Shown piece after piece: positions 1 through 64,000 of a stretch of 64,000 nucleotides of DNA (its first letter is position 1; every line of letters begins with the position of its first letter). Below the pieces are notes generated by a model that did no database searches, was not told the origin of the DNA, and was given only the letters and a program-made list of their open reading frames with translations. The stretch covers positions 4,786,314 through 4,850,313 of the forward strand of contig NZ_CP036271.1 of assembly GCF_007745175.1 (NCBI RefSeq). Reading direction: 5' to 3'. The translations under genes and the position numbers were made by a program. The stretch is from Caulifigura coniformis. Its GTDB lineage: Bacteria; Planctomycetota; Planctomycetia; Planctomycetales; Planctomycetaceae.

Positions 1-287
1 GGCCGATCCAGGTCCCCGACGTGCTTCGCGCGGTGTCGATCAGTCGCCGCAGCCTGGAGCGAAAAGTCTGGGACGCCGTTGGCATCACATTGGGAGCGGT
101 GCTTCGTCGCAGTCGCCTCGACCGCGCCAAGCAGCTCCTGGTCGAAAGCGATCTTCCGATCACGGCCGTCTCACGCCGGACGGGCTATACCGATTTGAGA
201 CACATTGAATTGGCTTTCCGGCAATCGCTGGGCGTGACTCCCAGCGCGTTCCGCAGGAATGCGAATGGCATCAGCCCGCAAACCTGA
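1..287 (+). CDS. AraC/XylR-family regulator, C-terminal part (cut by window edge)
   Basis: Only the C-terminal DNA-binding part is present; the reading frame is open to the window edge, with the first full codon at base 3. It shows the two helix-turn-helix units of the AraC family: SRRSLERK in the first recognition helix, and the ITAVSRRTGYTDLRHIELAFRQ block with the closing GVTPSAFRR in the second (described in pieces here). This spacing is typical of XylR-like sugar regulators, in which the lost N-terminal part is a periplasmic-binding-type sensor. It is convergent with the sulfatase, with a single base between the two stop codons. The target sugar and operon cannot be read here. Confidence 0.85.
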   Translation, partial: PIQVPDVLRAVSISRRSLERKVWDAVGITLGAVLRRSRLDRAKQLLVESDLPITAVSRRTGYTDLRHIELAFRQSLGVTPSAFRRNANGISPQT

Positions 288-288
288 C

Positions 289-1863
289 TCATTTCGGAGT
301 CGGCCTGTAGGCCGGATTCGGCTGGGGAAGCACGGCTCCCGTGTCCTCTAGGAACTGTTCGAGTTGTGCGTCGAGATCACGCACTTCTTCGGGTTCCGAC
401 GCGGCCAGGTTCTTTGATTCGCCGATGTCACCTGAGAGATCGTAGAGCTCGAACCGTTCTTCCGGAGCGGCGCCGAACCAGCGAATCAGCTTGCGATTGC
501 CCCTGCGAACCCAGGCTCCCCCGGCATTGCCGGGCCCGCCAAAATGCGGGAAGTAGTTGAAGAAGGCGACTCGGTCGAGCGTTCCGCCACCCTGCAGGAC
601 ATTAGCATAACTGATCCCGTCCATGGCCTGACTCGTCGGTTTGTCGAGGCCCGCGAGAGCCAGCAGTGTCGGATATAAGTCAATGTGACCCACGACGGAT
701 GCGTTGGTCGTACCCGACGTGATCTTTCCTGGCCATGACCACATGAGAGGAACACGGGTGCCCCCCTCATAGAGTGATGCTTTGCCTTCACGGAGCGGAG
801 CGTTGTTGGTCGGTGGGTTCTTGCCGGCCCATTGCTCCCAGGTGGCCAACGGCGGCACCGTCGCCTTGCGCTGTTGAAACCCCTGATCCGCCGGAGTGTT
901 GCTGACGACGTTCCCGCCATTGTCGGAATTGAACACGATGATCGTGTTCCCGGAGAGACCCCTTCGCTCCACGGCGGTGAGGACCTTTCCGAAGCATTCA
1001 TCGACACTCCGCAGCATCGACGCCATGATTGGGTTCTGCTGACGCCCCGATGGGTCCACCTTCGAAGCGAAGCCCTTCGTGTACTCTTCCTTGTGGCCCC
1101 AGGGACCATGGACGCCGTAGCTCCAGAGATTCAGGAAAAACGGCTTCTCCGAATCGGTTTCGATGAACCGGATCGCCTCATCGGCCAGCCGGTCGACGAT
1201 GTATTCCCCCTTCGGCCCGTCGGTGATTGTCCCGACGCGTCGACCCTGGCTCGGGGCTCCGCTGGGGTGGACCCCATAGGGAGAGAAGTAGAACCCCGGC
1301 GGTCCGGGATCAGGATGACAGTGAAACGCCACCTCGAATCCCTGGCGTTCCGGCCAGTGCGGCCGTATCAGCCCCAGATGCCACTTGCCGACGTGTGCCG
1401 TTCGATAACCCGCGTCCCGTAGGGCCTCCGCCAGCGTATATTCCTCGGGATCGAGATAATTCTTGCTGGCCGGCGTTCGCATCCGCTGATTGGGAGGAGC
1501 GGCGGCGGGAAGGATCTCAAAGCCTGCGCCCTGCGGAGAAATATGCCCCGTCGCCGAGGTGATTCCGTGCCGTGCCGCATGTTTGCCTGTCAGAATGCAG
1601 CCCCTGGTCGGTGAACAGAGCGGCTGGGCGTAGGCATCAGTAAATCGCATTGCCTTCTTGGCAAAGGCATCGATATTCGGCGTTTCGTAATAGGTCGAGC
1701 CATAAGCACCGCAGTCCGACCATCCCATGTCATCGACCAGGAACAGAATGATGTTCGGTCGCGACGGACGCGCGGACTCTGCTGCTTCGACTTCGTCACA
1801 CAACAGTGCAATGGCGCTCACCAGGATGATGGAGAGACCGCTCAAAGACCTTCCAGAACGCAT
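289..1863 (-). CDS. secreted formylglycine-dependent sulfatase
   Basis: Family S1-type sulfatase of 524 aa, expected to hydrolyse sulfate esters outside the cytoplasm. The sulfatase signature CSPTRG has its Cys at about residue 83; in this family that Cys is oxidised to formylglycine. The metal-binding DD pair is near residues 44-45, and the later HVGKWHLG and SDNGG motifs fit. A hydrophobic signal segment covers residues 8-28. I chose the ATG at 1863 because GAGGAA sits 6 bases upstream; an upstream extension to 1914 is Arg-rich and unlike a secreted N-terminus. The substrate is not readable; nearby secreted hydrolase-type genes suggest a sulfated polysaccharide. Confidence 0.9.
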   Translation of the reverse strand: MRSGRSLSGLSIILVSAIALLCDEVEAAESARPSRPNIILFLVDDMGWSDCGAYGSTYYETPNIDAFAKKAMRFTDAYAQPLCSPTRGCILTGKHAARHGITSATGHISPQGAGFEILPAAAPPNQRMRTPASKNYLDPEEYTLAEALRDAGYRTAHVGKWHLGLIRPHWPERQGFEVAFHCHPDPGPPGFYFSPYGVHPSGAPSQGRRVGTITDGPKGEYIVDRLADEAIRFIETDSEKPFFLNLWSYGVHGPWGHKEEYTKGFASKVDPSGRQQNPIMASMLRSVDECFGKVLTAVERRGLSGNTIIVFNSDNGGNVVSNTPADQGFQQRKATVPPLATWEQWAGKNPPTNNAPLREGKASLYEGGTRVPLMWSWPGKITSGTTNASVVGHIDLYPTLLALAGLDKPTSQAMDGISYANVLQGGGTLDRVAFFNYFPHFGGPGNAGGAWVRRGNRKLIRWFGAAPEERFELYDLSGDIGESKNLAASEPEEVRDLDAQLEQFLEDTGAVLPQPNPAYRPTPK

Positions 1864-1981
1864 GTCGTTTCCTCGGGGAATGAAACGTTCTGCACGGCAA
1901 CGGCCGGGGCTCAACGGATGTTGAGGACAATGCCACGGCCTTCATCGAACGTGCAGTATGGTTGACTGAAGCGGGGTGGAA

Positions 1982-3232
1982 CTACTTCAGAACCCTCTGC
2001 CACAAGGTCCACCGCTGACCATCGTCGCTTTCAAGATAGACAACCCGCGTCTTGCCTCCACACCGTGCAAGCCGGGGATGACCCGCCGCGCGTGACGTCA
2101 AATTCACTGCTCCAGCGGGAGACAACGCGGCTCCCGTGCTCCAGACGCCTGTTTCCGCATCGGCGCGATAAAGTTTCGCGACATTGAGGGGTGATGAGGA
2201 TCCGCGGCCTGGGCCTTCTCGATGCCCGGTGGCCAACCAGACTGCTCCGTCATCTTCGAGCAGCAGATCGGTGTAGGTCTCAGTGGTGTCCGGGCCTCCA
2301 TCAAAGACCATTGCCAATTCGTCCCGCTCGTCCCGATTGTTGAGGTACAGAACCCGCGGCTTCTGATCGACGATTCGTTGCATGGCGACATGCACCACGC
2401 CGTCCCGTCCCACTGCCGTTGACAGCGACCAATCCGCCATCAGCTTGCTTTCCCAGCGATCGTGCGCAATCCACTCGCCGGTCGGTTTACGGATTCGTCG
2501 CTCGATTCCGTGCGACATGTTGCTGTTGGTCACCTGAAAAATGTGGATGTTCCCTTGTTCGTCGACGAACAGATCCCCGTATTTCGAGAATCCAACTTGG
2601 CGCTGGTCCCGCCACAATTCGACAGGATCGAACGCTGGATTCCCGTCCTTCCGATGGGCGTAACCCATGCGGAATCCATCGCGTTTGTCCCCCCCTCGCA
2701 GGATCGACCAGTAAACGACGTGGACGTTGTCGCCGCCGTCCAGAGCGATCCTCGGCGCCAGAAAAGTCGCCGGCCGATCGCCTTCGGACGCCGAAATGTC
2801 GGTCGCTTCGCTGAGTTGCCCGTCGCCAAGGCTTCGATGCTCAATGCGCCCATCGTGATCCGGCGACTTATAGACGACATGCAGATTTCCCCGTTGATCC
2901 ACGGCGGCATCGGGTGATTCTCCCCGCACCAGTTCCTTGAGCGGCGACCACGTGTCGCCGCCATCGGCAGACCGGGAATGAAACAGCGTTGAGCGATCAC
3001 CAACGATGAGATGGAGTTCGTTGCGAAGGCGATCCGCGGCAACGGAAAAGCAGCCCCCGGGAGATCCGGTCCAGTCGAGCAGCCGCTGCGGCGCGGGCAG
3101 GGGGAGACTGTCCCGCGACGCCGTGAGCGAACTCTGACTCTGAGCCAGGCAGTCCTGATCGAAGTTGCCACCGACCGCCAATGTGATCGTGCACAACCAC
3201 AACCTCGTCCAAAGATTCTTGCGATGTGCCAT
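1982..3232 (-). CDS. secreted BNR/sialidase-fold beta-propeller protein
   Basis: 416-aa exported protein with a hydrophobic leader (about residues 8-31). The body has repeated blade-like segments, including an Asp-box type SADGGDTWSPL near residue 90, and many short strands with DxxGNxHVV patterns (DQRGNLHVVY, GGDNVHVVYW, DEQGNIHIF). Such proteins are annotated as exo-sialidase-like, but the full set of catalytic Arg, Glu and Tyr cannot be confirmed by eye, so carbohydrate binding without hydrolysis is possible. It lies between two sulfatases on the same strand. The ATG at 3232 has GGTGGA about 10 bases upstream; a GTG at 3247 is the alternative. Confidence 0.7.
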   Translation of the reverse strand: MAHRKNLWTRLWLCTITLAVGGNFDQDCLAQSQSSLTASRDSLPLPAPQRLLDWTGSPGGCFSVAADRLRNELHLIVGDRSTLFHSRSADGGDTWSPLKELVRGESPDAAVDQRGNLHVVYKSPDHDGRIEHRSLGDGQLSEATDISASEGDRPATFLAPRIALDGGDNVHVVYWSILRGGDKRDGFRMGYAHRKDGNPAFDPVELWRDQRQVGFSKYGDLFVDEQGNIHIFQVTNSNMSHGIERRIRKPTGEWIAHDRWESKLMADWSLSTAVGRDGVVHVAMQRIVDQKPRVLYLNNRDERDELAMVFDGGPDTTETYTDLLLEDDGAVWLATGHREGPGRGSSSPLNVAKLYRADAETGVWSTGAALSPAGAVNLTSRAAGHPRLARCGGKTRVVYLESDDGQRWTLWQRVLK

Positions 3233-3270
3233 TAGAATTGTTTCCACCCGGAGGGACTCACTTCTCGGAC

Positions 3271-4791
3271 CTATTCACGACGTTCGACGGTTATGACGAG
3301 ATGAGCTGTTGCCGTTTCGCCGCGACGATTGCTTCGTTGGACGCGAGCGACATACGTGCCCTCCCGCGCGTAGCGATGAGTCGTCACGGCGTAGCCATCC
3401 TTCGCCAACAACTTGACAGCCCCGTCGGACCGAACTTCCACTGGCGGCGAGCCGTCACCGAAGTCCCACACCTCTGAGCCATCGGTGGTTCGAAACGTGC
3501 GGACTTTGAACGTGACGTCGTCGCCCGGACGAATCCCGAGCGTTGGAGAACAGGCGGCGTGAATGGCGGGAGGCAGTTCGTCCGGATGGTGCGGGTCAAG
3601 CACCTGGACGACAGCAAAGTCGATCGACTCGTGACCAGCGGTATCAGCGACTCGCACGACTTCGCTGTAGGTTCCGGGCCGACTGTAGGTTCGTTCGACA
3701 CGCCCGCCCGTGGCCGTTGAACCATCGGTGAACCGCCACGAGCAGCGGTCGATGGTTCCTGTCGAACTCCAGGATTGCGACGCATCGAGTTCGATCGACT
3801 GGCCGACTGCGGCGAGCCGATGCGGCCTCGCGACGGCAATGACCGGCGGCGCATACTCGCGCCGATACGCCTCCCAGACGTAGGCATAGGCGTCGTGGAT
3901 TCCCCAGTTGCCAGAGGGTTGCCTCGTGGTGACGTCGAAGTGGAGGTGTGACCATCCGCCGCTGCCTCCTTCCTTGCCCAGCAGTCCCAGCCGCTGTCCC
4001 TGCTGCACCCGCTGACCGGCCCGGACATCAATCGTCTTGAGGTGGCTGTATCGGTAGTACCAGCCGCGTTCATCCACAATGTAAATGACGTCATAACGGC
4101 GGCGGGCGGGCGAATCGGCATGATCCGGAAGCGTGTCGCCTGCCGCACTGACGACCAGTCCGTCGGTCGCCGCCACAACCTCGACCATGCCTTCGGCCCC
4201 GCCGAAATCGAGCCCGTAGTGGTAATAGATCTCCTGCCCGCCAATCCGCTCGTCGCCGTTCACGAACGTCGGCTCGTTGCTCATGTGGGTGTCGCTGGCG
4301 AACCATCGCTGTCGCAGGGGATATCGGAAGGTTCCAGGCGACATCCAGGCCGAGCCCACGGGCCATAACCGAAGCCTCACGTCCTTGCGCAGACCCCAGG
4401 CATTGGCTTTCCCGGCGGTGACCGTCCCGTTTCGGGCGTTCAGCGTGTATCCCCGTGTGACTGGACAATCAATCTGAACTCCGCCGAGAGCGAGGGGAAG
4501 GCGATAGGGGCCGGACTTCAACTCAAAGGTTTGTCCGCTGATTTCCACGGTCACAACCGACTCACGCACGGCGTCGCGAAGCCCGTCGCGAGTCTCATTG
4601 AGCGCCACAAGCTTGATGCTCACCGCAGCTCCATCAGCGAGCGCGACCGTTTGCGATTCACCGATGTTGAGGTCGACTGTCCTGACGATGCCTTCTCGTG
4701 GCACAGCTCGGTCGCCGGAATCTTGTCCGTGAATCCGCATCGGGCGGCACAGGATCACGATGGCCAGCATTGCGACTCGGATCAATTGCAT
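3271..4791 (-). CDS. secreted M23-family metallopeptidase with two PKD-like domains
   Basis: 506 aa with a short signal segment (residues 1-22). A beta-rich N-terminal region is followed by an M23/LytM domain at about 185-300. Its zinc ligands are visible as HYGLD (H191, D195) and HLH (H282, H284), giving the HxxxD plus HxH pattern of peptidoglycan endopeptidases. Two PKD-type domains follow (about 318-395 and 410-500), marked by WRFTDGS and WDFGDGS. PKD domains usually mediate binding to proteins or polysaccharides. The gene lies in the same direction as the flanking propeller and sulfatase genes. Its target could be cell-wall peptide or an extracellular protein. Confidence 0.83.
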   Translation of the reverse strand: MQLIRVAMLAIVILCRPMRIHGQDSGDRAVPREGIVRTVDLNIGESQTVALADGAAVSIKLVALNETRDGLRDAVRESVVTVEISGQTFELKSGPYRLPLALGGVQIDCPVTRGYTLNARNGTVTAGKANAWGLRKDVRLRLWPVGSAWMSPGTFRYPLRQRWFASDTHMSNEPTFVNGDERIGGQEIYYHYGLDFGGAEGMVEVVAATDGLVVSAAGDTLPDHADSPARRRYDVIYIVDERGWYYRYSHLKTIDVRAGQRVQQGQRLGLLGKEGGSGGWSHLHFDVTTRQPSGNWGIHDAYAYVWEAYRREYAPPVIAVARPHRLAAVGQSIELDASQSWSSTGTIDRCSWRFTDGSTATGGRVERTYSRPGTYSEVVRVADTAGHESIDFAVVQVLDPHHPDELPPAIHAACSPTLGIRPGDDVTFKVRTFRTTDGSEVWDFGDGSPPVEVRSDGAVKLLAKDGYAVTTHRYAREGTYVARVQRSNRRGETATAHLVITVERRE

Positions 4792-4943
4792 CGGCTTCCC
4801 ATCACACCTGACTCGGATTGGGCGATCGCGCCCGGTTCATCGCCGCATCGCGGAAGAGATGATTTGCGCCCGGTGCGTCGGATCGACCTCGCGGGCTGCC
4901 GTTGCGACGCGCCGCAATTCGTGATTCGGCCGGGCAATCGCGG

Positions 4944-6371
4944 TCAGTTGACGACTTTCCACGCCTCCGGCGCCTTTGCGGCGTCGCTGTACGGGGGCCG
5001 AGATGGGGCATAGATCGGATTCGATGACGGCATCTGTGCACCGACCTCCCGGCGCCAGTCATCGAGTCTCCATTTCAGGGCCTTTGCCCGGTCGGGATTC
5101 TGCGAAACCAGGTTGTGCAGTTCCCCTGGATCCTCAGTGACTCGGTACAGTTCCAATGAGCCGTCCTCGTATGACTCGATCAGTTTGAACTCTCCCTGCC
5201 GGATCGCACCGGACGGTCGGCCCCCCTGATTGCTGTAGTGCGGGTAGTGCCAGAAGAGCGCGTCGCGCTGGAGCGTGCCCGTTTGCCGAAGCAACGAAAC
5301 CAGTGACTCACCGTCAAGCTGCTGTCCTGTCGGCACAGGCTTTTGAACGACTTCCATGAACGTCGGATAGAAGTCGACGGTGGAAACCGGCACGTCGCAC
5401 GTCGAGCCCGCGCGGACCTGGCCTGGCCACCGGACGATGAGGGGAACGCGAATTCCCCCCTCGTGCAAATAGCCCTTGCCCTCCCTCAGCGGCAGATTCG
5501 ACGTCGCCGGCGTGTTGGCGCCCTCCTTGACCGACAGCCCGCCATTGTCGGAACAGAAGATCACGATGGTGTTCGTCGCCAGATCGAGTTGATCGAGTTC
5601 GCTGACGATTCGTCCGACGCCGGCATCGACCGTCTCAACCATCGCTGCGTAGATGGGATTGTTCTGCGGATCATCGGCGCGGACACGTTGACGGTGCCTG
5701 TCGATCTGATCCGGTTTCGCTTCGAGCGGGATGTGGACGCTGTTGTGAGCGAGATAAACAAAAAAAGGTCGATCCTTGTTGAGCCGGATAAACTCCAGGG
5801 CGCGATCCGTCAGCCCGGCCACTCCCTTGTCCTGCTGACTGACGACACGCGAGACCGTTTCATCGAAGCCCTGTCGATCGGGCTGCGTGTTCGCAGTCAG
5901 CTCTTTGTCACCGCCGCGCGATTCGAGGTGCCATTTCCCGATGCAGGCCGACTTGTAACCGGCCGATTGCAACGCCTCGGCGAGCGTCACTTCGTCGGAG
6001 GCCATGTAGGGTTGCCATTCGACGGGAAGGAGCGGCGAGTTGTCCGGCCAGCGGTGCCCCGCGATGTAGTTCGTCAGACGCCCACGGGCCGGGTACTTGC
6101 CCGAGATGATGCTGTACCGCGTCGGAGAACAGACCGGGCACGCCGCATAGGCATTCGTGAAACGCATGCCTTCCGACGCCAGCCGATCAATGTTTGGCGT
6201 TTGAAAGAACCGACTTCCATTACAGGAAATGTCTCGAAATCCCATGTCGTCCACGAGGATGAACACGAAGTTCGGACGAGGGTGGTCAGCTGCGGGGAGC
6301 AACGTAGGTGTGCTCGCCAAAACACCGGCGAACACCCCGAGCATGTCAAGGATCTTGACGCGCAGGTTCAC
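4944..6371 (-). CDS. secreted formylglycine-dependent sulfatase (second copy)
   Basis: 475-aa S1-type sulfatase. The metal pair is at about residues 41-42 (VDDMG). The formylglycine signature CSPTRY has its Cys near residue 81, and IGKWHLE and CSDNGG occur later. It differs from the sulfatase at 289-1863 in length and signature context, so it is a paralogue rather than a recent duplicate. A hydrophobic leader (about residues 8-27) indicates export. The start is uncertain: the GTG at 6371 gives a full leader, ATG at 6344 is an alternative, and an in-frame ATG at 6470 would add an unlikely polar extension. Confidence 0.88.
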   Translation of the reverse strand: MNLRVKILDMLGVFAGVLASTPTLLPAADHPRPNFVFILVDDMGFRDISCNGSRFFQTPNIDRLASEGMRFTNAYAACPVCSPTRYSIISGKYPARGRLTNYIAGHRWPDNSPLLPVEWQPYMASDEVTLAEALQSAGYKSACIGKWHLESRGGDKELTANTQPDRQGFDETVSRVVSQQDKGVAGLTDRALEFIRLNKDRPFFVYLAHNSVHIPLEAKPDQIDRHRQRVRADDPQNNPIYAAMVETVDAGVGRIVSELDQLDLATNTIVIFCSDNGGLSVKEGANTPATSNLPLREGKGYLHEGGIRVPLIVRWPGQVRAGSTCDVPVSTVDFYPTFMEVVQKPVPTGQQLDGESLVSLLRQTGTLQRDALFWHYPHYSNQGGRPSGAIRQGEFKLIESYEDGSLELYRVTEDPGELHNLVSQNPDRAKALKWRLDDWRREVGAQMPSSNPIYAPSRPPYSDAAKAPEAWKVVN

Positions 6372-7058
6372 TTTGCCATTACCCAAAATCCAGGCCAACG
6401 TTGATGCTCCGGTCAGGTTGCGGTACCCAGGAGCAATCGTCGAGCAGCATCGCCCCTTCATCGGATGCAATCTTCACGATTCGGACTCACTCGCGAAATG
6501 CCGCTGAACGACTCTTCGTGCTTCCGCGTCAGCAACTGACCGAAGTCAACAGCAACAAACTTGTTGGACGCAGTCCACGAAGCATGAAAACAAATCGTGC
6601 GGCGAGTTATGCAGAACTTTGCAAATCGTGCGAAGAATTCTGCCAGCCCGGAAAGTTGGCGTTAGGACGAGACACGTTGGCCGCTCGTCGGCACCAGCCG
6701 ACTCAGTCGTCGACGATGCCGTCCACGTTACGCTCCATCCACAGGCTCAGTCGGAGTCAACAGACTGGCAAGTTGCGGTGTCAGAGATTCCCGCGCCCTG
6801 ATTGAAGCCCATTGCCCATTCCAACCCAACGGAAATCACGTCGCGGTTGCGAGTCACGGTGAGGTCAACAAGTGTCTGTACTCCAGACATTCGCCGAGAA
6901 GCGACGACCGGCCCTCGACATGGGGACAGATCGCGCATTCATCCCACGTCGACTACTCCAATCGCAGCTGAGTCACACTTGATCCCCTTGCACTCTTCCG
7001 ATGATTGCGAACGCAGACAAGGAATTGCTACCGGCCCATCCCTGTAGTCAAGGCGTGA
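6372..7058. other. 687-base stretch without a recognisable gene
   Basis: It separates the sulfatase start from the Dyp-peroxidase stop, both on the minus strand, so it probably holds the sulfatase promoter. Short open frames on both strands have no recognisable protein. The motif CAAATCGTGCG occurs twice, near 6592 and 6621. No tRNA-like or terminator-like fold was recognised. Confidence 0.5.
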
Positions 7059-8018
7059 CTACGACGGGTCGGCAGTCACGCCGTCCAGGAACGTGGCTGA
7101 CGGTACGAAGAAGAGTCCGCCCGTGACGGCCCGGCTGAAATCCAGCAGCCGGTCGTAGTTGCCTGGCGGCTTGCCGACGAACATGTTCTCAATCATCTGC
7201 TCAATGGTCCCCGGATTTCGGCTGTACCCGATGAAGTAGGTGCCGGACTCGCCGCCTGCGCTGCCGAAGGGCATGTTGTCACGAATGATTTTGACCTCCT
7301 GGCCGTCCTCGACAATCTTCGTGAGGACGTTGTGAGCGTAGATGGCCTTTTTCTCATCCGCGGTTTCAATGTCCGACAGCTTAGCGCGGCCGATGATCTG
7401 CTCCTGCTTTTCCGTCGACAGCGCGTTCCACGCCGTCAGGTCATGCAGGTACTTTTGTACGACCACATAACTTCCGCCGGCGAAAGGGGGATCCTCGTTT
7501 CCGATGAGGACGGCATCCGTCGCGGCCTGTCCCGTCGGGTTCTCCGTCCCGTCGACGAAGCCCAGCAGGTCACGCGCGTCGAAATACCGAAAGCCGTGGA
7601 CCTCATCGACGACGGAGATCGCCTTGCCGAGCCGGGAGGTGATCTGCGTCGCCAGTTCGTAACAGAGATCAAAGTGCTGGGCACGGATGTGAAACAGAAG
7701 ATCACCCGGCGTGGCGACGGCGTGGCGTCCTGAAGCCTGGATTTCGCGAAAGGGGTGGAGATGCGCCGGTCTCGGCGTGCCGAACAGCCGGGCCCACGCA
7801 TCACTTCCGATTCCCAAGATGCACGACAAACCGGGCTCCACCGCGCGAAATCCCACGGCCCGGACGAGTGAGGAGAGGTCGCCGCACAGCGATCGCACCG
7901 GGGCTCGCGAAGAGTCACCCTCGCGGATGGTTGCGACGAGAAACAGGGCGGCACGCGTCAACGGCGTGTTGACGGCCTGGGGCAGGTTGACCGATTGGGG
8001 AAGGGGGCTGAATGTCAT
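7059..8018 (-). CDS. Dyp-type haem peroxidase
   Basis: 319 aa, close to the length of YfeX/DypB-class peroxidases. The family signature GFVDGTENP is at about residues 152-160; its Asp and the following Asn belong to the distal haem pocket. A later RDNMPFGSAGGESGTYFIGY block matches the conserved C-terminal part, which carries the catalytic distal Arg. No signal peptide is evident, so it should act in the cytoplasm or as encapsulated cargo; no encapsulin gene is nearby. The family oxidises dyes, phenols or porphyrins with hydrogen peroxide. Its neighbours give no specific substrate. Confidence 0.9.
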   Translation of the reverse strand: MTFSPLPQSVNLPQAVNTPLTRAALFLVATIREGDSSRAPVRSLCGDLSSLVRAVGFRAVEPGLSCILGIGSDAWARLFGTPRPAHLHPFREIQASGRHAVATPGDLLFHIRAQHFDLCYELATQITSRLGKAISVVDEVHGFRYFDARDLLGFVDGTENPTGQAATDAVLIGNEDPPFAGGSYVVVQKYLHDLTAWNALSTEKQEQIIGRAKLSDIETADEKKAIYAHNVLTKIVEDGQEVKIIRDNMPFGSAGGESGTYFIGYSRNPGTIEQMIENMFVGKPPGNYDRLLDFSRAVTGGLFFVPSATFLDGVTADPS

Positions 8019-8196
8019 GCGTCATTCCAGCGACGGCACCACGTTCTCTTCGTTGACGATCAGATGCTATCGTGGCAATGGATCTTCACAACGGAGGGGA
8101 TTTCATTGCTGTGTATCGGCGATGGCCGAGTTCATCAGAGCGAGCCCTGTTTGCGTTGACCCACGGCGACCAGCCCCGACAGCGAGGAATTCACAA

Positions 8197-8418
8197 ATGG
8201 CCAGGAAGAACGTCAAACGGTTCAAGGTGGGGGATCACGTTCGCTGGAACTCCGAGGCCGGCTACGTGTCGGGGACGATCATCGTCATTCACACGACCGA
8301 CTTCGACTACAAGGGACACGTCCATCATGCCTCCGAGGACGATCCCCAGTACGAGATCAAGAGCGACAAGACGGACCATATCGCGGCCCACAGGGGCGGC
8401 GTCCTCGACGATGCGTGA
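8197..8418 (+). CDS. DUF2945 / HVA1-family Tudor-like small protein
   Basis: 73 aa; the ATG at 8197 has GAGGAA 9 bases upstream. The KVGDHVRWNSEAG opening, a central SGTI strand, the QYEIKSDKT block and the closing HRGGVL are characteristic of the small hypervirulence-associated (DUF2945) family, predicted to be a single Tudor-like barrel. No enzymatic role is known. It lies 12 bases upstream of the DUF488 gene on the same strand, and these families are often neighbours in bacteria, so a shared transcript is likely. Confidence 0.75.
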   Translation: MARKNVKRFKVGDHVRWNSEAGYVSGTIIVIHTTDFDYKGHVHHASEDDPQYEIKSDKTDHIAAHRGGVLDDA

Positions 8419-8430
8419 CACAGACGCTCC

Positions 8431-8967
8431 GTGACGCTGCCCTTCTTCACCATCGGCCACTCCAATCGCAGCTTCCAGGAATTCGTGGATCTGCTGATCG
8501 AGCCTCGGGTCGAGCGACTCGTCGACATCCGGAAGTTCCCCGGGTCCAGAGCCAATCCGCAATTCAATCAGGACGTTCTGCCGAAAGCCCTGGCGGCGTT
8601 CGACATCTCGTATGAGCACGTGGGCGCGCTTGGCGGCCGGCGTGGAAAAGGCGAACGCCTGCCTCGGGACGTCAACGGGTTCTGGACGAACGAGAGTTTC
8701 CACAACTATGCCGACTACGCACTCTCGCCGGAGTTTCATGCGGGTCTCGAACACCTGATCGAAGAAGGACACCGGAAGCGCTGCGCGATCATGTGTTCAG
8801 AGGCCGTGTGGTGGCGCTGCCATCGGCGGATTGTCACGGACTACCTGATCGCCGCCGGCCAAACTGTTTTCCACATCATGGGGAAAGGCCGTCTCGATCC
8901 CGCGAAACTCACTCCGGGCGCTGCCATCAGGTCGGGCGGAATGGTCGTCTATCCCGCCGTACAGTGA
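8431..8967 (+). CDS. DUF488 family protein
   Basis: 178 aa with a GTG start 12 bases after the DUF2945 stop. Family features are TIGHSNR at the N-terminus, VDIRKFPGS around residue 35, a GRRGKG turn, and the C-terminal CSEAVWWRCHR block with conserved Cys and paired His/Arg. The family is widespread and uncharacterised; the conserved Cys-His-Arg cluster suggests a catalytic or nucleic-acid role, but nothing is established. It probably forms an operon with the preceding gene. Confidence 0.85.
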   Translation: MTLPFFTIGHSNRSFQEFVDLLIEPRVERLVDIRKFPGSRANPQFNQDVLPKALAAFDISYEHVGALGGRRGKGERLPRDVNGFWTNESFHNYADYALSPEFHAGLEHLIEEGHRKRCAIMCSEAVWWRCHRRIVTDYLIAAGQTVFHIMGKGRLDPAKLTPGAAIRSGGMVVYPAVQ

Positions 8968-9032
8968 TCGGACAACTGAAGATCGGTACGTGTCCATTTC
9001 GCAGTCGCAGAACCTCTCGCCGGAACGTGACC

Positions 9033-10196
9033 ATGTTGAAACACCACCGGACGCTTGAACGATCTTGGCGCTTGACAGCACTGCTCTTTGTGGGGGCTGC
9101 TGTGTTGAACGTCATTCCGTCAATGTCAGCGATCGCCGAGACGCCTACCTCGCTCCAGAAGATACGGATCTCCGACGATCACCGGCGTTTTGTGCCAGCC
9201 GGATCGAACAAGTCCTTTGTTCCTTGGGGATTCAATTATCTCGGCGAGTTCGGAAAGCTGGTGGAAGACTCCTGGGATGCCGACTGGCCTCGTCTCGAGC
9301 GAGATTTTCGCGAGATGCGAAAGCTCGGAGCGAATGTCGTCCGGGTCCACTTGCAATTCGGCACCTACATGAAAGGGCCCGACGAGTTCGACCGCACGCA
9401 GCTTGATCGCTTGCGCCGGATGCTTGATCTTGGTCGCGAGTGCGGTCTGTACCTCGATCTCACCGGACTCTGCTGCTACCGGCTGGCGGACATCCCGGCG
9501 TGGTATGACAAACTCGACGAAACAGATCGGTGGGAGATTCAAGCCCGCTGGTGGAAGGAGATCGCCCGAACCTGCTCCGGGCACCCAGCGGTCTTCTGCT
9601 ACGATCTGATGAACGAGCCTGTCGTCGGGGGACCTGCCAAACCGGGCGAGCCCCGTTGGGTCGGCGGTGAACTGGGCGGGTTCTATTTCGTCCAGCGTCT
9701 CTCGGAAGACGCGCGAGGACGGACGAACGTTCAGATTGCCGCCGCCTGGTCGTCCAAAATGACCGAGGCCATTCGCCAGGAAGATCCACAAACGCTCATC
9801 ACCGTCGGCGTCATCCCCTGGGCCCAGATCTGGCCGAACGCCAAACCAGTCTTTTACTCGCCGGAGGCAGGAAAGCACTTCGACTTTGTAAGCATCCATG
9901 TGTATCCGGGAAAAGGGGAGGTCGACCGGGCGCTCGCTGCGCTCATGGTGTACGAAGTCGGCAAGCCGCTCGTGGTTGAAGAGACGTTTCCGCTGAATTG
10001 CACGCTGGACGAAATGAATCAGTTTGTCGAGGGAGGCCGCGATCGCGTCGATGGCTGGGTGAGCCACTATTTCGGATCCACGATCGACGAACATCGACGA
10101 GGAGCCGGGCCAAAGGGCTCGACGCCGGATGCCGTGGCTGATTTTCTTGAATATTGGCGGGACAAGGGAAAGGAGATCGTCGGCGTTGATCGCTGA
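9033..10196 (+). CDS. secreted GH5-like glycoside hydrolase
   Basis: 387 aa with a signal segment at residues 12-35. The TIM-barrel pattern of clan GH-A is clear: FNYLG near residue 67, NVVRVHLQ at 101, then DLMNEP with the probable acid/base Glu at 195, SIHVYP near 287, and VVEETF with the probable nucleophile Glu at 316 or 317. This arrangement fits cellulase/mannanase-type GH5 enzymes, but the exact polysaccharide cannot be given. The ATG at 9033 was chosen because it opens directly into the leader; a longer open frame upstream overlaps DUF488. Confidence 0.82.
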   Translation: MLKHHRTLERSWRLTALLFVGAAVLNVIPSMSAIAETPTSLQKIRISDDHRRFVPAGSNKSFVPWGFNYLGEFGKLVEDSWDADWPRLERDFREMRKLGANVVRVHLQFGTYMKGPDEFDRTQLDRLRRMLDLGRECGLYLDLTGLCCYRLADIPAWYDKLDETDRWEIQARWWKEIARTCSGHPAVFCYDLMNEPVVGGPAKPGEPRWVGGELGGFYFVQRLSEDARGRTNVQIAAAWSSKMTEAIRQEDPQTLITVGVIPWAQIWPNAKPVFYSPEAGKHFDFVSIHVYPGKGEVDRALAALMVYEVGKPLVVEETFPLNCTLDEMNQFVEGGRDRVDGWVSHYFGSTIDEHRRGAGPKGSTPDAVADFLEYWRDKGKEIVGVDR

Positions 10197-10301
10197 TGTG
10201 ATTCTTGCCCCTGATCTCATCGCGATCGTCGGCGCTTGGGCGAGAAAGCACTGCTCCGTCTGCGATCAGGGATGTCCGACACAAATGACATGAACCGGCC
10301 A

Positions 10302-11015
10302 TCAGGGTTCATTCGGGCCGATGAGCCGCATGACCGGATCGGAGTGAGCCTTCCTTTCGGCCCGCTTCATCAACGTCGCCTTCCAGCTTGCAGCCAGGGG
10401 CCGTATTGCCGCGAGTGCCGCAGCCAGGTTCAGGTTGTCTTTGTCGAAGTGCATCACATCGTTCGCCCGTTCAACAGTCCATTCGGGGTGAGCGCATTCC
10501 AACCGTTGCAGCGATAATCCGGGGGCGACGACCCCTTCCTGCAACACGCGAAAATACCAACCGGTGCGGCCCGATTCCTGGACCTGCAGGGCGAGCGACT
10601 TGATCCGCCAGCGGCGGGCCAGTTTCCAACAGGGCTGGCGAGGCTGGGAGACCTGCAGAACAGACTCTCCGACCTGCCAGATATCGCCGAGGCAGACCTT
10701 CGCCTCCGTCAGCCCTTCGACGGTGAAATTCTCGCCGAACGCTCCGAACGGCAGGTCAGGCATCTGCAGTTCATGACGCCAACCATCATAGTGATCGGCG
10801 GAATAGGCCAGTATCGCTTTGTCTGGCCCGCCGTGATGGACGAGATCGGCCTGCCCATCCCCGTCGAGATTTGTGAGGCCAAGTCTCAGTGGTCCGACGA
10901 CAGGGCGTTTGTCGAAGCCGCTCGTCCAGGGGCGATCCATCGGATTTGTCGCACCTTCCGTTCCGAACTGTCGAGGCAAGCCGACCTGGATCGATCGGAG
11001 TACCGGATGCGTCAT
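10302..11015 (-). CDS. MOSC-domain protein (YiiM-like)
   Basis: 237 aa. The MOSC core shows VHHGGPDKAI near residue 70, FGENFTVEG near 103, and the conserved Cys in QPRQPCWKL, the predicted metal-sulfur site of the family. YiiM-type proteins participate in molybdenum-cofactor-dependent reduction of N-hydroxylated compounds. Here it is the last gene of a run starting with a molybdopterin oxidoreductase, which supports a molybdenum-linked role. The ATG at 11015 is preceded by AGGAG at 7 bases. The longer open frame reaching 11342 is antisense-like read-through. Confidence 0.83.
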   Translation of the reverse strand: MTHPVLRSIQVGLPRQFGTEGATNPMDRPWTSGFDKRPVVGPLRLGLTNLDGDGQADLVHHGGPDKAILAYSADHYDGWRHELQMPDLPFGAFGENFTVEGLTEAKVCLGDIWQVGESVLQVSQPRQPCWKLARRWRIKSLALQVQESGRTGWYFRVLQEGVVAPGLSLQRLECAHPEWTVERANDVMHFDKDNLNLAAALAAIRPLAASWKATLMKRAERKAHSDPVMRLIGPNEP

Positions 11016-11059
11016 CAAATGGCTCCTGCCGACTCTCGACCAGGACTGCCTCACCCGCC

Positions 11060-12205
11060 TCAGCAGGAACGAGGGGAACCGGAGGCGTTGGTCCGCATGT
11101 GGCTCGCCAAACGGCGGATCAACCCGGCGAACACAATGCACCAGGCCGTCAGGGCGAAATAGAGGAACACCCGGGGGATGACGAGCAGGAACAACTGGTC
11201 GACCGCATGTGCCAGTCGATAGGTTGCCACGGTATACATCCCCAACGGGAAGACCGCTCCCCAATACTGCGGATCGTATGTCAGTCGGTAACGCATATAC
11301 CCATGCCGCCAGAGGCCCAGGATGACCAGCATCGGAATCCACCAGGTGGCGGTCGCCCAGAACAGGAGAGTCAGGCCCGTTACGAAAGGCGAGATCGACC
11401 GCAACAGCTCGGAATGCCCGGCGGCGGACAACAAGGTGGCGCCCGCGAGTGTCGAGATCGCCATGGCCCCCATGTTGATCCAGTACGGGGGAGACAGGTC
11501 ATCCGGCGTCATCGAAAAGAATGAATAGCGGTAAAAGATGAGCGAGATGATCCAGATGTAGAGCATGCCTCCCACCAACCACATCGACAGGGTGTAGAAC
11601 AGCACCTGGGGGGCGTCGTTTCCGAAGCCGCCGGCGAGCAGTGTTCCGAGCACGGAAATCGACTGAACGGCCACGACCGCCAACAGCCATCCGCCGTGGA
11701 TGCCTTCGGCCAACGAAGGTTTGACCTTCTTGACAGCGAATCCGGTGAACAGCGTGTAGGTGATGAGGAAGCCGAGCACGACGGCAATGCACCACAACAC
11801 GACCGCGACGGAGCGTTGTTCGGCAATCAGCAGAAACTGATTCCCGAGGACGCCGCTGGCGGCGACGGTCGTAAAAAATCCGACGCCGCGTTTGTGGTCA
11901 ATCAGATCCCGAAAGAATCGGCGCGGGAATCGGACCAGGCGGGCGAGGGTCAGGGCGACGAGCACGAGATAGGCCGGCACGTTCAGCCAGAGCAGCGCCC
12001 GCGCGATGAGCGGCATCCCAAGCAGATGGCACGCCAGCGAGACAATTCCCGTCGCCATCACCAGCGCGAAACCGCTGGGATTCAATTCGGCAACGACGCT
12101 GGGGGAAGCGTTGGGGGGCGACGGAGTGGAATCGGTGGTGGACAGCGGAAGCCTCTTATTGTCACGACTGATCGAGCCGCACCAGATAGCGGAGCAATCC
12201 CACAT
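11060..12205 (-). CDS. TDT-family (TehA/SLAC1-like) membrane transporter
   Basis: Multi-spanning protein with about ten hydrophobic segments beginning at [13 protein letters not shown], the typical start of the tellurite-resistance/dicarboxylate transporter core. The family includes TehA, malate and sulfite exporters, and plant SLAC1 anion channels that pass nitrate. Its position downstream of a nitrate-reductase-like operon makes nitrate or nitrite movement possible, but this is inference. The N-terminus is uncertain: the GTG at 12205 overlaps the preceding small gene by 44 bases, and no ATG exists before the first membrane segment. About 30 polar residues precede the core. Confidence 0.8.
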
Positions 12206-12389
12206 TCAATCCCAGGCAAACCAGGCTGGCGCACGCGGCCGGCCAGACCACGGAATGGTTGCCGCCGAGAAAGGCGTTCATCGTGGCAGTCAGCAGCCAG
12301 AGCTGCATGACGACCAGCAGCAGGACGATCGTCAGGATCGCATAGACGACGGCGACGAGCTGTTTGCGTTTTCGTGCGGAAGGATTCAT
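12162..12389 (-). CDS. small two-helix membrane protein of the nitrate-reductase operon
   Basis: 75 aa with a Lys/Arg-rich start, one membrane helix at about 11-36 and another at about 48-68. It resembles small proteins (possibly DUF6755) found beside similar molybdoenzyme clusters; this recognition is from memory and not certain. Its start overlaps the Rieske stop by 4 bases (ATGA), indicating translational coupling. It may anchor or assemble the redox complex. Confidence 0.6.
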
Positions 12390-12925
12390 GAGGTGCGTTC
12401 CTCGACCGCCACCGCATAGACGACTCCTTCGCGAACCTGGATCTGAATTCGCGGCAGAGGACGTCGGGGAGGCCCTGCGACGGGACGCCCCGTCGCCGCT
12501 TCAAAGAACCCTTCGTGACACGGGCAATGCAGTTGCTTGTCGTGAAGCTGAGGCAGCACCGGACACATCAGATGCGTGCAGAGGCTGCTGTAGGCCAGAA
12601 GTTCCTGTTCGGACGTGCGGATCAACAGGCACGGATCACGGTCCGTGGGATAATGAAACGGAAGGACTCCCCCGACGGGAAGCTCGTCCAGCGCGGTTAA
12701 ACGTTGTTCAGAGAAGGTCCGGCGACGGAACACGCTGAGCATCGCAATCCAGAGCTGGCCACAGGCAAACGCCAGGCTCGTCAGCACCAGAAACTTCGTG
12801 AAGTCGCGGCGGGCGCCATATTCATCGGCCTCGACGTCGACCGGAAAATCCCGCCGCCATTTCGGCTGCTGTTCTTCCGGCTGGCCATCGGGAAAAGCCG
12901 GCGGCGGCGTGGAGACGATTTCCAT
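12386..12925 (-). CDS. membrane-anchored Rieske [2Fe-2S] protein
   Basis: 179 aa. A cytoplasmic N-terminal tail is followed by one membrane helix (about 43-65) and a Rieske domain. The cluster ligands are visible as CTH (C116, H118) and CPCH (C134, H137), the C-x-H and C-x2-H pairs of Rieske centres. It is encoded 12 bases after the ferredoxin subunit, so it likely passes electrons between the membrane quinone-side subunit and the ferredoxin/molybdenum subunits. Confidence 0.88.
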   Translation of the reverse strand: MEIVSTPPPAFPDGQPEEQQPKWRRDFPVDVEADEYGARRDFTKFLVLTSLAFACGQLWIAMLSVFRRRTFSEQRLTALDELPVGGVLPFHYPTDRDPCLLIRTSEQELLAYSSLCTHLMCPVLPQLHDKQLHCPCHEGFFEAATGRPVAGPPRRPLPRIQIQVREGVVYAVAVEERTS

Positions 12926-12937
12926 GGCGGACGCTCC

Positions 12938-13587
<650 letters not shown>

Positions 13588-13591
<4 letters not shown>

Positions 13592-15867
13592 GCGGACCGT
13601 CCTCCTTTTCCATTGCTCGCGAGGCCCGAAGCAGTCCGCTCGAATCGTCCATCAGGCGGCGCAGCGGCTTTGGTCAGACGCACCGCACAAACCTTGTATT
13701 CAGGGATTTTGGAGATCGGATCCTGAGCGGCAATCGTGATCCGGTTCACGCTGAGCGGCCCGGCCCAGTGATAGGGGATGAAAACGGTGTCGGGACGGAT
13801 CGACTTGACGACCAGCGCCAGGAGCGTGATTTCCCCACGGCGGGAGGTGATGGTCGTCCAGTCTCCATCGGCGATCTGGAGACGGGCGGCCAGTTGCGGA
13901 TGAATCTCCAGCCGAGGCTCGGGGTACTGATCGACGAGCGGCCCGATCCGCCGCGTCTGCGTGCCGGACAGGAACTGGCTGACCACACGGCCCGTGGTGA
14001 GGATGATCGGAAACTCCGCGTCCACGTCTTCTTTGGGGGGCGTATAGTCGGCCTGATTGAACCGGGCCTTTCCATCGGGAAAATAGAAGGGACCATTCCC
14101 GCGAGCGATCGGGTTGTCAGAACCTTTCTCGAACAGGCGCAGCGTGCCGGGATGATCTTCCGAGGGACAGGGCCAGAAGACGCCGAACTGCTGCTCGATC
14201 TTCTCGTAGGTGATTCCGGAGTAATCCGCGATTCCTCCCTGGCTGGCGCGGCGCAGTTCGTCAAAAATCTCACGAGGCTCTGTGAACGTGAATCCGTGCG
14301 GCCGCTTCAGCGCAGCGGCGATGTCCTGAATGATCCGCCAGTCCTGCCGGGCGTCGCCGGGCGGATCGACCGCCTGGTTGATGCGGATGACGCGCCCCTC
14401 GATCTGTGTGACGGTCCCTTCGTCCTCTTCCTGAAGCGATCCAGGAAGGACGATGTCGGCATGCTGGGCGGAGTCGTTGAGGAAGAAGTCGATCGCCACA
14501 TAGAAGTCGAGCTTGTCCAGCATCCGCGCGATGAAGTCGTTGTCGGGCAACGACACAACGGGATTGAAGCAGATCGAAAGCAGCCCGCGAATCTCTCCCT
14601 GATCGATCTTGCGAAAAATCTCATAGGCGTCGACTCCCGGTCCTGGCAGGTCGTCGGGAGAGACGTCCCAGATTCTCGCGATGTGAGCGCGGTGTTCCGG
14701 GTTGGACAGATCGCGCATCCCGGGAAGCTGGTCGCATTTCTGACCGTGCTCACGGCCCCCCTGGCCGTTGGCCTGTCCCGTGATCGTCGCATATCCGCAT
14801 TGAGGACGACCGATGCGGCCGCTGGCCAGCACGATGTTGATCGCCCCGAGCACGTTCTGGACGCCGTGGCTGTGATGCTCGATGCCTCGGGCATGCATGA
14901 GAAAGCTCGTCGAGGCCTGCCCCCACCATTCCGCGGCCTGCCGAATGGAACGCTCGGCGATTCCCGTCACCTCCGCCGTTTTCGCGGGAGTCCACGATTG
15001 AACGGATTCGGCCACGGCTTCGAATCCGACCGTATGAGTTTCGATGAATTTGTGATCGATCCAGTCGTTCTGGATCATCAGGTGCAGGACGCCGTTGAAC
15101 AGCGCGATATCCCGCCCCGGTTTCACCGGCAGGAACAGATCGCAGGTCCGCGCCAGCGGAGTGATGCGGGGGTCGACGACGATGATCTTCGCCCCTTGTT
15201 CCCGCGCCTGCCAGACGTAGTTCGTCGTGATCGGGGCGCACTCGGCGACGTTCGCCCCGCTGATCCACACGACTTCCGTGCCGATGATGTCGGACCAGGG
15301 ATTCGCGGCTCGGTCGATACCGAACGCTTTCTTGTTGGCGGCCCCGGCACTGACCATGCACAGTCGCCCGTTGTAGTCGATGTAAGGAGTCTTCAGACAG
15401 ACGCGGGCAAACTTGCCCATCAGGTAGGTTTTTTCCGTGGTCAGACTTGCGCCGCTCAGCATGGCGAATGCGGAGGAACCATGCTCGCTTTGCAATTTGG
15501 CGATGGCATCGGCGGTCGCCTGAATCGCATCGGTATAGGGCGTACGTCGAAATCCACCCGGTTCTCGCGGATCGCGCATGAGCGCGGTCGTCAGCCGGTC
15601 AGGATGCGAATCCTGCAGATAGCGTTTGACTCCTTTCGGGCAAAGCATGCCGCGATTGAAAGGAAACTCCTCCCAGGGCTCGAAGCCGATGACTTCATTG
15701 CCTTTGACTTTGAGTTGAATGCCGCATTGCTGGCCGCAGAAACAGCAATGCGTCTTTACCAGTTTGTCCGGTTCGACGCCGCATTCCAGACGCACCCCCC
15801 TCGCATAGGCCAGGTGCGGTCCGAAGTGGTCGGCAAGCTGAATCTCGGAGACGGGCAAATGGGCCAT
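13588..15867 (-). CDS. molybdopterin oxidoreductase, nitrate-reductase (NasA/NapA-like) catalytic subunit
   Basis: 759 aa. The N-terminal [4Fe-4S] motif is formed by C41, C44, C48 and C76. The segment [11 protein letters not shown] carries C170 at the position of the molybdenum-ligating Cys of assimilatory and periplasmic nitrate reductases. The central bis-MGD binding domains and the C-terminal cofactor domain ([12 protein letters not shown] near residue 708) are complete. No twin-Arg leader is visible, so it should face the cytoplasm unless translocated with a partner. It is the second gene of a tightly packed redox operon. Nitrate is the likely substrate; other oxyanions remain possible. 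Confidence 0.85.
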
Positions 15868-15879
15868 GAACGACGTCCG

Positions 15880-16992
15880 TCAGGAATGAGAAGGGGGAGC
15901 CGAAATCTCCGGTTGCGCAGGAACGGCGGCGGATGCCCACAACTGCGTTTGAACGGCAGCGACCGTCAGCCGGCGGCATCGGGGGCACACGCGCTGGTAG
16001 TGATCGACCGAGCCCTCGGGGAAGTCGTAGCGGTATCCCAACTGGCGTTCCACTTCGATCAGATCTTCGATGTGCATGAGAGACGCGTATTCCTGGCTGC
16101 AGACAACGCACCGGGCCTGCTCGCCGCGGCGTCCCGCATCCTTGTAGAACAGCACGCCCAGCTGGGCGGGACGCTGGAAGATGTGAAACAGCTTGCCGAA
16201 CGGCATCCACAGTAGCGTGCCGATCACGGTTACGGCGTGGGTGATCGCCAGGAAGTCGTACGCATAGCCGTTCATCCACTTGTAGCTGACTACGAGCATC
16301 AGCCCGGTGACGCTGACGGCGTAGAGAAGAATCAGCGGCAGGAAATCCTCGCCGAACCGCTGCAGTGCGCGGGCATCGTGTCCGACCATCCGCCGCCGCA
16401 TGGCGATCATCACACCGGCGATCACGAGAAACGACGCCCACACCAGCCCATGAAAGATCAGGTAGCCGGGAATGGAATGGATCCCGAAGGAGAAGACGGG
16501 GAATCCAAACATGACCGCCGTGTACGACTGGAAGGTGGCGTCGGTGAACTCGAAATGAATCCAGCCGAACACCAGCGGAAACGTGATCGCGGAAGCCAGG
16601 ATGCAGCCCCACATCACCAGCCAGTGGGCCGCCCCTCGAGAGATTCCCCGCCGCCAGATGAAGCTGTTGGCAAAGAAGATCGCTCCGAGTCGTTTGAGCC
16701 ACTGGACCAGGTTGCGTCCCAGCGAGTCTGGACGGAGAAACACCTGCCAGCCCCGCTTCCAGTACATCGCGGTGGGAGGACGCTGCAGCCAGATGGTGAA
16801 TCGGTACGAGATGCCGAAGGTGGCGAACAGGGTGGCGAAGGTGTAGCCCACGAGCGCGGCATCGAAGTGCGCCAGGCGCCGCGAGCCAATCAGGATGGCG
16901 ACCACCATCAAGGCCGTCGTTGCCAGCCCAACCGCTGCGGCCACAACGGCCTCCTGCGGCCATCGAGGGCGATCTGAATGCGGCACAGCCAC
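15880..16992 (-). CDS. cytochrome-b-like membrane subunit with C-terminal Cys motifs
   Basis: 370 aa with about seven hydrophobic segments between residues 14 and 275. His residues inside or next to helices ([33 protein letters not shown]) suggest haem b ligands, as in NarI-like quinol-oxidising subunits. The C-terminal soluble tail has CVVC and CPRC pairs, a possible zinc or iron knuckle. It is the first gene of the operon, 12 bases before the catalytic subunit. The likely role is to feed electrons from quinol to the Fe-S subunits. Confidence 0.7.
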
Positions 16993-17129
16993 TCACTCCT
17001 GGAAGAAGGCGGCGAAACACTGCGAGTCACTACGGAAGAATTCTAGCGAGCGTCGTCGTCTTGCACTCTCGTGGTCACGCAGAGGCTATCCGGAAATGGT
17101 TAGAGGCGGACCAAAAACCGCCGTTTGAA

Positions 17130-17366
17130 TCAGCCGGCTGTCTCCAGATCCTGATGCCACAGGCGGCAGGTGATGACGCTCATCGCCAGTGACTTCCACG
17201 CCTCGATGATGTCGTCTGAGCGGTCATACCGCACGCGCATCCGCCGCAGTCCCTTGAACCAGCTGATCGTCCGCTCGACCACCCAGCGGACCTTTCCAAG
17301 CCCGCTCCCGTGATCCGTCCCCCGGCGGCGAATCCGCGGCTCGATCCCCAGATGCTCCCCGTACAC
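17130..17366 (-). pseudogene. C-terminal remnant of an IS5-type DDE transposase
   Basis: About 78 residues match only the end of IS5-group transposases: a GLGKVRWVVERTISWFKGLR stretch with the catalytic Glu, followed by RMRVRYDRSDD. The N-terminal catalytic part is missing and the frame breaks near 17366-17400, where the sense continues only in another frame. No inverted repeats could be assigned. It marks an old insertion between the nitrate-reductase operon and the intact transposase. Confidence 0.75.
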
Positions 17367-17515
17367 AACGGCTCAGCGGAAAGGTTCTCTCCAGCCAAAA
17401 GCCAGAAGCTGTTGAGAGCACGTGAGTGCGCGATTCCGCGTCGCGCTCGGGGGCCGGCCGCCGCGACCCGAAGTTACGGAACGAAAAGCGACTTTGGTTA
17501 ACAGAATCAAGCCCT

Positions 17516-17558
17516 GCGCGAGCGCCGCGGCGCTTGCGCCGCGCTCGCGCGCGAGCGC
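17516..17558. repeat. GC-only hairpins and 18-bp perfect palindrome
   Basis: Bases 17541-17558 form a perfect palindrome (GCGCTCGCGCGCGAGCGC). Bases 17516-17533 and 17536-17550 form a second imperfect hairpin (GCGCGAGCG arms). The two folds overlap and are mutually exclusive. The block lies in the otherwise gene-free 17400-17772 stretch between two transposase genes and could be a REP-like unit or a transcription barrier. Confidence 0.6.
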
Positions 17559-17772
17559 CGAGAGAAAAAGGCGCGAGCCTCAGGCCACTCTGGCCGGAAG
17601 ACAGGCAATCTGGGGCAGTCGGATTGAGCTGCTACTGGCGAACCTAGATTCGCTTTCGGAACTCCCGCCGTGTAGACCATCGGACGGCCTCCTCGCCGTT
17701 ACGGTGCGGTCCTTCCAGCGGGGTACAAAAACTCTGCGCTCCTGATTTTCACCTGAGATCGACCGTAGCACG

Positions 17773-18843
17773 ATGTCACGGATCTTTCACCCGCTGCTGG
17801 CAATGCTCGCCTGCTGTACGAGACAGGAACTGGCCCGGCAGGTGGCTTACCTGAGGGAAGAGAACCGGATCCTCCGCGGTCGGCTGCCTCCACGCATGCC
17901 GACGTCGATCGCGGACCGGCGGAGGCTCGTCCGCGCCGGCAGAAGGATTGGTCCGCAACTCCGGAATCTCATCTCGATCTGCACCTACGAGACCTTCGTG
18001 CGCTGGATCCGCGAGTTCGAAGGCCCCGGCTCGATCCCGAAAGTGACCCGCCGTCCGTCGGGCCGTCCACGAACCGAACAAGAAATCCAGGATCTGGTGA
18101 TCAGAATCAGGAAAGAGACAGATTTTGGCTACACCCGCATCCTCGGTGAATTGCGGAAGCTCGGGATCAAGCTCTCTCGCCAGACCGTCAAGAATATCCT
18201 GGTCGAAGCAGGCTTGGATCCGCAGCCACATCGGTCAGACGACTCATGGGACGCCTTCCTGAGACGTCATGCCGCGACACTCTGGCAGTGCGACTTCGTC
18301 ACCAAGCCGATGTGGACTCCGAAGGGTTTGGTCGACCTGTACTTCATGGTCTTCCTGCACTTGGGCACGAGGCGTTGCTGGATCAGTCAGTGTACCGACG
18401 AGCCGACGGCGGTCTGGGTTGAGCAGCAGGGACGGAACTTTCTGATGCATGCCGAGGACATCGATCTGAAGCCGCAGATGGTGATGCGGGACAACGACGC
18501 GAAGTTCAAATGTGATTTCGATCACGTCATCGAATCCTCCGGCGCCAAGATCAAACGGAACACGTACCGGTCACCGAACCTGCGGGCGCACGTCGAACGG
18601 TTCATCCAGACGCTGAAGCACGAGTGCCTGGACAAGTTCGTGATCGTCGCCAGGCGGCACCTGAACTACATCAACAGCGAGTTCCAGGTGCACTACAACC
18701 GGGAACGGCCGCATGAAGCGAGGGGCAACCTGCCGCCGGACCCGTTCGACATTCCGGATGACCTTCGAATTGAACCGCTGGACGTCGTGTGCCACAGCCG
18801 GCTGGGTGGTCAGTTGAAGTCGTACTCGCGACGGGCGGCGTGA
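17773..18843 (+). CDS. integrase-core (rve) transposase
   Basis: 356 aa, apparently intact. A basic N-terminal region and an HTH-type segment (about 70-140, with GFGYTRILGELR-like geometry) precede the rve domain. The DDE triad is visible: Asp in QCDFVT, Asp in MRDNDAKF, and Glu in AHVERFIQTLKHE. The C-terminal HYNRERPHE block is typical of IS3/IS481-like enzymes that are numerous in planctomycetes. No terminal inverted repeats or target duplication could be identified by eye, so the element ends are undefined. Confidence 0.88.
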   Translation: MSRIFHPLLAMLACCTRQELARQVAYLREENRILRGRLPPRMPTSIADRRRLVRAGRRIGPQLRNLISICTYETFVRWIREFEGPGSIPKVTRRPSGRPRTEQEIQDLVIRIRKETDFGYTRILGELRKLGIKLSRQTVKNILVEAGLDPQPHRSDDSWDAFLRRHAATLWQCDFVTKPMWTPKGLVDLYFMVFLHLGTRRCWISQCTDEPTAVWVEQQGRNFLMHAEDIDLKPQMVMRDNDAKFKCDFDHVIESSGAKIKRNTYRSPNLRAHVERFIQTLKHECLDKFVIVARRHLNYINSEFQVHYNRERPHEARGNLPPDPFDIPDDLRIEPLDVVCHSRLGGQLKSYSRRAA

Positions 18844-19253
18844 AACAATGTGGGGCCTATCTCCATGTCAGCGGGCCCTGAGCCAGGCACACGCTGGCGC
18901 CGTTTATTCATTTGCCGAATCTTCGTTCACACATACCTGGCCGGACAGTTCCAATCGCTGGAAGCGAATCGACAAGGCCTTGGAGCTTCCTTGAGTCAAC
19001 AAGGAACTGGTCGGGTAGCACCACCGCTCCTTCCAACTTCGGGAGGAATCGCTCACCTTGTCGTTCGATCACTTCGCGCCCCAACGGACGAACGCGACGC
19101 GAAGGCTCGAGAGATGTGGGCCGAGGCGGATGCGATCGGAGCTGAGGTCATCCAGTCCGTGCAAGGCCAAGTATCCGACTCGCGTTCTTAGAGCGATTTC
19201 GAAGGCGTACGCTCGTCCAAGCAGTTGTCGACCAGATCGTCCAGTGATTCTCG
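18844..19253. other. 410-base stretch without a convincing gene
   Basis: It lies between the transposase stop and the stop of the efflux operon. One open frame of 113 codons on the plus strand has no recognisable motif or good ribosome site. The right end of the insertion element should lie here. Confidence 0.45.
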
Positions 19254-20615
19254 TCAGTTCTTGCTGGCGATCGCCACGCGCTGACCCTCCTTGAAGGCTG
19301 ATGCGTTCGATGCGATGACTTGGTCATCTATTTTCAGCCCGGAGATGACCTGCACCTCCAAGGGCGTCCTCAGTCCGAGCTGGATTTCGCGGCGGGCGAT
19401 GAGTCCGTCCGTGCCGACCACCAGACAGCTGGGAGTACCTGCGGTGGTCAGAACTGCCGCGCGTGGGATGACGATGGCATCCTTCCGTTCCGCTACGGTG
19501 AGCTCAACCTGAGCGAACATCCCCGGACGGAACTTCTGGTGTTCGTTCGGAAGATCAAATTCGGTCTTCAGCGTGCGGTTGGACGATTCGAGGGACCAGG
19601 CGGTGCGGGTGACGGTGCCGGCGAAAGTTTCGCCAGGAATGGCCGGGATCTTGATCGTGGCCTTGCCGCCGTTCTCGACCAGGATGGATTCGGACTCGGG
19701 CACCTCCACGAAGAGCCGGACGGTGGTGGCCTGGACAACGGTCAGGAGCGGCATGTTCTGGTGAGTATTCGGTGCATGTACCAGGCGGCCGGGATCGACC
19801 GTTCGCGAGGTGACGATGCCGTCAAACGGCGCGCGGAGCGTGAGGTAGCCGACCATGACGGCGGCCTGACGTTGTTCGGCTTCCGCGACGGCCAGCCGGG
19901 CCTTGACGGCTTCCGCGTCGGCCTGGGCCTTGGCGACACCGGCCTCACCTTCCGCGACCTTCGCGTCTGCTGAGCGGATCATCGCCGACGCGGCCGCGCG
20001 TCCGGCCTCGGCGCTTCGGAGCTGCTGCTCGGCCTCGTCGGTGACTTTGGCTGTGACGGCGTTCGACTGGGCGAGCGCCGTGACACGGTCGTACTCGGAC
20101 TGCCAGCGCTTGACGTCGGCGTCCGCTTTCTGGGTGTTGGCGCGGGCGAGGTCGACCTGAGTCGTCGCGGAGCGCAGCACGGCCCTGGTGACGAGAATGG
20201 CGGCCTCCGCCTGGCGGGCGTCCGCCTTCGCCTGGAGGACTTTCGCTTCGGACTGCCGAAGCTGCTCCTCGACTTCGGGAGCCGAGATCACGACGAGCGG
20301 TTGTCCGGGCGAGGTCTCAGTTCCAATCGCGTCATACTTCGGCCCGGTGACGCGGTCGCCGATGTCGACCTTCACGGACTGCACGTAGCCGCTCGACTTC
20401 GAATAGAGCGGCGCGGACAGGAAGGCTTCGATACGTCCGGGCTGCTCGGTCTTCTGAGCGATCCCCTTTTTCACGGGGGTCACCGTGTTGACCTTCGGCA
20501 ATTCTGCAACCGACGACGCCGGCGGCTGGGCGGAAGCCTGCCCCGCGCACTCGAAGACGAGCCAGGCCGCCGAAAGGCTGATGATGATCGATCTCAACAT
20601 GATGCGGGATTTCAT
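19254..20615 (-). CDS. RND efflux periplasmic adaptor (membrane fusion protein)
   Basis: 453 aa with a signal segment (about 8-29). A lipoyl/barrel-sandwich half is at about 60-110, followed by a long Ala/Gln/Glu-rich coiled-coil hairpin at about 115-245. The second half is LRAPFDGIVTSR near 258, then the beta-barrel and the membrane-proximal domain. This order is that of HlyD/AcrA-type adaptors. It begins 5 bases after the permease stop, so it is the last gene of the padR-permease-adaptor operon. No outer-membrane TolC-type gene is adjacent. The substrate is unknown. Confidence 0.9.
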   Translation of the reverse strand: MKSRIMLRSIIISLSAAWLVFECAGQASAQPPASSVAELPKVNTVTPVKKGIAQKTEQPGRIEAFLSAPLYSKSSGYVQSVKVDIGDRVTGPKYDAIGTETSPGQPLVVISAPEVEEQLRQSEAKVLQAKADARQAEAAILVTRAVLRSATTQVDLARANTQKADADVKRWQSEYDRVTALAQSNAVTAKVTDEAEQQLRSAEAGRAAASAMIRSADAKVAEGEAGVAKAQADAEAVKARLAVAEAEQRQAAVMVGYLTLRAPFDGIVTSRTVDPGRLVHAPNTHQNMPLLTVVQATTVRLFVEVPESESILVENGGKATIKIPAIPGETFAGTVTRTAWSLESSNRTLKTEFDLPNEHQKFRPGMFAQVELTVAERKDAIVIPRAAVLTTAGTPSCLVVGTDGLIARREIQLGLRTPLEVQVISGLKIDDQVIASNASAFKEGQRVAIASKN

Positions 20616-20620
20616 GTGAT

Positions 20621-23600
20621 TCAGGTTGTGGCGGCGGTCGAGTGGAAGGGACTTTCCGGATCCAGCGGGTCGAGAGAAGCGGAACGGGGAGTGCGGCTCG
20701 ACTGCAGGAACACGAACACGGCGGGGAGCACGAACAGGGTTGCGACAGTCGATGCGAGGAGCGCCCCGACGACGGCGCGTCCCAGGGGGGCGGTCTGTTG
20801 CCCGGATTCTCCCAAGGCGAGGGCCATGGGAAGAACGCCCGCGAGCGTCGATCCCGTTGTCATCAGGATGGGTCGCAACCTTGCCGAGCCGCCAACGATG
20901 GCCGAGTCGCGAATAGCGACGCCGGCACGCCGGTTCTCATCCGCGAAGGTCACGAGCAGAATGGCGTTCGCCATCGAAATGCCCAGGCCCATGATGGCTC
21001 CGATGAACGACTGGATATTGAGCGTCGATCCCGTGAGCCACAGCGCGAGCAGGATTCCGGTGATCACCGCCGGAGCGGCGGAGACCGACACGAGCGCCAG
21101 TCGGAACGACTGAAAATTCGCCGACAGAGTGAGGAAGATCACGACGACTGCCAGCAACAGTCCAACCCCGAGGCCGCTGAGCATCTGGCGGAGCGGAGGA
21201 ATCTGGCCCCGCAGCTCGTAGGTCACGCGGCCTGGTTTCTGGCCCTGTTTGACGAGTTCGTCTTTCTCAGCGGTGTCCTTTCGCTGCACCGCATCGAGAG
21301 CCTTGACCACTTCCGCGGAGGTTCGCCCGAGATCGGCGCCGGCGACATTCGCAGTCAACGACAGTTCGCGCTTCATGTTGTAGCGATCGAACTCGCCGGG
21401 CATGGTGCCGGCCGCGATGTCGGCGACATCGCGAAGCAGGACCGGCGTTCCGGACCGCCGCACCGGAACGGTCGCCAGGTCTTCGATGCCCGCCATGGCG
21501 GATTGCGGAATCTCAACCTGGACCTGGTATCCGATTCCGGATTTAGGATCGGGCCAGTAGTTCGGCACCACGAATCGGCTTGAGGATGTCGCCGCGACGA
21601 TGGACCGCGCGACCTGTGCGACGGTTGTGCCGGACATTCCCGCCTTCTCGCGGTCGACATTCACTTCGACCGTCGGATAGTCGAGCGACTGGGAAATCTG
21701 GATATCGCGGAGGGCGGGGATGCACTTGAGTGCGGCTTCCACCTTCGCGAGGAAGGCGCGATTCTCGACGATCGAGCCGCCACGAACCGCGATCTCGATC
21801 GGTGTCGCGGAACCAAAGCTCATGACCTCGCTGACGATATCGGCCGGCTCGAACGAGAATCGAACATCGGGCAGGGCGGCCGCCAGCTTGTCGCGAAGCG
21901 TCTCTTTCATACCTTCGGTGCTGATGCCCGAACCTTCCTTGAGGGCCACGCGCAGAATGGCTTCTTCCGGGCCGCGGGTGAACTGGTACACGGCGTTGAT
22001 TGGAAACGACGGCGGGACGGTGCCGACATATCCGAGCGTGAGGGCCACATTTTCCGCCCCGACTTCCTGCTGGATCGTGGCGAGGGCCTGGTTGGCGAGT
22101 TCTTCGGTGCGGTCGATGTGCGTGCCGTCGGGAGCGCGCATCCGCAACCGGAATTCGCCGGCATCCACCGTCGGAAAGATCTCCATGCCGAGCTTCGGCC
22201 AGAGAAGCGTGATGCCGATGCCGCACACGGCGAGGTATGCGGCCACGGTGATCCACCGCAACGAGATCAATGAACTGACCACTGCCTCGTACATCCGGCG
22301 AATCATTCCGGGCCGTTCGCTTTCCGCCGGTCCGGATGCCTGATGGCGGAGGAGCCAGACGGAGACGACTGGCACAAACGTGCTCGACAGGACGTACGAG
22401 GCGATCATCGCGAAGCCGACCGCCATCGACAGCGGGGCGAACATTTCCCGGGGGGCGCCGGTCATCACAAACGACGGGGCGAACACGGCCAGGATGCAGA
22501 GCATCGACATCAACCTCGGAACGGCGGTCTGTGCGTTGCCGCGGCGGACCGCCCAGGCGATGGAGGGGCATTTTGCAAACTGCGTATGGATGTTTTCGAC
22601 TTCCACAGTGGCTTCGTCGACGAGAACGCCGATCGCCAGCGCGAGGCCTCCGAGCGTCATCAGGTTGATCGTCTGGCCGCAGATCCAGAGGCCGAGGATG
22701 GAAGTGATGAGCGCGATCGGGATGTTGATCACGACGACCAGAGCGCTCCGCCAGTCGCGGAGGCAGAGCAGCACCATCAGGCCGGTGAGGATGGCTCCGA
22801 TCGCGCCTTCAGTCGTCAGGCTGGTGATCGCTCGCGTGACGTACTTCGACTGGTCGAACTCAAACGCCACCTGGATGTCGTCGGGCAGTTCCTTCTGCAT
22901 GGCGGGGAGCGCGCGTTTGATTTCGTCGATCACGCTCATGGTCGACGCTTCCGAACGCTTCGTCGCCAGGATGTAGACGGCGCGGCGGCCGTTGACGAGG
23001 GCGTAGCCGGTGGTCAGATCGGCGGCGTCTTCGATCGTGCCCAGGTCGCGGAGGTAGACGGTGTTGCCTCCGGGCACGTTGAGCGGGATGTCGCCGAGGT
23101 CGCGAATGTCCTTGACCATCGAGTTGAGCGGCACGATGGGATAGCGATCGCCGACGCGCATGTTGCCCGAGGGGCTGACGATGTTGCCGGCGGAGAGCGA
23201 TGCAATGACGTCGTCCGGAGACAGCCTGTAGGCCTGGAGACGCTCCGGATTGGCCCGGATGACGATGCTGCGGGCGCTGCCTCCGAAGGGGGGCGGGGCC
23301 GAAACGCCGGGCAGCGAGGAGAACATCGGCCGGACTTTGAAGAGCGCCTGATCCTGAATCTCGGCGATCGTCCTGGTTCCGCTGGAGAGGACGAGGTAGC
23401 CGACGGGGACGCTTCCGGTGTCGAACCGCATGACGAACGGGGGGACGGTTCCGGGGGGCATCATGGCGCGGGAGCGGTTGACATAGTTGATGGTCTCGGC
23501 CATCGCCTGTGCCATGTTCGTGCCGGGATGAAAATGCAGCTTCATCAGAGCCGTTCCCTGCACGTTGCGACTCTCCACATGGTGGATGCCGCTGATGTAC

Positions 23601-23869
23601 AGGAAGTGATACTCGTAATAGTTGGTAAGCAGCCCCTCCATCTGGGCAGGGTCCATGCCGCCATAGGGCTGGCAGACGTAAATCACCGGCAGGTTGAGCG
23701 ACGGGAAGATGTCGATCGGCATCCGGCTGAGCGGGAGCTCGATCCCATAGCCGCGGAGCCATTGATCAACGGCTTTGGGGCGAATCGCCAGCGAGCCTGC
23801 AGCGATGACCGCGATGACGAGGACAATGACGGTGATCGGACGGCGGAGCGCGAAAGAGAGCGGATTCAT
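20621..23869 (-). CDS. RND-family efflux permease
   Basis: 1082 aa with the twelve-helix, two-periplasmic-loop organisation of AcrB/CzcA permeases. A first helix (about 11-28) is followed by a docking/porter loop. The helix-4 segment IGVLVDEATVEVEN carries the proton-relay Asp position, though only one of the two Asp residues found in AcrB is retained. The second porter loop and LGISMANAILLV near the C-terminus complete it. It uses proton-motive force to export a substrate with the adjacent adaptor. Metal-specific residues cannot be assigned with confidence. Confidence 0.92.
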   Translation of the reverse strand: MNPLSFALRRPITVIVLVIAVIAAGSLAIRPKAVDQWLRGYGIELPLSRMPIDIFPSLNLPVIYVCQPYGGMDPAQMEGLLTNYYEYHFLYISGIHHVESRNVQGTALMKLHFHPGTNMAQAMAETINYVNRSRAMMPPGTVPPFVMRFDTGSVPVGYLVLSSGTRTIAEIQDQALFKVRPMFSSLPGVSAPPPFGGSARSIVIRANPERLQAYRLSPDDVIASLSAGNIVSPSGNMRVGDRYPIVPLNSMVKDIRDLGDIPLNVPGGNTVYLRDLGTIEDAADLTTGYALVNGRRAVYILATKRSEASTMSVIDEIKRALPAMQKELPDDIQVAFEFDQSKYVTRAITSLTTEGAIGAILTGLMVLLCLRDWRSALVVVINIPIALITSILGLWICGQTINLMTLGGLALAIGVLVDEATVEVENIHTQFAKCPSIAWAVRRGNAQTAVPRLMSMLCILAVFAPSFVMTGAPREMFAPLSMAVGFAMIASYVLSSTFVPVVSVWLLRHQASGPAESERPGMIRRMYEAVVSSLISLRWITVAAYLAVCGIGITLLWPKLGMEIFPTVDAGEFRLRMRAPDGTHIDRTEELANQALATIQQEVGAENVALTLGYVGTVPPSFPINAVYQFTRGPEEAILRVALKEGSGISTEGMKETLRDKLAAALPDVRFSFEPADIVSEVMSFGSATPIEIAVRGGSIVENRAFLAKVEAALKCIPALRDIQISQSLDYPTVEVNVDREKAGMSGTTVAQVARSIVAATSSSRFVVPNYWPDPKSGIGYQVQVEIPQSAMAGIEDLATVPVRRSGTPVLLRDVADIAAGTMPGEFDRYNMKRELSLTANVAGADLGRTSAEVVKALDAVQRKDTAEKDELVKQGQKPGRVTYELRGQIPPLRQMLSGLGVGLLLAVVVIFLTLSANFQSFRLALVSVSAAPAVITGILLALWLTGSTLNIQSFIGAIMGLGISMANAILLVTFADENRRAGVAIRDSAIVGGSARLRPILMTTGSTLAGVLPMALALGESGQQTAPLGRAVVGALLASTVATLFVLPAVFVFLQSSRTPRSASLDPLDPESPFHSTAATT

Positions 23870-23924
23870 GCGGCGGCGTCAGGGCGAGGCTCAACGGCGA
23901 GGATTCGGAGGGGGCGTTGGAACT

Positions 23925-24281
23925 TCAGGTCGGCGGTTTCTTTCGTGATTCCTCGAGCTTGTCGTGGTGTTCGATGACCTCGCTGAACAATTCGCGGAGC
24001 CGTTCTCGGGCGGCCGACATCAGCCGGGCCCCCTTGGGCGTGATCCGGTAATTCTTCCGGCGTTTGCCTTTGACGACGGATTCGGTGCTGACCAGGTAGC
24101 CGGATTTGTGGAGGTCGTGCAGGATGGGATAGAGGGTACCGGGGCCCATGCGATACCCGTGGCGGCGAAGTTCCCGCATCATCTCGACACCGAAGATTTC
24201 TTCTTTGGCGGCGTGATAAAGAATGTGCAGACGCACGAATCCGCCGTAGAAGTGCTTCAGGATGTCGTCAGACTGCTTCAT
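23925..24281 (-). CDS. PadR-family transcriptional regulator
   Basis: 118 aa. The winged-helix core is typical: HILYHAAKEEIFGVEMM, then GPGTLYPILHDL with the recognition helix, and a wing with KGKRRKNYRITPKG. A C-terminal dimerisation helix follows. It is the first gene of the efflux operon, and a palindrome overlaps its start codon, so autorepression is likely. PadR proteins usually release DNA when they bind a toxic ligand. Confidence 0.9.
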   Translation of the reverse strand: MKQSDDILKHFYGGFVRLHILYHAAKEEIFGVEMMRELRRHGYRMGPGTLYPILHDLHKSGYLVSTESVVKGKRRKNYRITPKGARLMSAARERLRELFSEVIEHHDKLEESRKKPPT

Positions 24282-24296
24282 ATCGAGTATCGATAT
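24280..24296. promoter_or_regulatory. probable PadR operator palindrome
   Basis: ATATCGA-GTA-TCGATAT is a perfect 7-bp inverted repeat with a 3-base spacer. It overlaps the first bases of the padR start codon (24279-24281). A dimeric repressor bound here would block translation initiation or transcription of the whole efflux operon. Assignment to PadR is inferred from position and symmetry. Confidence 0.65.
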
Positions 24297-24297
24297 T

Positions 24298-24872
24298 GCA
24301 GTGCGGTAATACGACTGTCAATCATCAGTGGCGAGGAGCGGAACTGATCAGGGATGGCAGTTGGATGTGGCACGGGTAGTGACAACTGTGGGGCAGGTCG
24401 GTTTCCTTCCTCCTTTCGGAAAGGTTGCCCCTTGAACGCCTCCTCCGGGAGGAATCAGGAGTACTACCAGCAGGAGATTCCTGATCCTCACTGGCGAAAT
24501 CTCACGCCGAGGACTTTGGTCCGCCTCCAATTGAGTGGTTGGTACCGTCAATGAGGACCGGTCACCCTTTCGTCTGCTTCTAAATACCCGGTTCCCCGAG
24601 CCCCACAGGCATCTGCAGTTCATTGAGCGGATTCGCGCCTGGTTGGAAGATTGTGAATGCGAGTCTGGCTTGGTCATTCCTGTCGGCAGGGCGCGATCCG
24701 ATCGGGATCGTGGAAAATGAAGGAAGGAGACTGGAAGATATTGAGAGCGAGACTGGCCGGAAGAGGTGGTTGCGACTGAGGCAGCGTCCTAAGAAGTCGC
24801 CACTCCTCTGCGATTGACTTTCTGAAGTGTGGAACTTCTAGGCCGTCCGGGACACTCGAATCGGAGTGAGAT
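24298..24872. other. 575-base divergent intergenic stretch
   Basis: It separates divergent padR and the LOG gene and should carry both promoters. Small inverted repeats occur near 24437-24490 (CCTCC/GGAGG, and ATCAGGA/TCCTGAT with an 18-base loop). Open frames of up to 109 codons show no protein-like motifs. Confidence 0.45.
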
Positions 24873-25607
24873 GTGAATCAATCTGAAAACCAGAAAACAT
24901 CCCACTCCGAGACCGTCCTTCTCTCCGAGGAATCTGCGGTCAGGGATGTGCTCGCACAATCGATGTTGGGGCTGTGGAGCGTCGTCAATCAACTCTCGCG
25001 ACTGAAGCCGACGCGTCGGGAGCGCTATCGCGTCAGCATTTTCGGATCGGCACGAGTGGAGTCGAATCACTGGGTCTACGGGGCGGTCCGGGACGTATCC
25101 GCGGAATTGACACGTATGGGATGCGACATCGTCACGGGTGGCGGACCGGGCCTGATGCAGGCGGCAAACGAAGGAGCCCGCCTTGCAGATCCGGAGGCAA
25201 AGCAGGACTCGGTCGGAATCCGTATTGCGCTGCCGTTCGAGCAGGACATCAATGCCTTTGTATCTGACGCCTATGAGCACGGCACCTTTTTCACGCGATT
25301 GCATCACTTTGTGTTGACGTCGGATGCGTTTGTCGTTGTTCCCGGCGGCATTGGAACGGTGCTCGAGACGATGATGATCTGGCAACTTCTGCAGGTACGA
25401 AAGCTGCACGACACGCCGCTGATTCTTGTTGGAAAGATGTGGGACGGACTGATCGACTGGAGTCGGTCGGCCATGCTCCGTCCCGACTTTCCACTGGCGA
25501 GTCCGGAGGACATGGAGATTCCGATCTGCGTTGCCGATGGGACAGACGCTCTCGAGGTTCTTCGAAAACGTCACGACCAGTGGCGTTCGCAGTCAACCGG
25601 CAGTTAA
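24873..25607 (+). CDS. LOG-family protein (lysine-decarboxylase-like fold)
   Basis: 244 aa with a GTG start and GGAG upstream. The Rossmann-like core has SIFGSARV near residue 49, GGGPGLMQAANEGA near 89, and PGGIGTVLE near 151, the nucleotide-binding and catalytic motifs of LOG proteins. The family includes cytokinin-activating phosphoribohydrolases and nucleotide 5'-monophosphate nucleosidases such as PpnN. The N-terminal 45 residues are helical and lack a known domain. Monophosphate nucleosidase activity is likely; the natural substrate is unknown. Confidence 0.88.
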   Translation: MNQSENQKTSHSETVLLSEESAVRDVLAQSMLGLWSVVNQLSRLKPTRRERYRVSIFGSARVESNHWVYGAVRDVSAELTRMGCDIVTGGGPGLMQAANEGARLADPEAKQDSVGIRIALPFEQDINAFVSDAYEHGTFFTRLHHFVLTSDAFVVVPGGIGTVLETMMIWQLLQVRKLHDTPLILVGKMWDGLIDWSRSAMLRPDFPLASPEDMEIPICVADGTDALEVLRKRHDQWRSQSTGS

Positions 25608-25716
25608 ACCTTCCTGCTGCCAGCGTCTTTCCCTGTGAATGAAACGCAGTCGCTCGATTGAGTTCAGACCAGCCACCTGAAGTTCCATCTCAGAAGCAGT
25701 ACCAAGATCGGTTTCC

Positions 25717-26577
25717 GTGCCAGATCACCCGCAAGACGCGTCTCGAGGCTACGTCGACGTTGACGGACATCCGCGGCTGCGATCGTCGATCGTCGGATTT
25801 CTCGACATCATGGGCTTCTCCCAGGCCATCGAACACTCCCGGGACCATTGCGAAGGCCAGGTGCTGGTGGATCGCATTGTGTCGGCGTTGAACGATGCTC
25901 GCGGATATGTCCGCCGCAGCCTGGCGGAGGAGTTTGCGGCTCTCCCCCCTAACTGGGGCGTGAAGTTCTTCAGTGACAATCTGGTGGTCGGATATCCATT
26001 CGAAGAGCCCGGATCGGCAGCGCTGGCCGCGCGGTTCATCCTGGCCTGTTCGCAGCGGTATCAGCTTCGCATGGCCGTCAGTGGCTTCTTCATCCGGGGG
26101 GCTCTCACCGAAGGTTTGCTCTGCCTTACCGACGACATCATCTTCGGATCGGCACTCCTCGAGTGCTATCACCTCGAATCCAGAACATCGATCGTTCCAC
26201 GCGTGATTCTGGCCGAGCCACTCAAGATGCTGTTGTCGGATGCAATCGCGACAGGTCAGGCCTCGTCGCATGGACTCGGGGCCGCGATCTGTCGAGATAT
26301 CGACGGCTGGTGGTTTGTGAACTACCTCGAGGCCGCACGCGAGCAGGGAGTGATCGACTGGGAACTTGTGGCGGCTCACAAACGTTCGATTCTTGAATCG
26401 CTCGCAGGTGTCAAACGCCACGACGTGTTGCCCAAATACGGCTGGGCCTGCCGCTACCACAACATGTTCTGCCACTGGTATCGGGACTCACCGGGCTATT
26501 CTGACCAATACCGGATCGAACGTGCGGACGAGACCTCGGTGATCGATCGAATCGGCGATGGTGGCACGATTGTGTGA
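25717..26577 (+). CDS. protein resembling a class III nucleotide cyclase
   Basis: 286 aa, GTG start. I do not recognise a named family, but three blocks follow the layout of class III cyclase catalytic domains. FLDIMGFS (about 28-35) is the first metal-Asp strand, KFFSDNLVVGYP (about 88-99) the second acidic strand, and IRGALTEG...IFGSALLECYHLES (about 128-155) the dimer-arm/substrate region. The substrate-selecting Lys and the transition-state Asn/Arg cannot be placed. The last 90 residues are aromatic-rich and unfamiliar. No effector gene of a nucleotide-signalling defence system is adjacent. It could instead be an inactive regulatory relative. Confidence 0.6.
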   Translation: MPDHPQDASRGYVDVDGHPRLRSSIVGFLDIMGFSQAIEHSRDHCEGQVLVDRIVSALNDARGYVRRSLAEEFAALPPNWGVKFFSDNLVVGYPFEEPGSAALAARFILACSQRYQLRMAVSGFFIRGALTEGLLCLTDDIIFGSALLECYHLESRTSIVPRVILAEPLKMLLSDAIATGQASSHGLGAAICRDIDGWWFVNYLEAAREQGVIDWELVAAHKRSILESLAGVKRHDVLPKYGWACRYHNMFCHWYRDSPGYSDQYRIERADETSVIDRIGDGGTIV

Positions 26578-26587
26578 GATGCGGAGT

Positions 26588-28039
26588 TCACCGCATGACT
26601 CGATCGAGGCACAGCCAGAGCCAGGTCACCGAGATCAGCGGGCACAGCAGTCCGACAACCAGTCCGACACGAATGAGGTCGCCGATTTTCAAACGACCGG
26701 TCGTGTAGACCATGGCATTTGACGGCGACGCCACGGGGAGACACATCCCGCAGGACGCTCCAATCGCCACAGCGATGACGACCAGCGCTTCTGATCCCGC
26801 GGCCATCGTGATGACGAGCGGAACCAGGATGTTGGCCGTCGCCGTCGCGCTCATGAAATTGGCAAGGACGGTGGTCGCATAGGACAGTACGAATGCGAGC
26901 ATGATCGGGGGCAGAGCGCCCATCGGAATCTGGCCGATGATCCAGTTCGACAGGCCGGTGGATGTGACGACATTTCCCAGCGCCAGCCCGCCGGCCATGA
27001 GGAACAGGACGTCGTAACTCAGTCCGCGAATGTCTTTGGCCGTCAGCACCCCAGTGCTCGTGAGCAGAACCGTTGGCAGCAACGACACGGCCGATGTGGG
27101 GATTCCGTGCCAGGAGGACGTCAGCCAGAGGCCGATCGTAGAGACCAGCGTCACCACGACGATCACATACTGCGCTCGATTGGCGGGAGCCGCCTGTGTG
27201 GCTGCGATGCTTTCGAAGCGGAACACCCTGTCGGGCTCGGGAAACCAGCGAGTGAGAAGCTTCCAGACGATCGCGGCGACGATCAGTGAGGGGGGGAGCC
27301 CAAGCGCCATCCACTGCAGAACGGTGATGACCTGTGGCGGTTCGAGGGCACTCAACGCTCCGGCTGCGATGGCGTTTGGCGGCTTGGCAATCAGGCTTCC
27401 GACGCCGCCGAGAATGGAAGCGACGGCGATGCCCAACAGCAGCCCTTTCCCGGCGTTTGATTCCTGGTCGCACTGCCGCATCAATGGTGCAATGACAGCC
27501 AGCATCATCGCTGCGGTGGCGGTGCCCGACATGCACAGGGACAGGACGAACGTCGCCAGCATGACCCCCAGAAGGACGTTCTCGTAACGTCCGCCCAGCC
27601 TTTGAAGCAGAGTCATCGCGAGCCGGCGATCGAGTCCGCATTTCTCCATCCCCGCAGCCAGGACAAAGCCTCCGAAGAACAGCCAGATCAACGGGTGACC
27701 GAAGACCGTGACAAACTGCTCCCAGTCGTTGGCGTCTTGTGCATAGACGCCTTGCGGGCGGCCCAGAAGCGCCACGTTCAAGGCGATGACGAGCAATCCC
27801 ACTGCGAAGGCCGGGATGACTTCGGTGGCCCACAGCAAGACTGCCAAGACGAGGATGAAGAGCGCCCTCAGGGCGGCGGGCGAAAGGCTCTGATCGGGCC
27901 GGAGCCACACGGCAACGAGCAGTGCCGCGCAGACGCAGATCGCAAACAGGATCGGACGTCTGGCGCGGCCCGTTTCCGGATTGCGGAACGAGTACCACGG
28001 TGACGAAGGCACGTTGTCCAAGAGTCGCTTGCTCCCCAC
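26588..28039 (-). CDS. DASS/SLC13-type sodium-coupled anion transporter
   Basis: 483 aa with about eleven to twelve hydrophobic segments. Family motifs are LLWATEVIPAFAVGLL near 68 and the two Ser-Asn-Thr-type loops: SGTATAAMMLAVIAPL near 170 and NFMSATATANILVPLV near 402, in which helical hairpins form the substrate site. SLC13 homologues move sulfate, phosphate or di/tricarboxylates with sodium. Its location near the sulfatases and a dicarboxylate block allows either sulfate or C4-dicarboxylates. The GTG at 28039 is the chosen start. Confidence 0.87.
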   Translation of the reverse strand: MGSKRLLDNVPSSPWYSFRNPETGRARRPILFAICVCAALLVAVWLRPDQSLSPAALRALFILVLAVLLWATEVIPAFAVGLLVIALNVALLGRPQGVYAQDANDWEQFVTVFGHPLIWLFFGGFVLAAGMEKCGLDRRLAMTLLQRLGGRYENVLLGVMLATFVLSLCMSGTATAAMMLAVIAPLMRQCDQESNAGKGLLLGIAVASILGGVGSLIAKPPNAIAAGALSALEPPQVITVLQWMALGLPPSLIVAAIVWKLLTRWFPEPDRVFRFESIAATQAAPANRAQYVIVVVTLVSTIGLWLTSSWHGIPTSAVSLLPTVLLTSTGVLTAKDIRGLSYDVLFLMAGGLALGNVVTSTGLSNWIIGQIPMGALPPIMLAFVLSYATTVLANFMSATATANILVPLVITMAAGSEALVVIAVAIGASCGMCLPVASPSNAMVYTTGRLKIGDLIRVGLVVGLLCPLISVTWLWLCLDRVMR

Positions 28040-28297
28040 GCCTGCTGATAATCATCAAGCCTCGTGGATGCGACGTTAATGTGCTGTGAACGATCTGCAC
28101 AATCTGGCGCGAATCGAATGCGACGGAAAATCGCCAGCCCAGTGCATCGACGCTGCGGCCGAGGTTGGCGATGATTGGGCCAGTCTCGAATCGAATCCGA
28201 TGAGAGAAGAGGCAATGGCTGCAACGTGTGTCTCAGCGCTGCACACACCCGATGGCGCTCGTCGCTTGGCGCCACTCACGCTTTGAAGGAGTCGATC

Positions 28298-29224
28298 ATG
28301 ACCTCATTGCGTCGCGTCACATTGCTCGCAATCCCGTTACTGCTCTTTGCGGCGTTGCCCGCGGCTGACGACGAACCATCGCCCGATGAAAAGGCGATTC
28401 AGGATGCCGCGGTGAAGTTCGTTGATGCCTACAACGACCAGGACGTTGCCGCGATGGCGGCTTTGTTTGATCCCCAGGGGCGAATCGAAGAAGCGGACGG
28501 GACGATTGTGCAGGGGGGCGAAGCGATTCGGGCCGCGTTCGCGGCAGCCTTCGAGGCAGAGCCGGCGGCCCAGATCAGTCTTGAAATGGATTCACTGACG
28601 ATGCTCACCCCGGAGATTGCGGTGGAGCAGGGGGCAACGGACTTTTTCCCCGATGGCGAGACCATGACTTCGCGGGGGCGCTATCTGGTCGTCCACCAGA
28701 AGAAGGACGGCGCTTGGCGGATGATCTCCGCCCGATCGCTCGAGAAGGAGGTGGTGAGCAACTTCGAGTATCTGCGGCAGCTGGCGTGGCTCTCCGGTGA
28801 CTGGATCGACGAGGACGCAAACGAAACGGTCGAGACGACGTTCCACTGGGATGACGATCGAAATTTCCTGCTCTCGGAGTTTCAGGTGAAGCGCGGAGCC
28901 GAACTGCTTGGCAAAGGGACGCAGAGGCTGGGCTGGGATCCACAGCGGAAAGAGATCCGCGGCTGGATCTTCGATTCCCGGGGTGGCTTCGCGGAATCGC
29001 GATGGGTCGACGTCGGAGATCGATGGACTGTGACCATCAACGGTGTGAACTCAGCCGGGGCGACTCAGTCGGAAATCCGCACGCTCGTTCCGGGAATCGA
29101 CCGTGTTGAAGTCGGCATCATGAATCGAGTCGTCGGTGGTGAGTCGTTGCCGGATCTCCAGTTCATGATGGTCCGTCGTCCCCCAGCGCCCGCATCCAAA
29201 GCGACGGCCCAGACCGCCAGATAG
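28298..29224 (+). CDS. secreted SnoaL/SgcJ-like protein
   Basis: 308 aa with a signal segment (about 5-22) and AAGGAG 7 bases before the ATG. The first half (about 30-150) is a SnoaL/NTF2-like fold in the SgcJ/EcaC style: KFVDAYNDQDVAAMAALFDP then IVQGGEAIRAAFAAAF. The second half (about 160-295) is a beta-rich DUF-type domain with WLSGDWID and RGWIFDSRGG, as seen in planctomycete secreted proteins. No catalytic residue is assignable. It ends 42 bases before the Gly-rich protein gene on the same strand. Confidence 0.72.
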   Translation: MTSLRRVTLLAIPLLLFAALPAADDEPSPDEKAIQDAAVKFVDAYNDQDVAAMAALFDPQGRIEEADGTIVQGGEAIRAAFAAAFEAEPAAQISLEMDSLTMLTPEIAVEQGATDFFPDGETMTSRGRYLVVHQKKDGAWRMISARSLEKEVVSNFEYLRQLAWLSGDWIDEDANETVETTFHWDDDRNFLLSEFQVKRGAELLGKGTQRLGWDPQRKEIRGWIFDSRGGFAESRWVDVGDRWTVTINGVNSAGATQSEIRTLVPGIDRVEVGIMNRVVGGESLPDLQFMMVRRPPAPASKATAQTAR

Positions 29225-29266
29225 TCGTCCTTCACACAAGCCAACTGCTTTCCACGGAGACGTCCA

Positions 29267-31501
29267 ATGACGACTCAAAAACGATTCAGCCTGGTTGCAA
29301 CATTGGTGGGCTGCATCCTGATTGTCGGAGCCGCTGACACCTGGGGCCGGGGCTTCGGTGGCGGCCGCGGAGGTGGAGGAGGAGGCCGCGGCGGTGGCGG
29401 TGGGTTCCGAGGAGGCGGAGGTGGCGGTGGCCGAGCCCCGTCGATGAGCCGCGCTCCATCACGACCAAGTGGGGGAATGGCGAGCCGTCCCAGCGGAGGC
29501 GCTCGGCCGAGTGGCGGTGCGAGACCAGGTGGAAGCCCGAGTCGTTCGCCGGGACTCGCCGGCGGCGCCGGAGGGGGCTCTCGTCCGGGCAACGTTCGCA
29601 TGCCGAACGGTGCAACGCGACCAGGAAATTCGGCGCGACCGCCCGCGAACATCGCAGGGGGCGGCCGGCCTGGCGGAGGTCTGACCCCAGGTGGTGGCAG
29701 ACCACCAATTAATGCCGGCGGACCTGGTGGAATCGGAGGCCGTCCAGGGGTCGGTGGCCCCGGCGGTGTTGGCGGCATCGGAGGTGTCGGTCGGCCTGGT
29801 GGCGTTGGCGGCCCTGGTGGCATTGGCGGCGTCGGTGGCGCAGGCCGGCCCGGTGGCGTTGGCGGCGTCGGAAGTGTTGGACGTCCCGGTGGCGTCGGTG
29901 GTGTTGGAGGCGTCGGACGACCCGGTGGTGTTGGCGGCCCCGGTGGCATCGGCGGCGTTGGCGGTGCGGGCCGACCCGGTGGCGTCGGCGGACCTGGCGG
30001 CGTTGGTCGCCCGGGTGGCCCCGGCTCCGGATTGAGGCCCACAACATTGCCCGGCCTCGGAGTTGGAGCCGGTATCGGCGCCGGCGTTGGCGCAGGTCTC
30101 GGCGATCGCGCGAACTGGAATGACGGCCCCGGTGCGCGACAGGACTTCATGAATGATCGAATCGCGAACCGTCAGGACCGTGCTGCGGGCCTCGAGGACA
30201 GGATGCAGGGCCGGCAGGACAACCGTCAGGCCAATCGCGAAACACGGCAGGGCGATCGGCAGACGAATCGAGGCGATCGGCAGGACAACCGGCAGACAAA
30301 CCGAAATGACCGACAGGACAATCGGCAGCAAAACCGGGACGACTGGTCCGAGAACTTCTGGGACAACGCCCACGATGCGTACCACGACCACTGGCACGAC
30401 GACTTCGGCGACTACTGGGATCACATGTGGGAGTACCATCCCGTTGCCGCAGCGTTCGGAGTCACTGCGTGGGGAGTCAATCGTCTGAGCTATTGGTTCG
30501 GATACGGCGGCGGCTACTACAACCCGTACTACGGCGACAGCGGCAGCTACGGAGGCGGAGGCTACTACGACTATTCGCAGCCTCTGATGACGTACGAACA
30601 GGTGACCATGCCGGTCGAAACAGCGGCCCCCGTGGAAGCAGTCGCGTCTGCAACAGCGACGGCAACCGCGCCGGGTGCTGTTCCCTCAGCCAGCACCGAG
30701 CCAACGCCCCTGACGAAGGCCTACGACGAGGCGCGGCAGGCGTTTTACGAGGGCGACTATCCGCGATCGCTCGAACGGGTCAACGCCGCGCTGGCGATTG
30801 CGCCGAACGACGCAGCGCTGCACGAGTTCAAATCGCTCTCGTTGTTCGCGGCCGGGAAGTACCACGATGCGGCAGCGACCATCCACCCCGTTCTCGCGGT
30901 CGGCCCTGGCTGGGACTGGACGACGTTCATCCGGATGTATCCGAGCGTCGACACCTACACGGCCCAGTTGAGGGCACTCGAATCGGCAGTCGTTTCGAAT
31001 CCCAAGTCGGCCGATCTCCACTTCCTTCTGGCCTACCACTACATCACCTGCAGTTCGACCGCGGAGGCAATCGGACAATTGCAGGAGGTCCTGGAACTTC
31101 AGCCGAAGGACACGGTTTCCCTTCAGCTTCTGCAGATGATCGGTGGTCCGAGTTCGCTGCCGAAGACCTCGTCGTCAGCGGAGCCGCCCAAACCGGCGAC
31201 ACCGGCCGCGGCGACGATTCCGAAGCAGGATCTCGTAGGATCGTGGAAGGCGAAAGGCGCCGGCGATTCGAGCTTCGGCCTCAAGCTCTCCGATGACAGC
31301 ACGTTCGCCTGGACGTACACGGAGAAGGGGAAGGCCAAGTCGATTGAAGGTGTCTTTGCCGTCGAAGAGAACACTCTCGCGCTTCAGCCGGACGCCGGCG
31401 GAGTGATGCTCGCCGAGATCTCGGCTCCGCAGAACGGGAAGTTTCACTTCCAGGTCGTCGGGTCACCCCCGGGCGACAAGGGACTGGACTTTTCGAAGTG
31501 A
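29267..31501 (+). CDS. secreted Gly-rich repeat protein with C-terminal TPR-like region
   Basis: 744 aa in four zones: a signal segment (about 6-24); a Gly/Arg/Pro low-complexity zone (25-265) dominated by GGVGRPGG-type repeats; a polar Asn/Gln/Asp/Arg repeat zone (about 290-365, units like DRQDNRQ) ending in a His/Trp/Asp-rich patch; and a TPR-like helical region (about 480-640) with a short beta domain at the end. Export and an extended, sticky N-terminal part suggest a cell-surface or matrix role. The function is unknown. An intrinsic terminator follows 13 bases after the stop. Confidence 0.8.
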   Translation: MTTQKRFSLVATLVGCILIVGAADTWGRGFGGGRGGGGGGRGGGGGFRGGGGGGGRAPSMSRAPSRPSGGMASRPSGGARPSGGARPGGSPSRSPGLAGGAGGGSRPGNVRMPNGATRPGNSARPPANIAGGGRPGGGLTPGGGRPPINAGGPGGIGGRPGVGGPGGVGGIGGVGRPGGVGGPGGIGGVGGAGRPGGVGGVGSVGRPGGVGGVGGVGRPGGVGGPGGIGGVGGAGRPGGVGGPGGVGRPGGPGSGLRPTTLPGLGVGAGIGAGVGAGLGDRANWNDGPGARQDFMNDRIANRQDRAAGLEDRMQGRQDNRQANRETRQGDRQTNRGDRQDNRQTNRNDRQDNRQQNRDDWSENFWDNAHDAYHDHWHDDFGDYWDHMWEYHPVAAAFGVTAWGVNRLSYWFGYGGGYYNPYYGDSGSYGGGGYYDYSQPLMTYEQVTMPVETAAPVEAVASATATATAPGAVPSASTEPTPLTKAYDEARQAFYEGDYPRSLERVNAALAIAPNDAALHEFKSLSLFAAGKYHDAAATIHPVLAVGPGWDWTTFIRMYPSVDTYTAQLRALESAVVSNPKSADLHFLLAYHYITCSSTAEAIGQLQEVLELQPKDTVSLQLLQMIGGPSSLPKTSSSAEPPKPATPAAATIPKQDLVGSWKAKGAGDSSFGLKLSDDSTFAWTYTEKGKAKSIEGVFAVEENTLALQPDAGGVMLAEISAPQNGKFHFQVVGSPPGDKGLDFSK
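29719..30032 (+). repeat. Gly-Val/Ile-Gly-Gly coding repeat array
   Basis: About 300 bases built from short, imperfect direct repeats of GGYGGYGTYGGHGGY-like sequence, encoding runs such as GGVGGVGRPGG and GGPGGIGGVGG. Synonymous third positions vary between units, so the array is not a very recent expansion. The antisense strand is also open across it, which is a composition artefact. Confidence 0.8.
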
Positions 31502-31514
31502 TTCCGATGGAACG

Positions 31515-31550
31515 AACCTCTCGCCGCCTGACCTGGCGAGAGGTTTCTTT
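31515..31550 (+). terminator. intrinsic terminator after the Gly-rich protein gene
   Basis: AACCTCTCGCC (31515-31525) pairs perfectly with GGCGAGAGGTT (31535-31545) across a 9-base loop, and a T-rich tail (TCTTT) follows. It lies 13 bases past the stop codon at 31501. Confidence 0.85.
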
Positions 31551-31640
31551 GCGTCCTGCGACGAACTCGCTACGGAGGAGTGGCGTTTTTGATTCCGTGA
31601 CTGGGTGAGGGCCGGTCAGAGAATGGGAGTGGAGGCACGC

Positions 31641-32015
31641 ATGCAGCATCTTGATTTCAACTTCGATCCGACGAGTTCCGTCCTCCAACTCCGGCCAACC
31701 TCCGCGCTCTCAGCCGACGATTTCGCGAAGATCGTTGAAGTCGTCGATCCGCACATCGAAGCGACTGGTAGCCTTCGCGGCATCATCATCGAGACGCCTT
31801 CGTTCCCCGGATGGGAGAGCCTGGGGGCGATGATGGCGCATTTCCGATTCGTGCGTGATCACCATCGGAAGGTGAAGAAGATTGCTGTAGTAACGGACTC
31901 CACGTTCGGCGAAATTGCCGAGAAGCTGGCGTCGCACTTCGTGGCCGCCGAGATCCGACACTTTCCGTCGGGAGAGCTGTCACAGGCGAAGGAATGGATT
32001 TTGGCTCCGTCCTGA
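31641..32015 (+). CDS. SpoIIAA-like STAS-related protein
   Basis: 124 aa; the ATG at 31641 has GGAGG 6 bases upstream. It matches the SpoIIAA-like family: an N-terminal strand pair, IIIETPSFPGWESLGAM near 51-67, HFRFVRDHHRKVKKIAVV near 70-87, and the C-terminal HFPSGELSQAKEWI. These proteins share the STAS/CRAL-TRIO-like fold and are of unknown function. It is 27 bases upstream of a SulP transporter that has its own STAS domain, so they may act together. Confidence 0.8.
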   Translation: MQHLDFNFDPTSSVLQLRPTSALSADDFAKIVEVVDPHIEATGSLRGIIIETPSFPGWESLGAMMAHFRFVRDHHRKVKKIAVVTDSTFGEIAEKLASHFVAAEIRHFPSGELSQAKEWILAPS

Positions 32016-33735
32016 GTCGACTGCGAGTGGAACCCAGAAGCCGTGGGCGCGGAGAAATCACCTTCGGGATGGAGTTCGCTGTTTCCAGCCCTCGAGTGGC
32101 TGAGGCAGTACGACCGCGCGTGGCTTCGATTTGACGTGATCGCCGGCTTAACGCTGGCGGCCTACGCCATCCCCGTCTCGATGGCCTATGCGACGCTCGC
32201 CGGCGTGCCGCCACAGCACGGTATCTACTGCTATCTGCTCGGCGGGTTGGCCTACGCCATGTTCGGTTCCAGCCGCCAGTTGGCCATCGGGCCGACGTCA
32301 GCAATCGGCCTCCTGGTCGGGTCGACCGTGGCAGGGATGGCGGACGGTGACGCCACGCGCTGGATTGAGATTGCAGCCCTGACGGCGCTGATGGTGGCCG
32401 TCGTCAGCGCGATCGCATGGCTCCTTCACCTCAGCGGGCTCGTCAGCTTCATCAGCGAAACCGTGCTGCTGGGCTTCAAAGCCGGCGCGGCGCTCACGAT
32501 TGCATCGACTCAGTTGCCCAAGTTGTTCGGCGTTCCGGGCGGGGGTGACAACTTCTTTGAGAGGATCTGGATCCTTCTCGGACAGCTCGGGGAAACAAAC
32601 CTGGCCGTCCTGACATTCGGAATCTGCGCGGTGGCGCTGCTCATCGCCGGAGATCGACTCTTCCCGAGGCGCCCGGTCGCGCTCGTCGTCGTCGCGGCGG
32701 CGACAGTCGTGATGGCGTTAACCTCGCTCGAGGAGGCCGGCGTTCCGACCGTCGGAATGATTCGGCCCGGGCTTCCGGCCCTGCATCTGCCGTCACTTCG
32801 GATGCGCGATGTGGATGGCGTGCTTCCGCTCAGCATCGCCTGCTTTCTGCTCGCGTACATCGAGGGCATCTCGGCCGCCCGGGCGCTCGCCGCTGAGCAC
32901 AACGCCGAGGTCAATCCGCGACAGGAGCTGCTCGCACTGGGGGCTGCCAATCTCGCGGTCGCGTTCGGCCAGGGTTTTCCAGTCGCCGGCGGCCTTTCGC
33001 AATCCGCGGTGAACGACAAGGCCGGCGCAAAGACACCTTTGGCGCTTGTGATCGCGTCTGCAGCTCTGGCCGGTTGCCTGCAGTGTCTCACGAACCTCTT
33101 GCGATCACTGCCGACGGTCGTTCTCGCCGCCATCGTTCTCGTCGCGGTGAAAGGCCTGATTGACCTGCACGGCCTGCGGTTTCTGAGGCAAGTGAGCCGC
33201 CGGGAATTTCGAATTGCGCTGGTTGCCCTGGTCGGCGTTCTTCTGTTTGGAATCCTGAAGGGCGTTCTGCTCGCGGCGATTGTTTCGCTGATCCTCCTAC
33301 TGGCAGGAGCTGCAACTCCCAGCATCGCGTTTCTCGGTCGAATTCCTGGAAGCCGCCGCTTCTCGTCTCTCGAGCGTCATCCGGATAACGAATCGATCCC
33401 CGGCGTCGTGATCGTTCGCCCGGAGTCATCGATCCTGTACTTCAACGCAGATCATGTCCGCCGCGTCATCTGGGATCACGTCGCCGGAATGCCGGATGTG
33501 CGACTGGTGATCTGCGATCTCTCGAACTCGCCGGTCGTCGATGTCGCCGGCGCCAACATGCTGGCTGGACTGCACTCCGAGCTTTCCAGGCGTAACGCCC
33601 GGATCCGGATCGTCGAAGCCCACGCGAAAGTCCGTGATCTGCTTCGGGCCGTCGGCCTGGAAGGGAAGACCGGCTACCTCGGACGCCACCTCAGCATTGA
33701 CCAGGCACTGCTCGAAGAGTCAGCGTTCCACGAAG

Positions 33736-35604
<1,869 letters not shown>

Positions 35605-35613
35605 AGGTCGCCC

Positions 35614-36939
35614 CTAGAAGAAGAGCTTTGCGATGATCAGCCCGGTCGACACGGCGACGATCGTCGCCACGATCCCGGGCAGCATGAATGAGTGATTGAG
35701 GACATACTTGCCAATCCGCGTCGTTCCGCTGCGATCGAAGTTCACCGCCGCGATCAGCGTTCCGTATGTCGGAATGAAAAAGTACCCGTTGACGGCAGGA
35801 AACATCCCCGCGAGTGCCGCTGGTGCGATTCCCAGCGTCACGCCCAGCGGCATCAATGTCTGCGTCGTCGCCGCCTGGCTGTAGAGCAGCATGGACGTCA
35901 GGAACAGCCCCACGGAGAACAGCGCCGGATAAGCCTCCGCCATCCGGGACAGGCCCCCGATGATCACCTCCCGGTTGGCATTGATGAACGTATCACCCAG
36001 CCACGCCAGTCCCAGAATTCCGATCACTGCGGTCAGCCCGGCCTGGCAGGTCTTCGTCTTCACGATCTGATCAACTGGCGCTGTGGTGAATGAAATCATC
36101 AGCGCTGCGACGGTGAACATGATGATAGCAATCGTCATTGGCATCGAGATCACGGACGAGGCATCCGCCGGGCCGACGGTGCGGATGGCCGGAAACAGTC
36201 CACAGCAGACGACGAGACCGACGCCCGCCAGGAACATGTACGCAGAGAGAGCTGCCCTGGGAGGCAGAGACTTCGATGAATCGTCGTCCGTCGATCCCCT
36301 GGGGTCTTCAATCTCACCCGCTGCGACTCGCCGCAGGTATTCCGGATCCTGATCGAGCTCGACTCCGACGCGAGTCTGGATCAACGCCGCGACAATGACA
36401 CCCAACAGCGTCGCCGGCACACAGATCATGAGGATCGTCGGCAGGCCGATCCCTTTGGAGCCGAGGATTGCGATCAATGCTGCGGTTGCGGCCGAGACTG
36501 GGCTGGCTGTGATCGCCTGCTGGGAAGCGATGGTCGCGACCGCAATCGGGCGCTCGGGCCGCACCCGCCCTTTCATCGCGACTTCGTAGATCACCGGCAA
36601 CAACGGGTAGAAGACGTGTCCCGTTCCCGAGAGAAACGTGAAGAGATACGACACCAGCGGCGCCACGATCGTGACGTGACGGGGGCTCTTGCGGATAATC
36701 CGCGACGCAATCTGAACCAGGTAGTCGATTCCCCCGGCCGCTTCCATTGCCGAGGCGGCCATGATGACCGTGAGAATGATCAGCAGCACTTCGCCCGGAA
36801 TGCTGCCCGGCTTCTCGCCGAACAGGAAGACCAGGACGGCCAGCCCGACTCCGCCCCACAGTCCCATTCCGACGCCGCCCGCGCGGGCTCCGATGGCAAT
36901 GGCGGCAAGAAGAACGATCAGCTCAAGCGTTACCGACAT
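35614..36939 (-). CDS. Dcu-type anaerobic C4-dicarboxylate transporter
   Basis: 441 aa with about ten to twelve hydrophobic segments. The N-terminus (LELIVLLAAIAIGARAGGVG) and the FLSGTGHVFYPLLPVIYEVA, ASQQAITASPVSAA and FFIPTYGTLIAAVNFDRSGTTRIG blocks match DcuA/DcuB. These exchangers swap fumarate, aspartate and succinate. It is cotranscribed with aspA (9-base gap), the same pairing as the dcuA-aspA locus of enterobacteria, supporting fumarate supply for respiration or aspartate use as nitrogen source. DcuA versus DcuB cannot be distinguished here. Confidence 0.9.
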   Translation of the reverse strand: MSVTLELIVLLAAIAIGARAGGVGMGLWGGVGLAVLVFLFGEKPGSIPGEVLLIILTVIMAASAMEAAGGIDYLVQIASRIIRKSPRHVTIVAPLVSYLFTFLSGTGHVFYPLLPVIYEVAMKGRVRPERPIAVATIASQQAITASPVSAATAALIAILGSKGIGLPTILMICVPATLLGVIVAALIQTRVGVELDQDPEYLRRVAAGEIEDPRGSTDDDSSKSLPPRAALSAYMFLAGVGLVVCCGLFPAIRTVGPADASSVISMPMTIAIIMFTVAALMISFTTAPVDQIVKTKTCQAGLTAVIGILGLAWLGDTFINANREVIIGGLSRMAEAYPALFSVGLFLTSMLLYSQAATTQTLMPLGVTLGIAPAALAGMFPAVNGYFFIPTYGTLIAAVNFDRSGTTRIGKYVLNHSFMLPGIVATIVAVSTGLIIAKLFF

Positions 36940-37086
36940 TCAGATTGCCCTGGTGTGCAGCCGGACAATGAACAGGTGAACTCGATCTCAACTGCAGGCA
37001 CTGTCAGCTTCGTGAGGTGCCCGCTGCAGTATGCTCGTCGCGAGTCGAGAAAGGCAACGAAATTCCCGCCACTTGCTCAGGCGGCA

Positions 37087-38406
37087 TCAGGGAAAGTTGT
37101 ACTGCACCGTCGCCTGGATGCGATGGGCCTCGCCGAAGTCGCCGTTGTGCACTTCGTTCGACCCATAGAGATACTCGACCCCGAGAGTCGTGTTGTCGAT
37201 CGGCGCCCAGATCACATTGGCGGCCACGTAGTTCGCCAGTTGCGGAGTGTCTCCCGGGTCAGTGCTCTCGCGACGACGGACCGCGACGCTGTAGACACCC
37301 GTACTGCTCAACGTCTCCGTCCAGGCGTGCGTCAAGGCGAGGCATCCCCCCATGTGATCAACAGGTTCGACCTTGCCGGGCGAGGCCAGCCGCAGGTCAG
37401 AACCGCCTCGATACCGACCGAGACCGTTGCCCGCCACGAACTGGCCAATGATCTTGTCATCTTTTGTAGGCTTCAGGATGCCGACGATGTTGATCGCGCA
37501 GCCGAACCGATCCTGCTCGGAACCGGTATCCGGCCGGTAGGCGACATCGCGAAAGAGCCCGGCAACGAACCACTCGTAATACTCGCTCTTGTATTTCAGA
37601 TGAGTCGCGAGGTCAGGAATCGGCTGGGCCGGATCACCGGGGATTGTCGCCGTCACGACGTCGTCAACGGCTGTCGTCGGATTCTCAATTGACGTCGCCC
37701 ACTTCAGATTGTCGGTCAGCTCTTCCGTCCAGCGAAACTGCGCCTGTCGCTGCACAATGAACGCGATCGGACTTTCAAAATCCAGTGTCCGAGGGATGCC
37801 ATCCGGGTCCGTAAAGACGGTCCACGTCTGACCGGCAAGCAGGTGCCCGACCTCGGCATACGCGTGCCGGATTCGCAGTTGGTTCCCATTCGTAAAGAAG
37901 TCCGTTTCGACGAACCCGCGAATCGTTCCCCAGTCGCTTGGGGCCCGAACATCAAGATTGAGCCGCGTGGCCTTGGCCTGCATCAGCGTGTTCTGGCCGT
38001 CCGAACCGTCCACCGGAATGGTCGTCGGCACCCAGCGATCGGGCGTGCCGGCCGGCTGGAAGTCGTGGATGAAGTCCCCCTTGATGTACCCCCCGAACTT
38101 CCACCAGATCTCGGTGCCGGGAATCTGATTCGCCTTGTCGAACTTCGCCGACTCCGGCTTCGCGACGACCCAGTGATCGTGCAATGCAGACGTCAGGGCC
38201 TCAGCGAAACCGGCCTGCTCGACGCCTTCGCTGAAGTCCGTCGGACTCGAATGCGAGTTGGAAGAGAGGCTGTCAGCCCCGGCACCTGTGGAAGCCTGCA
38301 CTTCGGGCACCGGTGAAGGGCGCGGCGGAGCGTCATCGCTGCGCCCGGCGGCGGTGAGGGCACCGACGAAAGCAATCCAGATCGTGAGGACGCGCTTTCG
38401 AATCAT
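37087..38406 (-). CDS. DcaP-like outer-membrane porin
   Basis: 439 aa with a signal segment (about 5-24) and a polar linker with Ser/Pro-rich stretches to about 75. A beta-barrel body follows, starting at WKFGGYIKGDFIHDF and ending in an aromatic C-terminal strand (IQATVQYNFP) typical of outer-membrane proteins. The order resembles DcaP trimeric porins, which pass dicarboxylates. It lies 147 bases upstream of the Dcu-type gene on the same strand, so it plausibly supplies that transporter. A planctomycete outer-membrane location is inferred. Confidence 0.78.
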   Translation of the reverse strand: MIRKRVLTIWIAFVGALTAAGRSDDAPPRPSPVPEVQASTGAGADSLSSNSHSSPTDFSEGVEQAGFAEALTSALHDHWVVAKPESAKFDKANQIPGTEIWWKFGGYIKGDFIHDFQPAGTPDRWVPTTIPVDGSDGQNTLMQAKATRLNLDVRAPSDWGTIRGFVETDFFTNGNQLRIRHAYAEVGHLLAGQTWTVFTDPDGIPRTLDFESPIAFIVQRQAQFRWTEELTDNLKWATSIENPTTAVDDVVTATIPGDPAQPIPDLATHLKYKSEYYEWFVAGLFRDVAYRPDTGSEQDRFGCAINIVGILKPTKDDKIIGQFVAGNGLGRYRGGSDLRLASPGKVEPVDHMGGCLALTHAWTETLSSTGVYSVAVRRRESTDPGDTPQLANYVAANVIWAPIDNTTLGVEYLYGSNEVHNGDFGEAHRIQATVQYNFP

Positions 38407-38989
38407 GACCGTCGCAACAATGCGGAATGCTTGTCAGTGAGATGAAACGCGATTCCAGCAGCCATCGTCTAAAGCTGCAGCGATTCCTCGGCAATGTGAA
38501 GTGGCGTCTGGACCCAGTCGAGCGGCAGGTCTGGCCGATCTTCAACGAGTCCTTCGATTGGAATCGACCGCAAGCCCCGTGCGCACGACCATGGGGACGG
38601 CCGGACAGGCCTCAGGGGGTAGCTCACTTCATCGGCAGTCAGATTCGGGGTCTCGAGGATCACTTCGCGCATGATTTGGCCCAGTTATCCCCTTCGCGGG
38701 CATCGTCATACGTGGATCGAGAGAGATCAAATGCCATGCGACTTGAAGCAGTTTCATGCGGGCGTCAAACGTTTGATGACCCGGTGCAGGATGGCCGGCG
38801 AGGAACCTGACCCGGGCAGACTCGTAGTCGGTGACAAGCCGGTAGTTTTGCAGCCAGAGGCTCGCTCGCTCCATCTTCCGCCGGTTTCAGTGAGTTCGGA
38901 TGCGAGAACCGTCCTGGCCCCGGTGCAGTTGCGGCCTCGTGCAGGCCAAGGCGAGCATCATCGAAACGTGTCCCTGCAGGATCCCAGGT
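38407..38989. other. 583-base junction between chromosomal porin and packaging genes
   Basis: No intact gene is visible. It contains a decayed transposase fragment (see separate entry) and is the stretch where portal and capsid genes would be expected downstream of a terminase. It probably marks one edge of the integrated element or a deletion within it. Confidence 0.5.
38629..38880 (-). pseudogene. possible decayed transposase C-terminus
   Basis: The minus strand encodes RRKMERASLWLQNYRLVTDYE, close to the VERT-x-WL-x-RRL-x-DYE motif that carries the catalytic Glu in IS5/IS4-type transposases. An intact frame continues for about 60 residues but loses the expected family pattern, indicating frameshifts. 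The assignment rests on one motif. Confidence 0.35.
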
Positions 38990-40984
38990 TCAGAACCTTT
39001 GATTCGAGAACCCCCGACTGATTACGCCGTAGGGCCGGATCGGCGGCACATACACCTTCTGCTCCCGGATCAACCGCACGCCGGCCGCATGCCCGGCCAC
39101 GCAGGCGTTGTAGAGCGCATCGAACCAGTGATTCTGACGCCGGATCCGCTCCCAGCGTGTAACGACCCCTTTGCCCGCCACGAACTCCTCGGTCTTCCGT
39201 TCAGCCGTCAGGTGCTTGGCCAGCGACAGGTGTTCCTGCGGCGGCGCCTTGTAGAGCCGCAGGGCGCCGGGTTGATCGAGCGGACAACTGAGCCGCTGGT
39301 GCACCCAGGTCTTCCAGGCATCGGCGTCCATCTCGACCAGGTCGATCCGGTCAACGGGCTGCCGGTTCACGTGGTAGTCCTGTCCGATGTGGACGACGGT
39401 GGCTCCACGACTGGTGGGATGGTGATACGACTGGGTGCGCTGTTGGGTGGCGCCCCGTCCCACGGCCGGATGGAACGGTTGGCGACTCTCCCGACAGAAG
39501 GTGTAGACGACCGGCGTCATGTAGCCCGCATCCACGAGGACATGCACGGGCGTCAGACGTTTCTTGCCGGGTGAGGCCGCGAACTCCTGCGACACGGGCC
39601 AGCCATCCTTGACCAGATCCCGGAACTGTCGCAGCGACACCATGAGCGCCTGCTCGACTGCCAGGCTGTCCGAGGGAACCTCGATGCGGCCGTAGTCGAC
39701 CACATAGCAGGTGGCATCGGGCTTCCAGCCGACGACGATCCAGTGGCACAGATACTTACCCAGATCGATGGCCGCAGTCAGCACGGTGCAGTCGGGCGGC
39801 ACGAGGCCCCGCGGCCAGGTCGACTGCCGCAGCAGGATTTCTTCGGCGAGGAGGGTCGTCTCGTCCTGCCGGGAGGGGGCCACCGGCAGGCACCACACGA
39901 ACTGCCGCATCTCTTTCTCGGCGTTCTCTTCATCGGGGGACCGGGACGCCCGCCATTCGTCGGCCGCCAGATCGGCCGGCATCAGGAACAGGTTGTGGAT
40001 CGCGCTCCAGCGGAAGCCCAGGGTGTCAGTGGCGATCGCCTCGCCAGTCAGATTCCCCGCGTCATCGACCGACTGTCCCTGGTGGACCAGCCGGCCCTGT
40101 CGGTTGGCCTCCGTCCTCTGTTCGGTCGTCCAGGGTTCTCCACAGTCGGGACAGGCGAATTTTCCCAGGCTGCGGGCCTCGGCCTGGGTCGACGCCTCGG
40201 TCCAGCCGGTGAAGTGTTGTCGTTCCGGGAGCACGTCGTGCCGGCAATGAGGGCAGGGGAGCACGATCCGGCTGCGGGTTCCGGCGGTGTATTCCTGCCA
40301 GGTCCGGCCCTGCTCGGTCGAGAGGGTGCATTCCATGTAGATCCGCTTCCGGGCGCCATAGGCGCGGGTGCGGGCCTCGAGTTGCGTGATCTTGTCCGAT
40401 TCGCGGCTCGTCGCGCCGGCCTGATCCATGCCGTCGGTCTCGGTGATCACGACCACTCGGGACGTAAACCCGGCCCGGCTCTTATCGCCACCGCCGCCTG
40501 ACATGAACTTGAGTGTGGCGCCATTGCGGAACGGGATTGACTCCACGCGGCCACCTCGGCTCCCGCCGCCCCGGATCGGCATCAGGCTGCGGTAGCGGGA
40601 CTGCTCGATGACCGGCAGGATGTCTTCGCGCCACTTGTCGATGGCCATATCCATGTCGGGCAGGCCACAGATGACCGTCTCGCCAATCTCGAACAGGTGG
40701 TAAATGAGCGGGATGACGAAGCAGGCCAGCGTCTTCCCACTCTGGGTCGGGCCAGTGGCCACACACCGGTTCCAGCGGCCACTGTCGACCGCATCGAACC
40801 AGAGCCGGGTGTAGGGCTGGCGATCACAGCGGAACCGGCGTCCCTGGAAGGGACCGTCCGGAATGACGATCTCCGTCTCCGCAAACTGCCGCATCGAGCG
40901 CACGGTCCGGGCGCGGGACTGACGCAGGAACCAAAGGAGTTCGTCCCGGGCCCGGGCCTGCGTGGTCGACGGGTCAGCGGTCAC
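38990..40984 (-). CDS. phage terminase large subunit (GpA family)
   Basis: 664 aa, full length for lambda GpA-like terminases. The ATPase half has TGPTQSGKT (Walker A, near residue 78) and VVVITETDG (Walker B region, near 175). Zinc-knuckle pairs CPHC and CPDC lie between about 250 and 290. The nuclease half starts at DLGKYLCHWIVVGW (about 402) and continues with HVLVDAGY. The enzyme translocates DNA into a prohead and cuts concatemers. Its start overlaps the small-subunit stop by 4 bases. No portal gene follows in the direction of transcription. Confidence 0.88.
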   Translation of the reverse strand: MTADPSTTQARARDELLWFLRQSRARTVRSMRQFAETEIVIPDGPFQGRRFRCDRQPYTRLWFDAVDSGRWNRCVATGPTQSGKTLACFVIPLIYHLFEIGETVICGLPDMDMAIDKWREDILPVIEQSRYRSLMPIRGGGSRGGRVESIPFRNGATLKFMSGGGGDKSRAGFTSRVVVITETDGMDQAGATSRESDKITQLEARTRAYGARKRIYMECTLSTEQGRTWQEYTAGTRSRIVLPCPHCRHDVLPERQHFTGWTEASTQAEARSLGKFACPDCGEPWTTEQRTEANRQGRLVHQGQSVDDAGNLTGEAIATDTLGFRWSAIHNLFLMPADLAADEWRASRSPDEENAEKEMRQFVWCLPVAPSRQDETTLLAEEILLRQSTWPRGLVPPDCTVLTAAIDLGKYLCHWIVVGWKPDATCYVVDYGRIEVPSDSLAVEQALMVSLRQFRDLVKDGWPVSQEFAASPGKKRLTPVHVLVDAGYMTPVVYTFCRESRQPFHPAVGRGATQQRTQSYHHPTSRGATVVHIGQDYHVNRQPVDRIDLVEMDADAWKTWVHQRLSCPLDQPGALRLYKAPPQEHLSLAKHLTAERKTEEFVAGKGVVTRWERIRRQNHWFDALYNACVAGHAAGVRLIREQKVYVPPIRPYGVISRGFSNQRF

Positions 40985-41643
40985 GGTGCTGGTTCCTCCG
41001 GCGCGCTGTTGCCGGGAGCCTCGCTGCTGAACAGCCGCTCGATCTCCCGCTCGGCGTCATCAATCGATTCGTTCAGCAGGGCGGCAGCCTCCGGTCCGAA
41101 CTGCTGCAGGAGTCCGTCTCCCGCCGCCCGCAGGATCGCGGCCACGCGTCCCAGGCCTTCCCGGACATCGCCCCGAGCGACCAGTTGGCCTTCCCGCTCC
41201 AGACGATCGAGCCGGGCCATGGCCGCCCGTTCCTCCCGGTAGCGCTCGAGGGCCGGACTGGCGACATCCGAGTTCAGGAGGGGATCGTCTTCATCGGCCA
41301 GTTTGCGAGCATTCTTCGCCAGGAAGTCATGGAAGGCTTTCACCACCCTGGGTAAGCAGATCGTGCGTCCGCCGAAGGGGATGCCATACCGCTCAGCCTG
41401 CTCGTTCAACACCTTCGTCTGCCGGCCGGACATGTCCCGCCAGTGCTTCTGGGGGATGCTGTCGTAGTACTGCCAGCGACGGGTCTCTTCCTGTTCCGCC
41501 TCGTGTCTTCGCAGGGCGGAGGCTTCTTTGGCGGTCGGTCGTTCCCCCGCCATCACCTTCCGGACGGCCTTCTGCGCGAGCTCCTTGTCGAGCTGCTTCG
41601 ACAGCTTCTGCGCAGCGTCCATCGGGGTCGCAGGTTTGCCCAT
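40981..41643 (-). CDS. probable terminase small subunit (Nu1-like)
   Basis: 220 aa. A helical Lys/Glu-rich N-terminus is followed by a winged-helix-type segment (about 75-110, RQTKVLNEQAERYGIPFGG). A coiled C-terminal half (about 130-210) is formed by LERYREERAAMARLDRLERE and REGLGRVAAILRAAGDGLLQQFGP, a pattern typical of Nu1-like proteins, where it binds the large subunit. The 4-base overlap with terL supports the role. It would recognise the packaging site. Confidence 0.72.
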   Translation of the reverse strand: MGKPATPMDAAQKLSKQLDKELAQKAVRKVMAGERPTAKEASALRRHEAEQEETRRWQYYDSIPQKHWRDMSGRQTKVLNEQAERYGIPFGGRTICLPRVVKAFHDFLAKNARKLADEDDPLLNSDVASPALERYREERAAMARLDRLEREGQLVARGDVREGLGRVAAILRAAGDGLLQQFGPEAAALLNESIDDAEREIERLFSSEAPGNSAPEEPAP

Positions 41644-41920
41644 CTTGACTGCTTACTTACTCACGGGAAACAGGCCGTTATTGCGTAAAAATCTCGCGAT
41701 GTTCGCGACCGCAGGGGGGGAGCCGGCCACGGGAGTACCTATGGCTTTCGAGGGGGAGTCGGGGCTGCCGAGCGCTGCTGATCGCGTGAGCAGAACCTGC
41801 TGAATCCTTGGGAAACGCCTCGGAATGTGGCTTCAGGTGTCTTGGGGGGCGAGGTAACTGATGTCGTCGTTGCGACCGCGTTGGTTGCACACGAACGAAC
41901 TTCACGAGGGAGACACGACG

Positions 41921-42253
41921 ATGGCTGCCAAGACCACCAAGACCGAGGCGAAGAAGGCGACGATCACCAAGGCCCCGAAGCCGGAGCGGGGCATGAGCGC
42001 CCTGGACGCGGCGGCGAAGGTGCTGGGCGAGGCCAGCGAGCCGATGGCGACCAAGGCGATGATCGAAGCGATGGCCGCGAAGAAGTACTGGACCAGCCCC
42101 GGTGGCAAGACGCCGCACGCCACGCTGTACGCGGCGATCCTGCGGGAGATTAACGTGAAGGGCAACGAATCGAGGTTCACTAAGACTGACCGTGGGCACT
42201 TCACGCTGAAGGACCAGACGAAGAAGGCCGCTGCCAGGAAGGGGAAGGCCTGA
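41921..42253 (+). CDS. HARE-HTH winged-helix protein
   Basis: 110 aa; the ATG has a GAGGGAG ribosome site about 10 bases upstream. After a Lys/Ala-rich tail, residues 24-95 match the HB1/ASXL/HARE-HTH fold: [23 protein letters not shown], then [12 protein letters not shown] and the wing [12 protein letters not shown]. In bacteria the domain is attached to restriction enzymes and RNA polymerase delta and is proposed to read DNA modification. Here it stands alone in an element that also encodes a DNA methyltransferase. Confidence 0.78.
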
Positions 42254-42256
42254 GCC

Positions 42257-42622
42257 ATGACGACGACCGACAACAACCTGAACCTCGTGGCGGCCGCCAG
42301 GCGACTGCTCGAGGCCCGCGAGGACCAGATGCTGACGCCGGTGGAGTGGGACGCGCTGCAGGCCGCCGTCGATGCGATGGGCGAACGGGTCACGCCCTAC
42401 TACGTCGCCACGCTGACCCGCTACGTCGTGGTGGACGCTCTCCACGAGGACAACGCCCGGGCCAAGGGGCACGCGGCGCTGGTCGACCTGTACGCCCGGT
42501 CCAGGAAGACAAACGATCTGATCGAGATCCAGACGGTCCGGCCCGCGATGGCCGACGAGGTCGCGATGTGCGCCTACCACGCGGCGAAGGTGGCCGAGGA
42601 GGAGGCACGGACGAACTCCTAG
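42257..42622 (+). CDS. hypothetical helical protein
   Basis: 121 aa, unrecognised. It begins 3 bases after the HARE-HTH stop, so the two form a small operon, and a terminator follows. The sequence is almost entirely amphipathic helix (RRLLEAREDQMLTPVEWDAL, then AMCAYHAAKVAEEEARTN), with no Cys cluster or catalytic motif. Confidence 0.6.
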   Translation: MTTTDNNLNLVAAARRLLEAREDQMLTPVEWDALQAAVDAMGERVTPYYVATLTRYVVVDALHEDNARAKGHAALVDLYARSRKTNDLIEIQTVRPAMADEVAMCAYHAAKVAEEEARTNS

Positions 42623-42642
42623 CTTGGCACGGTTGCCACCAG

Positions 42643-42674
42643 ACGCCCGACGTTCGCCACGTCCGGGCGTTTTG
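42643..42674 (+). terminator. intrinsic terminator of the HARE-HTH operon
   Basis: ACGCCCGACGT (42643-42653) pairs with ACGTCCGGGCGT (42659-42670), with one bulged base and a TCGCC loop, followed by TTTTG. It lies 20 bases past the stop at 42622. Confidence 0.75.
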
Positions 42675-42774
42675 TCGTTGGTGCGGGGAACGGTTAGGCT
42701 CTCTGGCTGGGCGCGACGTGGGCGAATGTGGGCGTGACGTCGCGGATGATCGAAACCAATGAGGGCCACCAGCC

Positions 42775-43365
42775 GTGTCCGCTCGACGCAAGCCATCGAA
42801 GAACAAGATCTGCCCTTCAAGTACAAAGACGCCTGCGAAGTCGTATGCAGAGGTCGTGGCCCGATACCTGGCCGAGGGCAAGTCGATCGGGGACGCTGAT
42901 CTCGGGTGGTACGCCCGGCAGCCGGACTACGCCACGCTGCTGGACCAGGCTGTGATGTCCCGTACGCAAGATGACAAACGACATCCGCACCAGCGCCGCA
43001 TCCCTGAACGCGTGCTTCGAGCGGCCCATCGCAAGCTCTCGAATGCTGATCTGACGTCGTGCGAGTCATTCGACGATCTCCACGATCAGATTGAGACGGC
43101 GACCAAGAGCATTGACGGTATTGGCGTTCTGGCGGTCTTCGATTTCGCGTGCCGTATCGGTGCGTGGATGAAGAAGATGCCCACGAAGGTCTATCTGCAC
43201 GCGGGGACTCGCGCCGGTGCACGCGCCATGGGACTGGGGCGGGGGCGAAAAACCATCGAGGTCAAAGAGCTTCCGAAGGAGTTTCACCGACTGTCTGGAA
43301 GGCATGCCGAAGACTGCCTGTGCGTCTACGCGGACGATCTCGCGCGGATCAATGGGCTGTCGTAG
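42775..43365 (+). CDS. hypothetical protein, possible helix-hairpin-helix fold
   Basis: 196 aa, GTG start with GAGGG 9 bases upstream. The segment IDGIGVLAVFDFACRIGAWM (about 110-129) resembles a helix-hairpin-helix element, and VYLHAGTRAGARAMGL follows. Similar proteins occur across bacteria with no known role. It ends 5 bases from the convergent methyltransferase stop. Confidence 0.55.
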   Translation: MSARRKPSKNKICPSSTKTPAKSYAEVVARYLAEGKSIGDADLGWYARQPDYATLLDQAVMSRTQDDKRHPHQRRIPERVLRAAHRKLSNADLTSCESFDDLHDQIETATKSIDGIGVLAVFDFACRIGAWMKKMPTKVYLHAGTRAGARAMGLGRGRKTIEVKELPKEFHRLSGRHAEDCLCVYADDLARINGLS

Positions 43366-43370
43366 CGCCG

Positions 43371-44726
43371 TCATCGCATGGCCTCCTCACGAGGCTTCAT
43401 CGGGATCGGTGACTTTCCTGTCCGCTCCAGCACTCCCTTCTCGCCCGTGAACCGCTGGAAGCGATCGACGACGACATCGCAGTACAGCGGGTCCAGTTCC
43501 ATCAGGAACGCCTTCCGTCCCGTCTGCTGAGCGCCGATGAGCGTCGAGCCGCTCCCTCCAAACAGGTCGAGGATGTTCTCGCCCGGCCGCGACGAGTACT
43601 GCATGGCCCGCACAGCCAGCTCGACCGGCTTCTCGGTGAGGTGCACCATCGACTGCGGGTTCACCTTTTTCACGGACCAGACGTCCGTGGCATTGTTCGG
43701 CCCGAGATAGGTGTGGCCCGCGCCCTCCTTCCAGCCGTAGAAGCACCACTCGTGGTCCCCCATGAAGTCTTTGCGGGTGAGGACGGGGTGCCCCTTGTGC
43801 CAGATGATGGCCTGCGAGAAGTACAGGGCATGTTTCTTCAGGAACGGCGGGTAGTTGGCGCAGTTGGCATAGCCGCCCCAGATATAGAACCCGCGACCGG
43901 GCTCCAGAACTCGGGCCGCATTGCCGAACCAGGCGTCCAGCAATCGATCGAACTCCTGGTCCGACACGAAGTCGTTCGCCAGTGGCCGGTCTTTGGCCCG
44001 CAGCTTCTTCCCGGTCGGCTTTGATTTCCCCGGGTGACGGGCCAGATCGAGCGACTGGTGGTGTGTCCGCTTCTTCGGCTGGGCCTCGAAGGAACTGTTG
44101 CCGGCCGCGATGGCGTTGTTCGACCGCGGCTCGACCTTCACGTTGTAGGGTGGGTCGGTGTTCACCAGGTGGATGGTCTGGCCACCAAGCAGGAGATCCA
44201 GATCCCCCGCCTTGGAACTGTCCCCGCACAGCAGCCGGTGGTCACCGAGGATCCACAGATCGCCCGGCTTCGTGGTGGCCTCATCTGGCGGCGCCGGCAC
44301 CTCGTTGGGATCGCACTGGCCATCCTCGACGTCTGGGTTCAGGAGCTTGGCCAGTTCGTCCGCATCGAAACCCAGCAGGTCCAGGTCGTAGTCCATGGCC
44401 CTCAGGTCCATGACCTCGAGGCCGAGGAGTTCCGGGTTCCAGTCGGCGATGGTCGCCGTCTGGTTGTCGGCGATGCGGTAGGCCCGGATCTGGGCGGCCG
44501 TCAGTCCCGTGGCCACGTGCACCGGGACCTTGGCGAGTCCCAGCTTCTCGGCCGCCTTGAGCCGCGTGTGCCCCACGATGATGACGCCCGCCTGGTCCAC
44601 GACGATCGGCTGCCGGAACCCGAACTCCTGGATCGAGCGGGCGACCGCATCGACCGCCTGGTCGTTCAGGCGCGGGTTCTTCTCGTAGGGCTTGGGTTTG
44701 GTGACGGGCCACAGTTCGATCTTCAT
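43371..44726 (-). CDS. ParB-domain / N6-adenine or N4-cytosine DNA methyltransferase fusion
   Basis: 451 aa. Residues 5-100 are a ParB/Srx-type nuclease-like domain (NPRLNDQAVDAVARSI, then GHTRLKAAEKLGL). Residues 165-435 are a beta-class amino-methyltransferase: NTDPPYN (motif IV, about 189-195) precedes DLFGGSGSTLIG (motif I, about 386). It transfers methyl from SAM to adenine N6 or cytosine N4. This fusion is common in phages and mobile elements and usually lacks a cognate nuclease. It is divergent from fic across a repeat-rich 106-base gap. The ATG at 44726 has GGAGAG upstream; TTG at 44729 is the alternative. Confidence 0.9.
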   Translation of the reverse strand: MKIELWPVTKPKPYEKNPRLNDQAVDAVARSIQEFGFRQPIVVDQAGVIIVGHTRLKAAEKLGLAKVPVHVATGLTAAQIRAYRIADNQTATIADWNPELLGLEVMDLRAMDYDLDLLGFDADELAKLLNPDVEDGQCDPNEVPAPPDEATTKPGDLWILGDHRLLCGDSSKAGDLDLLLGGQTIHLVNTDPPYNVKVEPRSNNAIAAGNSSFEAQPKKRTHHQSLDLARHPGKSKPTGKKLRAKDRPLANDFVSDQEFDRLLDAWFGNAARVLEPGRGFYIWGGYANCANYPPFLKKHALYFSQAIIWHKGHPVLTRKDFMGDHEWCFYGWKEGAGHTYLGPNNATDVWSVKKVNPQSMVHLTEKPVELAVRAMQYSSRPGENILDLFGGSGSTLIGAQQTGRKAFLMELDPLYCDVVVDRFQRFTGEKGVLERTGKSPIPMKPREEAMR

Positions 44727-44745
44727 CAAGCTCTCCTGCTCTGCG

Positions 44746-44831
44746 CTAGTAAAGACGTCTTGACTACGCTGCCGGCTTAGGAAAGATTCCTTTACTAGCC
44801 GTCCGCCTTGGGAAAGAACTCTTTATCAGCC
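44746..44831. promoter_or_regulatory. divergent operator region between methyltransferase and fic
   Basis: CTAGTAAAG (44746-44754) and CTTTACTAG (44790-44798) are a perfect 9-bp inverted pair. AAGACGTCTT (44752-44761) is a perfect palindrome. Two imperfect tandem copies of a roughly 30-base unit occupy 44771-44800 and 44801-44831. The density of symmetry between two divergent genes suggests a repressor-binding region; the regulator is unknown. Confidence 0.55.
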
Positions 44832-44832
44832 G

Positions 44833-46002
44833 ATGCCACGCAAATCTGGTGCATACCGCACGTTCCGAGTGGGTGGGGAGACGTTTCGCGCCTTTACTCC
44901 GCTGCCACTGCCGCCCAGATCGCCCGCACTTCGAATCGAAGGTGATCTTGCGAGGCGACACGACCGCGCGGCGGCTTCGCTGCAACGCCTGTCTGTGGCT
45001 GCGATGACGGTCCCGAGCCTGCAATGGTTTCTGTACGGATTCGTCCGCAAGGAGGCGGTGATCTCGTCGCAGATCGAAGGGACGCAGGCCACCTTTGAAG
45101 ACCTGATCACTTTCGAGGCCACCCGGCAGACGGACCGCGACGATGATGTCGAGGAGATCTGCAATTATGTCGCAGCACTCGAGTATGCCCGTGCCGAAGT
45201 CGCTCGCCCCAAAGGCTTGCCGATCTGCACGAGGCTGCTGTGCCAGATCCACAAGAGGCTGATGCACGGAGTACGCGGCGCCGAAAAGCAACCGGGCATC
45301 GTCCGCACGTCCCAGAACTGGATTGGAGGTTCGCGCCCCGGCAACGCCATGTTCGTTCCTCCGCCGCCGGAGAACGTTCCCGAAGCTCTTGCCTTGCTCG
45401 ATCGCTGGGTTCATCAGGAGGACGGGTTCCCGCCCCTGGTCCGTGCCGGCCTGGCTCATGTCCAGTTCGAGACCATTCACCCGTTTCTGGATGGGAACGG
45501 TCGTGTCGGCCGACTTTTGATCACACTCCTCGTTGAACACTGGAAGTTGCTGAGCGCTCCGCTGCTGTACCTCAGCCTGTCGTTCAAGCGACATCGCGAG
45601 GAGTACTATCGCCGTCTGTCTGCCGTTCGGACCGACGGCGATTTCGAAGGATGGATCGGATTCTTTTTGGATGCTGTCCGAGAGGCGGCCGACGACGCAG
45701 TGGAGGCGGCGACCCGGGTATTCAGGTTGCTCAACGACGATCGTCGTCTCGTCACCAGCCACAAGGCCGCAACAGTGACGTCGATCCGACTGTTCGATCA
45801 CCTCCCTGAAAACCCGGCTATCACCGTTGCGATGGCGGCGGAACTGTTGGGCGCAACGAAGCCCACAGCAATTAAGGCCGTACAGGCCCTCGTCCACGCA
45901 GGCGTGCTGGAAGAAAGCACCGGCAAGAAGCGGGACCGCATGTACCGTTACCACCGTTATCTCTCCCTGCTCGCGGAAGACACGGAAGTGCAGAAGCCAT
46001 AG
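44833..46002 (+). CDS. Fic-domain protein (probable AMP transferase)
   Basis: 389 aa. The catalytic motif HPFLDGNGRVGR is at 216-227 with the His, Asp, Asn and Arg residues all present. The inhibitory helix motif SSQIEG is at 78-83, placing it in class II (self-inhibited from the N-terminal side). A flap strand lies near NAMFVPPPPE (171-180). The C-terminal 100 residues form a winged-helix-type region (AAELLGATKPTAIKAVQALV). Such proteins attach AMP to protein hydroxyls. No separate antitoxin is needed for class II. It may be a regulator or toxin of the mobile element. Confidence 0.92.
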   Translation: MPRKSGAYRTFRVGGETFRAFTPLPLPPRSPALRIEGDLARRHDRAAASLQRLSVAAMTVPSLQWFLYGFVRKEAVISSQIEGTQATFEDLITFEATRQTDRDDDVEEICNYVAALEYARAEVARPKGLPICTRLLCQIHKRLMHGVRGAEKQPGIVRTSQNWIGGSRPGNAMFVPPPPENVPEALALLDRWVHQEDGFPPLVRAGLAHVQFETIHPFLDGNGRVGRLLITLLVEHWKLLSAPLLYLSLSFKRHREEYYRRLSAVRTDGDFEGWIGFFLDAVREAADDAVEAATRVFRLLNDDRRLVTSHKAATVTSIRLFDHLPENPAITVAMAAELLGATKPTAIKAVQALVHAGVLEESTGKKRDRMYRYHRYLSLLAEDTEVQKP

Positions 46003-46039
46003 GTCACGGTCGGTGCTGCTCCTTCAGCACGACTCTTCC

Positions 46040-46381
46040 GGGACCTTCGGGACCTGTGGGACCTTGCCTCCCCGGTCCAATACACACGCGTAAAAACACA
46101 TGTGTATTTCTCTCGCGCACACATAGCTTTGGGTGAAAAGGTCAAGAAGGTCCTGAAGGTCCCGTCTGTTGAGGCCGGCCAACGACTTACGACGCGGGAC
46201 CTGAGCGGGACCTCGGGACCTTGACCTGTGCAATCCAACGCGCGACCGTTCCGGTTGATGAAGAACGGTTGATCAGCGACCAGGTCGTGAGCCGTCTGTC
46301 GACCGGTGATGGGCGCGCAGCCATTGAATCGTCCCGGAGGTCCCGCCCCGCCGCAGCCCTGCAGATGCTTCATCGGGACCT
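46040..46381. repeat. GGGACCT repeat cluster (possible replication iterons)
   Basis: The heptamer GGGACCT occurs at 46040, 46049, 46058, 46196, 46207, 46215 and 46375 (first bases). Its inverse AGGTCCC occurs at 46157 and 46338, with one near-copy at 46148. The first three copies are spaced exactly 9 bases apart. The cluster fills the 367-base gene-free gap between the stops of fic and the primase-helicase gene; the last copy overlaps the end of that gene. ACACATGTGT, a perfect palindrome, lies in the middle. A replication-origin role is inferred. Confidence 0.6.
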
Positions 46382-49015
46382 CTCCAGGACATAGGTCTTG
46401 TTGCTACCGCTGCTCCGGCCCCTCAGCGTCACGAGGTCGCCGGTGGGCGCGACGAACCGCTCGTTCGAAAAACGTGTGAGCAGCCCGCCCATCTTCGTCG
46501 CCTGCGATTTGGCCGTGCCGCCCCCCAGTTCTGCGGATAGGAGGCTGTGGCTCTGAGCCAGGCTGAGCCATTCCGAGGCCGTGGAGGGCGCAGTCGCCCT
46601 CGCAATTGCGGCCTGAACGAGTTGTTCGAAGTCCGCACGGACCGGATCCAGAGTGCGTTCGATCTCCTCAACGTTCGCTAATAACCCTGTACGGCCATTG
46701 GCCTCCAGAACCCCTCCCACGATCCGTCCCCAGCCCTTCTTGTTGAACCGGGTCTCGACGTTCGACAGGGGCCGGCCGGCCGCCTTCCAGGCTTCCACCA
46801 TGCCGATCAGTTCGCCCAGAAGCTCAAGCCGATACCTGGCGGCATACTCTTCAGGATCGTGCAACTGGAAGCGACGCTTTCTGGGGTCGCCTTCGAGGAA
46901 TAGACGGATGGGGACACACCGCGTGATCAGGTCGCGTCCCACCTCAGGCGTATTGGCCGTGATGCAGACGATGTGGGCGTTCTCGGCCCGGATCTCCGAC
47001 GAGTGCCCCAGCTTGCGGAACGACAGCACCGGATCGGTGATGCACCGTTCCAGGCAGGGGGAATCGATGACCTTCGCTCCCCGCTGGGTCTTGGCGTTGT
47101 CGATGACGAGCGTCGTCTGCCCCGTCCGGACCCGGGCCGCAATGCGTTTCTCGAACTCCTCGTCATTGTCGTTGTACGTGCAGGTCTCGACCTGACGGGC
47201 GTCACGCAGGATGGCCAGCAGCTGTGCCAGCACCGACTTCCCCAGGCTCGGCTGGTTCCCGGTGATCAGAGCCGCGGGCTTCGATCCGACGAAGTGGGAG
47301 ATCAGCACCACCGTCAGGAGCATTCCGAGGTAATTCACGCGGTCGACTTCGCTCTGGAAGCAGAACTCCCGGAGCAGGCGGTCCAGATGTTCCGTTCCAG
47401 GGACAGGGGAAACGGCCGGCCCGGCGTAGAGGATCCCCGTGGCCCGGTCGTAGCCCGGAGTGACGAGCCGGAAGTCCGGATCGAAGACCGGCGCCTTTGT
47501 AAACAGCCGAATGGCCGGTAGCCGCGCCAGTTCGGTCGGGTGATGCAGCCAGGTGTTTCCGTACTGCGGCGGCAGCGGTTTGAACTCCTGGCGGAAGGAG
47601 TCCTCGCCCACATGGACGATGGCCACTTCCGCCTGGCTATTGAGCAGACCTGCCAACTGGGCCGCGTCCTCCAGCGGTTCCAATGTCTCGTTGTGGAACC
47701 GGACAGGCGTTCCGGTCCTGGTGAAGGTGTTCCTGGCCGCCACGAAGACGTCGGTGATCTGTTTCATCACGCTGGCCACCGGTTGGGCGTCGTCGATCAC
47801 GACGACGTCGTCGGCCGCGTCGAAGCGTTCAACAACGGGCGGTGTTTTCAGACCGGCGTGGGAGTCGGCAGCCTTTTCGGCCCGCTCAAGTGTCTCCACG
47901 CGAACGACTTGCTCCGCCTTCGACCAGGTTCGCTGGAAGTAGTCCTCGCCCCGTTCGGCGAACTTGCCGACGTCCGCCACCTGGGGCCAGATGTCGTGGG
48001 ACTGGTAGCCCTTGCGGATGGCCGCCGCGCACAGAGCGAAGTCCGTCTCGGAACGCGAGCCGGCGGGAGCCACTCGGCAGGCGTTGATCCGGTCGGACAG
48101 TTTGGCGGCCCCGGCCGATGTGAGTTTCCGAGGCGCGGGGAGCGGGATGGCCGCAATCTGCTGGCGGCGTTTCGCTGTCGGAGACTCAGCTGCAAATCGC
48201 TCGAACGTCGAGAGCGAATACCTCTCGTGCGACTGGTGCACGATCGATGTAGGAACCGGTGCTTGCCCGGACCGTTCGTCCTTGCGGTTCATGGTGCCCG
48301 GCACTCGCAGCAGCCGGGCCAGGTCCTGGGTATGGTCGCCGCCAATTGCCTCAGCCACGCCGGCCAGGATGTCCTGGAACTGCAATGCCTTGGGGCTGAG
48401 CGGCGGCACATTGCGTCTCAGCCGATTGCCTGTCTTTCGGTCATGGAGATCGATTCGTTCCCCGTCATCGACAAAGTGCTCGAGGCGGCGTTTGCCGACC
48501 TGGGTGTGGTCGACCCATTCTGACACGACCTGCGGAGGAGGTCCGACGTCATCAATGAGATACGGCTCATCCAGCAGCCAGTACAGATGCACACCGTGAC
48601 CCGAGTTCACCCCCATCGAGGGCGTCGGGAGGCCGGCAGCCTGGCAGCGTTCGAACGCCTCGGGAGGAGCGATGTGATCGAGATCGGCCCAGAGGCACCG
48701 GGCCGTGCGAATCTGCCACGACTGGTCATAGCCTTCCGGACCGACCCGTGGGCAGACGCCGTAGAAACAGTTGGCTCGCTCCGCTGCTGCAGCGCGGAGA
48801 TTGAGCAGGAGCGTCACTTCGCCCAATGCACGAAGTGGCCGACACCAGGTCTCTTTGAACAGCACCCGGGAATGCCGCCGGCCGAACTGGGACCAAATCT
48901 CCGTAGGCCGGAACAGCAGATGGTCTTCTGGCGCAAACAGCGTCTGGAAGAACGCCAGCGCTGTGGCTGCGAGAGGCAGGTCCTGAGATGCCTGGGACGG
49001 CTCAACGGGCGCCAT
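46370..49015 (-). CDS. primase-polymerase / superfamily 3-like helicase
   Basis: 881 aa. The N-terminal archaeo-eukaryotic primase half shows CLWADLDH (metal Asp pair, 111/113), NSGHGVHLYWLLDEP (near 137), and RLLRVPGTMNRKD (near 265), a hallmark of RepB/PrimPol enzymes. The C-terminal half has Walker A GNQPSLGKS (about 589) and an Asn sensor in VCITANTPEVGRD (near 705). It probably primes and unwinds element DNA. The ATG at 49015 directly follows the TOPRIM stop (one base between), which indicates coupling; the longer open frame to 49210 overlaps that gene. Confidence 0.85.
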   Translation of the reverse strand: MAPVEPSQASQDLPLAATALAFFQTLFAPEDHLLFRPTEIWSQFGRRHSRVLFKETWCRPLRALGEVTLLLNLRAAAAERANCFYGVCPRVGPEGYDQSWQIRTARCLWADLDHIAPPEAFERCQAAGLPTPSMGVNSGHGVHLYWLLDEPYLIDDVGPPPQVVSEWVDHTQVGKRRLEHFVDDGERIDLHDRKTGNRLRRNVPPLSPKALQFQDILAGVAEAIGGDHTQDLARLLRVPGTMNRKDERSGQAPVPTSIVHQSHERYSLSTFERFAAESPTAKRRQQIAAIPLPAPRKLTSAGAAKLSDRINACRVAPAGSRSETDFALCAAAIRKGYQSHDIWPQVADVGKFAERGEDYFQRTWSKAEQVVRVETLERAEKAADSHAGLKTPPVVERFDAADDVVVIDDAQPVASVMKQITDVFVAARNTFTRTGTPVRFHNETLEPLEDAAQLAGLLNSQAEVAIVHVGEDSFRQEFKPLPPQYGNTWLHHPTELARLPAIRLFTKAPVFDPDFRLVTPGYDRATGILYAGPAVSPVPGTEHLDRLLREFCFQSEVDRVNYLGMLLTVVLISHFVGSKPAALITGNQPSLGKSVLAQLLAILRDARQVETCTYNDNDEEFEKRIAARVRTGQTTLVIDNAKTQRGAKVIDSPCLERCITDPVLSFRKLGHSSEIRAENAHIVCITANTPEVGRDLITRCVPIRLFLEGDPRKRRFQLHDPEEYAARYRLELLGELIGMVEAWKAAGRPLSNVETRFNKKGWGRIVGGVLEANGRTGLLANVEEIERTLDPVRADFEQLVQAAIARATAPSTASEWLSLAQSHSLLSAELGGGTAKSQATKMGGLLTRFSNERFVAPTGDLVTLRGRSSGSNKTYVLERSR

Positions 49016-49016
49016 G

Positions 49017-50177
49017 TCACGCCTCCTCGTCGGACGAGGGATGGTGCCCGGCACGCAGTCGCCCAAGTGTCGCACGGAACAGAGACCGTTCCTCAAGCTC
49101 AATCGTCTGCAGCCGCTCCCACTGTTCCGGCGGGATGTGTCGTTCGATGGCCGCACGGACCCGGTCACGGATCTCCGGTGCCGGGAGTGCGTCCAGTTCA
49201 GCGGCCGCACTGCCGTGGGCCTCGATGAACGCGCGGTAACGCTTGTCCGACTTCTTGGGCTCCAGCTTCAGGAGATCGAAGTCGTCAAAGTCCGCGGCGT
49301 TGACCCCCAGTCGGTGCCAGCGAAACGCATGATGGCAGTACGTGGAGAGTTTGGACCGGATGTCTCGTTCGAGATCGAACCCCGAGGGATCGAAGTCGCC
49401 CAGGTAGTACACGTCGATCGGCTTCTCGATCCGGTTCCAGGTCGAGGCGATCTCGTGGGCAAACGACAGCGACGCATAGCCACGGATCGGTGATAGCGTG
49501 ACGTCGAACTCCTCTGTGATGGGCGACACCACGCCGGCCATCGCGTCTTTCTCGACGATGACGTGGACATACTCGGGCAGTTCGGCCCAGAAGTCCTTCC
49601 GATACGCCCGCTGCACCGTGTCGAGAAACTCAGGGATCCCGGTCCACGACGACGGCTTCTGGCTGCTGCGGACGTTGTCGACCAGCCATTCGAAAGGGAC
49701 GACGCCCGTTTCCCGGAGCCGCGTCATGACCCGGCCCATCCGGGAATAGTGCTCCTTGTCCGTGCTGGGGAGGAACCCGGCCGAGACGACCCGGTAGAAC
49801 AGGCCGCGGAGTGTCAGCGGGTGCTCGTCACAGGCGATGTCGGTGGCGACGATCGCCAGCGCCAGGTTCTTGCCACGAAACCCGGCCGAGGCGATCCGTT
49901 CCAGCGAGTCGCGGGTCAACCGGGTCGTGAAGCCCCGATCCTCGATGGAGTTCAGAACCGAATCGAGGTTCGTTTTGATGCGATGTTGGCGAAGTGCCCG
50001 TTGTCGGACGAGTTGCTTGACCGTTCCGGGCTCACCTCTGGCCGCGAGGTTGCGCATCTCCTGGGCGATCTCCTCGTCCGTCATGCCGACCATCGCGAGC
50101 ATTTGCGCAACGGTGTCTTCGCCCAACTCCTCGAGGAGCGCGTCGTGATCGGCCGTCGAGATCGCGGAGTGGCTCAT
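49017..50177 (-). CDS. Spo11/TopoVI-A-like protein with TOPRIM domain
   Basis: 386 aa. A winged-helix segment at about 120-165 (LTLRGLFYRVVSAG and MGRVMTRLRETGVVPFEW) has a Tyr at 128 near the place of the cleavage Tyr in TopoVI-A. A TOPRIM domain follows: the Glu in IVEKDA (209), then DFDPSG (D261, D263). This is the domain order of topoisomerase VI subunit A and Spo11, yet no B-subunit GHKL ATPase is encoded nearby. It may nick or break DNA during replication or packaging. It overlaps the next upstream gene by 4 bases. Confidence 0.78.
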   Translation of the reverse strand: MSHSAISTADHDALLEELGEDTVAQMLAMVGMTDEEIAQEMRNLAARGEPGTVKQLVRQRALRQHRIKTNLDSVLNSIEDRGFTTRLTRDSLERIASAGFRGKNLALAIVATDIACDEHPLTLRGLFYRVVSAGFLPSTDKEHYSRMGRVMTRLRETGVVPFEWLVDNVRSSQKPSSWTGIPEFLDTVQRAYRKDFWAELPEYVHVIVEKDAMAGVVSPITEEFDVTLSPIRGYASLSFAHEIASTWNRIEKPIDVYYLGDFDPSGFDLERDIRSKLSTYCHHAFRWHRLGVNAADFDDFDLLKLEPKKSDKRYRAFIEAHGSAAAELDALPAPEIRDRVRAAIERHIPPEQWERLQTIELEERSLFRATLGRLRAGHHPSSDEEA

Positions 50178-50452
50178 GCCGGCACGGGTTCCCCACGGCG
50201 TTCGACGTCGAAGGCGCCAGGACCGTATTCCCGGACCAGGAATCCGACGAGCAGTTTGTTGAGGGTGCGGCCGATCCGGGTGGAACTATCGACTTCGATC
50301 ACCCGGTGCTCTTCATCGATGACGTGGGCCGCATCGAGCCGGACGGCCGCTTCGCCGAAGATGGATTCGGTCGCCCAGAGAGCCAGGAGCAGGGTGGCCT
50401 CGACGCTGGGAAAGCTAGTCTGAGGTCGGAAGGAATAGCGGTGGATGTTCAT
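50174..50452 (-). CDS. small hypothetical protein
   Basis: 92 aa, unrecognised. Its last 4 bases overlap the TOPRIM gene start. The sequence begins NIHRYSFRPQTSFPSVEATLLLAL and has a helical middle plus RTLNKLLVGFLVREYG near the end. The chosen ATG (50452) lies inside one arm of an inverted repeat; a GTG at 50479 is an alternative but its Shine-Dalgarno lies too close. Confidence 0.55.
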   Translation of the reverse strand: MNIHRYSFRPQTSFPSVEATLLLALWATESIFGEAAVRLDAAHVIDEEHRVIEVDSSTRIGRTLNKLLVGFLVREYGPGAFDVERRGEPVPA

Positions 50453-50491
50453 GGGTAGGTGGTCCTGAGAATCTGGCACTCCCTCCTACCC
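50453..50491. promoter_or_regulatory. inverted repeat between sigma-factor stop and next start
   Basis: GGGTAGG (50453-50459) and CCTACCC (50485-50491) form a perfect 7-bp stem around a 25-base loop. On the minus strand the upstream arm carries the sigma-factor stop and GGAGGG, and the downstream arm abuts the next ATG. A fold would sequester the ribosome site, so translational control is possible. Confidence 0.4.
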
Positions 50492-51073
50492 GTGGTGTCT
50501 GGGATCTGCCGGCGGTTTCCTGGTCGGATTCAGGCTGTCGAACGATTTCCTGAGACGTCGGATGTGGTCCTGAAGCGTTGACCGCGCCACTCCCTGTCGA
50601 CGGGCCATCTCGCTGATCGATTCGGCTGAGAGGCCCCGGCATAGAGCACGATCCTGGTCGGACATCCGATTGACGATCTCCCGGACGTCGAACCGGATCT
50701 CCGGCTGGTCGGACGGGGCGGCCGCGCCGCGATGCACCCGTCTGAAATGGTCGGCCTGAGACACCGCCCCGCCCATGTCGCTGCCATCCATCAGGTCTTG
50801 GCGGCGACTGCGGAGGTATTTCCCGGCCAGCGTGCGGCAGCGGCGGTCAATCACGGTCTCAAGGAACGGTTTCCAGGCCCCGCGTTCAGGCCGGTAGGCT
50901 TTTGACCGCTTGAGAACTTCGAGCCGGAGCGTCTGTGCGATGTCGTCTTCGTCCGACTTGCAGAGCCCCAGCTGAAGGGCCATTCGCCGGGCCTTCCAGC
51001 GGATCAGATCGCCAGCGTAGCCCTTGGTGGGGTCCTCGGCACTGGGACCTCCGTCGCCTCCCTGGAAAGCCAT
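50486..51073 (-). CDS. sigma-70-family RNA polymerase sigma factor
   Basis: 195 aa. The region-2-like part is at about 20-90 (DEDDIAQTLRLEVLKRSKAY then ERGAWKPFLETVIDRRCRTLAG). Region 4 is at about 130-180 (REIVNRMSDQDRALCRGL, then ISEMARRQGVARSTLQDHIRRL) with a helix-turn-helix. The linker carries a polar insertion. It is upstream of, and in line with, the replication genes, so it may direct host RNA polymerase to element promoters. The ATG at 51073 has AAGGGA 7 bases upstream. Confidence 0.8.
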   Translation of the reverse strand: MAFQGGDGGPSAEDPTKGYAGDLIRWKARRMALQLGLCKSDEDDIAQTLRLEVLKRSKAYRPERGAWKPFLETVIDRRCRTLAGKYLRSRRQDLMDGSDMGGAVSQADHFRRVHRGAAAPSDQPEIRFDVREIVNRMSDQDRALCRGLSAESISEMARRQGVARSTLQDHIRRLRKSFDSLNPTRKPPADPRHHG

Positions 51074-51300
51074 TCCATGTCCCTTTTTCACGATGCCCAG
51101 GCTCGGATTTAGCCTGCTCGTGAAGAGGTGGCTGGCGCTGATGTGGCGCAACAGATTTTTCCGGGCAATTTGCCATTCTTCTGTCGCAATCTAGTGAGGC
51201 AAGTCCTTTTCGTATGGCGACTTAGCGTAAATGCCCGTGCGTCAGGAGGAGCACCGTCCCGCGCCACATTCCACAACGAGTAGCGTTGATTTTCTCAACA

Positions 51301-52617
51301 TTAGCCGCGCATTTCCGTCTTCAACCGGAACTCCATTCGGTCCTCGATGATGACGGCGTAGCCAACCTGAATGGACGCGATACAGTCGCCGGCCAACGGC
51401 GGGAGTGGATCTGGAATCTCCTCGATTGAGCGCTCAAGTCGCTCGGCGATCGACGCCTTGATGACCGCTCGTGCCCTGGTGATTGCATACGTCACGGCCC
51501 GCGACATTTTGGCCGGGTCCATCCCCTTGCAAAGAGGACGAATGGCAGCGAGCGCCTCTTTCCGTGACAAGCTTCCGCGGGCGTCAATGAGGCGTTCGAG
51601 GAGGGTCGCCACTTTCCCCTTCGGAATCCGAATGCGACCGCGCCGACGCCAGCCGTCTTTATGGGCTCTGAACAGCCACCAATTCTGGTGGTCCTCAATC
51701 GCGAGTGCCCAACGGTCAAGTTTCACAGGATCGTAGGTGGGCGACGATGTCTCAGCATGACCGGTCGAGTCTCCGGACCTTTCGGCTGAAACAGGCGCGT
51801 CGACGGGCGCTGGTTGTGGCTGCGACGACGGTGATTCCAAGGCCAATTCGCAGGCAAGAGTCTCTTGTTCCAGCAGCACTTCGAGTTCCGGGACTTTCGC
51901 GAATCCTCCCTCCAGGGCCTTCCAGAAGATTCTCGCACTGGAGACCGGCCCCTCGCCGTGACGGTTCTTGAACGAGCTCTCTTCACTCTCGACGGCTTCT
52001 TGCCAGATGCGTGCAGCAGATCTGGTCGACAGAAAGACCAGTCCAATCGCAGTGTTCTCCTGATACTGGCCCGCCGTCAGGAGTCCAAAGCCGTGCCTGA
52101 GACGGACGCGCGCGGCGAAACGCTTGAGCGCTGCGAGTCGTTGGTTGCTCATCGAGACTGGATAGAAGATCTCTCGAGCATGGTATGAGGCCAGCCGGAT
52201 GTGGCTGTCCCTCTTGCGATTGCGAGGCTCCATTGGTCTGGCTGCATGGATCTCCTGCAGCATGAGCGAATAGTGGTGGACTATCCGCTGCAGGTCCTCC
52301 TGGATCACTACCAGATCAGCAAGTTCAAGCGGCCGTCGTTCCGCGGCCTGGTACTGCGTTTCATACTCCGATTCCGGGAGCGAACTCAGGTAGAAGCCGT
52401 GATAGATCTCCTCGTACGGAGATCGCGGGGGGCGCATCCCGTGGTAGAGCCGAAATGATGATTCGCCAAGGCGTGCATGGCGACGAGCAAAGAGGTCGAT
52501 GGCTATTTGACGGCCCTCGGCGGGAATGTCCCGGAGCTTGGCCAGTTCCTCTCCCGCAGCTACGTCTTCGGGATAGATCGTCACTTCCTCGTCGTCTTCA
52601 GCCCCGGCGCCGCTCAT
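51301..52617 (-). CDS. hypothetical element protein
   Basis: 438 aa, unrecognised. The acidic N-terminus (GAEDDEEVTIYPED) is followed by a helical region with several Arg/Tyr-rich segments to about 235 and a Pro/Ser/Gln linker (about 260-300). A C-terminal domain (about 305-435) with WRRRGRIRIPKGKVATLLE and KMSRAVTYAITRARAVIKA may bind DNA. It is the first minus-strand gene of the replication half of the element, divergent from the recombinase operon. Confidence 0.6.
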   Translation of the reverse strand: MSGAGAEDDEEVTIYPEDVAAGEELAKLRDIPAEGRQIAIDLFARRHARLGESSFRLYHGMRPPRSPYEEIYHGFYLSSLPESEYETQYQAAERRPLELADLVVIQEDLQRIVHHYSLMLQEIHAARPMEPRNRKRDSHIRLASYHAREIFYPVSMSNQRLAALKRFAARVRLRHGFGLLTAGQYQENTAIGLVFLSTRSAARIWQEAVESEESSFKNRHGEGPVSSARIFWKALEGGFAKVPELEVLLEQETLACELALESPSSQPQPAPVDAPVSAERSGDSTGHAETSSPTYDPVKLDRWALAIEDHQNWWLFRAHKDGWRRRGRIRIPKGKVATLLERLIDARGSLSRKEALAAIRPLCKGMDPAKMSRAVTYAITRARAVIKASIAERLERSIEEIPDPLPPLAGDCIASIQVGYAVIIEDRMEFRLKTEMRG

Positions 52618-52727
52618 GACTGTCCTGCCCTTTCCGGATGAGCCCCCATCGTTATTGCCAGAGTTCTCCGTTAACCGCTAGGTCGCCCGGGTACTGGAAG
52701 GGGTCGAATTAGGGAGAGCCTGTGCCC

Positions 52728-52958
52728 ATGCCCCGAACAGATTCACTGAGCGTTATCGCTTCACTATTCGCCCGCGGTTACCTCCGCCTACTGGACTCCG
52801 CACCCGCGGCCGCGATCCAGAAACCGAATCTCGCCTCGGTTTCGACATGCCTTGAGGTGTCCGCCGAGAGTCGCCTCAGTGTGCCCACGGGTTTACCGCC
52901 CGGAGAGTCCGGGGTCCCGCAGCGCGACTATGAACAGGAGGCAGAGGCATGGCTGTAG
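52728..52958 (+). CDS. small hypothetical protein of the recombinase module
   Basis: 76 aa. The ATG at 52728 has AGGGAGAG 9 bases upstream, and the last 10 bases overlap the DUF2924 start. The segment SVIASLFARGYLRLLDS resembles small proteins I recall beside DUF2924-recombinase pairs elsewhere; the recall is not verified. Function unknown. Confidence 0.5.
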   Translation: MPRTDSLSVIASLFARGYLRLLDSAPAAAIQKPNLASVSTCLEVSAESRLSVPTGLPPGESGVPQRDYEQEAEAWL

Positions 52959-53461
52959 ATGTAGATGTGGATGTGGATGTGGATGTGACCGCCCAACTGG
53001 CGGCGCTGGAGACGATGACCGTCGGCCAGTTGAAAGCGAAGTACGAAGAGGTGTTCAACGAGCCGGCCCGGAGCGGCAACAAACAGTGGCTCTTCAAACG
53101 CACCGCCTGGGGAATCCAAGCCCGCGCGTTCGGGGGGATCTCCGAACGGGCTCGCCAACGGGCGCTCGAGATCGCCAACGAGGCTGATCTCCGCTTGAAG
53201 GCCCCGAAGAACTTCGTCTTCGCGACCGCGACGAAACCGGCATCGGCCCCGAAGCCGGCCGACGATGCCCGGCTCCCCAAGCCCGGCACGGTGCTCACCC
53301 GAACGTACAAGAAGCAGAAGGTCTCCGTCGAAGTCCTGCGGGACGGGTTCCTATACGAGGGGAAAACCTATCCCTCCCTCTCGGCGGTCGCCAAAGTGGT
53401 CACCGGTTCCCATTGGAACGGGTTCCTGTTCTTCGGCCTCCAGAAGCAGGGAGGCCAGTAA
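52949..53461 (+). CDS. DUF2924-family protein
   Basis: 170 aa; GGAGG lies 8 bases before the ATG. After an unusual VD-repeat N-terminus, residues 16-75 match the DUF2924 core (LKAKYEEVFNEPARSGNKQW, then WGIQARAFGG). Residues 105-170 form a small basic domain (GTVLTRTYKKQKVSVEV, then YPSLSAVAKVVTGSHWNG). The family accompanies large serine recombinases in prophages and plasmids and may act as an accessory DNA-binding factor. Its TAA stop shares one base with the recombinase ATG. Confidence 0.82.
   Translation: MAVDVDVDVDVDVTAQLAALETMTVGQLKAKYEEVFNEPARSGNKQWLFKRTAWGIQARAFGGISERARQRALEIANEADLRLKAPKNFVFATATKPASAPKPADDARLPKPGTVLTRTYKKQKVSVEVLRDGFLYEGKTYPSLSAVAKVVTGSHWNGFLFFGLQKQGGQ
52955..52984 (+). 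repeat. five tandem GTRGAT hexamers at the DUF2924 start
   Basis: GTAGAT twice and GTGGAT three times, in frame, encoding five Val-Asp pairs directly after Met-Ala. The copy number could change without breaking the frame. Confidence 0.9.
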
Positions 53462-55005
53462 TGGCTCGACGGAAGGAACCGAACAGCCCAAACACCACGT
53501 CGAAGTCGATCCGCTGCGCCATCTACACCCGGAAGAGCACGGACGAAGGCCTCGAAAAAGACTTCAACAGCCTCGACGCCCAACGGGAGGCGGCCGAGGC
53601 GTATATCGCCAGCCAGATCGGGGAGGGTTGGATCTGTCTTCCGGACCGGTACGACGACGGCGGCTTCACCGGCGGCAACCTCGACCGGCCGGCGCTCAAG
53701 AAGCTCATCGCCGATATTGAAGCCGGGAAGATTGACTGCGTGGTTGTCTACAAAGTCGACCGACTGTCCCGGTCGCTGACCGACTTCGGTCGCCTGGTGG
53801 AGGTGTTCGATAAACGCGGGACATCGTTCGTCTCGGTGACGCAGCACTTCAACACGACGAACAGCATGGGGCGTCTGACGCTCAATATTCTGCTGTCGTT
53901 CGCCCAGTTCGAACGAGAGATCATTTCGGAACGGACACGGGACAAGATGGCGGCCGCCCGCAAGAAGGGGAAATGGGCCGGCGGCCCGCCGATGCTGGGC
54001 TACGACGTCGTGAACCAGAAATTGGAGGTCAACGAGCCCGAGGCGAAACAGGTCCGGGAGGTCTTCGAATTGTATCTCGACCGCAGGTCGCTGCTGACGG
54101 TCGCCCAGGAACTCAACGACCGCGGCTCGACCACCAAACGCTGGAATACAAAGGCCGGCACGGAGAAGGGCGGCTTGAGGTGGACCAAGGACAACGTCCT
54201 CGCGCTGCTGCGGAACGTCGTCTACATCGGCAGGGTTCGGCACAAGGCCGAGACCTATCCCGGAGAGCACGTCGGCATCGTCGACCAGGCGGTATTCGAC
54301 GCGGTCCAGGCGCTTCTCTCGGACAACGGCCGGACGAACCCAAACGGCCCCCGCGGGTCCGACGGCGCCATTCTCTGTGGCCTGGTCCGCTGTCGATCCT
54401 GCGGGTGCGCGATGACGCCCAGCTGCTCGGTCAAGAAGAACCGCCGCTACCGCTACTACGTCTGTGTGAATGCCCAGAAGCGCGGCTATCGCGAGTGCCC
54501 CATGCCCAGTGTCTCAGCCGAGGTGCTGGAGACCTTCGTCGTGGACCAGATCCGGGAGATCGGACGAGATCCCGACCTCGTCGCCGCGACGTTCGCCGAG
54601 GTGCAACGGCAGGCGGAGGAAAGGCTCGAGTCGCTCAGGAACGAAGCCGACCGTCTCGAGGCCCAGATCGCCGGGATCTACCGACAACTGGCCCAGGCGG
54701 CCTCCCAGCCCGACCGACTGGCCGCCCTGAACGCCGAAGTGGACGACCGTCAGCGCGTTCTGGCCCAGATCCGGCTCCAGATCGAGACAACCGGCCGCCA
54801 GAACGCCCACGTTGGCGACGTGCGCCGGGCTCTGGCGGAGTTCGACGGGGTGTGGGGGGCGCTCACCCGACGCGAACAGGGCGAACTGTTGCGGCACGTG
54901 CTCGAAGGGGTCGAGTTCGACGGAAAGTCGGAAGAGGTGACGCTGGCGTTCCGGTTCGGGCAGCTGCCGGCTGAGGACAACCAAATTGTGGAGGAAGCGG
55001 CGTGA
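53461..55005 (+). CDS. large serine recombinase
   Basis: 514 aa. The resolvase domain (about 18-165) has the nucleophile Ser in YTRKSTDEG and the Arg-rich YKVDRLSRS and FEREIISERTRDK blocks. The recombinase domain runs from about 175 to 290. A zinc ribbon (CRSCGCAM near 320, later C...CP) and a coiled-coil region (about 380-450) complete it. Such enzymes integrate and excise phages and islands at short attachment sites. It is the central gene of a four-gene plus-strand operon and overlaps the HTH gene by 4 bases. Confidence 0.93.
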   Translation: MARRKEPNSPNTTSKSIRCAIYTRKSTDEGLEKDFNSLDAQREAAEAYIASQIGEGWICLPDRYDDGGFTGGNLDRPALKKLIADIEAGKIDCVVVYKVDRLSRSLTDFGRLVEVFDKRGTSFVSVTQHFNTTNSMGRLTLNILLSFAQFEREIISERTRDKMAAARKKGKWAGGPPMLGYDVVNQKLEVNEPEAKQVREVFELYLDRRSLLTVAQELNDRGSTTKRWNTKAGTEKGGLRWTKDNVLALLRNVVYIGRVRHKAETYPGEHVGIVDQAVFDAVQALLSDNGRTNPNGPRGSDGAILCGLVRCRSCGCAMTPSCSVKKNRRYRYYVCVNAQKRGYRECPMPSVSAEVLETFVVDQIREIGRDPDLVAATFAEVQRQAEERLESLRNEADRLEAQIAGIYRQLAQAASQPDRLAALNAEVDDRQRVLAQIRLQIETTGRQNAHVGDVRRALAEFDGVWGALTRREQGELLRHVLEGVEFDGKSEEVTLAFRFGQLPAEDNQIVEEAA

Positions 55006-55469
55006 AGACGACCGGTAGGGTGACGAAGAAACTCGCGCTCCGGGCAGGGACCCGCGGGAAGAAGGTGGCGGGTGAGCCGGTGTTGCGACCCGCTGCCACG
55101 ACTGGTCGCGTGCCGCGGATTACCAAGCTCATGGCGCTGGCGATCAAGTTCGACCAGATGATCCGCGATGGAGTCGTGAAAGATCAGGCGGAGCTGGCGA
55201 GGCTGGGATTCGTCACCAGAGCGAGGGTCACTCAGATCATGAACCTGCTGAATCTCGCAGCGCCAATCCAAGAGAGCCTTCTCAGCATTGCCCTTCCTAG
55301 TCGGGGGAGAGATCGAATCACCGAACGCCAGCTGCGTCGGCTTCTGGAATTCAACGAGTGGTCTGGTCAATCGAGCGTTTGGTCCACGCTCGCTAACGTC
55401 GCATCTTGGGCCCAGGGCGCTGGCAGTGCATCGAGGGGGGCACGACCACAAAGTCGTCGACGCTCGTGA
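55002..55469 (+). CDS. recombinase-associated HTH protein
   Basis: 155 aa. The core RVPRITKLMALAIKFDQMIRD (split here) and DQAELARLGFVTRARVTQIMNLL is a helix-turn-helix that commonly follows this type of recombinase. Family resemblance ends around residue 130 (SVWSTLA); the last 25 residues are Arg/Ser-rich read-through. They overlap the convergent HNH gene by 103 bases, so the original stop may have been lost at an integration or rearrangement junction. It could be the recombination directionality or accessory factor. Confidence 0.75.
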   Translation: MKTTGRVTKKLALRAGTRGKKVAGEPVLRPAATTGRVPRITKLMALAIKFDQMIRDGVVKDQAELARLGFVTRARVTQIMNLLNLAAPIQESLLSIALPSRGRDRITERQLRRLLEFNEWSGQSSVWSTLANVASWAQGAGSASRGARPQSRRRS

Positions 55470-55768
55470 AACTCGGCCATTTTCTCCGCTCGCTTCCAAA
55501 CGATGTATTCCCTGATCGCTGCAATGAGTTCATCGCGACTCATCGTCTCGAATCCTGGCGGCACAAAGAAATGCTTCAGGCTGTTGCAACACGCGCACGC
55601 AGTAGCGTGATTCTCCACGGTGTCCCCGCGCGACGGCACCACGTGGTCATTTTGAAGGAAAGCCCAGTAAAGTCCGACATCCGACAGCAAGTCGAGCCCA
55701 CAGTACACGCAGTAACCGCCATCGCGGATTTGACCACGGACGTACCAACTGTCTGCTTTGGCCGCCAT
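55367..55768 (-). CDS. HNH endonuclease
   Basis: 133 aa. A zinc knuckle pair CVYC (20-23) and a later CACC frame the HNH core: LQNDHVVPSRGDTVENH, with DH at 41-42 and the Asn near 53, then NSLKHF. The ATG at 55768 has AGAGG upstream. It is the third gene of a three-nuclease run (GIY-YIG, DUF2779, HNH) on the minus strand, with 43 bases between it and DUF2779. Its tail overlaps the recombinase-associated HTH gene. Confidence 0.82.
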   Translation of the reverse strand: MAAKADSWYVRGQIRDGGYCVYCGLDLLSDVGLYWAFLQNDHVVPSRGDTVENHATACACCNSLKHFFVPPGFETMSRDELIAAIREYIVWKRAEKMAEFHERRRLCGRAPLDALPAPWAQDATLASVDQTLD

Positions 55769-55811
55769 GCAGGCCTCTTCTGGGTAGTCGAGCGGTATTT
55801 GTGTTTGGCTG

Positions 55812-57275
55812 TCACTCCGGCATCGGCAACTCACCTGAGGCGATCCGGTGCACTGCTTCATGTAGGCGAACCATTGCAAGCGTGTCCTGACAACAATACT
55901 TCAGCAAAGCGTTTCTCAACTCGCCGGACTCGCTCTCCAGAAGCCTTCCCTTCGCCAACATCGCAAAAGCGGCCATCGCATGGCTTCCATCTGCGACCTC
56001 GAGTCCGTCGTAACTCAGCGTCGTCAAGACCGGGAGAATCGCCTTGATAGAGGTCCGTCCGCCGAACCTCGGATGCGTCAGAAAGTTCTTGAACAGAGGT
56101 TCAAGGTCGAACAGGCGATCGACAATCGCTCCAACTGCCGGCGCATACTCAGGAAATGTCAACGAGAGTTTGCCCAACATCGTTTTCTCAAAGTGTGAGT
56201 AGACAACGATGCTGCCTCGCTCTCCAAGATCGTCGATCAATCTCTCGATCAGTTCCCGGCGTCCGTCGCAAGAGTGTTCAGCGAGGTGTTCACGATGGTG
56301 GATGATGTTTCCCAGACTATCGCACACATGCAAAGAGTACTGCGTCACGAATTGCTCATGTGGCGCCAAACCATCGTAGAGCGGGACACATGTCGTCGCA
56401 GTTTCAAAGTCCAGGTAATGAGCTGGCCAGCTGATCTCGGCTAGAAAAGCTTGTGCGTCCTCGACATCGAAGTGCGCCTTCCCGGTTCTCATGACTTCAA
56501 CAAACCGGGCCTGGGGGGCGGTCAGGACAAAGTCAACCGGAATGTCACTCAGTTCCAAGATGCCATCGCGCAACAGTGTCTCAAGCTTCTTCCCGGTAAG
56601 TCGAGGGATTCGAAAAATCGGCGTCGTAACGTCCGCCCCTAAGCAATCCGGAAAGTAGTCACATCCCTTGCAGGCGACGGTGAGCTCCGGTGCAGGCTGA
56701 GTCTCGCCCAGAACTTGTTCAGCGATGCGACCGAAATCATTCTGGAGAGCAGCTTGGCGAGTTCGCACCTCGGCTGACCGATCGTGCAGCGCGAATAACT
56801 CGGAGTCACTTTGGCCGTTCCGAAAGTCTCTCGAAAGCAACATCAGGCTCGCTTGAACGACGTTCAATCCGGATGCTGTCGCGACTGCCACGGAGTAAGC
56901 CAGATCGTCGACGTGTTCGTCCTTCGGGTCTAGGCTCGACTTGACTTCGATGACATGCCAGCCATCGGCCGTCCGTCGCAGAACGTCGACGCGAGCCACG
57001 AACTCACCAGCTTCGAACGCGGCTTCGAAGATCGTATCAATCTGGCCGTCGGCGATGATCGCCCGAGTTCTTACGAGCGCCGGCCCTATGCCTAGATCCT
57101 CGACCAACGTGCCTCCAGCGAAGTAGCCCCTAGCACGCACGCCGATCTCATTTCCCTCGTCGATCCGAAACCGCTCTGCGAGCGTAAGCGTCGAGTCTCG
57201 CTGGGAACGGTGAGTGACCCACCCCATCGTGGCGCACGTGCGGCAATCGAGAACGGTCTTCTTGCGGATCGACAT
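55812..57275 (-). CDS. TM0106-like RecB/Cas4-type nuclease with DUF2779 DEDD-like domain
   Basis: 487 aa. The RecB-type part has the core D97 (ARVDVL) and E110-x-K112 (VIEVKSS). N-terminal CRTC (11-14) and central CKGC...DC (about 203-212) could ligate a [4Fe-4S] cluster, as in Cas4 and AddB. The C-terminal half (about 280-480) is DUF2779, with YLDFET near 285 resembling the first DEDD exonuclease motif, and DxxxxVRLH-like closing residues near 465. A double-nuclease enzyme is likely. It sits between GIY-YIG (35 bases upstream) and HNH genes. No CRISPR array or other cas gene is present. Confidence 0.82.
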   Translation of the reverse strand: MSIRKKTVLDCRTCATMGWVTHRSQRDSTLTLAERFRIDEGNEIGVRARGYFAGGTLVEDLGIGPALVRTRAIIADGQIDTIFEAAFEAGEFVARVDVLRRTADGWHVIEVKSSLDPKDEHVDDLAYSVAVATASGLNVVQASLMLLSRDFRNGQSDSELFALHDRSAEVRTRQAALQNDFGRIAEQVLGETQPAPELTVACKGCDYFPDCLGADVTTPIFRIPRLTGKKLETLLRDGILELSDIPVDFVLTAPQARFVEVMRTGKAHFDVEDAQAFLAEISWPAHYLDFETATTCVPLYDGLAPHEQFVTQYSLHVCDSLGNIIHHREHLAEHSCDGRRELIERLIDDLGERGSIVVYSHFEKTMLGKLSLTFPEYAPAVGAIVDRLFDLEPLFKNFLTHPRFGGRTSIKAILPVLTTLSYDGLEVADGSHAMAAFAMLAKGRLLESESGELRNALLKYCCQDTLAMVRLHEAVHRIASGELPMPE

Positions 57276-57310
57276 CGAACGGGCCCTGTCGCTCGTGTAT
57301 TGCACTCAGG

Positions 57311-57841
57311 CTAGGTCAGTCGTGCTGCGCGGCCACGTCGTCGCTGCCGTTCAATGAATCGCGTACCCGGCTCGTAGTCGCGAATGTTGCCAGCCGTCGT
57401 GTCAACTCGCTTCTTGCGTTCATTGAAATGGAGGTGAGCACCACCGAGTCGGATCATGATCGTTTCGATTTCTCGTTCATGATTCTTGTTGCCGACGACG
57501 TAGAACGAAAAGTACAGCAACTCAAGTGGCGCTGCCCTCTTTCTCGCTTTCAGCCGCTGAAAGATCTGACCACGGCCGACATATCGAGCGAACCCCATCG
57601 AGTCGTGAGCAATGTAGACACCGTCGGAGTCCCATCCACGCGAGCGAAACTCTTTACGAACGCTGTCGATCGCCTCAAACGGAATCTTCTCCGCGACGTG
57701 GCGAAAGAGTGACTTCACGGAATTCGGGCGCCCAGGCATAGGCACCAGTCGACCACAATTCACGGTCCAAGTCGTCGAGGACCAGAGTTGGAAGTCGGTC
57801 TTCTTCTTCGCCTGCTTCTTCGACGACGACCGCTTGGCCAT
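57311..57841 (-). CDS. GIY-YIG nuclease-domain protein
   Basis: 176 aa with a Lys-rich N-terminus. The domain at about 70-145 has GVY (74-76), YVGRG (87-91), a conserved Arg near 96, the metal Glu in EREIETIM (about 123-126), and a closing HFNER Asn (140). These are the GIY-YIG catalytic positions. No other DNA-binding domain is evident. It is the first gene of the GIY-YIG/DUF2779/HNH run, 154 bases after the hsdR stop. Confidence 0.75.
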   Translation of the reverse strand: MAKRSSSKKQAKKKTDFQLWSSTTWTVNCGRLVPMPGRPNSVKSLFRHVAEKIPFEAIDSVRKEFRSRGWDSDGVYIAHDSMGFARYVGRGQIFQRLKARKRAAPLELLYFSFYVVGNKNHEREIETIMIRLGGAHLHFNERKKRVDTTAGNIRDYEPGTRFIERQRRRGRAARLT

Positions 57842-57995
57842 TGTGCGCTCACTCGTTGCGGTAACTCTCAAGACGCTACCCATGCGAGTGAGATGCCCTG
57901 AGAATCTGCGATTACAATCGGTGGGCTGACCATCCGCAAGCTGTCATGCCATCCTCCGATATCCTCACACATGAAGCCTCACTCATCGCCGAGGA

Positions 57996-61060
<3,065 letters not shown>

Positions 61061-61064
<4 letters not shown>

Positions 61065-62059
61065 AGGACGTCCTCAGGTGATCCGTCCTCCTCAATGTCG
61101 ACTTCCTTTGCGATCCGGCGGAACACGGATTGAAACTTCTCGGTCCATTCGATCAACCAGTCGGCCATCGCCGGCCAGTTCTTCTGATCTTTCATGTCCA
61201 TTCCGTGGCGACTCAACCGGATCTGGCTCTCCTTCCTGTCCGGCAGTTCCCGCCAATCAAGGGGAGTTCCTAATGCCAACTCGACCTCTGCACGCCGCGC
61301 CATGAGTTCCTGATATCTGCGCTTCGCCCGAAGTCCCAGCAGCCCCAACTGCACGGCAATGAACTCGTCACGGGCCAAGGCCTGCGCCGAAACGATGAAC
61401 TCGCTACGACCGACGGAATAGGTCTTCCAATAATCGCGGTTCGGCTTCGGAATCCGCAGGGAACTTTTTCGTTCCTTGATGCGCTCTCCGAAGTAGGTCC
61501 AGAATTCAACGTACCGTTGTCCAGACTCTGTCAAGGCTCCCTGTTCGATCACCTTGCGGGCATCGGATACCGACCGTGTCCAGTCGTTCGGCGAGCTGAC
61601 GATGTTGAACTTAGGAGCCATCGGCGAGCTACCGATCCGCCAGAGTTCCACCTCAAGCGCGAAAAACAGGATGTCCTCGCCGGTGACTTCGTTCAGCCAG
61701 TCCATCGCCGCGCGGTGTTCCTCGGTGAACTTGGCCGCGATCCAGACGATCGTTACCGCGTGCAGGCCGGCGGCATAGGTGATCAGCTGCCCGAGGTGCG
61801 AATGGTCGGTGCGTTCCAGCTGGTTCTCGATCAGAACCCAGTTTCCGTTCGCGAGGTCCTTGCAGAGGATGTCGGCGCGGAAAGGACCGACATTTTTCTC
61901 TTCGGCTTCGACCTCCAGCTCGATGCCGATGGCCTCGCCGAGGAGCCGGATGTTGTCTTCCTGAGCCAGCCAGGGCGTGAAGTCACCCGATTCACTGGCC
62001 CACGCTGCCCGTAGTTCGACACGCTCCAGTCGACCGAGCCCTGCAATCGAATTCGCCAT
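61061..62059 (-). CDS. DUF4268 protein with PD-(D/E)XK-like N-terminal domain
   Basis: 332 aa. Residues 45-105 show the nuclease-like layout D63 (FRADIL) and E78-N-Q80 (WVLIENQ), followed by [10 protein letters not shown]. The final Gln replaces the usual Lys, as in some MjaII-like or DUF4268 nucleases. Residues 190-330 form the DUF4268 part ([15 protein letters not shown], then [11 protein letters not shown]). The family is frequent in restriction loci and of unproven function. It sits between HEPN and hsdR in one operon. Confidence 0.8.
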
Positions 62060-62100
62060 CAGACTCTCCACAAGCTTCGGAAGGTGAGTTCCCGGCCGTA

Positions 62101-62568
62101 TTAGTCTTTGGAGGGCAATGAGAGGATCACTTCGGTGAACCGGTCGGTGATGGATTCAAGGTCCTGAAGTGACAATAGGGCTGTCCAGTTTCGCTCCCCA
62201 TCCTTCTTCCCATTCTTAGTGTTCCAAACTTCGACTCCTGTGATTCGACCTCCTCGCTCTGTGAACGTCATGTTGCAGTGAGCGATGCTGTTGCGAAGAA
62301 GGGCCATCAGCTTTCGGAGGTCCTTCGGCTCGGGCATTTCACCGGTCACCACCGGCGCGGGCCAGCCGGCGTCTCGCAGCTCATCAAGCGGAGTCTGAGG
62401 AATTCTGTCGTAGTAGTGCTCCTTCGGGAGCACGAGCAGGCCCAGCATTGAATTGATGAGTTGTGTGACGTCATACACTTCGTCTCCTGCAGCTCGGCGT
62501 TCGCGAATGACAGCAAGGTTTCGCTGCGTCCGTTTCGCAAAATCCTTCACAAGGTCCTCGTAGTACAT
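62101..62568 (-). CDS. HEPN-family (pEK499-p136-like) probable RNase
   Basis: 155 aa. Four-helix layout with the HEPN catalytic motif RNSIAH (R92-x4-H97) near the end of the third helix. LINSMLGLLVLPKE (about 37-50) is the conserved first-half helix of this HEPN subgroup. Such proteins cut RNA in toxin or abortive-infection systems. It shares one base with the hsdS stop and precedes DUF4268 by 41 bases. No nucleotidyltransferase (MNT) antitoxin is visible. Confidence 0.82.
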   Translation of the reverse strand: MYYEDLVKDFAKRTQRNLAVIRERRAAGDEVYDVTQLINSMLGLLVLPKEHYYDRIPQTPLDELRDAGWPAPVVTGEMPEPKDLRKLMALLRNSIAHCNMTFTERGGRITGVEVWNTKNGKKDGERNWTALLSLQDLESITDRFTEVILSLPSKD

Positions 62569-63893
62569 CAGCTGGTCCTCTCGACGAGTCGCTCCGCGTC
62601 CGGAATCCGCAGTTCGCCCGAGATCAACTTCGGCAGAAGGGTATCGCGGATCTCCCCCAACGTCCCGATCTCTTCCTGCGAAACTTCGATTCGATCCTGC
62701 AGGGGAACGAAAAGCCTTCCGTACTGCTCAACCAGTGGCCGAGGCGGCCGGACGAACCGCGGTTTCTGTAGACCGTCGATCGGCAACATGTTGACCGTGG
62801 TGCCGTTGCTATGTCCCGCCACAAGATCGTGAAAGACGGGCGTGCGCAGCAACAAATAAGTGAACCACTCCGGCAGGTAGCTCTGGGACTTCCGCGACAG
62901 CTTGTACGTGTGGTGACTGAAAATGCCCCTAGCCCCGAACCGTTTCGGAACAATCGCGGGGAAGCCGATCAGCAGGTGTTCGAAGCCCTGCTCTGTGTTC
63001 GTGACGATGACATCGCCAGGCGCAAGTAGGTGCTGCGGCTTGAATACTCCGTCGTACCACTTGATGCCCGCGTGTTTGTAACCGCCGCCTTCCAGCACGG
63101 AGTTGAGGTTGTGCATCGGTAGTCCGAAGCCGGCCTCGCACAGATGCTGCCCCTTGTAGCTGAGGCCTTTGCTGGCAGTAACTTCGGCGGCCAGACAGGT
63201 CTCGGACCACCCGGTCGGAATCGCCCCAATATCGGAAACATCGAAGGTGTCTGGGAAGTGCGCCGCAACTGAGTCCGGCATCGTCGGGCAGGCGGTGCGG
63301 CTGACTTGTTCGTTGGTCCAGTCGGGGTGCTCGCGGCGGATGGCGGCCTTGGCTTTCACCGGGTCGAAGTCGACGAACCAGCTCTTGAAGATTGCCCGCG
63401 CCATCGCCTCCAGCGTCTGATTCCGCCGCCGGTTCAGCTCGATCTTGTCGTCCAACGCGCCCAAAACTTCGGCAATCGAGCGTTGAGTTTTGATTGGCGG
63501 AATTGGGACTTCGTGCCGCTTCAGGTGCTCGATAGTGATCTGATGCTGCGCGGACCCTGTAATGAGGTGGCGACGGTCTGAGGCCTTCATCGCCCAAAAA
63601 AGATAATTCGTGTCACACTGCTCCGGATTTCGGGGCACGATCGTTATGGCGAGATTGGTGACCCAACTCCTCGGCGGGGTCATGTGAACGTTGCCGGTGC
63701 CTCCGACTCCGCGGCAAGTAATTGAAACCTGCGGCTGTTCAAACATGTACTCTGAGTGGTAGCCAACAATTCCGTAGCCACTCCAGACCGGATATCCGAG
63801 GGCGTCCAACTCACTTTTTTTTACGATCTTTCCGTACCTGAGATCGCAAAACTCGCCCAGTCGCAATAGGACCGATCCGGCGCTACTCGCCAT
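62568..63893 (-). CDS. hsdS: type I restriction enzyme, specificity subunit
   Basis: 441 aa with two target-recognition domains separated by conserved helices. The first conserved region is ALDDKIELNRRRNQTLEAMA (near 150), then FKSWFVDFDPVKAKAA. A second TRD runs from about 230 to 390, and a closing helical repeat is DRIEVSQEEIGTLGEIRDTLL. The two TRDs define a bipartite DNA target that cannot be read from sequence alone. It overlaps the hsdM end by 11 bases. Confidence 0.92.
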   Translation of the reverse strand: MASSAGSVLLRLGEFCDLRYGKIVKKSELDALGYPVWSGYGIVGYHSEYMFEQPQVSITCRGVGGTGNVHMTPPRSWVTNLAITIVPRNPEQCDTNYLFWAMKASDRRHLITGSAQHQITIEHLKRHEVPIPPIKTQRSIAEVLGALDDKIELNRRRNQTLEAMARAIFKSWFVDFDPVKAKAAIRREHPDWTNEQVSRTACPTMPDSVAAHFPDTFDVSDIGAIPTGWSETCLAAEVTASKGLSYKGQHLCEAGFGLPMHNLNSVLEGGGYKHAGIKWYDGVFKPQHLLAPGDVIVTNTEQGFEHLLIGFPAIVPKRFGARGIFSHHTYKLSRKSQSYLPEWFTYLLLRTPVFHDLVAGHSNGTTVNMLPIDGLQKPRFVRPPRPLVEQYGRLFVPLQDRIEVSQEEIGTLGEIRDTLLPKLISGELRIPDAERLVERTS

Positions 63894-64000
63894 GCCCGAG
63901 CCCTTTCAAGCTGGAAGAGATTTGCTCATCGAGCGCAGCCGACTGAGCGGAAAGCTGTCGCCATTCTGAAACTAGGTTCTTCATTGCCAGTTCAAACGGC
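63883..64000 (-). CDS. hsdM: type I restriction enzyme methylase subunit, C-terminal end (cut by window edge)
   Basis: Thirty-eight codons on the minus strand run from the window edge to a TAG at 63883-63885. The tail ends ISSSLKGLGHGE, matching the helical C-terminus of HsdM. The 11-base overlap with the hsdS start and the operon context support the call. The catalytic part lies beyond the window. Confidence 0.7.
   Translation of the reverse strand, partial: PFELAMKNLVSEWRQLSAQSAALDEQISSSLKGLGHGE

Follow-up and report, generated by a model that had tools for sequence, protein, structure and literature searches.

The gap between positions 46003 and 46372 of the window (the whole 64-kb stretch of DNA that was analysed) is very probably the replication origin, or at least a cis-acting replication region, of an integrated virus-like element. 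The support for this reading is comparative and structural. The position and the layout of a repeat array are kept in relatives of the element while the repeated motif itself changes from lineage to lineage, the motif is enriched over both the genome and shuffled sequence, and the protein predicted for the adjoining gene resembles the SaPI5 primase-helicase in its helicase part and ends in a winged helix. An origin or a copy-control site had already been suggested in the first-pass annotation of this DNA, and these observations support that suggestion.

Results

The heptamer GGGACCT occurs in nine exact copies, seven direct and two inverted, within 342 bp (46040-46381), in full agreement with the count in the first-pass annotation. 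The direct copies start at 46040, 46049, 46058, 46196, 46207, 46215 and 46375 and the inverted ones at 46157 and 46338. The first three form a tandem triplet on the plus strand (46040-46064) and do lie in the exact 9-bp phase reported earlier, and a second plus-strand triplet (46196-46221) is spaced by 11 and 8 bp. Opposite the first triplet there is an inverted tandem pair on the minus strand (46148-46163), also in 9-bp phase, which consists of AGGTCCT at 46148, a near copy with one mismatch, and AGGTCCC at 46157. On the sense strand of the primase gene the triplet is an R set on one flank of a core and the pair is an F F set on the other flank, and in relatives, too, an F F pair precedes the core and an equivalent R R (R) set follows it. 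Two exact copies are outlying, an inverted one on the minus strand (46338-46344) and a direct one on the plus strand (46375-46381). The latter falls in the final codons of the primase-helicase gene, whose stop codon is at 46370-46372, and outlying sites close to this stop codon were also found in relatives.

The possibility, allowed for in the first-pass annotation, that the heptamer is equally dense elsewhere in the genome is ruled out: GGGACCT has 727 copies on both strands of the 6.76-Mb genome, so that about 0.04 copies would be expected in 342 nt at this density, compared to the nine seen. No heptamer of any sequence exceeded six copies in the other 342-nt tiles of the window, where the typical maximum was two, and when the gap was shuffled 2000 times with its dinucleotide composition kept, no heptamer reached more than four copies. 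The genome has four GGGACCT-N1-5-GGGACCT pairs and two GGGACCT triplets, all of them within the cluster, and no second GGGACCT cluster was found elsewhere in the 64-kb window. GGGACCT is less common genome-wide than the reversed control word, which has 1339 copies, and it may be avoided outside the array.

The gap is bordered by two convergent genes, a plus-strand Fic/DOC family gene (44833-46002, assigned by Pfam) and the minus-strand primase-helicase gene, whose 3' end it adjoins. Two open frames, of 138 and 69 aa, run across it on the minus strand, and if these were genes the cluster could consist of coding repeats. Neither frame had a meaningful match in any relative (best E 0.05), and the gap is therefore most likely non-coding, in line with the earlier statement that no recognised protein is encoded there. 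The spacings of 8, 9 and 11 bp and the mixed orientation of the repeats would break any reading frame, and the clustering is far beyond chance in both the shuffles and the genome count, which leaves coding repeats or a chance cluster with practically no probability. The alternative of an origin inside a coding sequence, which had been held open in the first-pass annotation, is likewise not supported, as the ORFs of the gap lack conservation and no reading frame is kept by the motif and its spacing.

The location between convergent genes would also suit an array which serves only in transcription control of the replication operon, as an operator or a terminator, and initiators often regulate transcription as well. 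However, no promoter-like site and no terminator-like match were found in the gap (the single terminator-like match sits in the primase gene), and the array is 3' of the gene rather than at its promoter. A role in transcription alone is thus very improbable; a secondary regulatory role may exist. A search of Rfam found no RNA family, and GC skew showed no switch at the array. The region 46030-46170 folds better than its shuffles (z -3.9), as inverted iterons do automatically.

Between the inverted tandem sets lies a core of 82 bp (46065-46146) with 49% GC in the GC profile, compared to about 62% around it. It contains an alternating purine-pyrimidine tract, ATACACACGCGTA (46080-46092), which at 13 nt is modest (shuffle p 0.0075), and it is a candidate melting region. 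In relatives the corresponding cores, with borders placed by hand from the site positions, are 57-108 bp long and have 36-73% GC. An alternating purine-pyrimidine run was significant (shuffle p<0.01) in the cores of 18 out of 30 loci, and the longest run averaged 15.4 nt in cores against 6.0 nt in control windows.

The gene next to the array (46370-49015, minus strand) is assigned, based on PHROG matches and a fold model, to a protein combining an AEP primase, an SF3 helicase and a winged helix, which is presumed to be the initiator. The ORF is open to 49210, and a probable start, MAPVEP, is found at 49015. Pfam gave no significant family or domain for the 946-aa protein; PHROGs linked it to DNA polymerase/primase families. 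A structure model was built from 21 aligned sequences, with a mean pLDDT of 78. In fold comparisons of this model the primase half matched cyanophage S-2L PrimPol (Z 17.8) and RepB' (Z 15.2), and the helicase half, residues 462-938, matched the SaPI5 primase-helicase (Z 13.3) as well as the NrS-1 and poxvirus D5 helicases; since the rmsd of the multidomain alignment is large, these matches support a shared architecture and not a detailed similarity. Taken together, the PHROG and fold matches place AEP primase and SF3/D5-type helicase domains in one chain. The C-terminus of the model, where the terminal domain takes up about residues 850-946, has a winged-helix pattern, with helices at 878-887, 892-895 and 900-913 and strands within 918-945. 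The modelled protein thus has the make-up of an initiator with a self-loading helicase and a C-terminal DNA-binding domain, as in SaPI/PICI elements, and binding of the sites by this domain is predicted.

Relatives were drawn from 149 related genomes, 37 genome loci and 31 IMG/VR loci. The window protein as a single query gave no matches in viral and genome contigs, and alignment-based scans of these contigs did find relatives. Most close relatives, in planctomycete genomes and in IMG/VR viral contigs, have an analogous array directly 3' of the primase-helicase stop codon. Conservation in related elements, on which the first-pass annotation had made its reading depend, was therefore found for the position and the layout of the array, with a different motif. 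In the shared layout, tandem sites mostly 9-10 bp apart are followed by a core of the length given above and then by tandem sites in the opposite orientation, and the offsets of the sites match across independent lineages (about -10F, 10F, 20F, 41R, 89F, 98F, core, 2-3 R). The site sequence is specific to the lineage: AGGTCCC in the window and, among the sites of relatives, AACGTTCGG, AACGTCCGC, GAGGTTCAC, AAGGTTCGGCA, AACGTTCGGCA, AACGTTCCGCA, AACGTCCGCA, AACGTCTGCA, AAGGTCTG, AGGTCCACC and GAGGTTCACC. The DNA of the gap is otherwise unconserved.

For repeated 8-mers, 35 of the 46 close loci have the region 3' of the primase-helicase gene among their top 5%, and in 27 of the 46 this region exceeds every other window of the locus, although many viral loci are near-duplicates and the independent events are fewer than these counts. 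Exact detection of the FF-RR pattern misses the window, because one of its inverted sites has a mismatch. With the tests used, no such array showed up in five close relatives (L039, L091, L092, L093 and L095), nor did one in most of the distant helicase homologues. Two very distant IMG/VR loci, L135 and L137, have 9-bp phased arrays, TTGGGACA and GGACACAT, with three sites on each side of the core. In L040 the array is 1.2 kb away, past intervening sequence. In L043 a transposase-like sequence comes after the first sites and more sites occur about 1.1 kb further on, as if the array had been split by an insertion.

The array comes after the primase-helicase gene whichever gene follows it, and this bears on whether it could serve as a site of partition, or as an array that the neighbouring ParB_N-methyltransferase recognises. 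That gene is near (43371-44729, Pfam), separated from the array in the window by the Fic/DOC gene, and in L035, L036 and L038 it follows the array more directly. In L049-L053, however, the array persists before another replication-type gene, exonuclease/polymerase-like by our reading, and in all of these loci it is directly 3' of the primase-helicase gene, so that a function tied to the methyltransferase is highly unlikely. L035 and L036, which belong to one genome but differ in their sites (ACGTTCC in L035, AGGTTCG in L036), also have a short ORF starting MWQWKKRIER after the array, about 390 nt past the primase stop codon. The same comparison weakens the case for a packaging (cos/pac) site of the virus. 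The element has terminase genes at a distance of about 4.6 kb, but in relatives the array tracks the primase-helicase and not the terminase, and its arrangement, with inverted sets that flank a core past the 3' end of an SF3 helicase gene, matches that of known origins; packaging accordingly has very little probability as the function of the array.

The relatives also point to the part of the protein that reads the sites. In L040, L041, L087 and L089 the N-terminal halves are unrelated to that of the window and the site AA(C/G)GTTCGG is kept, whereas L044, L097, L129 and L130 share the N-terminal half alone and have either no array or another motif. As the motif goes with the C-terminal and not with the N-terminal half, sequence comparison points to the helicase/winged-helix half as the probable reader. 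A Mantel comparison of motif and protein distances was significant for all domains and did not single out the C-terminal one, and for this reason it was left out of the evidence on the reading domain. In L129 and L130, both from IMG/VR, the primase half is as in the window and the rest of the protein has an NrS-1-type HBD and D5_N/DUF5906 domains, which is apparent domain shuffling between primase and helicase halves.

Alternatively, the repeats might mark on the template where the AEP primase half begins its primers, as in the NrS-1 primase-polymerase (TTTGGTTA), instead of being double-stranded sites for the winged helix. The NrS-1 primase recognises an 8-nt motif (PMC8718748), L055 combines an NrS-1-type domain with the motif CGGGGTTA, and the priming sites of SCCmec have been compared with iterons. 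Nevertheless, the motif is kept with unrelated primase halves and is not kept where the primase half alone is shared, and the inverted tandem sets with 9-10 bp phasing on both flanks of the core fit double-strand binding and not primer starts. Priming at the repeats is consequently unlikely. In phage NrS-1 itself the next gene begins within a few bases of the primase gene, and the gap upstream holds AT-rich words only.

Discussion

If the array is an origin, its action may be pictured as follows. The winged helix would read the iterons, and the inverted tandem sets would seat two helicase rings, one on each side of the core. ATP-driven action of the rings would melt the core, helped by the alternating purine-pyrimidine tract and the locally lower GC content there, and replication in both directions would begin from primers made by the fused primase. 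The additional outlying copies may also serve for titration of the initiator and for copy-number control.

The closest parallels are the origins of SaPI/PICI elements such as SaPIbov1, SaPI5 and EcCICFT073. In these the ori is immediately 3' of rep, and an AT-rich region presumed to melt has a set of iterons on either side (PMC6092414, PMC7581432). Rep recognises the sites through its C-terminal domain, primase and helicase are sometimes fused (PMC6092414, PMC7581432), and the pri-rep-ori segment of PICIs drives autonomous plasmid replication (PMC6092414). Similarly, the array of the window starts inside and continues directly after the 3' end of the primase-helicase gene, its iteron sets 46040-46064 and 46148-46163 flank the 82-bp core, and the helicase half has the SaPI5 fold. 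Unlike the SaPI/PICI origins, the window has a core that is not AT-rich, and the cores of this group are often alternating purine-pyrimidine; the motif is another one, the element includes viral genes, terminase among them, and the present arrays are found in planctomycete proviruses and viral contigs.

In P4, crr lies directly 3' of the gene for the alpha primase-helicase and contains 8-bp type 1 repeats, paired at a spacing of 9 bp and in both orientations. The repeats of the window are likewise 9 bp apart, in both orientations and directly 3' of the primase-helicase gene, but the P4 type 1 motif is GGTGAACA/TGTTCACC and that of the window GGGACCT. P4 has in addition a second region (ori) 4.5 kb away, to which nothing corresponds among the GGGACCT copies of the window; a second origin may have been lost with missing parts of the element. 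Read as an origin, the array works like those of PICI and P4, yet it is set apart by the lack of an AT-rich core, the non-P4 motif and the virus genes of its element.

Other replicons share the arrangement in part. In pRN1 the origin, a stem-loop of roughly 100 nt, is 3' of orf904, an AEP primase - SF3 helicase - winged-helix gene (PMC4234260). The window resembles this type of origin, and that of phage BIP-1, in having its putative origin 3' of such a gene, and differs in that its unit is a repeated 7-9 bp site, whereas no iterons are recognised in the pRN1 type. In Listeria phage PSA (L148, 6300-6605), whose protein has D5_N and Pox_D5 domains, the gap after the 3' end of the primase-helicase gene is taken up by short inverted repeats, AACTATCCACC, and in the Methanosarcinales virus vir525 (L146, 5480-6100) the same holds for the gap after the 3' end of the primase gene, with short inverted repeats TTGCGGGTAT, although motif and host are different from those of the window. 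No published origin mapping was found for PSA or vir525 in searches of the open-access literature. Earlier work confined the SaPI/PICI origin design to satellites, and the arrays of PSA and vir525 suggest that the design is wider.

It is conceivable, and we propose it tentatively, that viruses and proviruses of bacterial and archaeal hosts, and not just the satellites PICI and P4, share as a general replicon design an iteron origin located 3' of a self-loading AEP-primase/SF3 helicase. Site and C-terminal winged helix would then change in step to give different incompatibility types, and the AT-rich melting region would, in GC-rich hosts, give way to an alternating purine-pyrimidine core prone to form Z-DNA. 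Planctomycete proviruses, IMG/VR contigs, a Listeria phage and the record of an archaeal virus all have comparable arrays, which suggests that these origins belong to a wider family often overlooked in annotation. With this layout, origins could be predicted from sequence for viruses with AEP-SF3 proteins, and such origins could serve in plasmid vectors for planctomycetes. The relatives provide a natural series of pairs of sites and winged helices for working out rules of recognition, and the alternating purine-pyrimidine cores raise the question of how such origins melt in GC-rich genomes.

The element itself contains a gpA-type terminase (38990-40984) and a small terminase subunit, a topoisomerase-like gene (49017-50177), a sigma-factor-like gene (50486-51151) and, at its right, a serine recombinase with a DUF2924 neighbour (52949-55469). 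As host-type porin and dicarboxylate transporter genes are directly left of the terminase, within 37087-40984, and none of the ORFs tested was recognised as a head or tail gene, the provirus looks truncated, and the origin may for this reason be inactive in this genome. A direct-repeat search for attachment sites gave weak matches only, and the flanking porin, sought for an empty-site comparison, had no match in a genome of the same genus. Beside the element there is a type I restriction-modification system, with an HsdR-like gene (57996-61064), an HsdS-like gene (62568-63893) and a DUF4268 gene in between.
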